DNA of 64,000 nucleotides from Acidobacteriota bacterium. GTDB taxonomy: Bacteria; Acidobacteriota; Terriglobia; Terriglobales; Acidobacteriaceae. The position numbers and the translations under genes were made by a program. Location of the stretch: the NCBI GenBank assembly GCA_021803035.1, contig JAJZME010000075.1, positions 1-64,000 on the forward strand, read 5' to 3'. How positions within the stretch are numbered: position 1 is the first letter of the stretch; every line of letters begins with the position of its first letter. Below, piece after piece: positions 1 through 64,000 of this stretch. Under the pieces are notes generated by a model. The model made no database searches, was not told the DNA's origin, and was given only the letters and a program-made list of their open reading frames with translations.

Positions 1-20
1 GGAGATTGTGAAGTAGAGCG

Positions 21-121
21 GTTCGGAGTTCAAAGTTCGCAGTTCTCAGATGACGCTGCGGCTTGATCGGGCGCCTGGGAAACTGAGGACTGCGAACTGA
101 GAACCAGGAACTGCGAACTGG
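21..121. repeat. Heptad inverted repeat, GTTC class, upstream of rpsJ
   Basis: gttcgga-gttcaaa-gttcgca-gttctca ... aactgag-gactgcg-aactgag-aaccagg-aactgcg-aactgga. Confidence 0.9.
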
Positions 122-131
122 AAGGACGCTC

Positions 132-449
132 ATGGTAGGACAAAGGATTCGCATCCGGTTGAAGGCATACGATTATCGCGTGCTCGACACCTCGACCGGC
201 GAAATTGTGGATACGGCCAAGCGCACCGGGGCAACGGTGGCCGGGCCTATTCCGTTGCCGACGATCAAGAACAAGTACTGCGTGCTGCGTTCGCCGCACG
301 TAGACAAGAAATCGCGCGAACAGTTCGAGATTCGCACGCACAAGCGGTTGATCGACATTTTGGAGCCGACACAACAGACCGTGGATGCGCTGATGAAGCT
401 CGATCTGCCTGCGGGCGTAGACGTGGAAATTAAGGCGTTTGAGAAGTAG
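132..449 (+). CDS. rpsJ: 30S ribosomal protein S10
   Basis: ORF translation typical of S10 ([44 protein letters not shown]); first gene of S10 operon. Confidence 0.98.
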
Positions 450-574
450 CTTTAGCTTTTAGCCTTCAGCTTCGGCAGGAGCGAGAAGAGTGACGGTGAA
501 GAGATTTTGGAGAAGTGCTGAGCATACGGTCTCTTTCGGCAGCAAAGCATTGAGAGCTGAAGGCTGAAAGCTCG
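448..574. repeat. Heptad inverted repeat, AGCT class, rpsJ-rplC
   Basis: agctttt-agccttc-agcttcg ... agctgaa-ggctgaa-agct. Confidence 0.88.
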
Positions 575-628
575 CAACAATTCCGGCAGTGCGATGTTCA
601 ATGTATCGCATGATGAGGCGAGGAAGAC

Positions 629-1354
629 ATGGCGGTTACAGGAATACTGGGTAAAAAGATTGGCATGACGCAGGTCTTCGATGAGAAGGGTGAGGTGCAC
701 CCGATAACGGTGCTGCAAGCCGGCCCCTGCGTGATTACGCAGCTGAAGACGGCGGCCAAAGACGGCTACGACGCCGCGCAGATCGGGCTGGTTGAGTTCG
801 TGAAGGCCTCGCGCATGACCAAAGCGCAGGCAGGTCATCTGGCCAAGACCGAGGCGCCACCAGTGAAGCTGCTTCGGGAAGTTGACTTCGAATCGGCTAC
901 TGATGGTGGGGTCGAAGTCAAGGCGGGCGACCGAGTGCTGGTGGACATCTTCGCGGGCGCGAAGTTTGTCGACGTGATCGGTACATCTAAAGGCCGCGGG
1001 TTTGCGGGTGTGGTGCGGCGGCACAAGTTCGGAGGCGGTCCCAAGTCGCACGGCCACATGTTCCAAGTGCAGGGATCGATCGGCGCATCCAGCTTTCCGT
1101 CGCGTGTGTTCCCGGGGCAGCGCATGCCCGGCCACTACGGAACGGACCAGGTAACGGTGCGCAACCTTCGCATTCGCGGCATCGACCTGGATGAAAACCT
1201 GCTGATGGTAGAAGGTGCGGTGCCGGGACCCCGCGAAGGTTATGTGTTGATTTCGAAGGCCAAGGCTCCGCCGCGTGAGCGCCGCGGATTCTCCGGGTCG
1301 GGTACGGTCGATCCGCTGAAGGCTTCGAAGAAGGCGCAGGCGAAGAGAAAGTAG
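629..1354 (+). CDS. rplC: 50S ribosomal protein L3
   Basis: GILGKKIGMTQVFDEKGEVHPITVLQAGPC; operon position. Confidence 0.98.
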   Translation: MAVTGILGKKIGMTQVFDEKGEVHPITVLQAGPCVITQLKTAAKDGYDAAQIGLVEFVKASRMTKAQAGHLAKTEAPPVKLLREVDFESATDGGVEVKAGDRVLVDIFAGAKFVDVIGTSKGRGFAGVVRRHKFGGGPKSHGHMFQVQGSIGASSFPSRVFPGQRMPGHYGTDQVTVRNLRIRGIDLDENLLMVEGAVPGPREGYVLISKAKAPPRERRGFSGSGTVDPLKASKKAQAKRK

Positions 1355-1355
1355 A

Positions 1356-1464
1356 TTTTAGCTTTCCGCTCTCAGCCTTCAGCTTGTTTTTTGCGAGAGC
1401 CGAGACGAATGATTTACCAAAGTGGAATGGCTGAAAGCTGGAAGCTGACGGCTGATAGCTGACG
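1356..1464. repeat. Heptad inverted repeat, AGCT class, rplC-rplD
   Basis: agctttc-cgctctc-agccttc-agctt ... gctgaaa-gctggaa-gctgacg-gctgata-gctgacg. Confidence 0.9.
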
Positions 1465-1474
1465 GAAGAAGACG

Positions 1475-2170
1475 ATGGCACAAGTGGATGTTCTGAATCT
1501 GAACGGGGAAACGGTGGGCACGCTCGATCTGGCCGATGCAATCTTTGCGCCGGAGCAGGTGAATGAGGCTCTGCTGTGGGAGGCGGTGAAACACTATCGC
1601 GCCTCGCTGCGCCAGGGCACGCATGCCACCAAAAACCGCAAGCTGGTGGCAGGCTCGGGCAAGAAGCTGTGGAAGCAGAAGGGCACTGGCCGTGCGCGTA
1701 TCGGCTCGGTTCGTTCGCCCGTATGGCGGCACGGTGGCACGGTGCATGGTCCGCAGCCGCGCAGCTACGACTATCCGTTTCCGCGAAAGAAGCTGCTGGG
1801 CGCGTTGCGCGCAGCGTTGGCGGCCAAGCTGGCCGACGGCAAGCTGACCGTGGTCGATTCGCTTGAGATCAAGGATGCCAAGACCAAGCTCTATCGCGCC
1901 GCGCTCGACAAGCTTGGTGCCACACGTACCACCCTGCTGGTGGAGAACGGCAAGACTCTGACGCAGGCGCTGGTCTTGGGTGCGCGCAATTTGGAGGGCG
2001 TGGAACTGGTGCTGAACAACGAGGTGCATCCGTACGATCTGCTGCGGTATGAGCGGGCCATTTTCTCGCGGTCTGCGATCGAGCAGCTCGCCGAGGCGCT
2101 CGAGAAATCTGCATCGAAGCGCAGGGCTGCCGCGGCGGCTAAAGCCGGTGCCCAGACGGAGGTTGCCTGA
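1475..2170 (+). CDS. rplD: 50S ribosomal protein L4
   Basis: KLWKQKGTGRARIGSVRSPVWRHGGTVHGPQPRSYDY; operon position. Confidence 0.98.
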   Translation: MAQVDVLNLNGETVGTLDLADAIFAPEQVNEALLWEAVKHYRASLRQGTHATKNRKLVAGSGKKLWKQKGTGRARIGSVRSPVWRHGGTVHGPQPRSYDYPFPRKKLLGALRAALAAKLADGKLTVVDSLEIKDAKTKLYRAALDKLGATRTTLLVENGKTLTQALVLGARNLEGVELVLNNEVHPYDLLRYERAIFSRSAIEQLAEALEKSASKRRAAAAAKAGAQTEVA

Positions 2171-2463
2171 TGCCGACACTTTACACCGTAATTCGCAAGC
2201 CCATGATTACCGAAAAGGGCTTGGGCGTGAAGGAAACCGAAGCGACGCTGGTATTTGCAGTTGAGCCTACGGCCACCAAGAACGAAGTCAAGGAAGCTGT
2301 TGAGGCGCTTTTCAAGGTGAAGGTGGCTGCGGTTCGCACCGCCAACTTCGCCGGCAAGGAGCGGCGCCGCGGCAAGTATGCGGGCTTCCGGCCTGATTGG
2401 AAGAAGGCTTATGTCCGGCTGAAGGCCGGCGAAAAGCTGCCTGAGTACGTGAGCAATCTGTAA
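2170..2463 (+). CDS. rplW: 50S ribosomal protein L23
   Basis: TVIRKPMITEKG...VRTANFAGKERRRGKYAGFRPDWKKAYVRLK; overlaps rplD stop. Confidence 0.97.
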   Translation: MPTLYTVIRKPMITEKGLGVKETEATLVFAVEPTATKNEVKEAVEALFKVKVAAVRTANFAGKERRRGKYAGFRPDWKKAYVRLKAGEKLPEYVSNL

Positions 2464-2470
2464 AGGACGA

Positions 2471-2548
2471 GTTCATAGTTTGTAGTTCACAGTTCGCAGT
2501 TGCTCCGGAAGCAAAGATCAAGAACTATGAATGAAGAACTCTGAACTG
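2471..2548. repeat. Heptad inverted repeat, GTTC class, rplW-rplB
   Basis: gttcata-gtttgta-gttcaca-gttcgca ... agaacta-tgaatga-agaactc-tgaactg. Confidence 0.9.
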
Positions 2549-2563
2549 TAGGGAAAAAAGACG

Positions 2564-3388
2564 ATGGCGATCAAGACATACAGACCGGCGACATCGACGC
2601 TGCGGTTCCAGACCTCGTTGGTGAACGATGATCTAACGACGGATGAGCCGCACAAGCCGCTATTGACGGTTCGCAAGCGCACGGGCGGTCGGCGCAACTC
2701 GGGAGACCTGACCATCCGCCACCACGGCGGCGGCCATAAGCAGAAGCTGCGCCTCATAGATTTCAAGCGCGAAAAGTTTGGGGTTCCGGGCCGCGTGGCT
2801 ACCATTGAGTATGACCCGAACCGATCGGCGCGCATCGCGCTGGTGCACTACGCCGACGGCGACAAGCGCTATATTCTGCAGCCAGTGGGCCTCAAGGTGG
2901 GCGCGACGGTGACCTCCGGTCCCGAAGCAGACATCCTGATAGGCAACGCCCTGCCGCTTAAAAATATTCCCGCTGGCACCACGGTCCACGCCATTGAGCT
3001 TCGCCCCGGTAAGGGCGCACAGATGGCTCGTTCGGCCGGAACGCAGGCTCAGCTTGTGGCTAAGGAAGGCGGCTATGCGCTGCTCAAGCTGCCCTCCGGC
3101 GAAACGCGCAAGGTGCTGGTCGAGTGCATGGCGACCATCGGGCAGGTGGGCAACACCGATCACGAGAACGTGTCCATCGGCAAGGCTGGACGCAACCGCT
3201 GGAAGGGTATTCGGCCTACCAATCGCGGCGTAACCATGAATCCTGTGGATCACCCGCACGGTGGCGGCGAGGGCAAGACCTCGGGCGGTCGGCATCCGGT
3301 GACGCCGTGGGGCCAGCCGACGCGCGGCTACAAGACGCGCAACAACAAGCGGACAGACGCGTTCATCGTCAGTCGCAGGGCGAAGTAG
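2564..3388 (+). CDS. rplB: 50S ribosomal protein L2
   Basis: [17 protein letters not shown]...[34 protein letters not shown]. Confidence 0.99.
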
Positions 3389-3394
3389 AAAGAC

Positions 3395-3506
3395 AGCTTT
3401 AGCTACTAGCTTCTAGCTACTAGCTCAAAGCGGCACAGGAAAAATCAAGGCGCTGGCCGGCAGATGGTTTGAAGTATCAAGGCTAGGAGCTAGAAGCTAG
3501 GAGCTG
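3395..3506. repeat. Heptad inverted repeat, AGCT class, rplB-rpsS
   Basis: agctact-agcttct-agctact-agctcaa ... gctagga-gctagaa-gctagga-gct. Confidence 0.92.
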
Positions 3507-3511
3507 TTCTT

Positions 3512-3808
3512 ATGGGACGTTCGACAAAGAAAGGCCCGTTTGTAGATGCGCACCTGAACGTAAAGATCGAGGTGCTCAACCGGGCCAACGACAAGAAGGT
3601 GGTCAAGACATGGTCGCGGCGCTCGACCATCTTTCCCGAGTTTGTGGGCCACACCATCGCCGTGCACAACGGCAAAAAGTTTGTGCCGGTATATGTGACC
3701 GAAAATATGGTAGGGCACAAGCTGGGCGAGTTTGCGCCGACACGAATTTTCAAGGGGCATACCGGCGGCGCCAAGACCTCCGCCGAAGCGGCGGCAAAGG
3801 CGAAGTGA
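3512..3808 (+). CDS. rpsS: 30S ribosomal protein S19
   Basis: [23 protein letters not shown]...[44 protein letters not shown]. Confidence 0.98.
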
Positions 3809-3814
3809 AAAGAC

Positions 3815-3910
3815 AGCTATTCGCTTTTGGCTCTTAACCCTTGGCTCGATCGCGAGTCATAGGAAGTCGAAACTGAGAAGGGAAGAGCTAAAGGCTAACA
3901 GCTAAAAGCT
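3815..3910. repeat. Heptad inverted repeat, AGCT class, rpsS-rplV
   Basis: agctatt-cgctttt-ggctctt-aaccctt-ggctcg ... agagcta-aaggcta-acagcta-aaagctt. Confidence 0.85.
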
Positions 3911-3932
3911 TGTGATCAGGGAAGGCAAAGCA

Positions 3933-4379
3933 ATGGCAGTCGAGACAAGAGAATTCCGGGCTGAGGCCAGGTTTCAGCGCGTATCGCCGCAGAAAGCGCG
4001 GCTGGTGCTGGATCTGATCAAGGGCCGGGGGGTTCAGGAAGCGCTGGAAACGGCGGCCTTCACCAAGAAGCGCATCGCTCCGGTGATTCATAAGCTGCTG
4101 ACTTCGGCGGTGGACAACGCCAAGTACGTGGCCAGTGAAGAGGGCTTTGACCTGGACGTGGACAACCTTTACGTCAAACAGGCGCTGGCCAACGACGGAC
4201 CGCGCATGAAGCGCATTCGCCCGGCTCCCATGGGCCGTGCGTACCGCTATCAGCGCCGGCTTACCCATATTGTGCTGTCGGTAGCCGAGCGCGAAGCGGG
4301 CGACGGCCTTGTGATGAAGGTGGAAGATCCCTCTGAGGAGCCCAAGGCAACCAAGAAGAAGGCCGGCAAGAAGGCCTGA
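3933..4379 (+). CDS. rplV: 50S ribosomal protein L22
   Basis: FRAEARFQRVSPQKARLVLDLIKG...RPAPMGRAYRYQRRLTHIVLSV; start chosen at MAVETREF (ORF opens at 3912). Confidence 0.97.
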   Translation: MAVETREFRAEARFQRVSPQKARLVLDLIKGRGVQEALETAAFTKKRIAPVIHKLLTSAVDNAKYVASEEGFDLDVDNLYVKQALANDGPRMKRIRPAPMGRAYRYQRRLTHIVLSVAEREAGDGLVMKVEDPSEEPKATKKKAGKKA

Positions 4380-4400
4380 GAAGGAATTGAGGAAAGAGAT

Positions 4401-5075
4401 ATGGGACAGAAGGTCCATCCTTACGGATTCCGGCTGGGAGTGAATAAGCCGTGGCGCTCGCGCTGGTTCTCGGAGCGCGACTACGACAAGCTTCTGGTCG
4501 AGGACGTGAAGCTCAAGTCCGAACTGCGCGAGAAGCTCAAGGCGGCGGGCGTCAGCTCGGTGGAGATCGAGCGCCCCGGCAACAAGCTGCGCTTTCTGAT
4601 CCGCACCGCGCGGCCCGGCATCGTGATCGGCCGCAAGGGGGCGGAGATCGAGAAGCTCAAGACCGAGCTGGGCAAGCGCACCAACCGCGACGTGTTCATC
4701 GACATCATCGAGGTGAACAAGCCAGAACTGGATGCGCAGCTGGTCTCGGAGAACATTGCGCTGCAGCTTGAAAAGCGCGTCAGCTTCCGCCGCGCCATGC
4801 GCAAGAGTGTGGACTCGGCCAAGCGCTTTGGCTGCAAGGGAATCAAGGTGCGTGTATCTGGCCGGTTGAACGGCAATGAAATCGCGCGTTCAGAATGGTA
4901 TCTTGATGGACAACTGCCGCTGCATACGCTACGCGCGGACATTGACTATGGCTTCTCCGAGGCGCACACAACCTACGGCGTGATCGGGGTGAAGACGTGG
5001 ATCTACCGCGGCGATATCTACGAGCAGAAGCGCCGCAGGACGCAGCAGACGCCAATCGGCACGGGTGTGTTTTAA
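4401..5075 (+). CDS. rpsC: 30S ribosomal protein S3
   Basis: [28 protein letters not shown]...KH-domain [14 protein letters not shown]. Confidence 0.98.
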
Positions 5076-5077
5076 AA

Positions 5078-5184
5078 GCAGCTTCCATCTGCCGGCTTCT
5101 AGCTTCTAGCTGGTTTTGCTGGCGGGTGCGGCTGCAATACGAAGGATCGAAGCTAGGAGCTAATAGCTAGAAGCTAGTAGCTGC
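5078..5184. repeat. Heptad inverted repeat, AGCT class, rpsC-rplP
   Basis: agcttcc-atctgcc-ggcttct-agcttct-agctgg ... agctagg-agctaat-agctaga-agctagt-agctgcc. Confidence 0.92.
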
Positions 5185-5206
5185 CTTTGAGGTTTTCGTT
5201 ATGTTA

Positions 5207-5638
5207 ATGCCAAAGAAGGTGAAGTTCCGCAAGCAGCAGAAGGGCAAGCGCCGCGGCAAGGCGTGGCGAGGCTCGTCGCTGTCATTCGGAGAGTACGGGC
5301 TGAAGGTGCTGGAGTGCGGCTATATCACCGACCGGCAGATCGAGGCAAGCCGTATTGCGATGACCCGCTTCATCAAGCGCGGCGGAAAGATCTGGTTGCG
5401 GCTGTTCCCGGACAAGCCGATCACCAAGAAGCCGGCCGAAGTTCGTATGGGCTCCGGCAAGGGGCCGCTCGATCACTGGGTTGCGGTGGTGCGGCCAGGT
5501 AAGATCCTCTTCGAGATGGAAGGCGTGTCCGCGCAGGTGGCCGAGGAGGCGATGCGGTTGGCTTCGCACAAGCTGCCGCTCAAGACCAAGTTCGTGCAGC
5601 GCGCCGGATCGGAAAAGATAGAGGCGGCGGTCAAGTAG
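5207..5638 (+). CDS. rplP: 50S ribosomal protein L16
   Basis: [22 protein letters not shown]...[24 protein letters not shown] (ORF opens at 5201). Confidence 0.98.
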
Positions 5639-5708
5639 CAGTCTGCCTTGATGTGCGTGGAGTCCGGCCCTTTTTTAGATGCGTGCCGGGCGCTGGAGAA
5701 AAATAGAA

Positions 5709-5963
5709 ATGGAACTGGCAAAGATTCGTAACTTGAGCGACGCGGAACTGGCGCACCAGGAACGGGTGACGGCAGAGCAGCTCTTCCGGCTTCGCTTTCA
5801 GGTCGCGCTGGGGCAGAACGACGGCGTGAAAAAGATCCGGCTGTTGCGCAAGGAGATTGCGCAGATCAAGACAGTGGCCCGCGAGCGCGAACTGCGCATT
5901 CGCGGCGCGTCGAAGGATCTGACGCCGGCAACTGCGGTCACGAAGAAGAAGGGAGCGCGCTAA
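5709..5963 (+). CDS. rpmC: 50S ribosomal protein L29
   Basis: MELAKIRNLSDAELAHQERVTAEQLFRLRFQVALGQ...; operon position (ORF opens at 5679). Confidence 0.94.
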   Translation: MELAKIRNLSDAELAHQERVTAEQLFRLRFQVALGQNDGVKKIRLLRKEIAQIKTVARERELRIRGASKDLTPATAVTKKKGAR

Positions 5964-6305
5964 ATGGCGGCGACGATCGAATCCACGCAGGCGGCAGCAA
6001 AGGTCACGCGGCGCAATGAGAAGGTGGGTCATGTGATCTCGACCAAGATGCAGAAGACCATCGTGGTCGCGGTTGAGATGCGCAAGGCGCATCCCAAATA
6101 CAAGCGCATTGTGCGCACAACCAAGAAATTTTATGCGCACGACGAGCAGAACTCGGCGCGTCTGGGCGATATGGTGCGCATCCGTGAGACGCGCCCTTTG
6201 AGCAAGCTCAAGCGCTGGTCGCTTGAAGAGATTGTGCGGCGATCGTCGCTGGCGCAGATTGAAGATGCCTCGCTTCCAGGCGAAACCGAGATGGAAAAGA
6301 ACTAA
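5964..6305 (+). CDS. rpsQ: 30S ribosomal protein S17
   Basis: [64 protein letters not shown]. Confidence 0.97.
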
Positions 6306-6329
6306 AGCCAGCGGAGAGGAGAACAAGTC

Positions 6330-6701
6330 ATGGCTGTGCAAATGCGTACCATGCTCGCGGTGGCCGACAACTCCGGCGCGCGCAAGCTGCAAGTGATCCT
6401 GCCCTTGGGTGGCAGTCTGGGCCTAAAGGCTGGTCTGGGCGACGTGGTGACCGCGGCTGTCAAGGAAGCGTCGCCGGACGGCACGGTGAAGAAGGGCAAG
6501 GTCGTCAAGGCGGTTATTGTGCGCACGCGCAAGGAGCACCGTCGCCGCGACGGCACTTATATCCGCTTCGATGAGAACGCGGCCGTTGTGATCGACGAGC
6601 AGCATGAGCCGGTGGGTACGCGTGTGTTCGGCCCTGTGGCGCGCGAACTGCGTGAGAAGAAGTTTTTGAAGATCGTTTCGCTGGCGCCGGAAGTGGTATA
6701 A
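6330..6701 (+). CDS. rplN: 50S ribosomal protein L14
   Basis: [23 protein letters not shown]...[26 protein letters not shown]. Confidence 0.98.
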
Positions 6702-6703
6702 AG

Positions 6704-6801
6704 GCAGCTTTTAGCTATGAGCTTTCAGCCTGGGGCTGGTTGTGTTACGGCAAAGGCTTGCTTGGCGACGAGAAGAACTGAAAGCTGAAGGCTGAAAGCT
6801 T
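6704..6801. repeat. Heptad inverted repeat, AGCT class, rplN-rplX
   Basis: agctttt-agctatg-agctttc-agcctgg ... actgaaa-gctgaag-gctgaaa-gct. Confidence 0.9.
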
Positions 6802-6812
6802 TGGAGAGACAA

Positions 6813-7139
6813 ATGCGGAGTTTACTGATTCATCGCAATGATACGGTCAAGGTCCTCACGGGCTCGGACCGCGGCAAGACGGGCCGCGTGCTGCGCGTTT
6901 TCCCCGACAACAGCACGCTGCTTGTGGAGCACGTGCGCGTAGTCAAGAAGACGGTGTCGAGCAAAACCGGCCAGCGGACCAAGGGCGGCATTGCAGAACA
7001 GGAGTCGCCCATTCACATCTCGAATGTCGTGCTCGTCTGTCCCGTTTGCGGTCCGGCGGCCGTGGGACGTAAGCGCGAAGGCGATATGCGCGTGCGGGTA
7101 TGCAAGAACTGCGGGGAGACGCTGGCAACGAAGAAGTAG
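6813..7139 (+). CDS. rplX: 50S ribosomal protein L24
   Basis: HRNDTVKVLTGSDRGKTGRVLRVFPDNSTLLVEHVRVVKK...CPVCG (ORF opens at 6801). Confidence 0.96.
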   Translation: MRSLLIHRNDTVKVLTGSDRGKTGRVLRVFPDNSTLLVEHVRVVKKTVSSKTGQRTKGGIAEQESPIHISNVVLVCPVCGPAAVGRKREGDMRVRVCKNCGETLATKK

Positions 7140-7145
7140 CAGAGG

Positions 7146-7233
7146 CAGCTTCTAGCCGTTAGCTCCTAGCTTTCAGCCTGTTGGTCGAGGATAAGGGTGA
7201 CGGTAGGAGCTAGGAAAGAGATAGAAGCAAGGC
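7146..7233. repeat. Heptad inverted repeat, AGCT class, rplX-rplE (right arm degenerate)
   Basis: agcttct-agccgtt-agctcct-agctttc-agcctgt ... aggagct-aggaaag-agatag-aagcaag. Confidence 0.8.
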
Positions 7234-7315
7234 TGTACCTAAGATTTCCTTCCGCAACGGTAAACGGTCGCCACGGCGACCACTCCGGGCGCCGGAAGAA
7301 AGAGAGAAGTGAACG

Positions 7316-7864
7316 ATGGCAGCAAGGTTGAAAGAGAAATATCACAAGGAGATCAAGCAGGCGCTCCAGAAGGAACTGGGGCTTGAGAACCCGATGGCGG
7401 TGCCAAAGCTTGAGAAGATTGTGCTCAATATGGGATTGGGCGAAGCAACACAGAATAACAAGCTGCTTGATCCCTTGGTAGCCGATCTGACGGCGATCGC
7501 CGGTCAGAAGCCGGTAACCACCCGGGCCAAGAAGTCGATCGCGGCTTTCAAGGTGCGCGCTGGCATGCCCATCGGAGCCATGGTTACGTTGCGCTCCGAC
7601 AAAGCGTATGAGTTTCTCGACCGGCTGATTTCGACCGCGCTGCCCAGGGTGCGCGACTTTCGCGGAGTTTCAACCAAGAGCTTCGACGGGCGCGGCAATT
7701 ACACGCTCGGCTTGCGCGACCAGTTGATCTTTCCCGAGATCGACTACGCCAAGGTGGAAAAACTGAAGGGTATGAACATCACGATTGTGACCACGGCCAA
7801 GGACGACAATCAGGCGCGCGCATTACTGCGCCATTTCGGGATGCCGTTCCGGCAGGGGGCGTAA
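7316..7864 (+). CDS. rplE: 50S ribosomal protein L5
   Basis: [41 protein letters not shown]...[21 protein letters not shown]. Confidence 0.98.
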
Positions 7865-7869
7865 GAGCA

Positions 7870-7950
7870 GTCCGTAGTTCACGGTTTGCAGTTCACAGCC
7901 GGAGCCGGCAACGAGGCAACTGAGAACTATGAACTGAGAATTGTGGACTA
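7870..7950. repeat. Heptad inverted repeat, GTTC class, rplE-rpsN
   Basis: gtccgta-gttcacg-gtttgca-gttcaca ... aactgag-aactatg-aactgag-aattgtg. Confidence 0.88.
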
Positions 7951-7961
7951 TTGAGGGATTT

Positions 7962-8147
7962 ATGTCGACCACTGCAAAAGAAGTGAAGGACGCGCGGAAG
8001 CCGAAGTTCAGCAGCCGCAAGCACAATCGCTGTAAGCTCTGCGGGCGGCCGCGGGGTTATCTGCGCAAGTTTGGCATTTGCCGGTTGTGTTTCCGGAGCT
8101 TGGCCCTTAAGGGCGAGATTCCGGGCGTGAATAAGTCGAGCTGGTAG
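7962..8147 (+). CDS. rpsN: 30S ribosomal protein S14, zinc-binding (CxxC...CxxC) type
   Basis: [41 protein letters not shown] (ORF opens at 7941). Confidence 0.97.
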
Positions 8148-8152
8148 AAAGG

Positions 8153-8252
8153 CAGCTTTCAGCCTTCAGCTCTTATCTTTCAGTCCTTGCGCGCGCAGTT
8201 GTTGGCTGCGTCTGAAACAAAACAAGCTGAAAGCTAGCGTCTGAAAGCTGGA
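8153..8252. repeat. Heptad inverted repeat, AGCT class, rpsN-rpsH
   Basis: agctttc-agccttc-agctctt-atctttc-agtcctt ... agctgaa-agctagc-gtctgaa-agctgga. Confidence 0.88.
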
Positions 8253-8309
8253 ACAAGCATTCCCGCAGGTTCTCGCCGTGGTGAGCGAACGGGGAATGAA
8301 GGAGAAGGA

Positions 8310-8705
8310 ATGAGTCTGACCGACCCAGTAGCAGATTTTCTGGCGCGCATCCGGAATGCCATCCGGGCTCGCCATCAGAAGCTGGATGTTCCGGCATCGA
8401 AGCTGAAAACCGAGATAGCCCGCATTCTCAAGGAAGAGGGCTACATCTCGAACTACAAGACCCAGGAAGAGAATGGAAAGCAGATTCTGCGCGTGTATCT
8501 GAAGTATGGCGGCGCTGAATCTGCTATTCGCGACCTGACGCGCGTCTCACGCCCAGGCTGCCGCGTTTACGTAGGCCGCAATGAGATCAAGCGTGTCCAG
8601 GGTGGTCTTGGCATCTCGATTCTCACTACGCCGAAAGGCGTGATGACCGGCCGTCAGGCGCGCCGCGAAGGCGTGGGCGGCGAGCTGTTGTGTGAAGTGT
8701 GGTAG
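8310..8705 (+). CDS. rpsH: 30S ribosomal protein S8
   Basis: MSLTDPVADFLARIRNAIRARHQKLDVPASKLKTEIARILKEEGYI. Confidence 0.98.
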   Translation: MSLTDPVADFLARIRNAIRARHQKLDVPASKLKTEIARILKEEGYISNYKTQEENGKQILRVYLKYGGAESAIRDLTRVSRPGCRVYVGRNEIKRVQGGLGISILTTPKGVMTGRQARREGVGGELLCEVW

Positions 8706-8707
8706 TG

Positions 8708-8779
8708 ACAGTTCGTAGTTCACAGTTTCTCCTAAGCCAGCCGATTGAACTGAGAACTATAAACCAAGAACTTCGAAGT
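8708..8779. repeat. Heptad inverted repeat, GTTC class, rpsH-rplF
   Basis: gttcgta-gttcaca-gtttctc ... gaactga-gaactat-aaaccaa-gaacttc. Confidence 0.87.
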
Positions 8780-8851
8780 GGTTTTTGGGGGCTGCAGTGG
8801 AACGAAGGGCGATCAAGCTCAATCGGGACTCGCAAGCCATAAGGATTTGCA

Positions 8852-9391
8852 ATGTCGCGCATTGGTAACAAGCCGATCCCGCTGCCTGCGGGTGTTAAGT
8901 ACAAGGTTGATGGCAACACGGTCCTCGTGGAAGGACCCAAGGGCAAGGTTTCGGCGTTGGTCGCCGAAGGAATTTCGCTGGAGACCGCCGGCGGAGAGTT
9001 GCTGGTGAAGCGCGACTCCGACAGGCGCGCCGCATTGCATGGGCTGACCCGCGCGCTGGTCTTCAATGCCGTTCATGGCGTTACTAAAGGTTGGACGCGT
9101 GAGCTCGATATCGTAGGCATTGGTTACCGCGCGGAGATGAAGGGCAAGGGCACGGTGGTGTTCACGCTGGGCTATTCGCACCCCATTGAGTTTCCGCTGC
9201 CCAGCGGTATTGAGGTGGCCATCGATCCCAAGCAGACCCACCTGACGATCAGCGGCATCGACCGCCAGAAGGTCGGGCAAGTCGCGGCTGACATGCGTTC
9301 GTTGCGTTCGCCTGACCCATACAAGAACAAAGGCGTGCGCTACAGCAACGAGAAGCTGAAGAAGAAGGCCGGCAAGACAGGAGCGAAGTAA
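8852..9391 (+). CDS. rplF: 50S ribosomal protein L6
   Basis: [32 protein letters not shown]...[26 protein letters not shown]. Confidence 0.98.
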
Positions 9392-9396
9392 GAAAG

Positions 9397-9508
9397 GCAG
9401 CTTCTAGCCGCTAGCTTCTAGCCTTCAGCTCTTTAAGAGAAATGGGAGGGCGGCGTTGAATCGGAACAGGCTAGGAGCTAGCAGCTAGAAGCTAGGAGCT
9501 AGGAGCTA
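9397..9508. repeat. Heptad inverted repeat, AGCT class, rplF-rplR
   Basis: agcttct-agccgct-agcttct-agccttc-agctctt ... gctagga-gctagca-gctagaa-gctagga-gctagga-gct. Confidence 0.93.
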
Positions 9509-9513
9509 AGGTA

Positions 9514-9870
9514 ATGATTACGCAGACCAAGAGGAACGCAATTCGCCAGCGCATTCATGCGCGCATCCGCGAGAAGCTTGAAGGTACGGGCGAACGGCCG
9601 CGGCTGAACGTCTACCGTTCGCTCAACCACATTTACGCGCAGGTTATCGACGACCAGAAGGGCGAAACGCTGGTTTCGGCTTCGAGCCTGGCCATGAAGC
9701 TGAAGACCGGGGGCAATATCGCTGCGGCCAGGGAGATCGGCAAGGCCGTGGCCGAGGGCGCCGTCGCGAAGGGGATCAAGAGCGTGGTCTTCGATCGCGG
9801 CGGTTATCTCTATCACGGCCGCGTCAAGGCTCTGGCCGACGCCGCGCGTGAGGCGGGGCTGGAGTTCTAA
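9514..9870 (+). CDS. rplR: 50S ribosomal protein L18
   Basis: [31 protein letters not shown]...[27 protein letters not shown]. Confidence 0.97.
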
Positions 9871-9874
9871 AAGG

Positions 9875-9908
9875 CAGCTTTCAGCCAGTAGCCTTTAGCT
9901 GCCAGCAA
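9875..9908. repeat. Heptad left arm only, AGCT class, rplR-rpsE
   Basis: agctttc-agccagt-agccttt-agctgcc-agcaaag; no clear right arm. Confidence 0.75.
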
Positions 9909-9962
9909 AGGATTGGGTTTCCACGGCGGGCATTGAGCCGCCCGGAAGGACAGACAAAAGCA

Positions 9963-10472
9963 ATGACGACACTAAAGAAGAAACTCGATGCCAGCCAATA
10001 CAACCTGAAGGATCAGGTGGTGGCCATCAACCGTGTGACCAAGGTTGTTAAAGGCGGCAAGAACATGTCGTTTGCCGCGCTTGTTGTGGTCGGCGACGCT
10101 GCTTCCGGCGTGGTGGGCTACGGCTCGGGCAAGGCCAAGGAAGTTCCGCAGGCGATTCGCAAGGGGATCGAGTCTGCCAAGAAAAACCTGGTCCGCGTGA
10201 ACCTGACCGAGACCACAATTCCACATCAGGTTCTGGGCCGTTTCGGCTCCGGTCAGGTGCTTTTAAAGCCGGCGCCTGAAGGCACGGGTGTGATTGCCGG
10301 TGGCGCGGTGCGCGCGGTGATGACCTCGGCCGGGGTACAGAATGTGCTTACCAAGAGCATCGGCTCGCCCAATCCGCACAATGTCATCAAGGCCACCTTC
10401 GACGCCCTGATTCAGTTGCGCGACCGCGCCGAAGTCGCCACGATGCGCGGCAAACAGGTGGAGGAGCTCTAA
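9963..10472 (+). CDS. rpsE: 30S ribosomal protein S5
   Basis: [54 protein letters not shown] (ORF opens at 9933). Confidence 0.98.
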
Positions 10473-10475
10473 GCC

Positions 10476-10664
10476 ATGGCTGAAACCAAGAAGATTCGCA
10501 TTCAGTATTATCGTTCGGCCATTGCCACGCCCACCAAGCACAAGCTGGTGGTTAAAGGCTTGGGCTTTACGCGGCTGAACCAGATTGTCGAGCGCGTGGA
10601 CACCGAAGCGATACGGGGCATGGTGAAAACGGTGCCACATCTGGTGAGAATTCTGGAAAGCTAA
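10476..10664 (+). CDS. rpmD: 50S ribosomal protein L30
   Basis: KKIRIQYYRSAIATPTKHKLVVKGLGFTRLNQIVERVDTEAIRGMVKTVPHLVRI. Confidence 0.96.
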   Translation: MAETKKIRIQYYRSAIATPTKHKLVVKGLGFTRLNQIVERVDTEAIRGMVKTVPHLVRILES

Positions 10665-10667
10665 AGA

Positions 10668-10777
10668 GCAGCTTCCAGCCTCGAGCTCCTGGCTTCCAGC
10701 TTATCCGGGTGGGGAACACGCGACTGCGAGTTCCTAATCCTATTAGCTGAGGCTAAAACTTAGAAGCTAGAAGCTGA
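10668..10777. repeat. Heptad inverted repeat, AGCT class, rpmD-rplO
   Basis: agcttcc-agcctcg-agctcct-ggcttcc-agcttat ... tagctga-ggctaaa-acttaga-agctaga-agctg. Confidence 0.88.
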
Positions 10778-10834
10778 TTTAACAACGCGAGTCGGCAGAA
10801 ATCCCGATTCCGCCGGCGCTATAGCGAGGAAATC

Positions 10835-11293
10835 ATGGCAAAAAATCTATCGAATCTGCGCGCGCCCAAGAATGCCAACACCGGGCGCAAGCGCGTGGGC
10901 CGGGGCATGGGCTCTGGCATGGGCAAGACTTCGACCCGCGGCCACAAGGGCCAGGGGTCGCGCTCAGGATCGAGCCTGATGCGCGGTTTTGAGGGCGGCC
11001 AGATGCCGCTTCACCGCCGTCTGCCCAAGCGCGGATTTACCAACATCTTCCGCACCGACTACACGGTTGTGAACCTGGATAAGATCGCGGAACTGGGCGT
11101 TGCCGAGATCGGCCTGGATGATTACCGCAAGCTGGGCCTGGCGTCGAGCAAGAAGGCGCTTATCAAGGTGCTCGGCTCAGGCGAGCTGACCAAAGCCGTT
11201 ACGGTGCATGCGCACAAGTTCTCCAAGTCCGCCGCGGACAAGATCGAAAAGGCCGGTGGCAAGGCTGTGGTCGCGGGAGCACCTGCCGCCTGA
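10835..11293 (+). CDS. rplO: 50S ribosomal protein L15
   Basis: LSNLRAPKNANTGRKRVGRGMGSGMGKTSTRGHKGQGSRSG...FEGGQMPLHRRLPKRGF. Confidence 0.98.
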   Translation: MAKNLSNLRAPKNANTGRKRVGRGMGSGMGKTSTRGHKGQGSRSGSSLMRGFEGGQMPLHRRLPKRGFTNIFRTDYTVVNLDKIAELGVAEIGLDDYRKLGLASSKKALIKVLGSGELTKAVTVHAHKFSKSAADKIEKAGGKAVVAGAPAA

Positions 11294-11344
11294 GCGGTGC
11301 GATCTCAAATCGTTTTGCATGGGCCGGCTGCTTCAGCTCCTGTG

Positions 11345-12460
11345 TTACCAGACTGGTTTGCCGCTTGCGGTAAGCTTTTGTCCAAGCATGGCAGCCGTCG
11401 CAAGACAGGGCAGAAGGCCGAGCCGCACCCCGTTGTCGAATTCGACCTGCTCCAGTGCACTCGCCAACTGCGATTGGTAGAGCCGGGCGGATTGCGGCAC
11501 GATAGGGACGCGCAGGAACCCGTTGCCGAAAAGTATATCGCCGCCACCGAATTGCGCTGAAGCCGCAACGAAGGAAGGTATCTCGAAACCCGCCCCGCGA
11601 AAGCTTGCCAGGTAATCCGAGATGATGGCCAGATAGGTTGCGACTCCTTCCCAGATGCCCGCTGCCTGCGCCGCCGCAAGCAGATCACCATAGTCGATGA
11701 CGTCCGCATCGGCAAGCATGGCTGTATCGACAACGTCGCAGAGATGGAAGTGGAAATGCCGGCGCATCCACTGCAGGGCAGAGATCGTGATGCGGTCAGA
11801 GGCTGACGGCACGCGATAGCGATAACCGCCGCGCAACGCATGGCTGGAGCGCGCAATCAGGGAAGAAGCGAAAGTGAGTTGCTCGCCCGTCTGCCCCCAG
11901 CGCCCGATGTGAACCGCAACGGATTCGGGTAATCCCGGAATCTGGAAGTTCCACTGATGCGTGAGGCGTTCACCCCAGCTTCGCCGCGCAATGCGCGCGC
12001 CGAACTGCCTGCGCATCAAATTGATGACGTCTGCCGGGTCTGCATTGGTGTAGACATGCAGATCGCTGCCGAGGTCGGGCCAATGATCGAGGGATTTGAT
12101 CACCGCGACTTCGTAGCGTTGTTCTTGAAATGCGCTGCAGATTTCGTGCAGGAAATGAGCGGCGACTGCCACACGCGCACGCTCGGTCACAAGGGCGCTT
12201 TGCGCCCATTGCACTCGCTCGGCATCGCGCTCCTCGCGCATCAGATCGAGGAATGCCTCCAGCCCGCGCACGATCACATGGTTTGATTGGGCGAGGGTGG
12301 CAAGGCTCTTGAAAGCCTCGTAGCGCAAGCCGAGTAACTGCCGCTTCAACTCGTCCCTGGCAGGACTTGGCGGTACAGCGAAGCCGGATGGCAGAAGCAG
12401 CAGGCGTGAAAGAAGAACGAGTTGACGGCGCGACGGCGCCGTGGCTGCTGATTGAGGCAT
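11345..12460 (-). CDS. Nucleotidyltransferase-like family protein (convergent to rplO)
   Basis: 371-aa ORF; VAVIKSLDHWPDLGSDLHVYTNADPADVINLM resembles the GS...D.D.-type pattern of uncharacterised nucleotidyltransferases; family call tentative. Confidence 0.6.
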   Translation of the reverse strand: MPQSAATAPSRRQLVLLSRLLLLPSGFAVPPSPARDELKRQLLGLRYEAFKSLATLAQSNHVIVRGLEAFLDLMREERDAERVQWAQSALVTERARVAVAAHFLHEICSAFQEQRYEVAVIKSLDHWPDLGSDLHVYTNADPADVINLMRRQFGARIARRSWGERLTHQWNFQIPGLPESVAVHIGRWGQTGEQLTFASSLIARSSHALRGGYRYRVPSASDRITISALQWMRRHFHFHLCDVVDTAMLADADVIDYGDLLAAAQAAGIWEGVATYLAIISDYLASFRGAGFEIPSFVAASAQFGGGDILFGNGFLRVPIVPQSARLYQSQLASALEQVEFDNGVRLGLLPCLATAAMLGQKLTASGKPVW

Positions 12461-12854
12461 GTCAGTGCATCTTTCCCGAGCCGCCTGGCCGCGGTGAAGC
12501 GAATGGCTTCAATACTTGCCCGATTGAAACGCTGCTCGTGCGTAAGCCTGCTGCGAATGGCGAGAGAAACTCTGAGCGTATCCCGAGACCAGACTGCGCG
12601 AAATCGCCAGCTTGCTGCCGCCTCACTGACCACGATGCGTTGGCAAGGCGCGCTCAGCATTGCGGCCGATTTTCGCTTCCGGCGGTGCTGTAAAGCGCCA
12701 GCGCATCGAGCGCGCCGTAACCACACACCTGCTAATTTAGATGCGCCACCTACACCCTCGTTGCCCCCTGGCGGCAATCGAGATAACTTGACGGCGCGTG
12801 TTTCGGTGAAATGGGGTTTCCGGACGTCCGGAAATCTGTCAAGATAGAACTGTT

Positions 12855-14051
12855 ATGACCGTCTCAAGTGCTTCGCAAGTGTTTGCCAACCGCATTGGCC
12901 GAATCGAGGTTTCCGCGACCATGGCCGTGGCCGCCGAGGCTGCCAAACTGCGCGCCCAAGGCGCCAACCTGGTAGATTTTGGGGCAGGCGAGCCTCATTT
13001 TGCCACGCCGCAGCACATCAAGGATGCCGCTGTTGCCGCCATCAACGCGAACTTTACCCGCTATACCGTGGTGCCGGGCATTCCCGACGTGCGCAAGGCC
13101 ATCGTCGAGCGCCACGCGGCAGACTTCGGCTCCGACTATGCGCTGGACGAGGCCATCTTCACCACCGGCGGCAAGCAGGCGCTATTCAATACCATCCAGA
13201 TTCTTGTGGATCACGGCGATGAAGTGATTCTGCCCGTGCCCTACTGGGTGAGCTTCAAGGACATTGTCCAGTACGCCGGCGGCAAGGTGGTGTTTCTGGA
13301 AACCAACGAGGCGGAGAATTTTCGCGTGACGGCGCACGCCATCGAGCGGGCCATTACGCCGCGCACCAAGGCGATCATCCTCAATTCGCCGTCGAATCCG
13401 GCCGGGTCGGTGGTTTCGGCCGAGGATCTGGAACGGATCGTGAAACTAGCGCATGACCGGGGCATTTTCCTCCTTCTGGATGAGTGCTACGTCTATCTGA
13501 ACTATGCCGGCAAGCCGGTTTCCGGCGGCTCGTTTACGTGGGCCAAGGACCACATGGTGATCCTTGGGTCGCTCTCAAAGACCTATGCCATGACGGGCTG
13601 GCGGGCCGGTTATGCGCTCGGACCGAAGGCGATCGTGGGAAACCTGAACAAACTGCAGTCGCAATCGACCTCCAATGCCACCAGCTTCGTGCAGAAGGCG
13701 GCCATTGCGGCTCTGAGCGGCTCGCAGGAGTGCGTGGCGCAGTTTCGCGCCGAGTTCATCGACCTGCGCGACCACATACTAGCCCGGCTGGCCGAGATCC
13801 CGGGTGTCACCTGCACCAAGCCCGAAGGCGCGTTTTACGTTTATCCCAACCTTTCGGCGTACATCGGCAAGGGCGGCATCCGCACGGCCACCGAAATGGC
13901 CACGCGGCTGCTCCATGAGGCGCATGTGGTTGCAGTGCCGGGCGAGGCCTTCGGAACGGGTGAGCATGTGCGTCTCTCCTATCCGGTTACCAAGGCGAAT
14001 ATCGACGAGGGAACGCGGCGGATGAAGGAGTTCCTGACCAAGCTGGCGTAG
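12855..14051 (+). CDS. PLP-dependent class I/II aminotransferase (aspartate aminotransferase-like)
   Basis: SLSKTYAMTGWRAGYALGP PLP-lysine motif, NSPSNPAGSV, VRLSYPVTKANIDEG. Confidence 0.93.
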   Translation: MTVSSASQVFANRIGRIEVSATMAVAAEAAKLRAQGANLVDFGAGEPHFATPQHIKDAAVAAINANFTRYTVVPGIPDVRKAIVERHAADFGSDYALDEAIFTTGGKQALFNTIQILVDHGDEVILPVPYWVSFKDIVQYAGGKVVFLETNEAENFRVTAHAIERAITPRTKAIILNSPSNPAGSVVSAEDLERIVKLAHDRGIFLLLDECYVYLNYAGKPVSGGSFTWAKDHMVILGSLSKTYAMTGWRAGYALGPKAIVGNLNKLQSQSTSNATSFVQKAAIAALSGSQECVAQFRAEFIDLRDHILARLAEIPGVTCTKPEGAFYVYPNLSAYIGKGGIRTATEMATRLLHEAHVVAVPGEAFGTGEHVRLSYPVTKANIDEGTRRMKEFLTKLA

Positions 14052-14077
14052 TGCTGGCGGAGCCAGAGCCGCAGCCA

Positions 14078-14136
14078 GCTTTCACTACGGGCTGCGAGAG
14101 ACCATCTATTAGCTCTTAGCTGCCCGTGGTGAAAGT
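14078..14136. repeat. Inverted repeat downstream of aminotransferase gene
   Basis: gctttcactacgggct ... tgcccgtggtgaaagt; about 14 of 16 positions pair. Confidence 0.6.
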
Positions 14137-14471
14137 CGAAATCTGGAGAAAGCCGTCCCTCAGGGGCTGAAGTCCGGTTGATTTTGCGGCACTTACGGCA
14201 CGGCTAAAGTCGTTCCCTATCCAAACAGGGCTTTTACCACAGTCGATGAGGGCCTGCGGCCCGCGAAAGGGAATGGAAATCGCTCCAAACCGGCGCGACT
14301 TTCGACCCAGGCTCTTGGCTGTCACGCTGATTATTGCGGGCTTGATCGCTGTAGATATTGGGGCGCGTGGCTTCGAAACTGACTCTGGTCAAGTCCGGCT
14401 CCAGAAGCGAGATATTCGCTGCGGAGAGCAAAAGTTGTCGCCTGAGGCTCCGGTTTGCGGGGTATTTGTAC

Positions 14472-14785
14472 TGTAATGTGGGAATGGCGACCATGCAGAG
14501 CGGTGCTTTTCGCTGGAAACAAAATAGCCTGCAAGAAATCTGTGGAAAAGAAAAATATTTCCGAGGGGGTGGGTCCCTCGGCGGGCCGGTGGTAGGGACC
14601 GGGCGCATATCTGACGCTTCTGACACCGCAGCGATGCGGGCGGAGTGGGCGGGTTCGCAATGGTCATAAGTTCCTCATTGGCGCGTTGGCGTGCCAGCGA
14701 GTTGGCGGCAGCGGCCTGGCGCGCGATTATGTTTTTATTCTGCGCGAAAGAAGGGAAATTACCGGCAACGGCAAGTTATTGAGGA
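14472..14785 (+). repeat. Three-copy intergenic element, copy A
   Basis: Core ggaaacaaaatagcctgcaagaaatctgtggaaaagaaaaatattt; tail cgcaatggtcata ... gaaattaccggcaacggcaagtt shared with copy C. Confidence 0.7.
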
Positions 14786-15021
14786 AGTGAGGGTTTTGGG
14801 CTCAGGGGCTTGACTTCGCAAGAGTGTCCCCGGATCATTGTGCAAAATTGCGGCGGAATGCACCAGTTTGCAGCGCGAGCTGGTTTTTTGAGCAGGAGTG
14901 AAGAGAACGGGCCTTCCGGCATTCCGCTTTTGGCGGGTTAGCCGGAGGGCCTGTTCTGCGTATTATTTTGGCGATCCGCCCCTGTGCAAAGCCAGCATCG
15001 GTCGAGTAGGATGTTTCTTCG

Positions 15022-16140
15022 ATGCCGAAGTCAATCGATTTTCGCCCTGTGATACTGGCCGGAGGCAGCGGCACTCGCTTTTGGCCCCGTTCGCGCCGCG
15101 CCCGCGCCAAGCAGGTCCTGGCGCTGGATGGTGAGCGCTCCATGATCCAGCAGACCGTGGAACGGCTGAAGCCGCTGGCCGGCCTGGAAAAGACCTGGGT
15201 CATCACCAACGAATTCCTGGCGGGCGAAATTGCCGAGCAGTTGCCGGGACTGCCGGACGGCCAGATTGTAGAGGAGCCGGTAGCGCGCAACACCGCACCG
15301 GCCTGCGGGCTGGCTGCATTCATCATCGAGCGCGACAATCCCGAGGCGGTGCTGGGAGTGTTTCCTTCCGACCACGTGATTGCCGACGAGCCGCGATTTC
15401 TGAAGGCGCTGCAGCGGGGCATTGCGCTGGCCGCGGCGGGGGACAACATCGTGGTGATGGGCATTGAGCCCTCGCGCGCCGAAACCGGCTACGGCTACAT
15501 CGAAACCGGGGACTATACCCACGATGACTCGGCCCTGTACGTGCGCCGCTTTATCGAGAAGCCCAACCAGGTGCGCGCCGAAGAGTTTGTGGCGGCCGGC
15601 AACTACTATTGGAATTCCGGCATGTTTCTGTGGTCGGCAAGCACGCTGGCCAACGCGGTGCGCGAACACCTGCCGGAGACGGCTCCGCTGCTGGAGACGA
15701 TTGCCGCGGCCTATGGCACGCCGCAATTCGAGGAGGTGTTTCGCACTCACTACGGCAGGTGCGAGAACATTTCCGTGGACTATGCGGTGCTGGAGCCGCG
15801 CTCGGCCAAGGGCGAGCACACTTCGCACTTGTACTGCCTTCCGGCCGAGTTTGGCTGGAACGATCTCGGCTCCTGGGCTTCGCTCTATGAGTACCAGATC
15901 GATTCGCGCCTGCGCGGCGACAGCGAAGGAAACGTCGCCGAGGCCGACGGGCACATAGCCATCGACGCCACCAACAATTACATCTTCAGTCCGCACAAAT
16001 TTGTCGCGCTGGTGGGCGTGGAGAACCTGGTGATTGTGGACACCGAGGATGCGCTGCTGATCGTGCATCGCGAGCACTCGCAGGACGTGGGCAAGATCGT
16101 GAAAGAGCTGAGCCTGACGGGGCGTTCCGAGTTGATCTAG
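15022..16140 (+). CDS. manC: Mannose-1-phosphate guanylyltransferase
   Basis: PVILAGGSGTRFWPRSR...KQVLAL...FPSDHVI...VRRFIEKP...WNSGMFLW. Confidence 0.92.
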   Translation: MPKSIDFRPVILAGGSGTRFWPRSRRARAKQVLALDGERSMIQQTVERLKPLAGLEKTWVITNEFLAGEIAEQLPGLPDGQIVEEPVARNTAPACGLAAFIIERDNPEAVLGVFPSDHVIADEPRFLKALQRGIALAAAGDNIVVMGIEPSRAETGYGYIETGDYTHDDSALYVRRFIEKPNQVRAEEFVAAGNYYWNSGMFLWSASTLANAVREHLPETAPLLETIAAAYGTPQFEEVFRTHYGRCENISVDYAVLEPRSAKGEHTSHLYCLPAEFGWNDLGSWASLYEYQIDSRLRGDSEGNVAEADGHIAIDATNNYIFSPHKFVALVGVENLVIVDTEDALLIVHREHSQDVGKIVKELSLTGRSELI

Positions 16141-16272
16141 CGCGACCGGAGCGGGGTTGGAGGCGCGGCAGGCTCTGGGCGTGTGCATTGCTGATCACAA
16201 GCAGAGGACGGCCAGCGCGATACAATTCTTGCGTGCCTCCGCATGTAGAGACCACATCAGTGGGGTAGAGAA

Positions 16273-19110
16273 TTGCCCGAATCAATCGAATGGCCCATGC
16301 GTCCGTCTGCGCAGCAGCAGCGGGCGCGCAAGGTGCTGATCCTTGTTGCTGTTATTGTTGCCGTTATTGTCTTCTCGGCCCGGACCGCCATCTCCTACTG
16401 GGTGAACCTGCTGTGGTTCAGCTCGCTCGGCTACGAAGGCGTGTTCTGGAAGACGAAGGGCCTGCAGTGGGGCACGTTTGCTGCCTTTGGCATTCTCACG
16501 TTCGCGATTCTCTACGGCGCGTTCCGCGCGCTGCGCCGCTTTCACCGGGCGGATCTGCCGGACACGCACACGATCTTCGTGGGCGGCCAGCCGGTGAGCT
16601 TTCCGGTGGACCGTGTGTTGCGCTATGGCGCGGGTGCGCTTTCGCTGGTGATTGCGCTGGCGACGGCCGGCGCGATGGCGTCGCAGTGGTCTACGCTGGC
16701 GCTTTACTGGTATGCGCCGCGCGGGCTCAGCCGGACGGTCGATCCGATACTGGGCAAGCCGCTGGATTTCTATCTTTTCACGCTGCCGGCCCTGCACCTG
16801 ATTGTGGGCTGGCTGCTGACGCTGGCGGTGCTGGTCTGCATCCTCGCCGGTCTGTTTATTCTGGCTTCTGGCGGCGCGCGGGCTCTCGATACGCACTTTG
16901 CGGGCGGCATTGATGTGCCTTGGCGCGGGATTCTGATCTCGGGCGGATGCCTGCTGGCCGTGCTGGCCGTGAACGAGTATGTGGGCCGCTACAACCTGCT
17001 CTTCAGTCATCACACCATCTTCGACGGCGTGAACTATACGCAGGCGCACGTTACGCTGCTGGGAATGCTGCTGATCGCGGTGGCGCTGGCGGCGGGCGCG
17101 GTGGTGGCGATTGTCTCCGGCATCATGCGACCGCGCGGCCGCGGGCTGGCCTACGCCATTCTGCCGGCGGTGGCCGTTTATGCGATTTTTGGCGGCATCG
17201 GCTGGTATGTGAGCACGCTGGTGGTCAAGCCCAATCAGCTGAACTGCGAAATGCCGTACATCGTGCACAACATCGCCATGACGCGGAAGGCGTTCGGGAT
17301 CGATCACTTCACGCGGCACAGGTTCCCGGCGGAAACCAGTGTGGCAGCTCTGGACGCCGCCAACAACAAGCAGACACTGGACAATGTGCGGTTGTGGGAT
17401 GTGCAGGCGCTCAAGTCGACGTTGCGGCAGGTGCAGGAGATCCGCACCTACTACTCGTTTCCCAATATTGACATCGAGCGCTATGACATTGGCGGCAAGC
17501 TGCGCGAGGTGATGGTGGCGGCGCGGGAACTGGACCTGAACAAGCTGCCCACGAGCAGCCGCAACTGGATCAACGACAAGCTGATTTACACGCACGGCTA
17601 CGGGGTGACGATGAACCCCGTAAACGGCTTTACTACGGAGGGCCTGCCCGATCTGTACCTGAGCAACATGCCGGTGCAGAGCACGATTCCCGGCCTGAAA
17701 GTGACGCAGCCCGAGATTTATTACGGCGAGATCACGGACTCCGATGTGTACGTGAAGACCCGGCAGCAGGAGTTTAATTATCCGCAGGGGCAGAAGAACA
17801 AGCTGACGTCGTATGAGGGCACGGGCGGCATTGTGCTGGGCGGAATGTTGCGGCGCACGTTGATTGCCTTCGATCGCGGCGACCTCACCAAGGTGCCGTT
17901 CAGCAGCGATATCACGTCCCAGAGCAGGCTGCTGATGCGGCGCAATGTGCTGGAGCGCGCGTCGGACGTGGCGCCGTTCCTCACCTTCGATTCCGATCCC
18001 TACCTTGTGGTGGGCGACGATGGCCGTCTGTACTGGATTCTCGACGCGTTCACTTCGTCGAACACCTATCCCTACTCCACGCGCTACAGCCTGGGCGGCG
18101 AGCCGGTGAACTACGTCCGCAACAGCGTGAAGGTGGTGATCGACGCCTACAACGGGACGACGACGTTTTATACCTTCGACCACAACGACCCGATTCTGGC
18201 GGCGTGGCGGCGCGTCTTTCCGGGGCTTTTCAAGGATGCTTCGCAGATGCCGCCGTGGCTGCGCAAGCACGTGCGCTATCCGGGAATGCTGCTGGACCTG
18301 CAGGCCAACGTTTACGCGCTCTACCACATGACCGATCCGGAAGTGTTCTATAACCGTGAGGACCTGTGGAGCATCGCGACGGAGACCACGCTCGGCAGCG
18401 ACGGCCAGCAGGTTGTGGTGCCGATGACGCCGAACTTCGTGCTGATGACGCTGCCCGGAGAGACCCAGCCGGAGTACGTTGAGATTTTGCCCTTTACGCC
18501 GGTCAGCCGCAACAACATGATTGGTTGGATTGCCGCGCGCAGTGACGGAAAGTACTACGGCACGGCGGTCGTTTACGACTTTCCCAAGTCGCGGCTGGTG
18601 GATGGGCCGCAGCAGATCGAGGCGCAAATCGACCAGAATGCGAAGCTATCGGCACAGCTCACGCTATGGAACCAGCAGGGCTCACATGTGCAGCGAGGAA
18701 CGCTGCTGGTGATTCCATGCGGAAAAGGGCTGTTATATGCCGAGCCGATCTATCTGCAGGCCAGCAATAGTCCCATGCCCGAGCTGCGCGTGGTGGTGCT
18801 GGCGGTGCAGAACAAGCTGGCATACGGGCCCGACTTCCAGTCGGCTCTGGCGGCGCTGTTTGGCCAGCAGCCTTCGACGCTGAGCGGATCGGAAGCGACC
18901 GAGGCCGCGCCAACGACAACATCGTCGACGCAGGCCGCGACGACACCCGCGAGGCACCGCGCTGCCAGCGTGAACGCGCTGATTCAGCAGGCAAGCCAAG
19001 ACTTCTCAGCATACCAACAGCTTACCTCGCAGGGCAAGATGGGCGAGGCCGGCAAGAAGCTGGAGGATTTGAGGCAGGTTCTGAACGAGCTGAACGGGCG
19101 AACGCAGTAA
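16273..19110 (+). CDS. UPF0182 family large membrane protein
   Basis: 945 aa; N-terminal TM helices, then NPVNGFTTEGLPDLYLSNMPVQS / EIYYGEITDSDVYVKTRQQEFNYPQG; resembles COG1615/UPF0182. Confidence 0.88.
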   Translation: MPESIEWPMRPSAQQQRARKVLILVAVIVAVIVFSARTAISYWVNLLWFSSLGYEGVFWKTKGLQWGTFAAFGILTFAILYGAFRALRRFHRADLPDTHTIFVGGQPVSFPVDRVLRYGAGALSLVIALATAGAMASQWSTLALYWYAPRGLSRTVDPILGKPLDFYLFTLPALHLIVGWLLTLAVLVCILAGLFILASGGARALDTHFAGGIDVPWRGILISGGCLLAVLAVNEYVGRYNLLFSHHTIFDGVNYTQAHVTLLGMLLIAVALAAGAVVAIVSGIMRPRGRGLAYAILPAVAVYAIFGGIGWYVSTLVVKPNQLNCEMPYIVHNIAMTRKAFGIDHFTRHRFPAETSVAALDAANNKQTLDNVRLWDVQALKSTLRQVQEIRTYYSFPNIDIERYDIGGKLREVMVAARELDLNKLPTSSRNWINDKLIYTHGYGVTMNPVNGFTTEGLPDLYLSNMPVQSTIPGLKVTQPEIYYGEITDSDVYVKTRQQEFNYPQGQKNKLTSYEGTGGIVLGGMLRRTLIAFDRGDLTKVPFSSDITSQSRLLMRRNVLERASDVAPFLTFDSDPYLVVGDDGRLYWILDAFTSSNTYPYSTRYSLGGEPVNYVRNSVKVVIDAYNGTTTFYTFDHNDPILAAWRRVFPGLFKDASQMPPWLRKHVRYPGMLLDLQANVYALYHMTDPEVFYNREDLWSIATETTLGSDGQQVVVPMTPNFVLMTLPGETQPEYVEILPFTPVSRNNMIGWIAARSDGKYYGTAVVYDFPKSRLVDGPQQIEAQIDQNAKLSAQLTLWNQQGSHVQRGTLLVIPCGKGLLYAEPIYLQASNSPMPELRVVVLAVQNKLAYGPDFQSALAALFGQQPSTLSGSEATEAAPTTTSSTQAATTPARHRAASVNALIQQASQDFSAYQQLTSQGKMGEAGKKLEDLRQVLNELNGRTQ

Positions 19111-19570
19111 GCAAGGCTTGCGGCGGGGAAGAAATAATCTACCCAACAGCAGCTTTTGGCGGTTAGCTCATGGGTGAACCCCCGGCTTTGCCGTGGAGGC
19201 CGCAGAGGTTTGCCTTTTGCGGAAGTCGCTCCGAGAGCCATTCTTGCAGGGCCTTTGCGGGAACGCCGCAGGTCCAGGTGACGTCCCTCCGGGACTCCGC
19301 GCATCAATGCTGTGCTTTGTCCCCACGCTGAAGCGCGGGGCTAATGAACCCTGCGCCTGCGGCGCGGGATCAGGGCGGGTTGCACGAATGCCAGGACAGC
19401 CATTTCAGGTCCCTTGGCAGGACCACAAACCATCAAGCCTCCGGTCTTACCGGCGGATACTTGCTGGCCATTGATTTTTAGCGATCAGCTCGGCTGGCGC
19501 GGGAATGGGTTGTGCGCTTGATTGCCGTGGATTGCAGGGCGCATTGCGCGATGAAGCTGGAGCGCGCGCT

Positions 19571-19670
19571 TTGCAATGCGGAAATCGCGGTTATGTGCAT
19601 CCGCGTTCTTTGCGGGAAACAAAATGATCGGCAAAAAATCTGTGGGGAAGAAAAATAATCCAGGGGCGCG
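19571..19670 (+). repeat. Three-copy intergenic element, copy B (core only)
   Basis: ttgcaatgcggaaatcgcggttatgtgcatccgcgttctttgcgggaaacaaaatgatcggcaaaaaatctgtggggaagaaaaataat. Confidence 0.7.
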
Positions 19671-19733
19671 GCGTTTGGGATGCGGCCCGGCTGAACTCCT
19701 GATGTTTTGAGCCGGGCGCATTCGGGACGTCGC

Positions 19734-20555
19734 TCAGGCGAAACGGGCATAGGCCTGCTCGATGCGCGCGGGGATGGCGGCCGGCACTTCGGCGGGGTTG
19801 TGCGCGATCTCCAGCACGATGGCCGACGGCTTGGCCAGCGCCTTGAGGGACTGGACGGCGGCCGGCCAGTCGATGGCGCCGTCGCCGGGCCAGAGATGCT
19901 CATCTCTTGTGCCGTGATTGTCGTGGGTATGAACGGAGACGATGCGGTCGCCGAGGATGCCGATGGCTTCAGCAATGCCGGGGCTGATGTGGGCATGGCC
20001 GAGGTCCAGGCATACGCCCACGCCGTTGAGATGGCCCATCTGGAGGATGAGGAGCAGGTGTTCCGGGGTGGTGGGCTCGTTGAGGATGTTCTCAACCAGC
20101 AGGCTGACGCCAAGCGGGTGGGCGAAGGCGCCCAGATGCTCGAGCGCCGTCTGGGCGTACTCGACGCTGCGGGGAGACCAGGTGTCGGTCCGCTCGCCGA
20201 GGTGGACGACGAGGTGGCGCAGGGGGATGTGCTCGGCCGTTTCAAGGGCGCGCTTGATCTCGTCCATGGCGTCGATGCGGCGGGCTTTGTCGGGGTGAAG
20301 CACGTTGACGGCAGGCGCTCCGGCGCGGCCCATCTCGCGGTCGGGAAACATGGGGGCGTGCATGGAAAAAGCTTTAAGGCTGTTGGAGCGGAACCAGGCG
20401 GCCAGCTCCGCCACATGCTCGCGGCTGGTGTAATCGAAGTGCTGTCTTGCGGCAAAGATTTCAACAGCCTGCGCTCCGGCGCGGCTGGCAAGATCGAGCA
20501 GTCCAGGGTGCAAACGCTGATTCAAGAACAGATGCGTCGACAGCACGCGCAGCAT
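19734..20555 (-). CDS. Sugar phosphate isomerase/epimerase (xylose isomerase-like TIM barrel)
   Basis: VSVHTHDNHGTRDEHLWPGDGAIDWPAAVQSL, LDLGHAHI motifs; start chosen at MLRVLSTH (ORF opens at 20666). Confidence 0.85.
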   Translation of the reverse strand: MLRVLSTHLFLNQRLHPGLLDLASRAGAQAVEIFAARQHFDYTSREHVAELAAWFRSNSLKAFSMHAPMFPDREMGRAGAPAVNVLHPDKARRIDAMDEIKRALETAEHIPLRHLVVHLGERTDTWSPRSVEYAQTALEHLGAFAHPLGVSLLVENILNEPTTPEHLLLILQMGHLNGVGVCLDLGHAHISPGIAEAIGILGDRIVSVHTHDNHGTRDEHLWPGDGAIDWPAAVQSLKALAKPSAIVLEIAHNPAEVPAAIPARIEQAYARFA

Positions 20556-21197
20556 GGTCAAGCGCTCTCCTGCCCCGGCCGGATGGGGAATGCATGGGTG
20601 GCCAGAGACTGCTTCCATTGTCTCATTTTTGGTGCAGATTGGGCCATTGGGGGGCTTGCCGTTCAAGGTGCACCATGAACGGCTGCCGGTTGGGCGCGGG
20701 CAGGCGAGGTGGCTTTCTTGTCTTCAGGTCTGGTTGAAAAGAGAAGGAATCTGATGTCTGGGAGGAAGATGCGCGACTTTGTTGCTTGTTGCAGGGGCTG
20801 GACGGCTGAATGTCTTTTCCTGCGGCAATTTGAATATGAACTTGAGCGGAGCGGCGATGCCCGCCTCGTTATATCGCACGCCGCTCCCGCCGAAGCGGAA
20901 AGGGAAGCTGCACGGTATGTTAGGATGATGCTGTCTGCAAGTAAGTTGCCTGCCCTACGCTGCGCGTCACGGGGCGATAGACGGAAAATTCCCTGGAAGG
21001 CAGATGGAGGCAAGGGTGCTCCTGCAATATGCTGGAGGAGTGGGCGAAACGAGTATTGTCTCCAGGGCCCGTTAACAATCGTGACTATTTCGCGTCCATA
21101 TCTCTGGTGCGCCGTGAGTGGCTGCGTTGCCGTTCGAGAGAATATCCCATCCCACCGACTGAGAACCATGATGAAAACTGCTGATAGAGGGGCCTCG

Positions 21198-21911
21198 ATG
21201 CGAACGAAGTGTGTGCAGATTGTCTTTGTGTTGTTTTTCATTGCCGCGATGAGCGGCACAACAGCCCGCGCGCAGGCGGCGGCATCGTCCAGCGCGCAGA
21301 CGTCTGCGGCGTCCAGCGCGCAGACAGCGCCGCAAGCCCCGGCGCGGAAGGCCCCGCGATCGATGGCGGAGACGGACTTGTCGTTCAGTTTCTACAGGGC
21401 CTTTACCAGCTCAACCAGCGGTAACGATACGTTGCAGACGCCGTTTGATTCCAATGGCGGCATGGTGGAATTGCGCCATATTCAAAGTCCTCTCATCGGC
21501 TATGAGGTCACGTACGCGGACAACATCGCCGATCAGGCCTATGCTCCCAACCCCGGTGCGTGCGGCTTCCTCTGCGCCACACCGCCGATCAAGCTCCACG
21601 CCACTGGAAGCCAGGTGGGTCTCGATTGGGTGATCTCTGACAAGATGGGCGCGCTGAGCCCATTTGCGGTAGCCGGTATGGGCTTCTTCATCAACATGCC
21701 CAGCCTGGACCTGGGCAACATCAACACCGCAGTCAGGCCGATGTGGATCTATGGCGGCGGGCTGGACTGGGGCTTCTCCCGGCGCATGGGAATCCGGGTC
21801 CAATATCGGGGCAATGTATATAAGGCGCCTGACCTGGACGCCAATTTCAACGCGACCGGAAAATTCACGCAGAGTCGCGAGCCGATGATAGGTGTATACT
21901 TTAGGCTCTAA
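21198..21911 (+). CDS. Outer-membrane beta-barrel-like secreted protein
   Basis: Signal peptide MRTKCVQIVFVLFFIAAMSGTTARA; alternating aromatic strands, C-terminal ...MIGVYFRL; longer ORF from 20709 considered a spurious N-terminal extension. Confidence 0.75.
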   Translation: MRTKCVQIVFVLFFIAAMSGTTARAQAAASSSAQTSAASSAQTAPQAPARKAPRSMAETDLSFSFYRAFTSSTSGNDTLQTPFDSNGGMVELRHIQSPLIGYEVTYADNIADQAYAPNPGACGFLCATPPIKLHATGSQVGLDWVISDKMGALSPFAVAGMGFFINMPSLDLGNINTAVRPMWIYGGGLDWGFSRRMGIRVQYRGNVYKAPDLDANFNATGKFTQSREPMIGVYFRL

Positions 21912-21989
21912 GTTTTCAGCCGCGGTTCGCGCGGAACGGCGCGAACCTGTGGTCTTCCGGAATACAGGCGCAATCTATAAGCCTCGGGC

Positions 21990-22420
21990 CTAGTAAGACA
22001 CGACCAACTCGGCGAGCCCGGGTGCAATCCAACAACTTTGAATGGGTTCTGACTTCCAGCTTGAGCCGTCGGCATAGCTTATGGAGTCCAGCTGGAGCAA
22101 ACCGACTGACCCAAAGCAGCCAGCCAGAATTCGGCTGTTACGCTGCTGCGGCCAGCAGGCGTGAGTTCCAGCTAGATTGTTTTGACCAGCGTACGGGAGG
22201 CGTTCTTGCCGGAGTAAACCAGCTCCATGTGCCAGGCGCCGGTTTTTCCCCGTATGGCGACCCTGGCTGAGGCAGGCCGGGCCGACGCAGGGCGCAGATT
22301 GGGCCGGTTGGTGGGCTTGAGGTATAACTGCGCGGCGGAGGCCTGTGCGGGCTTTCCATCCTGCACTATTTGCATGCGGTTGCCGAGGGTTTGCTGCAGG
22401 CGTGGAAGAAGCCACATTGC
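21990..22420 (-). pseudogene. Possible degraded hypothetical protein gene (two frames)
   Basis: 22172-22417 frame reads LQQTLGNRMQIVQDGKPAQASAAQLYLKPTNRPNLRP...MELVYSGKNASRTLVKTI then stop; plausible C-terminus LQLDSISYADGSSWKSEPIQSCWIAPGLAELVVSY is in another frame. Confidence 0.4.
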
Positions 22421-22561
22421 GGTACGGGAATTACGATACTCCGGTTTTGGATGGCTGCAAACAGGCAGTTTTTGAAGTGATGGTAAGGATGTGGCAATGA
22501 ACGGCCTGGGACGATTCGCTGCCGAGGGGGACGTTACGATTCTGGGGCAGGAGAAGCTCTT

Positions 22562-23485
22562 TTGAGAAAAGAATCGATGGCCGCAAAGCGGAATGGCACG
22601 CTATCATGCTTCATGCGTCTTCCCCGCGCCAGGGGCCTTTCTCTAGTGGCCCTATTCGCTTTCGCACTTTCGACAGGCTGGGCGAAGGGCCCTGCGCCGC
22701 CACATACGGCAGCGTTGAGCTCGGCGCAGGTCGTGTCTGAGATGCAGAATTACATCCGTGCCCAAAGGAAAGAGTTGAGGCAGTACCGGTCGCTGCGGAC
22801 CTACCGGGTGGAGTATCACGGCTACGACAGGAAGATTGAGGCAACGATGAAGGTTGCGGTCAGCTACGATGCATCGCAGGGCGAGAGCTTCCGCATCGTT
22901 TCGCAGAGTGGGTCGGCTTTTCTCTGCAATGCTGTGCTGAAGCGGGCGGTGCAGGGCGAAGAAGAGGCCTCGAAGGAAAGGGCAGCGACGGCGCTGACGC
23001 CGGCGAACTACAGATTCCAACTGCTGGGAAGCCAGAACCTGAACGGACGCCCGGCGTACGTGCTGGCGGTGGAACCGTTGAAGTCGGGGAAATTTCTTTA
23101 CAAGGGGAAGATCTGGGTGGACGCCTCGGATTTTGCCGTGATGAAGATCAGGGCGACGCCGTCGCGGAATCCTTCGTTCTGGATTTACGGTACCAGGATC
23201 CGGCTGACGAACGAGCTGACGAAGGGTTTCTGGTTGCCAGAAGAGACGGAAAGCCGGACCCGGGTGCGGATCGGCGGCAGGGCGGATCTGACGATCGACT
23301 ACGGAGCGTACCAGATTGCGCCGGCGGCGCGAACTGCCCGGATTATGCCGCTGCCCTCGCCTGTGCCCAAGCTGGCGGCGACGCGGCCTGAGCGCGAGGC
23401 TGCGGAGCAGAGTCCCTGTCTCAGCGGCGCAAAGAGCTGCCACACGAGCCAGACGAGCGCCGATCCGGCGGCTTCACTCCAATAA
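22562..23485 (+). CDS. LolA/outer-membrane lipoprotein-sorting-like protein
   Basis: Signal peptide; GRPAYVLAVEPLKSGKFLYKGKIWVDASDFAVMKIRATPSRNPSFW pattern of MucB/LolA-like fold. Confidence 0.7.
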   Translation: MRKESMAAKRNGTLSCFMRLPRARGLSLVALFAFALSTGWAKGPAPPHTAALSSAQVVSEMQNYIRAQRKELRQYRSLRTYRVEYHGYDRKIEATMKVAVSYDASQGESFRIVSQSGSAFLCNAVLKRAVQGEEEASKERAATALTPANYRFQLLGSQNLNGRPAYVLAVEPLKSGKFLYKGKIWVDASDFAVMKIRATPSRNPSFWIYGTRIRLTNELTKGFWLPEETESRTRVRIGGRADLTIDYGAYQIAPAARTARIMPLPSPVPKLAATRPEREAAEQSPCLSGAKSCHTSQTSADPAASLQ

Positions 23486-24709
23486 TTTGCGAAGGGCAAA
23501 GAAGGTAGCCGCGCCGAGCGCCTGGCGGGCGAAGAAGGACAGGCCCGGCCGTTCTTCGGTGGGCGCCGTCAGAAGAGCGGGAGCAGTGTGCCACATGGCG
23601 CAGGCGGCTTGGTAATGCTCGACGAGCTGGTCTGTCGCTGCCTCCCAGTTGCGGTTCAATGCGGCTTCCCTGGCGGCGTGGCTGACGGATTCTCTCAATT
23701 GCGGATTGGAGACCAGGCGCTGCACGGTGGTTGTCGCCTGCGCGGTGTCGTCGAACAGGAACCCGCTGGTGCCGTCATTGATGATGTCGGGAATGCCGCC
23801 GGCACGAGCGGCGACGACGGGCAGGCCCGAGGCCATGGCTTCAAGGACGACGAGGCCAAGGGTCTCGGTGGGCGAAGGCATGATGAAGATGTCGCTGGAG
23901 GCGTAGGCGGCGGCGAGTTCGTCTCCGTGCAGAAAGCCGGCCATGAAGGCCGGGAAGCCCGCGAAATGCTTCTGGAGGGCGCGGCGGTGCGGGCCGTCGC
24001 CGACCAGAGCCAGGCGAGCCTGGGGGACGGCGCGAAGGACGGGCAGAATCCGCTCGATCTCCTTTTCCGGCGAGAGCCGGCCGACGTAGAGCAGCAAAGG
24101 ACTTTCAGGATGCCCTTGGCTAAGCCGGGCGCGCATTGCTTCGGAGCGGAATGCGGGTTGAAAGCGGCCGGTGTCTACTGCGCCGGGCCAGAGCGCAACG
24201 CGAGCAATTCCGTGATCCCTCAACTGGCGGACCATTGTTTCAGAGGTGCACAGGTTCACAGCGGCGCGGTTATGGCGCATGCGGAGCAGCGGCCAGATAT
24301 AAGGCTCGATAAGGCCCAACTTGTAATAGGCGAGGTACTTGGGCAAGTCGGTGTGGTAGGAGATCAGTAAGGGGACGCGGAAGCCGTCGCCGGTGCTGCG
24401 CGCATAATACAACGCCGCGATGCCCAGCAGGATGGGCTCAACGGCGTGAATCACGTCGGGCTGGAAGTCATCAAGAATGCGGCGGATGGAGGCCTGAGGG
24501 AACGAAAGGCGCAGCTCAGGATATAAGGGCAGCGCGTGACCGCGGATACCGACGATGCGGCACTGCTCGTACTCTGTGACACCACCTTCGGGAGCGATGA
24601 TGAGCACATCGTGACCGAGCCCCTTCAGTTGCTTGACCGTCTGGCAAAGCGTGGTGACGATTCCGTCCACTTTGGGGATAAAAGTCTCGGTAAAGAGAGC
24701 AATTCTCAT
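23474..24709 (-). CDS. Group 1 glycosyltransferase (GT4 family, alpha-mannosyltransferase/SqdX-like)
   Basis: MRIALFTETFIPKVDGIVTTL...LLYVGRLSPEKEIERILPVL...MPSPTETLGLVVLEAMASGLPVVAARAGGIPD. Confidence 0.92.
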   Translation of the reverse strand: MRIALFTETFIPKVDGIVTTLCQTVKQLKGLGHDVLIIAPEGGVTEYEQCRIVGIRGHALPLYPELRLSFPQASIRRILDDFQPDVIHAVEPILLGIAALYYARSTGDGFRVPLLISYHTDLPKYLAYYKLGLIEPYIWPLLRMRHNRAAVNLCTSETMVRQLRDHGIARVALWPGAVDTGRFQPAFRSEAMRARLSQGHPESPLLLYVGRLSPEKEIERILPVLRAVPQARLALVGDGPHRRALQKHFAGFPAFMAGFLHGDELAAAYASSDIFIMPSPTETLGLVVLEAMASGLPVVAARAGGIPDIINDGTSGFLFDDTAQATTTVQRLVSNPQLRESVSHAAREAALNRNWEAATDQLVEHYQAACAMWHTAPALLTAPTEERPGLSFFARQALGAATFFALRKLLE

Positions 24710-24971
24710 TGATCGAGTAAGCTATTCGTCAGATGCATTGCATCAAAGCCTAGCACGGCAGAAGGAAGCAAGATACATATTTTTCCAGATCAGCCTGGAA
24801 GCAGGGCCCGGAAAGGGTGTTCTGGTTGCAACCCCTGTAATGAGCGTACTGGCTGCTGTTGTGGTACCGTTGCATTACGGCGTTCCTGAGCGGGACCGGG
24901 ATGTGAGGTCTGTGCTAAGTGCCCGAAAGTCAAGTTCCCGAAATTGGATCGTATTGAGGGCAGGCGCCGGA

Positions 24972-25346
24972 ATGCAAATGTTCCATCAGCCGGAATCTAC
25001 ATTTACTTCCCTCGCCGAGAGCCCGGCTCCCGTGCCCCAGCCGACGGATGAAACGACCCTTGGGTCTGCGGGCGGTCCGGAAGAGCCCGAGCCAGGATCG
25101 CGCGTCCCGCGCTGGCTGGTGCGGGTGGAGCTGGTGCTGCGCGTCATGGTGCGGATGTATATTGGTCTGGCCGTCTGCTATGCTCCTTGGTCGCCGATGT
25201 TTTGGGACCAAAACCCGCTGTTTTTGCAGTTTCCCACACTAGGGGTGATTGCCGTCAATGGAGCGGTGCGCGGGTTGGTTTCCGGGCTGGGGTTGTTGAA
25301 CCTGTGGATTGCGTTTCAGGACGCTCTTGAATCCTGGAACCGGTGA
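24972..25346 (+). CDS. Small hypothetical membrane protein
   Basis: C-terminal hydrophobic segments; overlaps the LOG-family ORF start by 4 nt; start chosen at MQMFHQPE. Confidence 0.6.
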   Translation: MQMFHQPESTFTSLAESPAPVPQPTDETTLGSAGGPEEPEPGSRVPRWLVRVELVLRVMVRMYIGLAVCYAPWSPMFWDQNPLFLQFPTLGVIAVNGAVRGLVSGLGLLNLWIAFQDALESWNR

Positions 25347-25372
25347 AAAACGGCTGGAGAGAACGAGTCGAA

Positions 25373-26422
25373 ATGAGTGATCAGAATTCGAAAGGCGACG
25401 GACAGGGGGCGCGAAGGGCACCTGTTGAGAATGCAGTCATTCCGGGCAATGGAGCGCCTCCGGAGCTGGCCCAGGCTCCGCTGGCCTATGAGAACCCTGG
25501 ATTTCTGAACAGCGCAGATGGCAGGCTTATCCGCATTGTTTCCGAGTACATGGAGCCGCTGGCGCGGTTCCGGCGCGAACAGATTCAGGATACAGTGGTG
25601 TTCTTCGGCTCGGCGCGTTTCCGGGGGCGTGAGGAGGCAGACCACGCTCTGGAACTGCTTGAAAATACAGGGTCGATCCGGCCTGCTCCGGAGCATGAGC
25701 AGCCAGCCAGCGCGCCTGAGATTGCCGCCGGCAAGGCGAGCGAATTGCAGCGCCAGCGCGCCGTGGCGGCGGTGCAGATGGCGCGCTACTACGAGGACGC
25801 GCGGCGCCTGGCGCACATGCTGACCACATGGGCGATGACCATCCCCTCGCGCAGACATCGCTTTGTGATCACCTCCGGCGGCGGGCCGGGCATCATGGAG
25901 GCGGCTAACCGGGGAGCGTATGAGGCGGGCGGAAAGACCATTGGGCTGAATATCCGGCTGCCGTTCGAGCAGCGGCCGAACCCCTATATCACGCCTTCTC
26001 TGAACTTTGAATTTCATTACTTCTTCATGCGCAAATTGTGGTTTGCATACCTGTCGAAGGCTTTGGTAGTCTTTCCGGGCGGGTTTGGGACGCTGGACGA
26101 GATGTTTGAAATTCTCACCCTGTCCCAGACGCGCAAGATGGCAAAAAAGGTTACGGTGCTCATCTACGGCTCGGAGTACTGGAAGCGGGTCTTCGATCTG
26201 AATGCGCTGGTAGGAACCGGGGCCATTTCCCCGAAAGACATGGAACTGTTTCAATACGCCGATACGCCGGAGCAGGCGTTCGATTTGCTGCGGCGAGGCC
26301 TGACCGAAAACTATCTGGCCGCCGAGGCGGGTGCTCCGCCATCCAAGGAAAGGGCGGCAGGCGACCTGGAGATGATGGCGGGCTGGACCATGGAAGATTT
26401 TCTGGCGCAAGAGACGAACTGA
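25373..26422 (+). CDS. LOG family (TIGR00730-like) Rossmann-fold protein
   Basis: SGGGPGIMEAANRGAYEAGGKTIGLNI...VVFPGGFGTLDEMFEILTLSQT. Confidence 0.92.
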   Translation: MSDQNSKGDGQGARRAPVENAVIPGNGAPPELAQAPLAYENPGFLNSADGRLIRIVSEYMEPLARFRREQIQDTVVFFGSARFRGREEADHALELLENTGSIRPAPEHEQPASAPEIAAGKASELQRQRAVAAVQMARYYEDARRLAHMLTTWAMTIPSRRHRFVITSGGGPGIMEAANRGAYEAGGKTIGLNIRLPFEQRPNPYITPSLNFEFHYFFMRKLWFAYLSKALVVFPGGFGTLDEMFEILTLSQTRKMAKKVTVLIYGSEYWKRVFDLNALVGTGAISPKDMELFQYADTPEQAFDLLRRGLTENYLAAEAGAPPSKERAAGDLEMMAGWTMEDFLAQETN

Positions 26423-26672
26423 GCAGGCCAGACTGCAATGCGGATGATTCCGCTTTTGAGCGGAACTTGCTCTGACGCAACCGATGACCGGAGGATGGCA
26501 TCCCTACTAGGGAGATGCTGGGCTCGCAAAATAGTAAAGATTGGATTTACCTTGTTGATTCCCAAGGGAATTGAATGTCCATTCGCGCGATCTTAACCGC
26601 ACGTTAATGAGGCCCGTAAATACTAAAAATGGACATCGATTCGGGGCACGATCGCGGAAAAAAGGAGGAGCA

Positions 26673-27854
26673 ATGGCCCACTCGACCATCTCGTACTTGT
26701 GGCGCGACCTGAATGCATCGCGGGGGTACTGTACGGGAGTTTCGTTACATGGTCACACGAATCAATCACGGGAGACGCTTGATTTTCTGGCGAATTTCGG
26801 CAATCAGTTTCCGGTGATGCGACCGCTGATGTCGCGGCTGGAACGGCGGTCGGAGCAGAACCACGGGCTGCGGGTGAATTATGCGGCCAGCTACTGGACC
26901 CCGCCGATGACGCCCAAACTGGCTTTTGATTTGGAGAGCAAGCAGATCGAGGATCTCGGCTTGGAGGCGATGGTTTCCCTCACCGACCACGATTCGATCA
27001 AGGCTCCCATGCTGCTCCGGTCGGTGAGCAGCACCAGTCATATCCCCATATCGGTCGAGTGGACAGTGCCTTTCAGCGGTATGCAGTCCTTCCACCTGGG
27101 CGTGCACAACCTGCCCAGCGCGAAGGCGTCGCAGTGGATGGAGATCCTGAACGATTACACTGACCACCCGGACGACAAGCGACTGCTTGAGGTGCTGGCG
27201 GCTCTTAACGACGAACCAGATGTTCTGGTCATCTTCAACCATCCGATTTGGGACCTTTACCTGATCGGGCGGGAGAAGCATGAGCGGCTGGTCAACGATT
27301 TTGTCCAGAAGAACGGCCAGTTCCTGCACGCCATTGAGTTGAACGGGCTGCGCAATTGGGAGGAAAACCGAGCCACTCGCCGGCTGGCGGAAAAGTGGGA
27401 CATCCTACTGATCTCTGGCGGCGACCGTCATGGCGTGGAGCCGAACGCCAACATCAACCTGACGCAGGCCACCACCTTTACCGAGTTCGTCCACGAGGTG
27501 CGGCGCGAAAAGCGAAGCAACGTGCTCTTCATGCCGCAGTATGCGGAGCCGTGGAAGCACCGTATTCTGCGGTCGGCCATCGACGCGGTGCGCGATTATC
27601 CGGAATTTCCTCAGGGTTCGCGGACCTGGGACGAGCGGGTTTATCACCCGGATCTGAATGGCGTGATCCGGCCGCTGAACGAACTGTGGCCGGACGGACA
27701 TGCGCCGCGGATTGTGAACTTTCTCGTCGGCGTGGTGCAAATGATGGGCCGGGGCGTGGTTTCCGGCGGGCTGCGCATTGCCTGGAGCGAGTCACACCAA
27801 CTGCGCCTGGCGCTGGGCGAACACGACGGTAATGCGGAGCTGGGGCTCTCCTAG
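26673..27854 (+). CDS. PHP-domain-like phosphoesterase
   Basis: GVSLHGHTNQS, VSLTDHDSI, IFNHPIWD, SGGDRHGVEP metal-ligand motifs; strong RBS aaaggaggag before ATG 26673. Confidence 0.75.
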   Translation: MAHSTISYLWRDLNASRGYCTGVSLHGHTNQSRETLDFLANFGNQFPVMRPLMSRLERRSEQNHGLRVNYAASYWTPPMTPKLAFDLESKQIEDLGLEAMVSLTDHDSIKAPMLLRSVSSTSHIPISVEWTVPFSGMQSFHLGVHNLPSAKASQWMEILNDYTDHPDDKRLLEVLAALNDEPDVLVIFNHPIWDLYLIGREKHERLVNDFVQKNGQFLHAIELNGLRNWEENRATRRLAEKWDILLISGGDRHGVEPNANINLTQATTFTEFVHEVRREKRSNVLFMPQYAEPWKHRILRSAIDAVRDYPEFPQGSRTWDERVYHPDLNGVIRPLNELWPDGHAPRIVNFLVGVVQMMGRGVVSGGLRIAWSESHQLRLALGEHDGNAELGLS

Positions 27855-27896
27855 AAGAGCGTTTACCTGCCGCTTGCGATGTGCGCGGGTGGGAAT

Positions 27897-27937
27897 TCAA
27901 AAGCGGGACCGGGATTGCCGGTTCCGCTTTTGATTTT
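27897..27937 (+). terminator. Rho-independent-type terminator of the PHP-like gene
   Basis: TCAAAAGCGGGACCGG-GATTG-CCGGTTCCGCTTTTGA-TTTT: 16-bp stem with one mismatch, short T run. Confidence 0.85.
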
Positions 27938-28154
27938 GGGGCAGGTGAGGGCATTGAGGAAGACGTTCCGGATAGCTGGGTTTGCGTCTCCTTTGATTTT
28001 CGGGAACTTGTTGCAGGCAAAGAATCTGAATCTCAGCCAATGTACCGGCGAGTCACGTTGGGGTATATTCCGCGTCCAGACCTGTGTGAGGGTGGTAGTC
28101 TGTGGCGAGCGGTGAATGACTAAGTTGTGCTGCTGCGGGAAACGGATGCTTCCC

Positions 28155-29036
28155 ATGCCCAAAGAACTCAATTTCAAACAGGAACTGGTTGGCTGCTTCG
28201 GCTTTCCCGTGGCAGAGAATCCAACTCAGGCGATGGTGGAACCGGCTTTTCGCGCCATGGGTTTGGATTGGCGCTATCTGACTCTAGAAGTCCAACCCGA
28301 GAATCTCGCCGCAGCGGTTGCTGGAGCCAGGGCCTTCGGCTTCCGCGGATTCAACTGCACCATTCCACACAAGATCGCGGTGATTCAACATCTCGACGGA
28401 CTGGGCGAATCGGCCTCGTTGATGGGAGCGGTAAACTGCGTCGTCAATCGCGACGGGCGGTTCATTGGCGAGAACACGGACGGCAAGGGATTTGTCGCCA
28501 GCTTTCGTGAACTCGCTGATCCGCACGGGAAATCACTTGTATTGCTGGGTGCGGGCGGTGCAGCGCGGGCAATCGGGGTGGAGATGGCTCTGGCAGGCTG
28601 TTCGCAGATCACTCTGGTGAACCGCGATGAAAAGCGCGGCCGCGAGTTAGAAGCACTCTTCCGCGGCGAGCTGTGTGAGACGGTGAAGGCGATGGGCCAG
28701 GACCTTGCCGTGACCTATGTGCCCTGGCGAGGCGATTTTCGTGTGCCTGAAGGTGCGGACATCCTCGTGAACGCGACTTCAATCGGGCTGTTCCCGGATG
28801 TCAACGCGCGCATTCCGTTGGCTATGGAGACTCTATCCGCTGGAATGATTGTTGCCGATGTGATTCCGAACCCACCAATAACCATGCTTGTTCGTGAGGC
28901 TCGTGAGAAAGGCTGCCGGGTGATTGACGGACTCGGCATGCTTGTTGGCCAAGGTGTGATTGGCATCGAATATTGGACCGGAAAGACACCTGACGCAATG
29001 GTCATGCGGCGTGCGCTGGAGCAAGTCTTCGCATAA
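28155..29036 (+). CDS. aroE: Shikimate dehydrogenase
   Basis: CFGFPVAENPTQAMVEPAF...GFRGFNCTIPHK...GAVNCVVNRDGRFIGENTDGKGF...LLGAGGAARAIGVEMA; start uncertain. Confidence 0.93.
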   Translation: MPKELNFKQELVGCFGFPVAENPTQAMVEPAFRAMGLDWRYLTLEVQPENLAAAVAGARAFGFRGFNCTIPHKIAVIQHLDGLGESASLMGAVNCVVNRDGRFIGENTDGKGFVASFRELADPHGKSLVLLGAGGAARAIGVEMALAGCSQITLVNRDEKRGRELEALFRGELCETVKAMGQDLAVTYVPWRGDFRVPEGADILVNATSIGLFPDVNARIPLAMETLSAGMIVADVIPNPPITMLVREAREKGCRVIDGLGMLVGQGVIGIEYWTGKTPDAMVMRRALEQVFA

Positions 29037-29182
29037 CCGTGAGGGCCGGTAAGATTGGGCAGTTTTGGGATGGTCTATAGGGTAGGGTGCCAGGCCATGG
29101 TGCCGGATGGAGTGCCATTGTGCCGGAATGGAATCGGGCATACGCTTGTGACGCCGGGAGGGTCGGCCGGTGAAAGGGGAAG

Positions 29183-29719
29183 ATGGCCATGAACTGGACC
29201 CAACTGCTGAAGAGCGAAATTGAAAGCGCCTATTCGACCACTGCAAAACTACTGGACAAGGTGGATCCGGCCAGCTTTGGATGGAAGCCGGAAAGCGGCA
29301 CCAACTGGATGACCATGGGGCAGTTGCTGAAGCACATCACGGTGGCGTGCGGCATGGGATGCAAGGGGTTTGTGACGGGCGACTGGGGGCTGCCGGCGGG
29401 CAAGTCATGGGACGAGCTGGCGCCGGAGGAAGTGATGCCGCCGGCGGAGAAGATGCCGGCGATTGAGAGCATGGAGCAGGCCAGGAAGTTGCTGGCAGAG
29501 GATAAGGCGCTGGCGCTGAAGGCGATTGACGAGGCGGGCGAGAACAATCTGGCTGGCAAGCAGGTGGGCACGCCGTGGGCACCGCTGGCGGTTGCGCCGC
29601 TGGGTTTTCAACTGCTGAAGATGATCCAGCACCTTGAGCGGCACAAGGGACAGCTTTTCTATTACCTGAAATTGCAGGGCAAGGCCGTGAGCACGATGGA
29701 TCTTTGGGGCGCGCTGTGA
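29183..29719 (+). CDS. DinB-like family protein
   Basis: MNWTQLLKSEIESAYSTTAKLLDKVDPASFGWKPESGTNWMTMGQLLKHIT...LEHLERHKGQLFYYLKLQGK-type C-terminus. Confidence 0.8.
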   Translation: MAMNWTQLLKSEIESAYSTTAKLLDKVDPASFGWKPESGTNWMTMGQLLKHITVACGMGCKGFVTGDWGLPAGKSWDELAPEEVMPPAEKMPAIESMEQARKLLAEDKALALKAIDEAGENNLAGKQVGTPWAPLAVAPLGFQLLKMIQHLERHKGQLFYYLKLQGKAVSTMDLWGAL

Positions 29720-29747
29720 ATGGCGGGCTTACGCGGCGGCGATGCGG

Positions 29748-30236
29748 TTATGGCTCGGCCTGGTAGCGCATGATCCAGCGCAGCTGCTCGGCGGTGTTGG
29801 GGACGGGGCAGCCGCGGGCGGCTTCAATTGCGGCCACGGCATCCTCCGGTTTCCACCCCAGGTGGATGAGGGTGCAGGCGGCGGCGATGGTGGTGCGGCC
29901 GATGGAGCCACGGCAGTGCACGCCGAGGCTTTCGCCAGCGCGCAGGCGGGCGGCGAGACCGGCAACGAAGGTGCGGAACCGGGCGGTATCGGATGGGACC
30001 TGCATGTCGCGGATGGGGAACGAAAGGAAGCTCATGCCAATTTCTTCGGCGAGCGGGCCTTCGTCGGCCAGGCCGAGCCAGACGGCCTCGTCCGGCTCGA
30101 GCAGAGAGATGATGGTCTGCACGCCGGCCTGTTTGGCGCCCAGCAGGGAGTCGCGGAGCCAGGGGACGCCATCCGGGCGGAGCACCACGGCCAGCCGCAC
30201 CGGCGGATTGCCTCTGATCCAGAGGACGTTATTCAT
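29748..30236 (-). CDS. Protein tyrosine/dual-specificity phosphatase-like protein
   Basis: GVHCRGSIGRTTIAAACTLIHLGWKPEDAV: HCxxxxxRT P-loop. Confidence 0.85.
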   Translation of the reverse strand: MNNVLWIRGNPPVRLAVVLRPDGVPWLRDSLLGAKQAGVQTIISLLEPDEAVWLGLADEGPLAEEIGMSFLSFPIRDMQVPSDTARFRTFVAGLAARLRAGESLGVHCRGSIGRTTIAAACTLIHLGWKPEDAVAAIEAARGCPVPNTAEQLRWIMRYQAEP

Positions 30237-31777
30237 CGCGCCTGCACTCCCACAAAGCGCTCGATTCGCTGGCGCACGCCGGGGATGCCGATGCCGAGAG
30301 AGGCGCCGCCTTCGATGAGGGGCAGAAGCTTATCGAACTCGCGGCCCGAGGAGGCGCCGGTGAGCGCGATGCGAATGGGATTGAAGAGCGCCGGGCCTTT
30401 GACGGCCGCGGCGGTTTTGATCTCGTTGATCCAGGCCTTGAAGATCTCCGGTGTGACCGGGCCCCCGTGGACGCGGGCGCGATCAGCGAACTCGGCGAGG
30501 ACGACGCGTGCTGAGTCGGCGGCCAGTGCAGCGGTGTTTTCCGGGTCGGAGCGGGCGGCGGCCGGGTCGAAGGCGAAGATGAAGGCGGATTTGGCGGGAA
30601 GCTGGTCGAGGCGGTCGACGGCGGGAACGAAGAGCGCCAGAAGCTGCTCGAACCAATTCCTTGTTGCTTCGGAAGCCGCGTCGCGGGGGGGCAGGCTGGC
30701 GGCGAAGTAATTCCAGGACAGATCGGACAGGCGTTCAAGTGCGGCGAGCTTGAGGTAATGGCGGTTGAGCCAGTTGAGCTTGTCGAAGTCGAAGATGGCC
30801 GGCGAGGGTGTGACGCGCTCCAGCGAGAAGGCGCGGGTCAACTCGCCGAGGGTGAAGGTTTCGGTCTTGCCGTCTTCGGCGCCCCAGCCGAGCAGAGCCA
30901 GGTAGTTGACCAGCGCCTCGGGCAGGTAGCCCATGGCGCGGAAGCTGGCGATCGAGGTGGCGCCATGGCGCTTGGAAAGGCGCTCGCGGTCGGGGCCGAG
31001 GATGGTGGACAGGTGGGCGAACTCGGGCAGCGGCCAGTTGAAGGCTTCGTAGATGGCCACCTGCTTGGGGGTGTTGGAGATGTGGTCGTCGCCGCGGATG
31101 ACGTGGGTGATGCCCATGAGAGCGTCGTCGATGGTGACGACGTAGTTGTAGACCGGCACGCCTGCCGAGACGCCGGCTGCGCCGCCTGCCGCGGAGCGGA
31201 CGAGGATGGGATCGCTGACGGCTTCGGAAGCGAACTCGACCGGGCCGCGGACCAGGTCGTGGAAACGCAGCGGGCGGTCTTCGATCTTGAGGCGCACGGC
31301 GAAGGGCTTGCCGGCGGCGAGGTTGCGGTCGATTTCCACCTGAGTGAGCGCCCGGCAGCGGCCGGAGTAGGTCTGAGGGCGGTGCTCGGCGGCGGCCAGC
31401 TTGCGCTCGGCTTCCAGCTCCTCGGGCGTGCAGAAGCAGCGGTAGGCTTTGCCCGCGGCCAGCAGACGTTCGGTATGCTCGGCGTAGATGGCAAGGCGCT
31501 GGGACTGGCGGTAGGGGCCGGCGGCGCCTGTGTCCGGCTGGCCGGACGCGCCGGGGCCTTCGTCCCAGTTGAGGCCGAGCCAGCGGAGGTCTTCCATGAG
31601 CTGCGCTTCGTAGCGCGCCTCGGAGCGCTCGATGTCGGTGTCTTCAATGCGGAGGACGAAGACGCCGCCCGTGCGCCGGGCAAAGAGCCAGTTGTAGAGT
31701 GCGGTGCGGGCGTTGCCGACGTGCAGCTCACCGGTGGGCGACGGGGCAAAGCGCACGCGAACTTTCTCTGAGGTCAT
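30233..31777 (-). CDS. gltX: Glutamyl-tRNA synthetase
   Basis: VRVRFAPSPTGELHVGNARTALYNWLFAR...LSKRHGATSIASFRAMGYLPEALVNYLALLGW. Confidence 0.97.
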   Translation of the reverse strand: MTSEKVRVRFAPSPTGELHVGNARTALYNWLFARRTGGVFVLRIEDTDIERSEARYEAQLMEDLRWLGLNWDEGPGASGQPDTGAAGPYRQSQRLAIYAEHTERLLAAGKAYRCFCTPEELEAERKLAAAEHRPQTYSGRCRALTQVEIDRNLAAGKPFAVRLKIEDRPLRFHDLVRGPVEFASEAVSDPILVRSAAGGAAGVSAGVPVYNYVVTIDDALMGITHVIRGDDHISNTPKQVAIYEAFNWPLPEFAHLSTILGPDRERLSKRHGATSIASFRAMGYLPEALVNYLALLGWGAEDGKTETFTLGELTRAFSLERVTPSPAIFDFDKLNWLNRHYLKLAALERLSDLSWNYFAASLPPRDAASEATRNWFEQLLALFVPAVDRLDQLPAKSAFIFAFDPAAARSDPENTAALAADSARVVLAEFADRARVHGGPVTPEIFKAWINEIKTAAAVKGPALFNPIRIALTGASSGREFDKLLPLIEGGASLGIGIPGVRQRIERFVGVQAR

Positions 31778-32027
31778 GACAATTTCGATGATAGATGGTG
31801 ACGCCGGGCGGCGGTCGAGGTGGCGCACGTCCGGACTTGCCGTTTGGGTTCTTGCAGATGTGGCTTTCCGCTGCACCTGAGTACTTATTGAATCGAAAGT
31901 CCGATAAGAATATGAGCCTTAGGTAACGTTGACAGCCCTACTTTGGTACTCGCAGAATTTCCACACTAAAAATATTCTCCATTTGCAGAAAGAAACCATC
32001 CACCGGGAACCATCAAGGGAGGAGCAA

Positions 32028-34247
32028 ATGCACATGTCACGCATAGGGCTTGTCGTCGGGATTCTCGCGGCCGCTTCGCTCACTATCGCAGCTCATGCGG
32101 CAAGCACGCCGAATCCTCTGAGTATCAACACCACAACCACAACTTGTGGGGGCGGCACTCCCGGAAAGAATTGGGAGATCCAGAACGGCGCTCTCGACAT
32201 CTGTTTTTATCCGGGGCACGCCAGCATTATCGATATGTACCCGGAAGGCACGGATATCAACTTCGTGGACCAGACGCAGACATCGGGCGGCGTACCGAAG
32301 GGCTTTTACATGGATAACGCCGGGGGGCTGGGCAGTGCGACCGGGGTTCCCGGGTACGTACAAACGCGCAGGTATATTGACTGGTGGGTGACGTATCCCT
32401 CGAATGGGGCCTCGGGCGGAAAGAACGACTATACCTACAGCGAGCACTTTATTGTCACCCCTTACGATTCCGGGATTCACGTTTATTTTGTGGCTGACCA
32501 CGCGGCTTCGGACCCCACGGGATCGATCGGGCAGGTGCAGTGGGTGTTTCGGCTTGACCAGAACAAATTCAACTACCTTTACATGAGGAACGAGGACCTG
32601 AGCAATCCGGGGCCGGTCATTCTTGGGCCGATGCCCACCTATGCGGAGTACTTCGGGACCATCAACCCGAATGGGCTGGGCGCGGCAGATCCCGGGCGCG
32701 CGGTGCAGGACGCCACAGTAGACATGCACGGCTATGGCGAAGGGCCATGGTCGGCTTTCCCGCCCATCTCGCCGGGATTCGGGCGCGAATTCGGGGACAA
32801 GTACGATTACTCGGGCTACAACTACCTGAACCTTTGCCACGGCGTTTTCGGATCGCAATATGGAGCATGGGCTGTGTTTCCCAGCAACGAGTCGCTGGTG
32901 GGCGGGCCTACGAAACAGATGCTTCTGTTCACCGGAAACCTGTTGATGATTGAGGCGTACTCGAACCATCTGGACAACGGCATAACGGACATCACGCCGG
33001 CGGGAGTGGCGTCGCATCAGCTTTACGGACCCTTTTATGTTCGCTTCAATCAGATGGGCGGCAGCATTCACAGTCCGAACGGCATGTACAAGGATGCGGT
33101 GCAGGCCGGCACGCACTTCAAGAGCCTGTACGACCACGAGCAGGAGCTGCTGGATTCCGGTTATGTCCCATCGACGCAGCGCGGTGAAGTCGAGGTGGAT
33201 GTGAACGGCGTGGCGGGCGCGCCGAAGACGGCATGGGCGGTGCTGAGCGATCCGGGAACAAACTTCCAATACTCCGCGCACGGACCGGACTATTGGGTGG
33301 ACATCAGCCGCGACGGGACGGGCACGTTTCACAGGGTGATTCCGGGCACGTATCGTTTGTCAGTCTATGACCTGGGCCAGTGGGGCGAAATGCGGCAGGA
33401 AAACATTGTAGTGAAGGCCGATCAGACCACGACGGTTCCGACCGTGAATTTTGTGCCGGAGAACTTTGGCGAGACGGTGTGGACCATCGGCATTCCCGAC
33501 CGCTCTTCGCACGAGTTTCTGCATGGCCATGACGCCTACGGCCACGACAACCGGCAGTATTGGGGCAACTGGAATTACTGGGCGGATTTTGCGGCGAATC
33601 AGGGGGCGGTGGTTTACAACGCGACGAGCGGCCCCGCCGGTCCGGCAACCAATGACTGGAGCAAGTGGAACTACAACCACTGGAAGAGCTTCGATCCGGG
33701 GCTCTTCGGCGGTTTCTACAACCCCACTGACGACACCAAGGACGGCTACAAGTACATCATTCCCACCTATGTTGCGTCGCTGTCCAATGCGTCGGGGACC
33801 AATGGCGTGTCAACGCCATTGCCGCCGTGGACGGTGAACTTTGCCACGCCGGCGAATGCTTCCGATTACGTCAACGGCTATGCGGTGCTGTCGGTTTCAC
33901 TGGCGGCCACGGAGGCAAGCTACATCGTTACCCTGAACGGGCATCAACTGGTCTGGTCCATGACGAACAAGAGCGATGCCGCGGTACGCAGCGGCTTTTC
34001 CGGCTACACGCAGTGGATTGCCTTCCAGTGGCCGGCGAGCGCGCTGAATCCGGCGGGCGACAATAATGTGCTGCAGATTTCGGTGAGCCAGCCGCAGGGC
34101 GACGAGGAGGACGCGCTGCGCCTGGAACTGACGAACACCTCGGCAAGTCCGAGTGTGCGGGGCTGGAACGATTACAGCTTTGTGATGCCGGGCGCGACAG
34201 GCGGCTCGGTGACCATCCCGCCGAACGATGCTGTGCCGAATCCGTAA
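32028..34247 (+). CDS. Secreted rhamnogalacturonan lyase-like protein (PL4-like)
   Basis: Signal peptide; GEVEVDVNG...PGTYRLSVYDLGQWGEMRQENIVVKA...ETVWTIGIPDRSSHEFLHG and C-terminal CBM-like domain. Confidence 0.78.
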   Translation: MHMSRIGLVVGILAAASLTIAAHAASTPNPLSINTTTTTCGGGTPGKNWEIQNGALDICFYPGHASIIDMYPEGTDINFVDQTQTSGGVPKGFYMDNAGGLGSATGVPGYVQTRRYIDWWVTYPSNGASGGKNDYTYSEHFIVTPYDSGIHVYFVADHAASDPTGSIGQVQWVFRLDQNKFNYLYMRNEDLSNPGPVILGPMPTYAEYFGTINPNGLGAADPGRAVQDATVDMHGYGEGPWSAFPPISPGFGREFGDKYDYSGYNYLNLCHGVFGSQYGAWAVFPSNESLVGGPTKQMLLFTGNLLMIEAYSNHLDNGITDITPAGVASHQLYGPFYVRFNQMGGSIHSPNGMYKDAVQAGTHFKSLYDHEQELLDSGYVPSTQRGEVEVDVNGVAGAPKTAWAVLSDPGTNFQYSAHGPDYWVDISRDGTGTFHRVIPGTYRLSVYDLGQWGEMRQENIVVKADQTTTVPTVNFVPENFGETVWTIGIPDRSSHEFLHGHDAYGHDNRQYWGNWNYWADFAANQGAVVYNATSGPAGPATNDWSKWNYNHWKSFDPGLFGGFYNPTDDTKDGYKYIIPTYVASLSNASGTNGVSTPLPPWTVNFATPANASDYVNGYAVLSVSLAATEASYIVTLNGHQLVWSMTNKSDAAVRSGFSGYTQWIAFQWPASALNPAGDNNVLQISVSQPQGDEEDALRLELTNTSASPSVRGWNDYSFVMPGATGGSVTIPPNDAVPNP

Positions 34248-34431
34248 GTGCGGATTGGACGCGGCGAAGTGAAAGCGGCAATCCGCAAATGCGAGGACGA
34301 GCCGGCACGTGATCGCGAGGTTGCGCGCCGGCTCGCTTGAGCGCATGACCGCGGTTTGCGGACCAGTATTTTCGCGCTTTTGGGGGAGGGAATCTGGCGT
34401 GCTGTCTGGAGCGGCTCGGCGCGGAGCACGG

Positions 34432-35100
34432 CTACTCGGCGTGCAGGATGACTTCAAAGAGCAGCAGGCTGATGGTGGTGAAGATGATGTCGTAGCCGAC
34501 CAGCAGCTTGATCCACAGCGCCGGATCGCTGGAGCCGGTGATGATGGCGCTAGCAGATTGCACCATGGCCAGAAGAGCGGGCATGAAGATGGGAAAGAGA
34601 ATGAGAGGCAGCAGCAGCTCGCGGTTGCGGCTGCGGATAGAGAGCGCGGCAAAGAAGGTGCCGTTGGCGACCAGGGCCCATGTGCCGAGCGGCAGCACGA
34701 GGGCCAGCAGCCAGGCATGGCCTACGATGGTCAGGTTGTACATGACGACGAAGACCGGCGCCAGCACGATTTGAACGATGGTGACGAAGAGGAAGTTGGC
34801 GATGACCTTGGCCAGGAACATCTCCGCGCCGGGGGCCGGGGCCATGCGCTGCGCGTCGAGGACCTGATGGCGGATTTCGCGGGCCCAGGCCTGGCCGAGC
34901 GAGCTGACGGCGGCAAACATGATGGCCACGGTGAGTACGCCGCCGGCGATCTGCCGCGCGAAGGTTCCTTCGGGATCGAAGGCGAGGGAGAACAGCACCA
35001 CGACCAGCAGCGCGAAGAAGAGCATCGAGTTGATGGCCTCTTTGGAACGCCATTCAATGCGCAGGTCCTTGGCGAGATGGGTCCAGAGCGTGCTCAGCAT
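34432..35100 (-). CDS. ccmB: Heme exporter permease CcmB
   Basis: KDLRIEWRSKEAINSMLFFALLVVVLFSLAFDP...GAEMFLAKVIANFLFVTIVQIVLAPVF; adjacent ccm genes. Confidence 0.88.
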   Translation of the reverse strand: MLSTLWTHLAKDLRIEWRSKEAINSMLFFALLVVVLFSLAFDPEGTFARQIAGGVLTVAIMFAAVSSLGQAWAREIRHQVLDAQRMAPAPGAEMFLAKVIANFLFVTIVQIVLAPVFVVMYNLTIVGHAWLLALVLPLGTWALVANGTFFAALSIRSRNRELLLPLILFPIFMPALLAMVQSASAIITGSSDPALWIKLLVGYDIIFTTISLLLFEVILHAE

Positions 35101-35609
35101 GATGGGCGCTCCTGGTGCGGCGCGGCGCTTTTGGTCAGGTCGGCGGTTTCGACGGGGGCGTCGAGGGCCGCGGCGGCGCGCAGGTAGTCGTCGGGGGTGA
35201 GGATCAACTGCGTGCCGCGCGATCCGGCGGAGACACTGATGTGGTCGTAGAGGATGGCCGTTTCATCGAGGAAGACGGGGAAGGATTTCCTGGCGCCGAA
35301 GATGGTGACGCCGCCGCGGATATAGCCGGTGAGCGGCTGCACGTCTTTGAGGGGCACCATTTCGGCTTTGCGCAGGCCGGCGGCGCGGGCCAGTTTCTTG
35401 AAGTCCAGCTCGGCGTTGCCGGGGATGACGGCGAAGACGCAGGCGCCGTGGCCTCCGGTGGTCAGCAGCGTTTTGAAGACCTGCCCGGCAGGCATGCCGA
35501 TTTTTTGGGCGACCGTGGTAGCGGCGAGGTCGTCGGGATCGACTTCGTACTCGCGGAGCTCGAAGGGGATGCCGAGGGATTCAAGGAAGCGCGCGCCATT
35601 GGTCTTCAT
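35094..35609 (-). CDS. ybaK: YbaK/EbsC-type Cys-tRNA(Pro)/aminoacyl-tRNA deacylase
   Basis: TNGARFLESLGIPFELREYEVDPDDLAATTVAQKIGMPAGQVFKTLLTTG...RGGVTIFGARKSFPVFLDE. Confidence 0.9.
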   Translation of the reverse strand: MKTNGARFLESLGIPFELREYEVDPDDLAATTVAQKIGMPAGQVFKTLLTTGGHGACVFAVIPGNAELDFKKLARAAGLRKAEMVPLKDVQPLTGYIRGGVTIFGARKSFPVFLDETAILYDHISVSAGSRGTQLILTPDDYLRAAAALDAPVETADLTKSAAPHQERPSC

Positions 35610-36292
35610 AGCGTTGGATTTCCAGGTTCAAAGGATTGCACGCGGCCGGCATGGAGCGCCAGCACCCAGTCGGCGATGGGCGCGGCAAGCTCGCGCTGGT
35701 GGGTGGTGATGATGATGGTGCGGCTGGAGTGGCGGAAGCCGGACAGAAGCTTGACCATCATGTGCGCGCTCTCGATGTCCATGTTGGAAAAAGGCTCGTC
35801 GAGCAGCAGCAGTTCGGGGACGGGCAGCAGCACGCGTGCCAGCGAGGTACGCTGGCGCATGCCCTGCGAGTACTGGCCGAGGGTGCGCGGCAGATCCGGG
35901 TCCAGTCCCACCTGGCGCAGGGCTTCGGCAGGCGAAAGACAGTCGCGGCCAGGATAGAGCTTCTGGAAGTAGCGCAGGTTTTCCTGGGCGGTGAGCTCGT
36001 CGTAGAGCATGGGGGCGTGGCTCATGTAGCCGATGCGGGCGCGCACGTCCTGCGGCAGGGGCTCACCGAAGACGGCTAATGAGCCGTAGGTGGGCCGGAG
36101 CAACCCGGCCAGAATGCGCAGCAGGGTGGACTTACCGGCGCCGTTTTCGCCGATCAGCATGTAGCAGCGGCCGGTGAGGAACTCGACGGAGATCTGGCGC
36201 AGCGCGGCGAAGGATCCGAAGAGCTTGGAGACTTTATCAAAGCGGGCGCAAACCTGCGCGGAATCGCCAGCGGCGGCAGTAGGGTCGTTCAT
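35606..36292 (-). CDS. ccmA: Heme exporter ABC ATPase CcmA
   Basis: GENGAGKSTLLRILAGLLRPT, YSQGMRQRTSLARVLL, LLLDEPFSNMD; in ccm cluster. Confidence 0.85.
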   Translation of the reverse strand: MNDPTAAAGDSAQVCARFDKVSKLFGSFAALRQISVEFLTGRCYMLIGENGAGKSTLLRILAGLLRPTYGSLAVFGEPLPQDVRARIGYMSHAPMLYDELTAQENLRYFQKLYPGRDCLSPAEALRQVGLDPDLPRTLGQYSQGMRQRTSLARVLLPVPELLLLDEPFSNMDIESAHMMVKLLSGFRHSSRTIIITTHQRELAAPIADWVLALHAGRVQSFEPGNPTL

Positions 36293-36297
36293 TTTTC

Positions 36298-36813
36298 TCA
36301 GGCGGCCGGCTTTGCCAGGCTTGCGGTAGCAGCAGCGGCGCGTGTACCCGTTGCGGGCGCTGCGGCTTTACCGGGATGGAGCGGCTTGCTGGGCCCGTAC
36401 TTGCTTGCGCACTTGGCCTGGAGCAGATTGGCATGGAAGACGCCATCGCGTCCGTAAGTGCCTATGGCCAGCGCCTGCGCGTTGTCCTTGAAGGTGTCCG
36501 GCGGCGGCTCAGAGCCCTTGTAAACGACCTTGAGAAAGCGTCCTGACGCGGCTTTCGGAGAGTGGCTCTCGTATTGTTCGAGCACAAAGGTGATGTTGGG
36601 GCCGTCGGTGACAATGGAGCCGGGCTTGACAAAGCCGTCGACGCGAAGCCGCGTGGTATAGGCCTTGGCGCCCATTGCGTGGAGTTGAGGGATGGTAACG
36701 TAATAACTCTTGCCCGCGCCGTAGCCGCTGTATGCCAGCCATCCGACGGTGCCCAAGACAATAGCTGTCGCGATTCCGATACGCCAGGAACTTGTAGATT
36801 TTTTCATCACCAA
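36298..36813 (-). CDS. ccmE: Cytochrome c maturation protein CcmE, CxxxY variant
   Basis: RLRVDGFVKPGSI...FVLEQ...VVYKGSEPPPDTFKDNAQALAIGTYGRDGVFHANLLQAKCASKYGP; canonical HxxxY replaced by C-ASK-Y. Confidence 0.85.
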   Translation of the reverse strand: MVMKKSTSSWRIGIATAIVLGTVGWLAYSGYGAGKSYYVTIPQLHAMGAKAYTTRLRVDGFVKPGSIVTDGPNITFVLEQYESHSPKAASGRFLKVVYKGSEPPPDTFKDNAQALAIGTYGRDGVFHANLLQAKCASKYGPSKPLHPGKAAAPATGTRAAAATASLAKPAA

Positions 36814-36940
36814 TTTTAACGATACGAGCCTGTGCGTTCCGGGTCAATGGGAGAAACGGCGAACATGCGGGCAATTTGCCACATGATGGCGAATCGCATA
36901 CGCGATACCGGGCGAGGACAGGACGAAAGCGGCAGCGGGT

Positions 36941-37042
36941 TCAGGAATCCATATCACGCGATCTGACCTTTTGGACCGCGGTCATTACGGCGGGGCCTAA
37001 GACGATCAAAACACACGCTGCGCCAATCAGAAGATCGTACAT
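36941..37042 (-). CDS. 33-aa putative membrane microprotein upstream of ccmE
   Basis: ATG at 37042 preceded by CAGGAGA; MYDLLIGAACVLIVLGPAVMTAVQKVRSRDMDS*; one hydrophobic helix; below ORF-track cutoff. Confidence 0.6.
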   Translation of the reverse strand: MYDLLIGAACVLIVLGPAVMTAVQKVRSRDMDS

Positions 37043-37166
37043 GGGAAATCTCCTGGGGGAAACGCCGGGTTGCGAATTCCCGTGGTTGCGGAATCATAGC
37101 GCAGCCCGCAAAGCATTGGGAAGGGCTGGAGTGCGGTATTATTTCGAGATTTCCACAGGGCGCCGC

Positions 37167-39341
37167 TCAGGGGGCGGAATTCAGTGTTTGGGTGGCGCGG
37201 TCGAGCGCCCGGGCCAACAGGAGCAACTGCTCGGCGGCCTGGCTTGCATTGCCGGTGCTGATGGCCGTGTGGACGCCAGGAAGCACTGCGGGTGCGTAGC
37301 CGGTGTAAAAGCCGGGAGCATAGATGACGTGCTTGTACCATGGGCGGCCGGACAGGCCGGCGGGGTCGAGGAAATCGGCTTCGGCCTGGCGCAGGGCGGC
37401 GTTCAGTCCGGCCAGATTGCCGACGGCCCTGGCTTGCAGTTCATGCGCTCTTTGCGCGGCGGCGGCAAACCGAGCAGCGGCGGCGACGACAGGCGCGAAG
37501 TCGAGCGCCAGGCCGTGCGCCGGGGCTTTGCGCCGGGCGGCGTCGAGATAGCCGGCGATGGAGCGCGCGTAGGCGACGTAGTCGTAGGGCAGCGCGTCAG
37601 CGTCTGCCATGTGGAGTGCTTCAAGGCCCAGGACGCGCGCCATCTCTTGCAGATAGAGGAAATGAGGATCGGCTTCGCGGGTATACCAGGCAAAATCGTC
37701 GAAGGCCGAGTGATAGACGCCGTAGGGGCCGTTGGAGCTAACGTCGGTGGAGGGCACGCCCGCATGCTGGAAAAACGGCGTGAAGTCGGATCCGGAGCCG
37801 AGGTCGCCGATGGAAACCTGCCGGGTCTGAGGCCCGGCGCCCGTGTTGTTCAGCAAGCCATCCTGCGCCCAATGGTCGTAGACTGTGCCGCCCAGGGGGC
37901 TGGGGACGGAACGGGCTACCTCGCGGACGAACTGCTTGAGCGAAGGCGCGGCGAAGGCTGAGAAGCTGGGGCCGGTGACGCCCACATCCACGTTGAAATA
38001 GGCGACGGCATTTTTGAGCACGGCGGCGTTCTGCTCGACCCACTCGGTTGAGCCCATCAGGCCTTCTTCCTCGCCGTCCCAACTGCAAAAGAGGATGGAG
38101 CGCCTGGGCCGCCAGCCGCTCTTGAGAAGCACGCCGACGCCGCGCACTGCTTCCAGCATGGCAGCGGTGCCGCTGGATGGATCGGATGCGCCAAAGGTCC
38201 ATGCGTCGCGGTGATTGCCGACGATGACCAGATGGCGGGGATATTGGGAACCCTGGACCTTGCCGATGACGTCCCAGATGACGCGGCGCTGGTAGTCCTG
38301 CCGGGAGACAAGATGCACTTTCACGCCGCCCGGCCCCAGATGGTAGGTGAACGGCAGCGCGCCCTGCCAGCTTTCCGGCGCGGCCGGGCCTTGGAGCGCT
38401 TTGAGGATGGGCGCGGCATCGTGATAGCTCAAGGGGATGGAGATGATGCGCGGCTGGTCGCCGTAGGGAGACTTGCGCGCGGAGTCAGGCAGGTTGAGTG
38501 TGGATGCAAAGCTTGGTGTTTCAGGATCGCCGGGATATTTGAAGGCGTACTGCACAGAGCCGCGCTGCACGGCGGTGGCCGGGCGCCAGGGGCCATCGGG
38601 CCAGGTCTTGCCCTGGTAGTAGCCACTCTCCTGTGGGTCGGAGTAGAGCAGCACTCCGATGGCGCCGCGCTGCTCGGCCAGGTAGACTTTGACGCCGCGG
38701 AAGATGGCACCGTAGCGGCAGATGACGATTTTGCCGCGCACGTCGATGTGCCGCGCGGCCAGCGCGTTGAAATCCTGCAGGCGGCCGTAGTTGGCGTAGA
38801 CCACGCCGGCGGTTACATCGCCCGAGCCGGAGGAGGAGTTGTAGGGCATGACGATGCGCGGGTCGTCGCCGTAGGGATCGCCTTTGACGTGTTCGCGCGT
38901 GGGTCCGGCCATGAGCAGATGGCCGTTGGGCGCGTAAGCCTGGACGCTGACCACCCTGGGCCAGTCGATCAGCACGCGGTAGGGAACGATTTTGGTTTGA
39001 AGGCCGGCGGCGCGGAACTTCGCGGCTACGTACTGGGCGGTGTTGTAGTCCTCGGGAGTGGCGGCCAGATGGGGCGCGGCGGTGAGAATCTGGAGGTCTT
39101 CACCGGCTGACTGGGGGCTGGGCACGGCAAGGAACCGGCTTTCAATCTTCGCTTCGGTGGCGAAGTTGGCGTAGCCGAAGACAGACGGGGCTGGGTGCGG
39201 TGGTTGGGGCTGACGGGCGGAGACAAGCGCCGGCAGCAGGGTGGGAACAAGGAACAAGGCGAGCACCTGGCGCACGATCATCGAGAGCGCTCCTTGACGA
39301 GCATCGGCGGAGACCCTTTTTGCCGGCAACACGGACGGCAA
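37167..39341 (-). CDS. M28 family metallopeptidase (glutamate carboxypeptidase II-like)
   Basis: VIVGNHRDAWTFGASDPSSGTAAMLE, CSWDGEEEGLMGSTEWVEQN, GSDFTPFFQHAGVPSTDV. Confidence 0.92.
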   Translation of the reverse strand: MPSVLPAKRVSADARQGALSMIVRQVLALFLVPTLLPALVSARQPQPPHPAPSVFGYANFATEAKIESRFLAVPSPQSAGEDLQILTAAPHLAATPEDYNTAQYVAAKFRAAGLQTKIVPYRVLIDWPRVVSVQAYAPNGHLLMAGPTREHVKGDPYGDDPRIVMPYNSSSGSGDVTAGVVYANYGRLQDFNALAARHIDVRGKIVICRYGAIFRGVKVYLAEQRGAIGVLLYSDPQESGYYQGKTWPDGPWRPATAVQRGSVQYAFKYPGDPETPSFASTLNLPDSARKSPYGDQPRIISIPLSYHDAAPILKALQGPAAPESWQGALPFTYHLGPGGVKVHLVSRQDYQRRVIWDVIGKVQGSQYPRHLVIVGNHRDAWTFGASDPSSGTAAMLEAVRGVGVLLKSGWRPRRSILFCSWDGEEEGLMGSTEWVEQNAAVLKNAVAYFNVDVGVTGPSFSAFAAPSLKQFVREVARSVPSPLGGTVYDHWAQDGLLNNTGAGPQTRQVSIGDLGSGSDFTPFFQHAGVPSTDVSSNGPYGVYHSAFDDFAWYTREADPHFLYLQEMARVLGLEALHMADADALPYDYVAYARSIAGYLDAARRKAPAHGLALDFAPVVAAAARFAAAAQRAHELQARAVGNLAGLNAALRQAEADFLDPAGLSGRPWYKHVIYAPGFYTGYAPAVLPGVHTAISTGNASQAAEQLLLLARALDRATQTLNSAP

Positions 39342-39401
39342 ATGGCGCGCTGGAGTTATGTGACAGCATACACCAGCGCGCCTGCCGGGATGTGTGGCTC
39401 G

Positions 39402-39827
39402 TTAGGTGGCCGGGGCAGTTGCCGGGGGCACAGGCTGGGCGCAGTGCGCGCAGCGGGTGGCTGCCAGCGGGATATCGCTGAGGCACTCCGGGCAGGGCCG
39501 AGTGCTGGGCGGAGCCGGCGGCGCGGGCTTCTTCATCCGGCTCATCAGTGAGTTCATGGGCAGCACGATGATGAAGTAGACGGCGGCGGCCACCAGAAGG
39601 AACGAGATGACGGCGTTGAAGAAATCGCCGAGCTGGACTTCGCCGCGAGCCACGTGAACCACGATGTAGCTGAAGTCGGGCTTGCCCACGGTGGCTGCCA
39701 GCAGCGGGTTGATGATGTCGGCGACCAGCTTGGCCACGATGTTGTTGAACGCCGTGCCCAGGATGACGGCAACGGCCAAGTCGATAACGTTTCCACGCAG
39801 GATGAAATCCCGGAAGCCTTTGAGCAT
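39402..39827 (-). CDS. mscL: Large-conductance mechanosensitive channel MscL with C-terminal Cys4 motif
   Basis: MLKGFRDFILRGNVIDLAVAVILGTAFNNIVAKLVADIINPLL...; C-terminal CPECLSDIPLAATRCAHC. Confidence 0.95.
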   Translation of the reverse strand: MLKGFRDFILRGNVIDLAVAVILGTAFNNIVAKLVADIINPLLAATVGKPDFSYIVVHVARGEVQLGDFFNAVISFLLVAAAVYFIIVLPMNSLMSRMKKPAPPAPPSTRPCPECLSDIPLAATRCAHCAQPVPPATAPAT

Positions 39828-40054
39828 GGTTCTTTCCTTTCGCGATGATCTAGACCGCGCGCGCCGGAAACGCTCCGCGGTCTATGCGTTGAACCATCGT
39901 ACTAGTAGTTTGCCGGGAGGGGGTAAAAAGGATGAGGGAATGGTTGCTGGACAGCCTGCGGCAAAAGTCGCAATTGGTGGGAATCCAGGCCTCAGCGGCT
40001 GATGCTGTGTTCATTCAAAGGCAGACTTTGGCCAGGGCTTGCAAGGGGCATAAT

Positions 40055-40099
40055 GCGCGCTAGGCAGACGATCTGCGGCAGATCGCCTGCCTAGCGCGC
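40055..40099 (-). terminator. Near-perfect palindrome overlapping mtnA stop codon (terminator-like)
   Basis: GCGCGCTAGGCAGACGATCTGC-G-GCAGATCGCCTGCCTAGCGCGC, 21/22 paired positions; no T tract. Confidence 0.6.
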
Positions 40100-41140
40100 G
40101 ACCATGTCCATTTCGCGGAGCGAGGTGGAATAAGGCGGGCGCAACACACCGCGTTCGGTCACGATGGCGGTGATGAACCTGGCCGGGGTGACATCGAAGG
40201 CCGGATTGCAGATGCCCACGCCGTTGGGCGTCAACTGCTTGCCGGCATGGTGGGTGACTTCGACCGCGGGGCGCTCTTCGATGGGGATGGAATCGCCGGT
40301 GGGCGTCGCCATGTCGATGGTGGACCACGGCGCGGCCACATAGAACGGGATGCCGTGCTCTTTAGCGAGAATGGCGACGTTGTAGGTGCCGATCTTGTTG
40401 GCGGTATCGCCGTTGCTGGCAATGCGGTCGGCGCCGACCACCACGGCGTGGATGCGTCCCTGGCGCATGAGGCTGGCGGCCATGTTGTCGCAGATGACGG
40501 TGGTAGGAATGCCGTCGGCCATCAGTTCCCAGGCGGTGAGCCGCGCGCCCTGCAGGAAGGGGCGCGTTTCGTCGGCGTAGACGTGAATGTGCTTGCCCTG
40601 TTCGACGGCAGAGCGGATGACGCCGAGGGCGGTGCCGTAGCCGCAGGTGGCCAGAGCGCCGGCGTTGCAGTGCGTGAGCACGCCGCCCTGCTGGGGCAGC
40701 AGCGCGCCGCCGAAGCCGCCCATGGCTTTGCAGGCAGCGATGTCTTCGTTGTACATGGCGTGGGCTTCTGCCAGAAGCCGCTGCCGGATCTGCTCCATGG
40801 TGGCACCGGAGAGGCGGAGGTTGCCGAAGAGCCGCTTCATGCGGTCGATGGCCCAGAAGAGATTGACGGCCGTGGGCCGCGTGGAGGCCAGGCGGGCGCA
40901 TACGCGTTCGAACTCGGGGGCGAACTCGGCGGGCGTGGCGGCCCGAGATTGGATTGCGCCGAGCGCGACGCCATATGCGGCGGAGACACCGATGGCGGGC
41001 GCGCCGCGCACCACCATGGTGACAATCACGTCGGCCACCTGTTCGTGGGTGGTGGCGAGCACGTAGCTCTCTTCGAGCGGGAGCCTGGTTTGGTCAATAA
41101 AGCGGACGCCTTCGCCGGTCCATGTCAGGGTGGGTATCAT
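40091..41140 (-). CDS. mtnA: S-methyl-5-thioribose-1-phosphate isomerase
   Basis: [18 protein letters not shown]...[19 protein letters not shown]...[20 protein letters not shown]...[20 protein letters not shown]. Confidence 0.96.
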
Positions 41141-41387
41141 GCAACATCAGTGTAAACTGCCAGAAAGGCGCGGGCGGCGGCGGGTCTGAAAACATTTTCA
41201 TTTTCCGCTGGACGCGCACTGCTTTAGTGCGTAGAGTGATTGCGATCCCATTGCGAGCGGTTTTCCGGGGGCCATCCGATTGCGCCGTCTTCCCGCCATA
41301 CGGAGGCGACAGCGCGGTACGCGAGGGCAACCGCCGATCCGCACGGCGCAAGAGGATCTTTTGAAAGGAAGCGAGGCAAGATCTCCC

Positions 41388-42626
41388 ATGGCTACACGAT
41401 CCACGCAGGCCGCCGCGCAGGCATCCAGCTATCTCATCCCGTTCATCATCGTGACTGCGTTGTTCGGCTTCTTCGGGTTCCTGACCAACATGAACAGCAA
41501 CCTGATGCCGCAGATGAAGTCGATCTTCAACCTCAACTACGGGATGGCCATGTCGCCGACGATCGCGTGGTTCCTTGCCTACCTGGTCTTCTCGATTCCC
41601 TCGGCCAAGCTGATTGAAGCAGTGGGTTACAAGCGGACCATGGTGATCTCGCTGTTCGTCATGATGGTGGGCGCGCTGATCTTTGTTCCGGCGGCGCGGA
41701 TGGTCAGCTTTCCGCTGTTCATGACGGCCATCTTTGTGCTGGCCACGGGCGTCACGGCGCTGCAGACCTCGGCGAATCCTTACGTGTCGATTCTGGGGCC
41801 GGAGCACAGCGCACCGGCGCGGCTGACGCTGTCGCAGGCCTTCAACTCGCTGGGCGCGGCGCTGGCGCCGGTCGTGGTGGTGCACTTCATTCTGACCAAT
41901 CCGTCGAAGACGGCCAATCAAGCGGCCATCGCGCAGACGGTGCAGGGGCCGTATGTGGTGATTGCCGCGGCGTTGCTGGTGCTGGGCATCGCCATCATGT
42001 TCATGCACCTGCCGGCCATAACGGCGCCGCGCGAGTCGCACCCGGCCAGTGAAGACGGGCGCAGCATCTGGAGCTACTCGCATACGGTGCTGGGCATGGT
42101 GGGCATCTTCTTCTATGTGGGCATCGAGATTGCGCTGGCCGCCATCGCCATCGACTACTTTCGCTCCGAAGGCATCACCAGCGCGCGCCTGATCGCGCTT
42201 ATGGCCCTGCTCTACTATCTGCTGATCGGCGCGGGACGTTTTGTGGGCACGGTGCTGATGAAGTGGATCGCGGCGCGGATGCTGCTCGCGGTGCTGGGCT
42301 TTGTGGGCGTGGCGCTGCTGCTGATCTCCATGTTCACGCACGGCGATGTGGCCGCCTGGACGCTGGTGCTTTGCGGCGTGGCCAATTCGATCATGTATCC
42401 GACGATCTTTGCGCTAGGCATCGCCGAACTGGGGCCGCTGACCAGCGAAGGCTCGGGCATTATCACCATGGGCAATGTGGGCGGGGCGGTGGTTCCGTTC
42501 CTGCTGGGCGTGCTGGCTGATAAGGTGGGGATTCAATTCGCTTTCATCGTGCCGATCCTGTGCTACCTGTATGTGTCGTACTACGGGCTGTTGGGATGCG
42601 TCCCGCGGCGGAGGGTTGCGGCATAA
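41388..42626 (+). CDS. MFS sugar transporter (FucP/GluP-like)
   Basis: LFGFFGFLTNMNSNLMPQMKSIFNLNYGMAM...TSANPYVSILGPEHSAPARLTLSQAFNSLGAALAP. Confidence 0.88.
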   Translation: MATRSTQAAAQASSYLIPFIIVTALFGFFGFLTNMNSNLMPQMKSIFNLNYGMAMSPTIAWFLAYLVFSIPSAKLIEAVGYKRTMVISLFVMMVGALIFVPAARMVSFPLFMTAIFVLATGVTALQTSANPYVSILGPEHSAPARLTLSQAFNSLGAALAPVVVVHFILTNPSKTANQAAIAQTVQGPYVVIAAALLVLGIAIMFMHLPAITAPRESHPASEDGRSIWSYSHTVLGMVGIFFYVGIEIALAAIAIDYFRSEGITSARLIALMALLYYLLIGAGRFVGTVLMKWIAARMLLAVLGFVGVALLLISMFTHGDVAAWTLVLCGVANSIMYPTIFALGIAELGPLTSEGSGIITMGNVGGAVVPFLLGVLADKVGIQFAFIVPILCYLYVSYYGLLGCVPRRRVAA

Positions 42627-42710
42627 GGCAGGCTTCAGAGCGTAGCGTGCCCGGGAAGATTCGCTAATCGGCAGAGGCCCATGGCGAGGCACATGGGAGA
42701 TGTGGCGTGC

Positions 42711-42970
42711 CGCAATGTGGGAAGTGTGGCCATGCGCATCTTCGTTTTTGGCCGGAAATAAATTGCCTGCAAAAAATCTGTGGGAAAGAAAAATATTTAG
42801 AGGGGGGTGGGGGTGCTCACGACGGGAGTCCGCGGGGCCAGCGGAGTTGGCGGGGCTGGCAGGGTCGCGATGGTCATGATTGTCTTCTCCGCGGACAGGT
42901 GTTGTATGGAGGCAGCCATGTTTCTATTGTGCACAGGGGACTGAAATTGCCTGCAACGGTAAGTTGATGG
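42711..42970 (+). repeat. Three-copy intergenic element, copy C
   Basis: cgcaatgtgggaagtgtggccatgcgcatcttcgtttttggccggaaataaattgcctgcaaaaaatctgtgggaaagaaaaatattt; tail cgcgatggtcatga ... gaaattgcctgcaacggtaagtt. Confidence 0.7.
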
Positions 42971-43302
42971 ATTTGCTTTGGTTGCAGCGCGCGGGACTTG
43001 ACGATTTTTGGGGTGAACGCCTTGGGTGGAGCGTTGCGGGACATTGGGAGCTTCCATCCCCGGTCCCCAAGGGCGAGGGACCGGCCACCCTCAGTTGAAT
43101 CATCATCCCCATGAGATCGTGGCCGCCCGCCGATGGAAGGATGAACGAAGACGCCGGTTGAGTTCGGTGGTTTCCCGGGTGCTCAAATGCGAGGCACCCG
43201 GGAAACCTATCATTGGTGGCCGCTCAGCATCTCTTGGACCCGGACCACCCGCCTTGTTTGAGCCAGAGGCTGGCGCACTGCAACGAGCGCTGGCTTGCAG
43301 AA

Positions 43303-45135
43303 CTACTGAGGTATTTGCGTCATGTAAATACCGCCCCAGCCGGCTGCCTCAATGCCCATGCCGATGTTGATAACGATCATATCTCCGCGAAATCCGTCGC
43401 GCTCGATCCCCATGGTCGTAACCGGGAGGGGTACTGCGGGTCCGATCGGATTCTTGTTTTCATCGACAGGGATGTACGTTGCCGCCGGATCGAAGAGAGT
43501 GCCATCCATGCCTGTGGCGACAAGAGTTGTGAACCGCACAGGGCCATCCGGCCCCGTGCGCAAGTAAATACCGTCTGTGGGGCTGTTGTAGGCGCCGTTG
43601 ACAACCTCGCCGGTTCTTGCCTTGAACGCCACATGTACATTGGCGTTGGACAGTTTGCCGTCAACCAGTCCGGATACGGCGACGAAGCTTCCGGAGCGCC
43701 AGCGTGCCGGCTCGCCATCCAGCTCGCCGCCGCTGCCTCCACCTTCACCGGAGACATCCTGAGGTGCAGGAACCTTGCCGGAGAAATTCCAGTAAACAAA
43801 ATCAGAAAAGTTCTCAGGAGATGTCGCTGCGGCCCACATGGAGTGTGTGACTGTGTCGTAAACAAAGATGCCCTGGTGCACGGGAACGGTGGTCTGAAAT
43901 CCATTGCCTTTGGTGCCGGGCGTGACTCCGTCACCATACAGCGACTTGCAATAGGCCACTCTCTCCTGGTTTCCGTCATTCGGACACTGCAGCACCAGAT
44001 TCTTGACTTCGGATCCCCATGCGCCCCAAAAGGCGACGAAACGGCCGTCGAAAGACACTCCCTCGCCAAGCTTATTGAAGAACGCGCCCTTCTTTTGGCC
44101 CGGCACTGGATCGCCAATCTTGACCAGGGGTGTAAGTGGTGGCGGCTGAGTTGTGCTATTCAATGGGGCCAGATAGATTCCTCCATAGGATGGGGCATCT
44201 TCATTATCGAAGCCTGCAAAGACCGCCTTCATATCTGCTGCGCTAGGCGGCGCTGTTGAGCCGAATTTCACGTCCGTACCGGGAATCAGGGTGTTGCTGT
44301 CAGCAATGAGCGTCGCGGGCTCAGTGCCACCGGCTGGTTCCATGCCTGTGTCGCCAATTGGAGTTTGGGTCAAGAGACGGTAATAGACGCCTGTCTTGGA
44401 GAGCACTGCGCCTGGATTATTCACGTCAGGAACGCTGTAATTGCCCTTGAAGACGATGATGTTTTTGCCGGTTACCGCAGGAGCGCCTGGAAAGACATCG
44501 AACTTGACATCTTGTTCGAACACCTCGGGAACTCTGAAAAACCTGAATTCCGGATCGGCGCCGAGATTATCTATTCCGGTGATGAGAGGGCCGAAAGGAT
44601 TGGTGTAAATGCCGGTGGTGCCTCCCCGGGTGAGGATCGGCTCTCCCGTAGCCGGATCGGTTCCGGTCTGGTATTCCCAAACGGGAGAATGACTGCCACG
44701 CGAGACCACGGTATCAGACCACATGTCGATGCGCGGAAACGAAGGCGGCTCCGTAAAGGTCATCAATCCACTCCCGGTTGGACTCTGAATGTTATTCGGC
44801 GGAGGCACGCTTGTGGTGCGGTCAAAGAGTGCGGTTACGGCCGTGCCATCTTGAGCCATGTTGCGGAGAAATACTCCGTGAGCCGGCTCGCCACTGTCTC
44901 CACCCGTGCTTCGCGCACGGAATACGACAAGCTTATTCATGTTGATGGAAGGCTGGTTGTAGCTGTTGAAGGTGCGGGTGTCGTGGGGAACCTTAAAGCT
45001 ATTATTGACGACGATCTTCCACTGGGTCTGAGTTGTGGGTTGCGTGAGCGCTGTTTGTGCGGATCCGGTGGCTGAAGCGAGAAGAAGGGTTCCGGACATG
45101 CAGCCATAGAGTATTCCAAGACGAACATTTCTCAT
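43303..45135 (-). CDS. Secreted protein of unknown function, possible beta-propeller-like
   Basis: Signal peptide MRNVRLGILYGCMSGTLLLASATGSAQ; recurring VVFRARS / IIVFKGNY / VAFWGAWG / VAVSGLV strands; start chosen at 45135 (ORF opens at 45282). Confidence 0.65.
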   Translation of the reverse strand: MRNVRLGILYGCMSGTLLLASATGSAQTALTQPTTQTQWKIVVNNSFKVPHDTRTFNSYNQPSINMNKLVVFRARSTGGDSGEPAHGVFLRNMAQDGTAVTALFDRTTSVPPPNNIQSPTGSGLMTFTEPPSFPRIDMWSDTVVSRGSHSPVWEYQTGTDPATGEPILTRGGTTGIYTNPFGPLITGIDNLGADPEFRFFRVPEVFEQDVKFDVFPGAPAVTGKNIIVFKGNYSVPDVNNPGAVLSKTGVYYRLLTQTPIGDTGMEPAGGTEPATLIADSNTLIPGTDVKFGSTAPPSAADMKAVFAGFDNEDAPSYGGIYLAPLNSTTQPPPLTPLVKIGDPVPGQKKGAFFNKLGEGVSFDGRFVAFWGAWGSEVKNLVLQCPNDGNQERVAYCKSLYGDGVTPGTKGNGFQTTVPVHQGIFVYDTVTHSMWAAATSPENFSDFVYWNFSGKVPAPQDVSGEGGGSGGELDGEPARWRSGSFVAVSGLVDGKLSNANVHVAFKARTGEVVNGAYNSPTDGIYLRTGPDGPVRFTTLVATGMDGTLFDPAATYIPVDENKNPIGPAVPLPVTTMGIERDGFRGDMIVINIGMGIEAAGWGGIYMTQIPQ

Positions 45136-45479
45136 TTGTGCTCTCTCCCAGACGGTCGAATTTGTTGCGGGCTTTCTCAGATTCATGACGGCAAGCCGGT
45201 TTGATGTTGGCGGGACTTGTTGCCAATGCCGCGCAATCCTGATCGCGAGGCCCGTCGTGCAACCGCGTATGGAAGAACACATGTATCTCTACTCAATTAC
45301 TCAAACCTGTGATTTCAAATACGTCATCTTGTGATGATTACGAAACCCAGATGACTTGCGGGTACCTGCTGTTCAAAGATCTGCACAAATTGTGAGGATC
45401 TTTGAATAGCAGAGCTCCGCCGCAGGCAAAAGTTGTCGTCACTTTTCGACTTCTCAATAGAGTTTTGACATTCTAGAAG

Positions 45480-45870
45480 AGCGCGCAGACGAAGACCCGT
45501 CTGTGGGGCCCCGGTTTGCGATGAATATAGCGGATCACCTCGGAGCGGGCCTTCTCCCCGTGGATGTTGCTGTCGTAATGGCGGTCCTGCCAGGATTTCT
45601 CGCGCGAGCCTCTCAGATTGCGCGAGGTGATCTGCTTGACGGCTTTCAAGAAACTGCGCCAGCAGAATCCGCGGCGGCTCATTGACAAGCAGGTGAACAT
45701 GCTCAGGCATGAGAATCTAGGCATAGACCCGCGCCTGATGCCGCGCGCGTCTGTTCCAGCACGCCCTCGAACGTTTCCCTGACCCCTGGCGCTTCAAGCA
45801 GCCGAAGATGGTGAAAGCAACTGAACGTGATGCAATGCGGAGTTTCCGCCTGCTGGAACCGTTTCAGGCC
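45480..45870 (-). pseudogene. Degraded REP-associated (RAYT/IS200-like) transposase
   Basis: MPEHVHLLVNEPPR in one frame, KAVKQITSRNLRGSREKSWQDRHYDSNIHGEKARSEVIRYIHRKPGPHRRVF in another, CITFSCFHHLRLLEAPGVRETFEGVLEQTR upstream in a third. Confidence 0.75.
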
Positions 45871-46272
45871 GCACGGCATGAACCCATCTTAGACACATAC
45901 CGCCCGTTCATCGCAAAGAACGCGATGAACGGAGCACAGCCCTTCGTGTTCACGGTGATGCTTAGGGGCAGGACGGGGCCACTGCCGGAGCGCGTTAAAA
46001 GCAACCGCGGATCCTTCGGCTGTGCCTCTGGATGACAACCACGAAGGGCGACGAGAGCGTATTACCGGCCATGTGATCTTTGCAATTCCCCCGCCTGTTT
46101 CATATTGAGAGCGGGGGCTGCGGCCTCTGAAGCGCCGGCTGACCAGCCGTTCCTTATCAAAACCGGGCTTTCACCGCGGAGTGTTTGGGGCAGGACTTGC
46201 TCGCGGATGGACGCACGGCGGCTGCACTGCGTAGATTGAAGTAGGTATTCTTTTGATTTTGAGGGGAGTGAC

Positions 46273-48096
46273 GTGAGTCCCAATCTTACCGGCGCCGATG
46301 GTCTGATGCTGCTGCTCTACTTCTTTTTTGTGGGGGCGGTTGGCTATTCGGTCAAGGCATTCATCAAGACGAGCGACGACTTTCTGCTGGCTGGCCGCGC
46401 CATACCGGCGTGGGTTGGTGGGCTGGCGCTCGCCGGCGTGGGCCTGGGCGGGGAACAGATCATCGCCATGGGCGCGCTGGGAGCGCACTACGGCTTCGAG
46501 GGCGCGCAGTTTTTCGGGATTGGCGCGATTCCCGCCATGCTGTTTGCGGGGCTGTTCATGATGCCGCTCTATTACGGCTCAAAGGCGCGCTCGGCGCCGG
46601 AGTATCTGCGCCTGCGCTTCGACGCCAAGACGCGCGGGGTGTACGCGTGCGCCTTTGCGGCCATGGCGGTGTTCGGGTCGGGCATCGCGCTCTATGTTGT
46701 GGCCCGGATCGTGGAAGAGCTGCACATCTTTGACGAGATTTTTTACGTGCGCGGCTGGTCAACGCACGCGATTCTTCCCATAGCCCTGGTTTTGCCCGCG
46801 CTGCTGGTGCTGATGATTGTGCTGTTCGGCGGGCTGACGGGCGCCATGTACGGGCAGGTTTTGCAGTTCTTCCTGATTGTGGCGGGCATTTTGCCGGCGG
46901 TGGTGGTTGGGCTGCGCAACGCGGGCGGCTGGAACGGGCTCAAAAAGGCGCTGCCTGGGTATATGCACGAGTGGCAGGGTGTGGCTCACGGCGGGGCGCA
47001 CTCGATGGGTCTGGGCGCCGTGGGCCTGTGCCTGGGGCTTGGCGTGGCGCTGGGCGGCGCGGCCTGGTGCGTGGATTTCCGCGTGCTGCAGGCGGCTTTT
47101 GCCGCGAAGAGCCGCGAGGCGGCGCGGCGCGTTCCGCTGCTGGCCGCCATTCCCATGCTTTTTCTTCCGCTGCTTCTGGTGCTGCCGGGGCTGCTTGCCG
47201 TCAGCCTGCCGACGCCGCACACCACCAACATGGTGACGATCCAGCACGGCGAAATCATTCACAACATCCACTTTGCCAGTCCGGCAGCCGCGGCGGGGAA
47301 GGGCATTGTGCCGGCCAAGGCCAACCCGGTCACCGGCAAGCCGCTGCGCGATGCGAGCGGGCAGGCGATTCTGAACTACGATATGGCGACGCCGAAGCTG
47401 CTGGCGCATTTTTTGCCGGCGGGGGTGCTGGGGCTGGCGCTGGCGGCGCTGCTGGCGGGACTGATGAGCGGCGTGGCCGCCGGGGTGACGGCGTTCAACA
47501 GCGTGTTTACGCGCGACATATATCAGGCGTGGATACGCAAGGACGCCGAGGACGGGCATTATCTGGCGGTGGCGCGATGGGCCACGGTGGGCGCGGTGCT
47601 GGCGGCGATCGGCGTGGGCTTTGCGGCCATGTATTTCGGCGATGCGCTGGGCGCGCTGGCGCTGGCCTTCTCGTTTGTGAACGCGCCGCTGTTTGCTACG
47701 TTCCTGCTGGGCATGTTCTGGAAGCGCACGACGGGCCACGGCGCTTTTGCGGGATTGCTGGCGGGGCTGGCCGCGGCGGTTGCGCATTTTGGGCTGACGC
47801 TGCCGGTGGGTGCGCAACCCGGGCTGCACGGCGGATGGTTCGCGGTTCTGCACCGCTATCCGAGCGACCTGGCGCAGAGCGCGTGGACAGCGATCCTGGC
47901 ATTTGCCGTGAACCTGATTGTGACCGCGGTGGTGAGCCTGTTCACCAAGGCGCGCGCGGACGAGGAGCTGGTGGGGCTGGTGTATGCGCTGATGCCGGCG
48001 CGCAAGCGCGCGCAGAAGTCATGGTTGAAGCGGCCGGAGACGCTGGCGGCGGCGATCCTGATCGCCGCGGTTGCGCTCAACATATTTTTGGCTTGA
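46273..48096 (+). CDS. Sodium:solute symporter family (SSS) transporter
   Basis: TSDDFLLAGRAIPAWVGGLALAGVGLGGEQIIAMGALGAHYGFEG...; multiple TM segments. Confidence 0.9.
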   Translation: MSPNLTGADGLMLLLYFFFVGAVGYSVKAFIKTSDDFLLAGRAIPAWVGGLALAGVGLGGEQIIAMGALGAHYGFEGAQFFGIGAIPAMLFAGLFMMPLYYGSKARSAPEYLRLRFDAKTRGVYACAFAAMAVFGSGIALYVVARIVEELHIFDEIFYVRGWSTHAILPIALVLPALLVLMIVLFGGLTGAMYGQVLQFFLIVAGILPAVVVGLRNAGGWNGLKKALPGYMHEWQGVAHGGAHSMGLGAVGLCLGLGVALGGAAWCVDFRVLQAAFAAKSREAARRVPLLAAIPMLFLPLLLVLPGLLAVSLPTPHTTNMVTIQHGEIIHNIHFASPAAAAGKGIVPAKANPVTGKPLRDASGQAILNYDMATPKLLAHFLPAGVLGLALAALLAGLMSGVAAGVTAFNSVFTRDIYQAWIRKDAEDGHYLAVARWATVGAVLAAIGVGFAAMYFGDALGALALAFSFVNAPLFATFLLGMFWKRTTGHGAFAGLLAGLAAAVAHFGLTLPVGAQPGLHGGWFAVLHRYPSDLAQSAWTAILAFAVNLIVTAVVSLFTKARADEELVGLVYALMPARKRAQKSWLKRPETLAAAILIAAVALNIFLA

Positions 48097-48106
48097 GGAG
48101 ACTACG

Positions 48107-48337
48107 ATGAATGTCGATCTGCGCATTCCGCTGGGCATGATGTTTACGCTGATGGGCGCCGTGCTGATGGCCTTCGGCATGTCGACAAGAGACAATCCGG
48201 CGGTCTACATCAAGAGCCTGTACATTAATCTCAATCTCTGGTGCGGGCTGGGGATGCTGGTTTTCGGGCTGGTGATGGTGACCTTTGGGCGGCGCGGGCA
48301 GATGCGGATCGAGAAGAGCCGGGGAGCGGGGAAGTAG
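48107..48337 (+). CDS. Small two-TM membrane protein paired with the SSS transporter
   Basis: MNVDLRIPLGMMFTLMGAVLMAFGM...INLNLWCGLGMLVFGLVMVTFGRRGQ; follows the symporter by 10 nt. Confidence 0.7.
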   Translation: MNVDLRIPLGMMFTLMGAVLMAFGMSTRDNPAVYIKSLYINLNLWCGLGMLVFGLVMVTFGRRGQMRIEKSRGAGK

Positions 48338-48424
48338 GAGCGCAGGGTCCGGGAATGCAGGGATTAGTGGCCGTTTTCGACGGGGAACTTTTCTTAGGGC
48401 GCGCCGCTACACTTGAAGGTAGCG

Positions 48425-50902
48425 ATGAAGCGCAAAACCATTGAACATTACGAGATTCAGCGCCGGCTGGGCTCGGGCGGCAGCGGGGTGGTTTACCTGG
48501 CGGACGACACGCGGCTGCAGCGGCCAGTGGTGCTGAAGATTCTCCGCGCCGGGTCGCTTTCAGTGGAGCAGATGCGGCGGACGGTTTTGCGCGAGGCGCG
48601 GCTGGCTTCGGCCATCGAGCATCCCAATGTCTGCGCCATTTACGAGGTGGGCGAGAGCGGCGACGAGGGCTACATCGCCATGCAATACGTGCCGGGGCAC
48701 TCGCTGGATCAACTGATCGAGCGGGGGGCGGCGAGCCTGCAACTGGTGCTTTCCGTTGGCATCCAGGTGGCCGACGGTTTGCAGGCGGCGCACGCGCTGG
48801 GCATCTTTCACCGCGATCTGAAGCCGCAGAACGTGATGCTGAGCGAAGGCGGCCTGGTGAAGATTCTCGATTTCGGGCTGGCGAGCCGGCTGCGACCGGA
48901 AGATGCCACATTCGATCCTGCCCAGCCGGCGGCGGGCAAGGATGCTTTGCCGGCGTCGGCGACTGCCGTGCGCGGCGGGACGATCCGCTACATGGCGCCG
49001 GAGCTGTTTGTTACCGGGCAGTCAAGCGTGCAGTCGGACGTGTGGGCGCTGGGCGTGATGCTCTATGAACTGGCGGCGGGGCAGCATCCGTTCGCGAGTC
49101 CCGATGCCGAGGAATACCATGCCATCCGCGCCATCCAGTTTCTGGACCCGCCGGATCTGAACGAGTATGTGCCGGGGGTATCGCCGGAGCTGAAGTCGGT
49201 GATCGCCACGTGCCTGGAGAAGAATCCCAGCGCGCGCTACGGCTCGGCGGCTGAGGTGCGCGAGGCGCTGAAGACCATCATGAAGGCCATGCAGCTTGAG
49301 ACGGGCATTTTATCCGGCGAAGCGGCTCTGAGCCCGGCGGCGACGCCCGCCGAAGAAGAAAAGCGCGCAACCGGCATTTTGTCGATGCTGGCGGAGCGTT
49401 TTCGCGAGTCCGGGGGCGAGCGGAAGCCGCAAAACACGCTGGTGGTGCTGCCCTTCGTCAATCTGGGCGCAACCGAAGCGGCTCCGCGCTACGGGCTGGC
49501 GCTGGCTGACGCCATCGGGGCGCGGCTGGCGCGTATTCCGGCGCTGGTGGTGCGGCCTTCGAGCACGCTGATGCGGCTGCCCGTGGCGCAAATGGACCCG
49601 CTGGCGGTGGGGAAAAAGCTGATGGTGTCGTATGTTCTGGCGGGCAGCTTTCTGCGTTCCGATACGGGCTTCGACCTGAACTGGCAACTGCTGGACGTGG
49701 GGCTTGAAAAGGTGCGCACGGGCGGCTCGATCCGCGTGGCCTCGCTGGACCTGATTGCTGTGCAGACGCAGATATCGAACGAAGTTTTCGCCACGCTGCA
49801 CGGGCTGGCGGGCAAGGACCGCATTGAGGCCGGCGCGGCTGAGATGCCGCGCGGCGGGCTGCGCGACGGATCGTTGCCGGGGCCGGTGAGCGAAAGCTAT
49901 CTGCAAGCCCGCGCGCTGCTCAGCTCGTTTATTACGCGCACCGGGGCGCGCGCCGACCTGGACCGCGCTTATGTGCTGCTGGTGGACGTTACGGGTGCCA
50001 ATCCCAGGTTTGCCGCCGGCTGGGCAGGGCTGGGCATCGCCGAGCTGCAATATGCGCGCCATGGTTTCGGCGGCCAGATGAACCTGATGCGCGCGCGGCG
50101 TGCCTTTGACGAGGCGCTCAGGCTCGATCCGGCACTAACCGAGGCCAATCTGTACCGCGTTTACATGCTGCTGTCGCGCGGCGAAAAGGAGTCGGCGCGG
50201 CATGGCATCGCCGAGCTGCTGACGAGCGCCGCGAACGACTGGAATGTGCACCTGGTGGCGGGCCTGACGCTGCGCGGCGACGGCATGTACGATGAGGCGC
50301 TGACGGAGTTCGGCCGCGCGCTGCGACTGAATCCGGCCAACGCCGCCATTTTGTATAACCACCGCGCCCGCGTCTATCACTATCGCAACCAGATGGAGCT
50401 GGCCGGCAACGAGCTCGAAAAGGGGCTGGCGCTGGAGCCGCGGCATCCGCTGCTGCGCACTTCGGCCGGCTACCAGAAGATGCGCATGGGCGATCTGCGG
50501 GCGGCGATCGAGATTCTGGAAGGGGTGATTCGCGATGACGCTTCCATGCGCATTGCCGTGCCCACACTGGCGATTTGCTATGTGCAGGCGGGCGAGCGCA
50601 AGCGCGCCGCGGCGCTGCTCAAGGACGATACGCTGGCCGGAGCCGAGGCGGACAACGAGATGGCCTACCGGCTGGCGACGTACTTTGCCGTCGAAGGCGA
50701 TTCCAGCGAGGCGCTGCACTGGCTGCGCCGCGCCATCTATCTGGGCAATGAGAATTATCCCTGGTTCCAGATCAATCCGGCGTGGACCAAGCTGCACACC
50801 AACGCCGATTTCGAGCGCATTCTCGACGATCTGAAGAAGAGCTTCCACAAAAACCAGAAGACGTGGATCCGGCTGCTGGAGCAGGTGCCGCAGGAGTTGT
50901 AG
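48425..50902 (+). CDS. Serine/threonine protein kinase with C-terminal TPR region
   Basis: YEIQRRLGSGGSGVVYLADD, VVLKIL, FHRDLKPQNVML, DFGLASRL, MAPELF; C-terminal TPR-like helices. Confidence 0.93.
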   Translation: MKRKTIEHYEIQRRLGSGGSGVVYLADDTRLQRPVVLKILRAGSLSVEQMRRTVLREARLASAIEHPNVCAIYEVGESGDEGYIAMQYVPGHSLDQLIERGAASLQLVLSVGIQVADGLQAAHALGIFHRDLKPQNVMLSEGGLVKILDFGLASRLRPEDATFDPAQPAAGKDALPASATAVRGGTIRYMAPELFVTGQSSVQSDVWALGVMLYELAAGQHPFASPDAEEYHAIRAIQFLDPPDLNEYVPGVSPELKSVIATCLEKNPSARYGSAAEVREALKTIMKAMQLETGILSGEAALSPAATPAEEEKRATGILSMLAERFRESGGERKPQNTLVVLPFVNLGATEAAPRYGLALADAIGARLARIPALVVRPSSTLMRLPVAQMDPLAVGKKLMVSYVLAGSFLRSDTGFDLNWQLLDVGLEKVRTGGSIRVASLDLIAVQTQISNEVFATLHGLAGKDRIEAGAAEMPRGGLRDGSLPGPVSESYLQARALLSSFITRTGARADLDRAYVLLVDVTGANPRFAAGWAGLGIAELQYARHGFGGQMNLMRARRAFDEALRLDPALTEANLYRVYMLLSRGEKESARHGIAELLTSAANDWNVHLVAGLTLRGDGMYDEALTEFGRALRLNPANAAILYNHRARVYHYRNQMELAGNELEKGLALEPRHPLLRTSAGYQKMRMGDLRAAIEILEGVIRDDASMRIAVPTLAICYVQAGERKRAAALLKDDTLAGAEADNEMAYRLATYFAVEGDSSEALHWLRRAIYLGNENYPWFQINPAWTKLHTNADFERILDDLKKSFHKNQKTWIRLLEQVPQEL

Positions 50903-51006
50903 CGGAGCCCAGGCCAGAAAATCCAGATCTCCACCCCAGCGAGCACAAATCGCTCACCGGGGCCCCGGAAGCTGCGCCCAGCGCCTGGATGGAGTTGGCG
51001 CAAAGG

Positions 51007-52149
51007 TTAGTCGAAGGTCAGGACCACGATCTCCGGATGCGAGCCGACGCGCATGGGCGGACCCCAGGTTCCGGCGCCGGTGGAGGTGTAGACCTGTAGT
51101 GAGCCGAAGGTGTGCAGGCCCTGGGTGAACTTCCCGAAGACGCGCCGCGTGAGCCATGTGAAGGGAAAGACCTGCCCGCCGTGCGTGTGGCCGGAGAGCT
51201 GCAGGCTGAAGCCCGCCTGGGCCACCATGGGCAGGCGCGAGGGCGCATGGTTCAGAAGGATGCTGGGGCGGCTGCGGTCGCGGTTCATGCCCTCGATGGC
51301 CGCCTTCATGCGGAGGGGATAGTTGGCTTCGTCGTAGGTTACGCCGGCAATCTGCAAGCCGTCCATATCCACGCATTCGCCGCCGAGGTCGCGCAGGCCG
51401 ATGCGCTTCACCGCTTCCAGAAAATGCGCGGCGCCGGTGAACTCTTCGTGATTGCCGGTGGAATAGAACATGCCGAAGGGCGGCGCCAGCTCTTTGAGGG
51501 GCGCGGCGATGCGGTCGCAGTCGGCCTTGGTGCCGTCGAAAAGGTCGCCGGGCACAAAGACGATGTCGGGCTTTTCGCGGGCGACCATCGCGGCAATGCG
51601 CCGGCAGAATCCGAGGCCGTTGACATTGCCCAGGTGCAGATCGCTGAGCAGGACGGCTTTCCGCCCGCGCCACTGTTGCGGCAGGCCGGGAAGCTTGACC
51701 GTGACGCGCCGGATGCGAATCCACAGGGCGTTGATGAGGCCGTAAACAGCCGCCAGAATGGCGAGCGCGAAGAGCGGCCCGACGATCCAGGGGCGGAGCG
51801 GGGCGGGATCGGCGCTGATGCCCGCGAGCTGAATGGCGAACCAGATGAGCCAGACAAGGCAGGATGCCCAGACGAAGAAGTTCAGGAAGCCGAGCCACAA
51901 GCAGGCGAACTTGTAAAAGAGGCTGACGAGCGGATTGACGAAGCGAAAGCTGAGGAGCGCGGCCACGACGAAGCTGAAAGCCAGCGCGATGACCACCTCC
52001 CGCAGCAGAGGAGTGTTGGCCGGGGCGAGGTTGCCGTGGAAGTCGACCCAGGTGCGATAAACGAACCAGTGGACGCCAAAAAGGAAGGCTTCCACCACTA
52101 TGACACCCACAATTGGCCAGACTTTCAACCCTATCTCCTTCATTTCCAT
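51007..52149 (-). CDS. Membrane-anchored metallophosphoesterase
   Basis: LLSDLHLGNVNGLGF, VPGDLFDGTKAD, YSTGNHEEFTG, LNHAPSRL, SGHTHGGQVFP. Confidence 0.93.
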   Translation of the reverse strand: MEMKEIGLKVWPIVGVIVVEAFLFGVHWFVYRTWVDFHGNLAPANTPLLREVVIALAFSFVVAALLSFRFVNPLVSLFYKFACLWLGFLNFFVWASCLVWLIWFAIQLAGISADPAPLRPWIVGPLFALAILAAVYGLINALWIRIRRVTVKLPGLPQQWRGRKAVLLSDLHLGNVNGLGFCRRIAAMVAREKPDIVFVPGDLFDGTKADCDRIAAPLKELAPPFGMFYSTGNHEEFTGAAHFLEAVKRIGLRDLGGECVDMDGLQIAGVTYDEANYPLRMKAAIEGMNRDRSRPSILLNHAPSRLPMVAQAGFSLQLSGHTHGGQVFPFTWLTRRVFGKFTQGLHTFGSLQVYTSTGAGTWGPPMRVGSHPEIVVLTFD

Positions 52150-52214
52150 GATTGCATGAAACGGGCCACGGCATGCCGGCGGCGGTTCCGGCGAGGGCGT
52201 GAAACAATTGTTGC

Positions 52215-53486
52215 ATGGCCGGCGATCACGATAACGCGCTGGGACTGTACATTGCGGTTCCTTTTTGCCGCTCGAAGTGTACCTATTGCAACTTCGCATC
52301 GGGCGTGTATCCGGCGGGCGAGCATGGGCGCTATGTGGAACGCCTGATGGAAGATATGGCCGCGGCGGGCGCCTGGGCCGGGCGCTTGGGAGTGGATCTG
52401 CCGCGCCGCGTGGACAGCGTGTATCTGGGCGGCGGAACGCCCAGTCTGCTGGAGCCGGAGCTGCTGAAGCGGCTCTTTGGCGCGATCCGCGCCGAGTTCG
52501 ATGTGGATGCGGAGATCACGGTGGAATGCGCGCCGGGACAGTTGCCGGAGGCGATGCTGGAGGCGCTTGTTGGCGCAGGCGTGAACCGGGTGAGCCTGGG
52601 CGCGCAGTCGTTTGTGGACAGCGAGGCGCGAGGCAGCGGCCGGCTGCACGACCGGGCGACGGTGGAGGCTGACCTGCGCCGGCTGCACGGGGCGGGCCTC
52701 GCCAATGTGAATGTGGACCTGATTGCCGGGCTGGCGGGGCAGACGCGGGCTTCATGGGAAGAGTCGCTCGAGGCGCTGATCGGGTCGGGCGTTCCCCATG
52801 CGAGCGTGTACATGCTTGAAGTGGACGAGGATTCGCGGCTGGGACGCGAGCTGCTGGCCGGGGGAGCGCGCTACCGCGCCGGGCTGGTGCCGAGCGACGA
52901 GGCGATCGCAGAGATGTATCTGCGGGCGATCGAGCGGCTGGGCGAGGCGGGAGTGGAGCAGTACGAGATCTCGAACTTCAGCCGGGCGGGATGCGAGTCG
53001 CGGCATAATCTGCGCTACTGGCGGCGGCGGCCTTATCTGGGCGTGGGGCTGGATGCGTCGTCGATGCTGAGGGAAGCGGGCGAGACAAGCGAGCCGTATG
53101 TGCTGCGCTCGGCGGCAACCGCGGACCTGAAGGCTTATCTCGATGGCTCGGAGGCGCCGGAGACGGCGTGGCTTTCTCCGGCGCGGCAGCATGAGGAGGC
53201 CTGGTTCCTGGGGCTGCGGCTGAATGCCGGGGTGAATGTCGCTGCACTGGAAGCGGAGTTCGGCCGTGAGAGGGTTGAGCCGGCGGTGCAGACCGCGGAG
53301 CGGCTGGCTGAGGACGGACTGCTTGACTGGGACGGCGGGACCGCCAGGCTCACTGCGCGCGGGCGGCTCCTGTCGAACGAGGTTTTCCAGGAATTCCTTG
53401 AGGCGGCAGGCGCGCAAGAAGACCGCGGAGCCAGCCCGGAGGCTGCACCTGCCGCGGGGCGGCTCACACATTCCCAGACCATGTGA
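52215..53486 (+). CDS. hemW: Radical SAM heme chaperone HemW-like
   Basis: GLYIAVPFCRSKCTYCNFASG, YLGGGTPSLLE, VNRVSLGAQSF, HNLRYWRRRPYLGVGLDASS. Confidence 0.92.
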   Translation: MAGDHDNALGLYIAVPFCRSKCTYCNFASGVYPAGEHGRYVERLMEDMAAAGAWAGRLGVDLPRRVDSVYLGGGTPSLLEPELLKRLFGAIRAEFDVDAEITVECAPGQLPEAMLEALVGAGVNRVSLGAQSFVDSEARGSGRLHDRATVEADLRRLHGAGLANVNVDLIAGLAGQTRASWEESLEALIGSGVPHASVYMLEVDEDSRLGRELLAGGARYRAGLVPSDEAIAEMYLRAIERLGEAGVEQYEISNFSRAGCESRHNLRYWRRRPYLGVGLDASSMLREAGETSEPYVLRSAATADLKAYLDGSEAPETAWLSPARQHEEAWFLGLRLNAGVNVAALEAEFGRERVEPAVQTAERLAEDGLLDWDGGTARLTARGRLLSNEVFQEFLEAAGAQEDRGASPEAAPAAGRLTHSQTM

Positions 53487-53510
53487 AATAACCCGCAACC
53501 CCGCGGCCGA

Positions 53511-54497
53511 CTACCACGCAAGCAGCCTGTCCCCGGAGTTGGAAGAGAGAAACATGACCGGTTGAGGCTGCGGCAGGGGCTGTTCGTCGAAGCATTCGAT
53601 CGACTCCGCGCCGTAGTTCTTGGCCCGGATGAGCGCCTGCTCGGCTTCGCGCAGAACCACCATCGGAGAGCGTCCGCGGCTGTACGCGATGCCAAAGCAG
53701 GCCGAGAGGCGAATGGATTCGCCGGCCACGCGAAAGGGTTCGCGGAAGACCTCGGCGCGCAAACGCTCGGCCAGTGCGACGGCGTTGGCCGAGCCGCTGC
53801 CGGGCAGCGCCAGGAGAAACTCGTCCTTGCCGGTGCGGCCGATGAGGTCGTAGCTGCGCAGCAGGCTTGTGGAACGGGCAGTGACCTGGCAGAGCAGCTC
53901 GTCGCAGGCGTCGGCGCCCACCCGCGAGTTCCAATGGCCGAAGTCGTCAATGTCAAACAACAGCAGGGAAAGCGGAGTCTTCAGGCGCTGTACGCGGTCG
54001 GTTTCGCGGAAGAGCATGGAGAGCAGCGTTTCGCGATTGTAGACGCCGGTGAGGCGGTCGAGTTGCGCGTTGATGGTGGCGGCTTCGCGCAGCGCGTCGA
54101 TTTCGCGCCCCATGCGGTGCGTGTGGAGGGTCATGCCGATGCGTAATTGCCAGTAGGATGGCTCGACGAAGCGCGGGATCACGTCGTCGATTACGCCTTC
54201 AGACATGCGGTCGATCCATTGCTGCGTGACGGTGTCCGTAATCAGGACAATGGGAAAGCGGCCGGCGCTTATTTCGCGCATCTGGGCGAGCAATTGCTCC
54301 GTCTCCAGGCCGGGCAGGTTTATGTCGAGCAGGGCCAGAGCGGGAGCGGCAGGCGGAGTGATGGCGGCCAGCGCGGCTTCGGCGGACAGCACGACCTGCA
54401 CGCGCGGTCCCGAGGACGTAAGCACCGGTTCGATGGAACTGAGCAGATCCGGCTCTGGCGATGCGAGCAGAAGGATAAGCGGGTTGGTGGCAGGCAT
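53511..54497 (-). CDS. Receiver plus GGDEF-domain protein with atypical GKDEF signature
   Basis: Receiver-like ALLDINLPG; LDRLTGVYNRETLL, LLLFDIDDFGHWNSRVG, YDLIGRTGKDEFLLALPG, ACFGIAYS. Confidence 0.88.
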   Translation of the reverse strand: MPATNPLILLLASPEPDLLSSIEPVLTSSGPRVQVVLSAEAALAAITPPAAPALALLDINLPGLETEQLLAQMREISAGRFPIVLITDTVTQQWIDRMSEGVIDDVIPRFVEPSYWQLRIGMTLHTHRMGREIDALREAATINAQLDRLTGVYNRETLLSMLFRETDRVQRLKTPLSLLLFDIDDFGHWNSRVGADACDELLCQVTARSTSLLRSYDLIGRTGKDEFLLALPGSGSANAVALAERLRAEVFREPFRVAGESIRLSACFGIAYSRGRSPMVVLREAEQALIRAKNYGAESIECFDEQPLPQPQPVMFLSSNSGDRLLAW

Positions 54498-54626
54498 CCG
54501 AAGTTTCTCCTGCCGGATGCATCGGCCCAGGTTAGAAATTATTTAGGAATCTGCCGGGGAATCTTATGGGTTAGGAATGACCTTTGGCAGACATGAGGGT
54601 GACGAGGGTAATCGCCGCCCATCAAG

Positions 54627-55508
54627 TCAGTCGACAAAATCCACGGCGGGCGCGATGGGAATGATTCCGCGCTCGTGGCCCGTGTCCAGCAATTTCCGGA
54701 TGGCCTGGCGTCCGTCGGCGCCGTAGTCGAGGGTGCGCTCGTTGACGTACATGCTCACGAAGCGGCCGGCGAGGGTGGGATCGAGATCGCGGGCAAACTG
54801 CAGGGCGTACTCCAGGGCTTCGTCGCGGTGGTCCATCGCGTAGCGGATGCTGTCGCGCAGGGCCTTGGAAAGGATGGCGTGTTTTTGGGCTCCCATCGAG
54901 CGGCGGATGGCGTTGCCGCCCAGCGGCAGCACCAGGCCGGTGGTTTCGCGCCACCAGACGCCCAGATCGATGACCCTGTAAAGGCCGCTGGAAGAGTAGG
55001 TTAGCTGGCCTTCGTGGATGATCAGCCCGGCCTCATAGCTGCCGGCCAGGATCTCGGGAATGATGCGATCGAAGGGAACAGTGACGGTGTTGATCTCCGG
55101 GTTGAAGATCTTCAGGGCCAGATAGGCGGTGGTGAGGGTGCCGGGCACGGCCACACGGATATGCCTGAGATCGTCGAGGGTGAGCTTGCGGTTGGAAACG
55201 ATCATGGGACCGTAGCCCTCGCCCACGCTGCCGCCGCAACCCATCAGGGTGTAGTTTCCCTGGACGTAGGGATAGGCGTGGAAGCTGATCGCCGTCACGT
55301 CGTAGAAGGCTTCCTCGCGCGCGCGGCGGTTCAGGGTTTCGATGTCGCAAAGCGTGTGGGTAAATTTGTAGCCGGGAACCCGGACTTTGCTGGTGGCCAG
55401 CCCGTAGAACATGAAGGCGTCATCGGAGTCGGGACTGTGGGCGATGGTGACTTCAAGGGGCGTGGCGTTGATATTTTGGCTGACGATTTCCGGCTGTTGC
55501 GTACTCAC
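54627..55508 (-). CDS. mqnD: 1,4-dihydroxy-6-naphthoate synthase-like (futalosine menaquinone pathway)
   Basis: IAHSPDSDDAFMFYGLAT, HTLCDIETLNRRAREEAFYDVTAISFHAYPYV, GEGYGPMIVSN, IIHEGQLTY. Confidence 0.88.
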   Translation of the reverse strand: MSTQQPEIVSQNINATPLEVTIAHSPDSDDAFMFYGLATSKVRVPGYKFTHTLCDIETLNRRAREEAFYDVTAISFHAYPYVQGNYTLMGCGGSVGEGYGPMIVSNRKLTLDDLRHIRVAVPGTLTTAYLALKIFNPEINTVTVPFDRIIPEILAGSYEAGLIIHEGQLTYSSSGLYRVIDLGVWWRETTGLVLPLGGNAIRRSMGAQKHAILSKALRDSIRYAMDHRDEALEYALQFARDLDPTLAGRFVSMYVNERTLDYGADGRQAIRKLLDTGHERGIIPIAPAVDFVD

Positions 55509-55557
55509 TGGGGGTAGATCCTTTCAAGGCAAAAACGGCAAAGCTTCCCGGGTATAG

Positions 55558-56148
55558 TTAAGCGGCATGACGCCGGAGGCGAAGAAAACCAACCACCATT
55601 CCAGCCGCCACTGCGATTTTAAGCGCGTCGCCGGGCAGGAACGGAAGGACGGACATTGCGAGGACCGATGGCGCCGGGACGCGGATCCATAGCACCAGCC
55701 AGAGGGCGCCGCAGCCCAGGATAAGCAGGTCGCCTGCTGCTGCAGCCAGCAGCGCTGAGACATAGTCGCGCCGCGTGCGGCGCCAGAGGATGGAGATCAG
55801 CGCCGCGGCCAGCGGGTACGCCATCAGATAGCCACCGGTTGGTCCGAACAGTTGGGCCAGGCCGAGAGATCCGGCGGCCGGCGCAAAGACCGGCAATCCC
55901 ATTGCGCCCTCGGCCAGATAAGTGACCATCGTGGCCGCGGCCAGGCGCGGGCTGAGCAGCAAGCCGAGCAACAGCACGGCCAGAGGCTGCAGGCTGAGCG
56001 GCACGGGCGTGAAGTAGAGCGGCAAGACGACGTGGGCGCACGCGGCGGCCAGGGCGCTGCCGCACAATACGATGCCGCCGTTGCGGAGCCAGGTGGCCGG
56101 CGTGGCGGCTGGGGAAGCGGTAATCGGGATGGAAAGTTCCTTGCTCAT
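55558..56148 (-). CDS. bioY: BioY family biotin transporter
   Basis: PLYFTPVPLSLQPLAVLLLGLLLSPRLAAATMVTYLAEGAMGLPVFAPAAGSLGLAQLFGPTGGYLMAYPLAA. Confidence 0.92.
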   Translation of the reverse strand: MSKELSIPITASPAATPATWLRNGGIVLCGSALAAACAHVVLPLYFTPVPLSLQPLAVLLLGLLLSPRLAAATMVTYLAEGAMGLPVFAPAAGSLGLAQLFGPTGGYLMAYPLAAALISILWRRTRRDYVSALLAAAAGDLLILGCGALWLVLWIRVPAPSVLAMSVLPFLPGDALKIAVAAGMVVGFLRLRRHAA

Positions 56149-56213
56149 TTAAGCAGCCCTTCCTGTGGCGTAGCCGGTTTGGGTTGGTGGCGCGGAATTC
56201 ATGGTTCCAACTC

Positions 56214-56474
56214 TTAGTCCGTCTCTTCGGAGTGTTCGAGCGGCGCTGCCTGCCTGCGGTGTATGGCCCGTTCCTGCAAGATGTGACGAGCTGCTCCCGC
56301 GACCGCAATCAGCAGCACTCCGAGCGAGATAATTAGCCCGATCATTAACCATTGCATGACAGCAAGCGCGCGGCTCCTCCTGGCTGCAGTCCTGCCCCGA
56401 CCGGGCAGAACCGGGAATTTCGGGAATCCGCCGAAGGCCAGAATATCAGACGGGGATGAGAAATTTTCATTCAT
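56214..56474 (-). CDS. Small hypothetical single-TM protein
   Basis: MNENFSSPSDILAF...ALAVMQWLMIGLIISLGVLLIAVAGAARHIL; start chosen at 56474 (ORF opens at 56690). Confidence 0.5.
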   Translation of the reverse strand: MNENFSSPSDILAFGGFPKFPVLPGRGRTAARRSRALAVMQWLMIGLIISLGVLLIAVAGAARHILQERAIHRRQAAPLEHSEETD

Positions 56475-56698
56475 TGCCGCCGCTGTTTGCGCCGGGGCGT
56501 GAAGGCGCCGCACGCAGAGTCGGGAAGTGCCGGTATTGCTTGCAGATCGGAGCGGGGGAGCTTTTTGTCCGGCCGCATACAAAATGTGAGCGGGAAGCTT
56601 TACAATTATCAGACAAATCCGCATCCAGTTAGGTACTCGCATTGGAAGTTTGGAACGGGATATTCTGGAGCAGCTCTCGATTGTCCGCAAACCCCTTT

Positions 56699-57928
56699 AT
56701 GCGCCGGATTGCGTTCATTGCCATCGCTGTCGCGGCGGTGGCGGCGTGTGCCGCGGCTGCGCCCGCGAGGCGATACGCGACGAAGCCCCCAGTACAGCAG
56801 CATAGGGCAAAAGTTGCGCCGGTGCGCCGCGCGCATCCCGGCGTCAGAACTCATCGCACCAGCAAGCTCCACGGGGTTGGGGTGCATCGGATTGTCTCTC
56901 ATTCTTCCCGCTATCAGGCTGCGCTCAGGGTCCGGCACGCGGCCGCAGTCAGAGCGCGTTATGAGGCCGAACTGAGAGCGCAGCACGCGGCCGAACTCCG
57001 GGCCAGGTACGACGCTGTGCTCAGAGACCGGTATAACGCCGGCTACGAGGCTGGGTATGCGGCTGGGCGCGCGGCCAGCCGGAAGGATGCGGCGATGGCG
57101 TGCCGGGCGTCACCGAATCAATCTGTGCCGGGAACCAGCCCGCGGGCACTTTCAACGCCATCTGCCGATCCCGGGCACCGGGATGCGCTGACTGCGGCGT
57201 CCCGCGTGGAGGTTGCAAGCGACGCGGGTTCTGCCGGCATGACGCCGGCCCTGCACCGGCCGCCGATCACGGTGGAGGCATCGCTGCAGATGTTGCACGG
57301 TCCGATGCCGCGGCCGCTGTACGGATCGCTTGCCTCGCTGGAGCGGCAGGACAGACGGCTGGAAGCCGAGGGATTGCGGCCCATTGAAAACGACAGCGAT
57401 CTGGAGTATCGCATTGACCACAAGCGGCTGGCGCCGTTGCCGGTCTCGGCGGGGCTCACGGTCAATCCCAGGCTGCCGGTGATGCGCCGCTACTGCCAGC
57501 CGTGGACGGCGGAGTTTCTCAGCGATCTGGCGCAGATGCACGACGCAGCCTTCCACCGGCCCTTCCGGGTGGATTCGGCTGTGCGCACGGTGGCTTTCCA
57601 GAGACGGCTGCGGAGGACCAATGTGAACGCGGCGCCGGCGATCGGCCCCATTGCCAGCCCGCACGAGTTGGGAGCCAGCATCGACATCGGCAAGAAGGGA
57701 ATGAGCTGGCGCGAGATCGCGTGGATGCGGCGTTACCTGCTTACGCTGCAGAATGAGGGAGTGATCGACGTGGAAGAGGAGTTCAAGCAGGCCTGCTTCC
57801 ACATCACGGTCTATGACACCTACGGTGACATGAGGCCGGTACGCGGCATCGCGGAGAATGCAACCGGGCGCTACGACAACAGCCTGGGCGCGCCGGGGAC
57901 TGCCGAAGACGGCGGCGAAGGGCAATGA
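56699..57928 (+). CDS. DUF5715-like / VanY-like peptidase-fold secreted protein with octad-repeat linker
   Basis: Signal peptide; VDSAVRTVAFQRRLRRTN...PHELGASIDIGKKGMSWREIAWMRRYL...ACFHITVY. Confidence 0.75.
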   Translation: MRRIAFIAIAVAAVAACAAAAPARRYATKPPVQQHRAKVAPVRRAHPGVRTHRTSKLHGVGVHRIVSHSSRYQAALRVRHAAAVRARYEAELRAQHAAELRARYDAVLRDRYNAGYEAGYAAGRAASRKDAAMACRASPNQSVPGTSPRALSTPSADPGHRDALTAASRVEVASDAGSAGMTPALHRPPITVEASLQMLHGPMPRPLYGSLASLERQDRRLEAEGLRPIENDSDLEYRIDHKRLAPLPVSAGLTVNPRLPVMRRYCQPWTAEFLSDLAQMHDAAFHRPFRVDSAVRTVAFQRRLRRTNVNAAPAIGPIASPHELGASIDIGKKGMSWREIAWMRRYLLTLQNEGVIDVEEEFKQACFHITVYDTYGDMRPVRGIAENATGRYDNSLGAPGTAEDGGEGQ

Positions 57929-58012
57929 CGGTGGGGCGCATGGGCGCCAGCCTTCAATACTCTTACAACAACACACAGCGAATTGAAGGACTATCCGGGG
58001 TGCGCACGCACC

Positions 58013-59266
58013 TCACACGATCCCCAGGAACCGGCTGGGCGACACGTTCGCGCCAGGGAAGACCAGGTTGAGGTTCTGTGCGCCCATCTCCCCGGTGAGG
58101 ATTTCGCCAAGCACCTGGCGGTAGTCGGTGGTCAGCGCCAGGTCGCGGTTCTGGTTGAGCTGCTCCTCGGCGAGTCCGGGCCAGTGGCCGTAGACTTTGC
58201 CGCCCTTGACCTGGCCGCCGAGCACGAACATGGCGTTGGCGTGACCATGATCGGTGCCGGCGGTACCGTTTTCGCGGGCCGTGCGGCCGAACTCCGACAT
58301 GGTGACGAGGGTGATGTTCTCCGCGCCGTCGCCCATATCGCGCCAGAAGGCGGAGATGCTGGCGGAAAAATCGCGCAGCCGGTCGGATAGCTGGCCTTCG
58401 ACGCCGCCCTGGGCGTGGTGCGTGTCCCAGCCGAAGATGTTGGTGAACGCCGTCTCGACGCCGAGATTGGCTTTGAGCAGTTGGGCGATCTGGCGCATGG
58501 AGTTGCCGAACTGGGTGTTGGGATAGAGGGCGCCCGCGGCAGGCTTGTATTGCGCCGGGTCGGCCGCGCGGAGCATCCTGACGGCCGCGAAGGTTTCGTC
58601 GCCGGCGGCGTGAAAGATCTGATCGCCAGAGCCGGCGTACATGGCCTGGAAGGCGCTGGCGGCGGGTGAAAGCCGTGGTCCGCGGCCAGCCACGGAAAAG
58701 CTGTTCAGGTTGGTGAGCGCGACGGCGGGAATGCGTCCGGCGAGAGTGAGCGGAACCTGGGGAGCAAGGGCCAGGGCGCGGAAGGTGGTGTGCTGCTGAC
58801 AGCAGGAGCCTTCGCGCGCGTCCTGGGCTTGCAGCGCACGGTTGAGCCAGCCGTCCTGCGTGCTTTTGATGCCGGGCGTGCCTGACTCCATGTATTCCTG
58901 GGCTTCGAAGTGGGAACGGTTCATGCTGGGCGAGCCGGTGGCGTTCACAATGGCGAGGTGGCCCTGGTCGTAGAGCGGCTTGAAGGGGGTGAGCGAGGGA
59001 TGGAGACCGAAGAATCCGTCAAGATCGAGCACCCTGTTTTGCGGGATGGCGATGGTGGGCCGCATGGCGTAGTAGTTCGCTTCGCGGTAGGGAACCACCA
59101 TGTTGAGGCCGTCGACGGCGCCGCGCTGGAAGATGACGACCAGGCGCCGGCCGGAGGGCGCGGCGGATTCAGCCATCACGGAGCGGACCAGGAAGGTGGG
59201 GATGGCCGCGGTGCCGGCAATGGCAAGCGCGCCTTTGTGCAGGAAGAATCGGCGATTGAGCTGCAT
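58013..59266 (-). CDS. DUF1501 domain-containing protein
   Basis: NRRFFLHKGALAIAGTAA, VVIFQRGAVDGLNMVVPY, SHFEAQEYME, TMSEFGRTARENGTAGTDHGHANAMFVLGG. Confidence 0.9.
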   Translation of the reverse strand: MQLNRRFFLHKGALAIAGTAAIPTFLVRSVMAESAAPSGRRLVVIFQRGAVDGLNMVVPYREANYYAMRPTIAIPQNRVLDLDGFFGLHPSLTPFKPLYDQGHLAIVNATGSPSMNRSHFEAQEYMESGTPGIKSTQDGWLNRALQAQDAREGSCCQQHTTFRALALAPQVPLTLAGRIPAVALTNLNSFSVAGRGPRLSPAASAFQAMYAGSGDQIFHAAGDETFAAVRMLRAADPAQYKPAAGALYPNTQFGNSMRQIAQLLKANLGVETAFTNIFGWDTHHAQGGVEGQLSDRLRDFSASISAFWRDMGDGAENITLVTMSEFGRTARENGTAGTDHGHANAMFVLGGQVKGGKVYGHWPGLAEEQLNQNRDLALTTDYRQVLGEILTGEMGAQNLNLVFPGANVSPSRFLGIV

Positions 59267-59297
59267 GACGGACCTCCTTGTGTTTGTCTTGCGTGGG

Positions 59298-61385
59298 CTA
59301 ACGGCGCTGGAATTCCGGGGAGCCGATGAGCAATCCGGCCAGTAGCCGGGTTTGGCGCAGGCGTACATTAACGGCGCGGCGGCGAGGGACGCGCCGCACG
59401 GCTGTAACCGGCCGCATTGCCGCCTGCCGTGCGTTTTGCTGGTGGAATGCATCAAGGACCGCAGTGCGGGTGGATGCGCTGACGCCGCCGGGCAGCAGCA
59501 GCGGCTGAAGGCGCGCTTCCTCGGCGGCCGGGCTGGGAATGCCGCCCGGAGCAGAGGCGCTGAATTTCATCAGGCGTGCCCAGTCGATTCTGACTCCGGG
59601 CAGGCGGTTCGAGGCCAGCGCCATGGCGAAGTTCATGCGGTCAACCAGGTCGCCGCTGTTGAGCCATGCCGAAGACTTCCAACTGTAGCCGTTGGGCTGA
59701 ACGCAGCCGAAGAGCGGCATGCCCATTTTGCGGAGCGTGTTGACGAGGGGCATGTAATTGGTGACGTTGGCGTCGCTGGCGCGCACCGCGGAGACGATGT
59801 ACTCAAGCGGCGTTTTGACTTTGGCGTGGTAGTCGGATTTGGCCCAGAACTCGGGCGAGTGGAACATCGTGGTGAGGACCGCCGAGATGTCGCCCCCGGT
59901 GGCGAGATAGGTATTCGCCATGCGATTGACGAGGCTCTGCGGCGGGTTGTCACTGACGAAGCGGACGGCCAGTTCATGGGAGATGAAGTGGGCTGTGGCC
60001 GGCCGCGTGGCCAGCATGTGCAGGAACGCTTCGCCCTGCGCTTCGCCTTTCTGCGTGAACTTGATGCCCATCACCTTTTCCGCGCCCGGCTCATGGGTGT
60101 TGGGATTGAACGTGAAGCCCCCGCCAAACTGCGGGCGGTAGACGGTCCAGCCGGTGAGGATGCGCGCGGCGCTGATCACGTCGGCCTGCGTGTAGCCGCC
60201 GTTGACGCCGACGGTGTGCAGCTCCATTAATTCGCGGCCGTAGTTCTCGTTGATGTTCGGCAGATCCACGCGCCGCTTTCCGCCGCGGCGCAGGACGGCC
60301 CGCCGAAAGCGGTCGGCGGCGATGGAGCGGGGACCGACGCTGCTGGCGTTGTCAAGATAAAGCAGCATGGCGGGACTGTGCGCCACGGCTTCCAGCAGGT
60401 TTTCAAACTTGCCCAGCGCATAGGGGCGGATGGTGTCGCGCTCGTAGCTGACGAGATAGTAGGGCATCACCTCGTTCTTGCGCAGGTACACGTTGAAGTG
60501 GTTGAGCCAGAAGTCGGTCATCACCTCAAGAAGCTGCGCGCGGGAGTAAATGTCGCACATCAGCCGTTCGCTCATCAGTTCGTTGACGACCATGCCTTCA
60601 GGGTTCTGGAGGGCGTCGACGGTCTCTCGCTGTTGCGGGTTGAGGCCGGCAACGAGGCGGGCGCGCTGCCAGGGCCGGAGGGAGCGGATAAAGCTGTCAA
60701 ATTCCGGCTCGCGGATGGAGATGAGGCGGTCGACGCGCTGCTGGGGCGTCAGGGAGAGAATGTCGCTGACCATTGTTGCATCGGCGGATGGGGCCTTCGG
60801 GCCGCGGTCCGCCGCGTTTATCTGACCGGACTGGGCCTGAACGGCGCCGCGGTTCGTTCCTGTGCCGGCTGCGACACTGGCGGAGTGCTGGCCCGGTTGA
60901 GACCGGGCGTTTCTTTTGCCCTGCTGGCGCATTTCGATGCGGTAGATCTGATTTTCATAAATGGCGTGCAGGACGGGGTCGCTGGGAATGGGAATGCGGC
61001 CGTTCATGGCCATGCGGATGAGGGCGTTGCTGGGGTAGCGGTAGAGCAGGTCGCGCACACTGAGCTGCATGGCGGGAAGTTGCGCCATACGGGAGTAGAG
61101 AGCCGACTCGTTGATCGTCTGCGGGTGAAGCTGCTGGTTGAACCACTTATCCAGGCCTTCGGCACGGACGGCCTGCAACTCACCGGGGCGCGGGCCGAAG
61201 GTGAAGCGGTTGAGGGCCTGCAGTATGCGCGCGTTGCCGTAAAGCTCGTGAGCGCGGTACGGAGGCTGGGCCGCCGATCCGCTTGCTGGCAAGCCCGCTG
61301 GCGCGGGCTGTGCGATTGCCGTCGGAGCCGGGAGGCATAAGGCAACGGATAGAAGGAGGGCTAAGGCGCCTCGCAAGGATTTCAT
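59298..61385 (-). CDS. DUF1800 domain-containing protein
   Basis: ILQALNRFTFGPRPGELQAVRAEGLDKWFNQQLHP...NENYGRELMELHTVGVNGGYTQADVISAARILTGWT. Confidence 0.92.
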   Translation of the reverse strand: MKSLRGALALLLSVALCLPAPTAIAQPAPAGLPASGSAAQPPYRAHELYGNARILQALNRFTFGPRPGELQAVRAEGLDKWFNQQLHPQTINESALYSRMAQLPAMQLSVRDLLYRYPSNALIRMAMNGRIPIPSDPVLHAIYENQIYRIEMRQQGKRNARSQPGQHSASVAAGTGTNRGAVQAQSGQINAADRGPKAPSADATMVSDILSLTPQQRVDRLISIREPEFDSFIRSLRPWQRARLVAGLNPQQRETVDALQNPEGMVVNELMSERLMCDIYSRAQLLEVMTDFWLNHFNVYLRKNEVMPYYLVSYERDTIRPYALGKFENLLEAVAHSPAMLLYLDNASSVGPRSIAADRFRRAVLRRGGKRRVDLPNINENYGRELMELHTVGVNGGYTQADVISAARILTGWTVYRPQFGGGFTFNPNTHEPGAEKVMGIKFTQKGEAQGEAFLHMLATRPATAHFISHELAVRFVSDNPPQSLVNRMANTYLATGGDISAVLTTMFHSPEFWAKSDYHAKVKTPLEYIVSAVRASDANVTNYMPLVNTLRKMGMPLFGCVQPNGYSWKSSAWLNSGDLVDRMNFAMALASNRLPGVRIDWARLMKFSASAPGGIPSPAAEEARLQPLLLPGGVSASTRTAVLDAFHQQNARQAAMRPVTAVRRVPRRRAVNVRLRQTRLLAGLLIGSPEFQRR

Positions 61386-61564
61386 AAGCCGCTTTCCTGC
61401 TTGAGATGGCCGGGGAATGGTCGCACGGCACGGGACTGCTGACAGGAGAAACGGTAATTTGCGAGGAAAGTTGCGGTGGGATTTCGGGATGATGCGGATT
61501 TGAAGCGGCGGACGGAACTTGAATCCTTTACCGGGCGGTAAGGCTTGCCCCTGGCGGTTCCCGG

Positions 61565-61606
61565 GCGGAGGTCCCAGATCCCGCTTTCGGGATCCGGGAC
61601 CTCCGC
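61565..61606 (-). terminator. Long palindromic stem-loop between gltA and DUF1800 gene
   Basis: GCGGAGGTCCCAGATCCCG-CTTT-CGGGATCCGGGACCTCCGC; about 18 paired bases. Confidence 0.65.
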
Positions 61607-61643
61607 GAGGAAGAATTGCTCGCCGGGGGCCGGGATTGCCGGC

Positions 61644-62780
61644 TTACGGCCGGCGGTCAACGGGAATATAGGGGGTCGGATAGGCCGGTCCGATATATTC
61701 GGCGCGCGGACGGATCAACCGGTTGTCGTCAATCTGCTCGATGACGTGCGCGGCCCAGCCAGCGATGCGGCTGACGGCAAAGATCGGCGTGTAAAGGTCG
61801 ATGTCGATGCCCAGCGTGGCGTAGGTGGAGGCGGAATAGAAGTCCACGTTGGCGTTGAGCTTCTTCTCCCGGTTGATATAAAGCTCGATGGCACGGGACA
61901 TCTCGAACCATTTGGTCTGGCCGGTGTCTTTGCACAACTGTTCGCTCATGCGGCGCAGGTGGGTAGCGCGCGGGTCCTCGGTGCGGTAGACGCGGTGGCC
62001 GAAGCCGGAGATCTTCTGCCGGGCGGCGAGCATTCCCTTGATGTACTCCACCGGGTCGGCGCCTTCCTTGTCGATGGTCAGCAGCAGGCGCATCACGCCT
62101 TCGTTGGCGCCGCCGTGCAGGGGGCCCTTGAGCGCGCCGATGGCGCCGGTGATGGCGGAGTGAATGTCAGAGAGCGTGGCGGCGATGACGCGGGCGGTAA
62201 AGGTGGAGGCGTTCAGCTCGTGGTCGGCGTGCAGCACCAGGGCGATGTCCAGCGTGCGGGCCGCCGTCTCGGAGGGTTTTTCGCCTTTCAGCATCCACAG
62301 GAAATTGGCCGCATGGCTGAGCGAACGGTCGGGCGGGATGATCTCCTTGCCTTTGCGGATGCGGTCGTAGATGGCCACGATCATGGCGATCTGAGCGGTC
62401 AGGTTGTAAGCTTTGCGCAGGTTGGCGTCGTGCGAGTTGTCCTTTTCGTCGGCGTCGAAAAAGCTGAGCGCGGAGACCGTGGTGCGCAGCACTTCCATGG
62501 GTGTGGCCGCGGGCGGAAACGCGCGCAGCATATCAATAATTCGTTGATCGAGTTCCCGCGCCATCGAGAGCTGGGATTGGAATTCCCTGAGCTCGAGCTG
62601 GTTGGGCAGCACGCCGTTCCACAATAAATAAGCCGTTTCCTCGAAGGTCGAGTTCTCGGCCAGGTCGTGTATATCGATGCCTCGGTACGAGAGCACCCCA
62701 GCTTCCCCGTCAATCCAACAAATTCCGGAATTTGCAGCAATAATTCCTTCCAGACCTTTTCCAGCAGTAGCGGTCGGCAT
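61644..62780 (-). CDS. gltA: Citrate synthase
   Basis: GKGLEGIIAANSGICWIDGEAGVLSYRGIDIHDLAE, LHADHELNASTF, LKGPLHGGANEGVMRLL, ISGFGHRVYRTEDPRA. Confidence 0.94.
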   Translation of the reverse strand: MPTATAGKGLEGIIAANSGICWIDGEAGVLSYRGIDIHDLAENSTFEETAYLLWNGVLPNQLELREFQSQLSMARELDQRIIDMLRAFPPAATPMEVLRTTVSALSFFDADEKDNSHDANLRKAYNLTAQIAMIVAIYDRIRKGKEIIPPDRSLSHAANFLWMLKGEKPSETAARTLDIALVLHADHELNASTFTARVIAATLSDIHSAITGAIGALKGPLHGGANEGVMRLLLTIDKEGADPVEYIKGMLAARQKISGFGHRVYRTEDPRATHLRRMSEQLCKDTGQTKWFEMSRAIELYINREKKLNANVDFYSASTYATLGIDIDLYTPIFAVSRIAGWAAHVIEQIDDNRLIRPRAEYIGPAYPTPYIPVDRRP

Positions 62781-63037
62781 ATGTTGTTGATTCTCCCTTT
62801 TATAACGGATTTTTTTGCAGTCCGAGCCCAAGTCTCGTTTCGAGGAATGGCGCCGAAAATAGGCAAAAGATCTTTATAACGTAGCCATTCCCACCCTGTC
62901 ACATCTGACGGCCCGGATCATCTTGCGGTATGGGAATTTTGAGCCATCAAATGCAGTATTTTCTCCATTTCGTCCCAGCTTTAGGTATTCTGTATATTCC
63001 CCGGAAGAGTGTGGCGTGGAATCGCCCTTACCTGCCG

Positions 63038-63140
63038 GGCGCACGTCAGACGGCGCCGGCAACCCCCGAGAGGCAAGCGGGGGAGCCCAGTATGCCGTCT
63101 GGCCGTGCCGTATGCCGTCTAACCGCAGAGGATGGCGGCG
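63038..63140 (+). promoter_or_regulatory. Possible structured 5' leader
   Basis: CAGACGGC ... GCCGTCTG 8-bp outer stem enclosing GGCAACCCCCG-AGAGGCAAG-CGGGGGAGCCCA; upstream of the ATG at 63197. Confidence 0.4.
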
Positions 63141-63196
63141 CTGCGGATAAGGTTGTTTTTGTTCGCCGGGCCGCCCAGGAGAAGAAAGGCACTATC

Positions 63197-64000
63197 ATGA
63201 GTGAAATCGACAATGCCCCCCGAAGTTTTTCCGGCGCATTTCTTGCCGCAGTCGCTATAGCCATCGTGGCCGCAGTGGGCGGTCTCATCTGGAGCTATTC
63301 GCTCAGCGGCCGCATCTCACGCCAGGAGACCGCATTGGCATACGCCAACCAGCAGAATGCCAAGCTTGCCGCCGATCTGCGCGAGACTGACGCGCGGCTT
63401 CGCGTGGCTACCGACGCGTTGGGCCGCTCGCTGGGCCTGACCCGGAAGCAAATGGACCAGCGCGCGCAGCAGATCCTCCGGCGCGAAGACCAGCAGGCGG
63501 CGAAGAGCCAGCGCCTGGAAGCCGCGCAGCAGCAGACCGCGCAGCAGGTAACCGCCGTGTCGAGCGAAGTCACGAACGTGAAGACCGATGTGGGCGGCGT
63601 GAAGAGCGATGTGGCGCAGACCAAGAAAGACCTGGCCACTGCCGTGAACGAACTGCAGTCCATGCGTGGCGACTTGAACGGCCAGAGCACGCTGATTGCC
63701 CGCAATCACGCGGAGCTGGTAGAGCTCGAACACCGAGGCGACCGGGACTACTACGAATTTACCCTCGACAAAGGCCGGAAAAAGCCGGTTGGCACCATCA
63801 GCCTGGAGCTGCGCAAGGCTGATCCCAAGCACAGCCGCTTTACGCTATTCATCTTTTCCGACGACAAGCGGTACGAGAAGAAGAACCGGAATGTGAACGA
63901 GCCACTCCAGTTCTATAGCGGCAAGAAGCCGGAGCTTTACGAGATCGTGATCAACAGTATCAAGTCAAAGAAGCAGATCTCGGGCTATCTTTCCACGCCC
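63197..64000 (+). CDS. Single-TM coiled-coil protein, truncated by window end
   Basis: MSEIDNAPRSFSGAFLAAVAIAIVAAVGGLIWSYSLSGRISRQETALAYANQQN...; open to base 64000 with no stop, so absent from the ORF track. Confidence 0.8.
   Translation, partial: MSEIDNAPRSFSGAFLAAVAIAIVAAVGGLIWSYSLSGRISRQETALAYANQQNAKLAADLRETDARLRVATDALGRSLGLTRKQMDQRAQQILRREDQQAAKSQRLEAAQQQTAQQVTAVSSEVTNVKTDVGGVKSDVAQTKKDLATAVNELQSMRGDLNGQSTLIARNHAELVELEHRGDRDYYEFTLDKGRKKPVGTISLELRKADPKHSRFTLFIFSDDKRYEKKNRNVNEPLQFYSGKKPELYEIVINSIKSKKQISGYLSTP

Follow-up and report, generated by a model that had tools for sequence, protein, structure and literature searches.

A System I cytochrome c maturation gene set with a cysteine-type CcmE and a cysteine-rich CcmH in an Acidobacteriota genome

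The window, by which we mean the whole stretch of 64,000 nucleotides that was analysed, carries four neighbouring genes on one strand: ccmE, ccmA, a YbaK-type gene and ccmB. The features are as follows.

36298..36813, minus strand: ccmE, 171 aa, Cys-type heme chaperone; PF03100 match, CcmE fold, the sole CcmE of the genome
36715..36792, minus strand: N-terminal helix of the CcmE membrane anchor (residues 8-33), from the secondary structure of the AlphaFold2 model
36397..36411, minus strand: CASKY motif, read directly; it runs from Cys135, where heme is expected to attach, to Tyr139, which is expected to be the axial ligand
35606..36292, minus strand: ccmA, ABC ATPase; ABC_tran 101.5 bits, TIGR01189 ccmA 125.5 bits, slightly below the cut-off of 131.6
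35094..35609, minus strand: gene for a YbaK-type Cys-tRNA(Pro) deacylase, flanked by ccmA and ccmB; TIGR00011 157.1 bits, cut-off 153.25
34432..35100, minus strand: ccmB, heme exporter permease subunit; PF03379 126.3 bits

The ccmE gene is listed with a TTG start codon and has an ATG two codons further 3'. Its product scores 70.3 bits in a Pfam profile search with PF03100, against a cut-off of 24.6. The AlphaFold2 model (pLDDT 83) consists of a single N-terminal helix and a β-barrel, with Cys135 directly past the last strand, and the best PDB matches in a fold search are all CcmE structures (8ce8_E, 1lm0, 1sr3 and 1j6q). The above-threshold domain, the membrane anchor and the OB fold of a CcmE are thus all found. 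What is missing from a canonical CcmE is the His of the HxxxY heme-attachment motif. The translation reads directly as HANLLQAKCASKYGP, a stretch also read as DGVFHANLLQAKCASKYGP, and its AKCASKY has Cys where the heme-binding His is usual. The codons of Cys135 (36409-36411) and Tyr139 (36397-36399) match the stretch pointed out in the original prediction, whose reading of CxxxY instead of HxxxY is borne out.

CASKY or CPSKY-like motifs are present in the CcmE of relatives, and in the window's family every one of the 19 typed genomes, the window's own among them, has CASKY. Since the 18 others all share it, a sequencing error at Cys135 is unlikely. Only one CcmE could be found across the whole genome (3.86 Mb, 98.5% complete), so that a second, His-type copy, against which the prediction had asked to be checked, is rejected and the Cys-type reading stands. 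This is a CcmE of the CxxxY type inside a System I gene set, as in archaea and Desulfovibrio, and the earlier statement that the variant was already known from those organisms is correct.

The remaining Ccm genes lie elsewhere, with ccmC (L007:8324-9148) alone on contig C31 and ccmF adjacent to ccmH on contig C2, spreading the set over three contigs. CcmA, CcmB, CcmC and CcmF, whose joint presence marks System I (Ccm), are all encoded. Most family members have ccmA adjoining ccmE. A same-genus genome (L069) keeps ccmC within its ccmE-A-ybaK-B cluster, and the usual order outside the family is ccmE-F-H followed by ccmA-B-C; the gene set has thus been broken apart in the window's family. No match to ResB/Ccs1 was found in the genome, so System II (Ccs) is rejected as the heme route, and 16 cytochrome c domain matches indicate that substrates for maturation exist. 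There is one DsbD-type electron carrier. The CcmG model TIGR00385 picks up five thioredoxin-like proteins, all below its cut-off, so that CcmG function may be present. Among the genes that the prediction had proposed to look for, ccmC, ccmF and ccmH were therefore recovered, and ccmG only in the form of these sub-threshold matches. A third PF01578 match, on contig C82, was rejected as CcmC in view of its hemC/hemD-like neighbours and is taken to be HemX-like, by neighbourhood only.

Two further observations concern neighbouring genes. The YbaK gene overlaps ccmA and ccmB by a few bases and occupies the same position in several family members; a link to cysteine chemistry, and with it a putative part in cytochrome maturation, is tempting but unsupported. 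An ORF for an exported or membrane protein lies 3' of ccmH (L006:1-1095, minus strand), where it is cut by the contig end, and an ORF with a similar start is also found 3' of ccmH in the same-genus relative L129.

The CcmH encoded directly after ccmF matches PF03918 with 62.6 bits (cut-off 25). Its motif region reads LMCTCGCAELLGECDNPGC, with LMCTCGC and no LRCxxC redox motif, and on this sequence evidence it is a real but non-canonical CcmH. Five cysteines are invariant among 25 aligned sequences of the same CxC class. In the AlphaFold2 model of one class member, from a relative (pLDDT 88.5), they fall in a confident loop past the first periplasmic helix, which sequence alignment to solved CcmH places at the position of LRCxxC. 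The best PDB matches of this model are the solved CcmH structures 2hl7 and 2kw0, with probabilities of 0.98-1.00 and weak E-values (0.06-0.11). An above-threshold PF03918 domain is accordingly accompanied by a CcmH fold, the latter from the relative's model. Further, CcmF and a Cys-rich CcmH form one polypeptide in ten ORFs of about 820-950 aa from several Acidobacteriota families (L094:4330-6810, L101, L109, L111, L116, L119, L123, L125, L157 and L281). CcmF spans approximately residues 1-645 and CcmH 698-795 in most of them, Pfam confirming one, and these fusions tie the Cys-rich CcmH to the synthase.

Motif conservation was assessed in a sample of 297 genomes of the phylum Acidobacteriota, 181 of them with CcmE and 142 with CcmH. 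It is to this phylum that named relatives and the adjacent genomes of the CcmF tree point. Among the 98 genomes typed by CcmE motif, 77 (41 families) are Cys-type and 21 (five families) His-type, and 41 of the 46 families have the Cys-type, which is thus the norm in the phylum. All 21 His-type genomes carry a textbook RCxxC[QA] CcmH, as does E. coli; none of the 60 Cys-type genomes with a readable CcmH does. A CxCxC-rich CcmH, with a CxCxC...C...C loop, is present in 52 of these 60, four of which also carry a second, different CcmH. Seven have only a PCC-form CcmH, and the last (G069) has a spaced Cys-rich variant missed by the search pattern. G261 contains RCPVCQ, but downstream of a CxCGC motif, and was not counted as canonical. 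In some Cys-type Acidobacteriota genomes no CcmH match was found. The PCC form, often APCCW, accompanies Cys-type CcmE in Latescibacterota, Gemmatimonadota and several Acidobacteriota families (L304, L305, L307, L063-L068, L154, L159 and L164).

A scan of named genomes for Cys-type CcmE gave 80 loci in many phyla. CcmH was nearby in 46 of them and in no case canonical, and a whole-genome follow-up of 32 named Cys-type genomes found CcmH in 21. Two exceptions to the pairing were seen, both outside Acidobacteriota. The delta-proteobacterial MAG G303 has a single CcmE, of Cys-type, with a canonical LRCPVCQ CcmH beside a CcmG-like gene on a 3.4-kb contig, and a Cys-rich CcmH elsewhere in the genome. 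The Chloroflexi MAG G308 has two Cys-type CcmE and a plain CxxC CcmH (LQCPICAG). These cases caution against a strict pairing rule. Desulfovibrio-type genomes gave no CcmH match, in agreement with published accounts; together with the CcmH-less genomes of the phylum, this indicates that the Cys-rich CcmH is not obligatory for a Cys-type CcmE. It appears instead to be a regular, though not invariable, companion.

Much of this can be set against earlier work. Cys-type CcmE, though little studied, has been described in archaea and some bacteria, with delta-proteobacteria, Chloroflexi and Firmicutes listed and CPSKY the commonest motif, and with the Desulfovibrio operon it has been shown to function in E. 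coli (PMC3601427). According to the same review, around a third of bacteria with Cys-type CcmE contain CcmH, so that Cys-type CcmE with CcmH is already known, and absence of CcmH is no longer treated as characteristic of System I*. Also known are cysteine-rich CcmH proteins without LRCxxC, beside ccmF in Cys-type CcmE genomes of Archaeoglobales such as Geoglobus and Ferroglobus (PMC4600277). There, however, the motif is LX[S,N]C[E,D,H]C, and the account covers three archaea only, with no claim of a general companion of Cys-type CcmE. Our genome resembles System I* (Allen 2006 and Goddard 2010, as cited in PMC3601427) in its CxxxY CcmE, its CcmA, CcmB, CcmC and CcmF, and its want of a His-type CcmE. 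It differs in that CcmH, absent from System I* in the sense of Allen 2006, is present and cysteine-rich, in having CASKY rather than the commoner CPSKY, and in that CcmG appears only as sub-threshold thioredoxin matches. With the canonical System I of E. coli (CcmABCDEFGH) it shares core components, folds and the expected order of heme transfer, but Cys replaces His in CcmE, CxCxC...C...C stands against LRCPKCQ (E. coli, read here) in CcmH, and the genes are scattered. We found no literature account of Acidobacteriota in the context of Cys-type CcmE, nor an experiment on any member of the phylum; nor was a general pairing with Cys-rich CcmH found, in a search that was thin on subscription papers. 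Exact-phrase searches for a CcmF-CcmH fusion returned nothing, which is weak evidence of absence.

With the gene set, motifs, folds, association and CcmF-CcmH fusions observed here, we consider it probable that the genome encodes a complete Cys-type System I, in which heme would pass from CcmABC to Cys135 of CcmE and on to CcmF-CcmH, the Cys-rich loop of CcmH replacing the LRCxxC pair. By analogy with studied homologues, CcmABC would load heme onto CcmE. Experiments in Methanosarcina and Desulfovibrio suggest that Cys135 would then hold it, with Tyr139 as axial ligand. In M. acetivorans, attachment of heme to CcmE depends on the Cys (PMC9084895), and in D. desulfuricans the bond between CcmE and heme is covalent (PMC3601427). 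Non-covalent binding is reported for D. vulgaris (PMC3884852), and we therefore allow for either a covalent bond or a thiolate at Cys135. As in System I generally, the CcmF-CcmH synthase would receive the heme from CcmE and attach it to CXXCH apocytochromes. CcmH is predicted to keep its fold and to present the loop, with the five cysteines invariant in the class, in place of the LRCxxC thiol pair. We infer that this loop most likely does thiol or metal chemistry in the attachment step, and it may stand in for the CcmG/CcmH thiol pair or help to free heme from CcmE.

The original prediction had supposed a variant maturation pathway in which the usual CcmH is missing, and had itself named a CcmH as what would speak against this. 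The variant part stands, as a Cys-type System I; the missing CcmH does not, since a PF03918 CcmH, if a non-canonical one, lies beside ccmF on C2, and by the prediction's own reckoning the CcmH-less pathway is refuted. A Desulfovibrio-like System I* could still be argued for if the CcmH-like protein were an unrelated cysteine-rich membrane protein, given the Cys-type CcmE, the missing LRCxxC and the relatives without a CcmH match. We give this little credence, as the protein scores 62.6 bits against 25 directly after ccmF, and the class it belongs to shows the CcmH fold and occurs elsewhere as a fusion with CcmF. That CcmE is degenerate or inactive, with another heme route in use, is highly improbable: no point in its favour was found, the motif and surrounding fold are kept throughout the family, and the genome has cytochrome c proteins and no ResB.

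How the association itself arose is a separate matter. A CcmF tree built quickly from 137 rows has His-type and Cys-type as the two sides of one branch, with a single change (support 78), and a check for coupling along this tree yielded one independent pair only, too few independent switches. Given this one deep split, what the association captures is a pair of System I subtypes, and taken alone it is no proof of coupling; a family-level Fisher value ignores shared ancestry and was not counted as evidence. We put at about even the chance that shared ancestry is the whole explanation, two old System I lineages having different, functionally unlinked motifs. The two exceptions beyond the phylum (G303 and G308) also speak for this. 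It is compatible with a complete Cys-type System I in the window's genome, since it concerns the association only. Against it, the two lineages are found within a single phylum, ccmE is separated from ccmFH in the window's family, and no swap of CcmE and CcmH motifs was seen in the 81 sampled phylum genomes with both typed; that none was seen although the genes are scattered hints at coupling of the motifs. A bolder reading, which we regard as rather doubtful, makes Cys-type CcmE and Cys-rich CcmH one functional unit of a distinct and widespread System I subtype, in which the CcmH cysteines, as a metal knuckle or thiol relay on CcmF, would free heme from the CcmE Cys and replace CcmG.

The preferred reading, a complete Cys-type System I, corrects the expectation that a Cys-type CcmE implies a missing CcmH. 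What is added to earlier accounts is the Cys-rich CcmH as a regular partner of Cys-type CcmE across many bacterial groups, which is open to test. This is of practical use when cytochrome maturation is annotated, in Acidobacteriota as in other groups, where a search for LRCxxC would miss the CcmH. How the normally very stable cysteine-heme thioether is released during transfer from CcmE is a stated puzzle (PMC3601427), and if the Cys-rich CcmH is the matching half of the Cys-type CcmE, that question would become testable.
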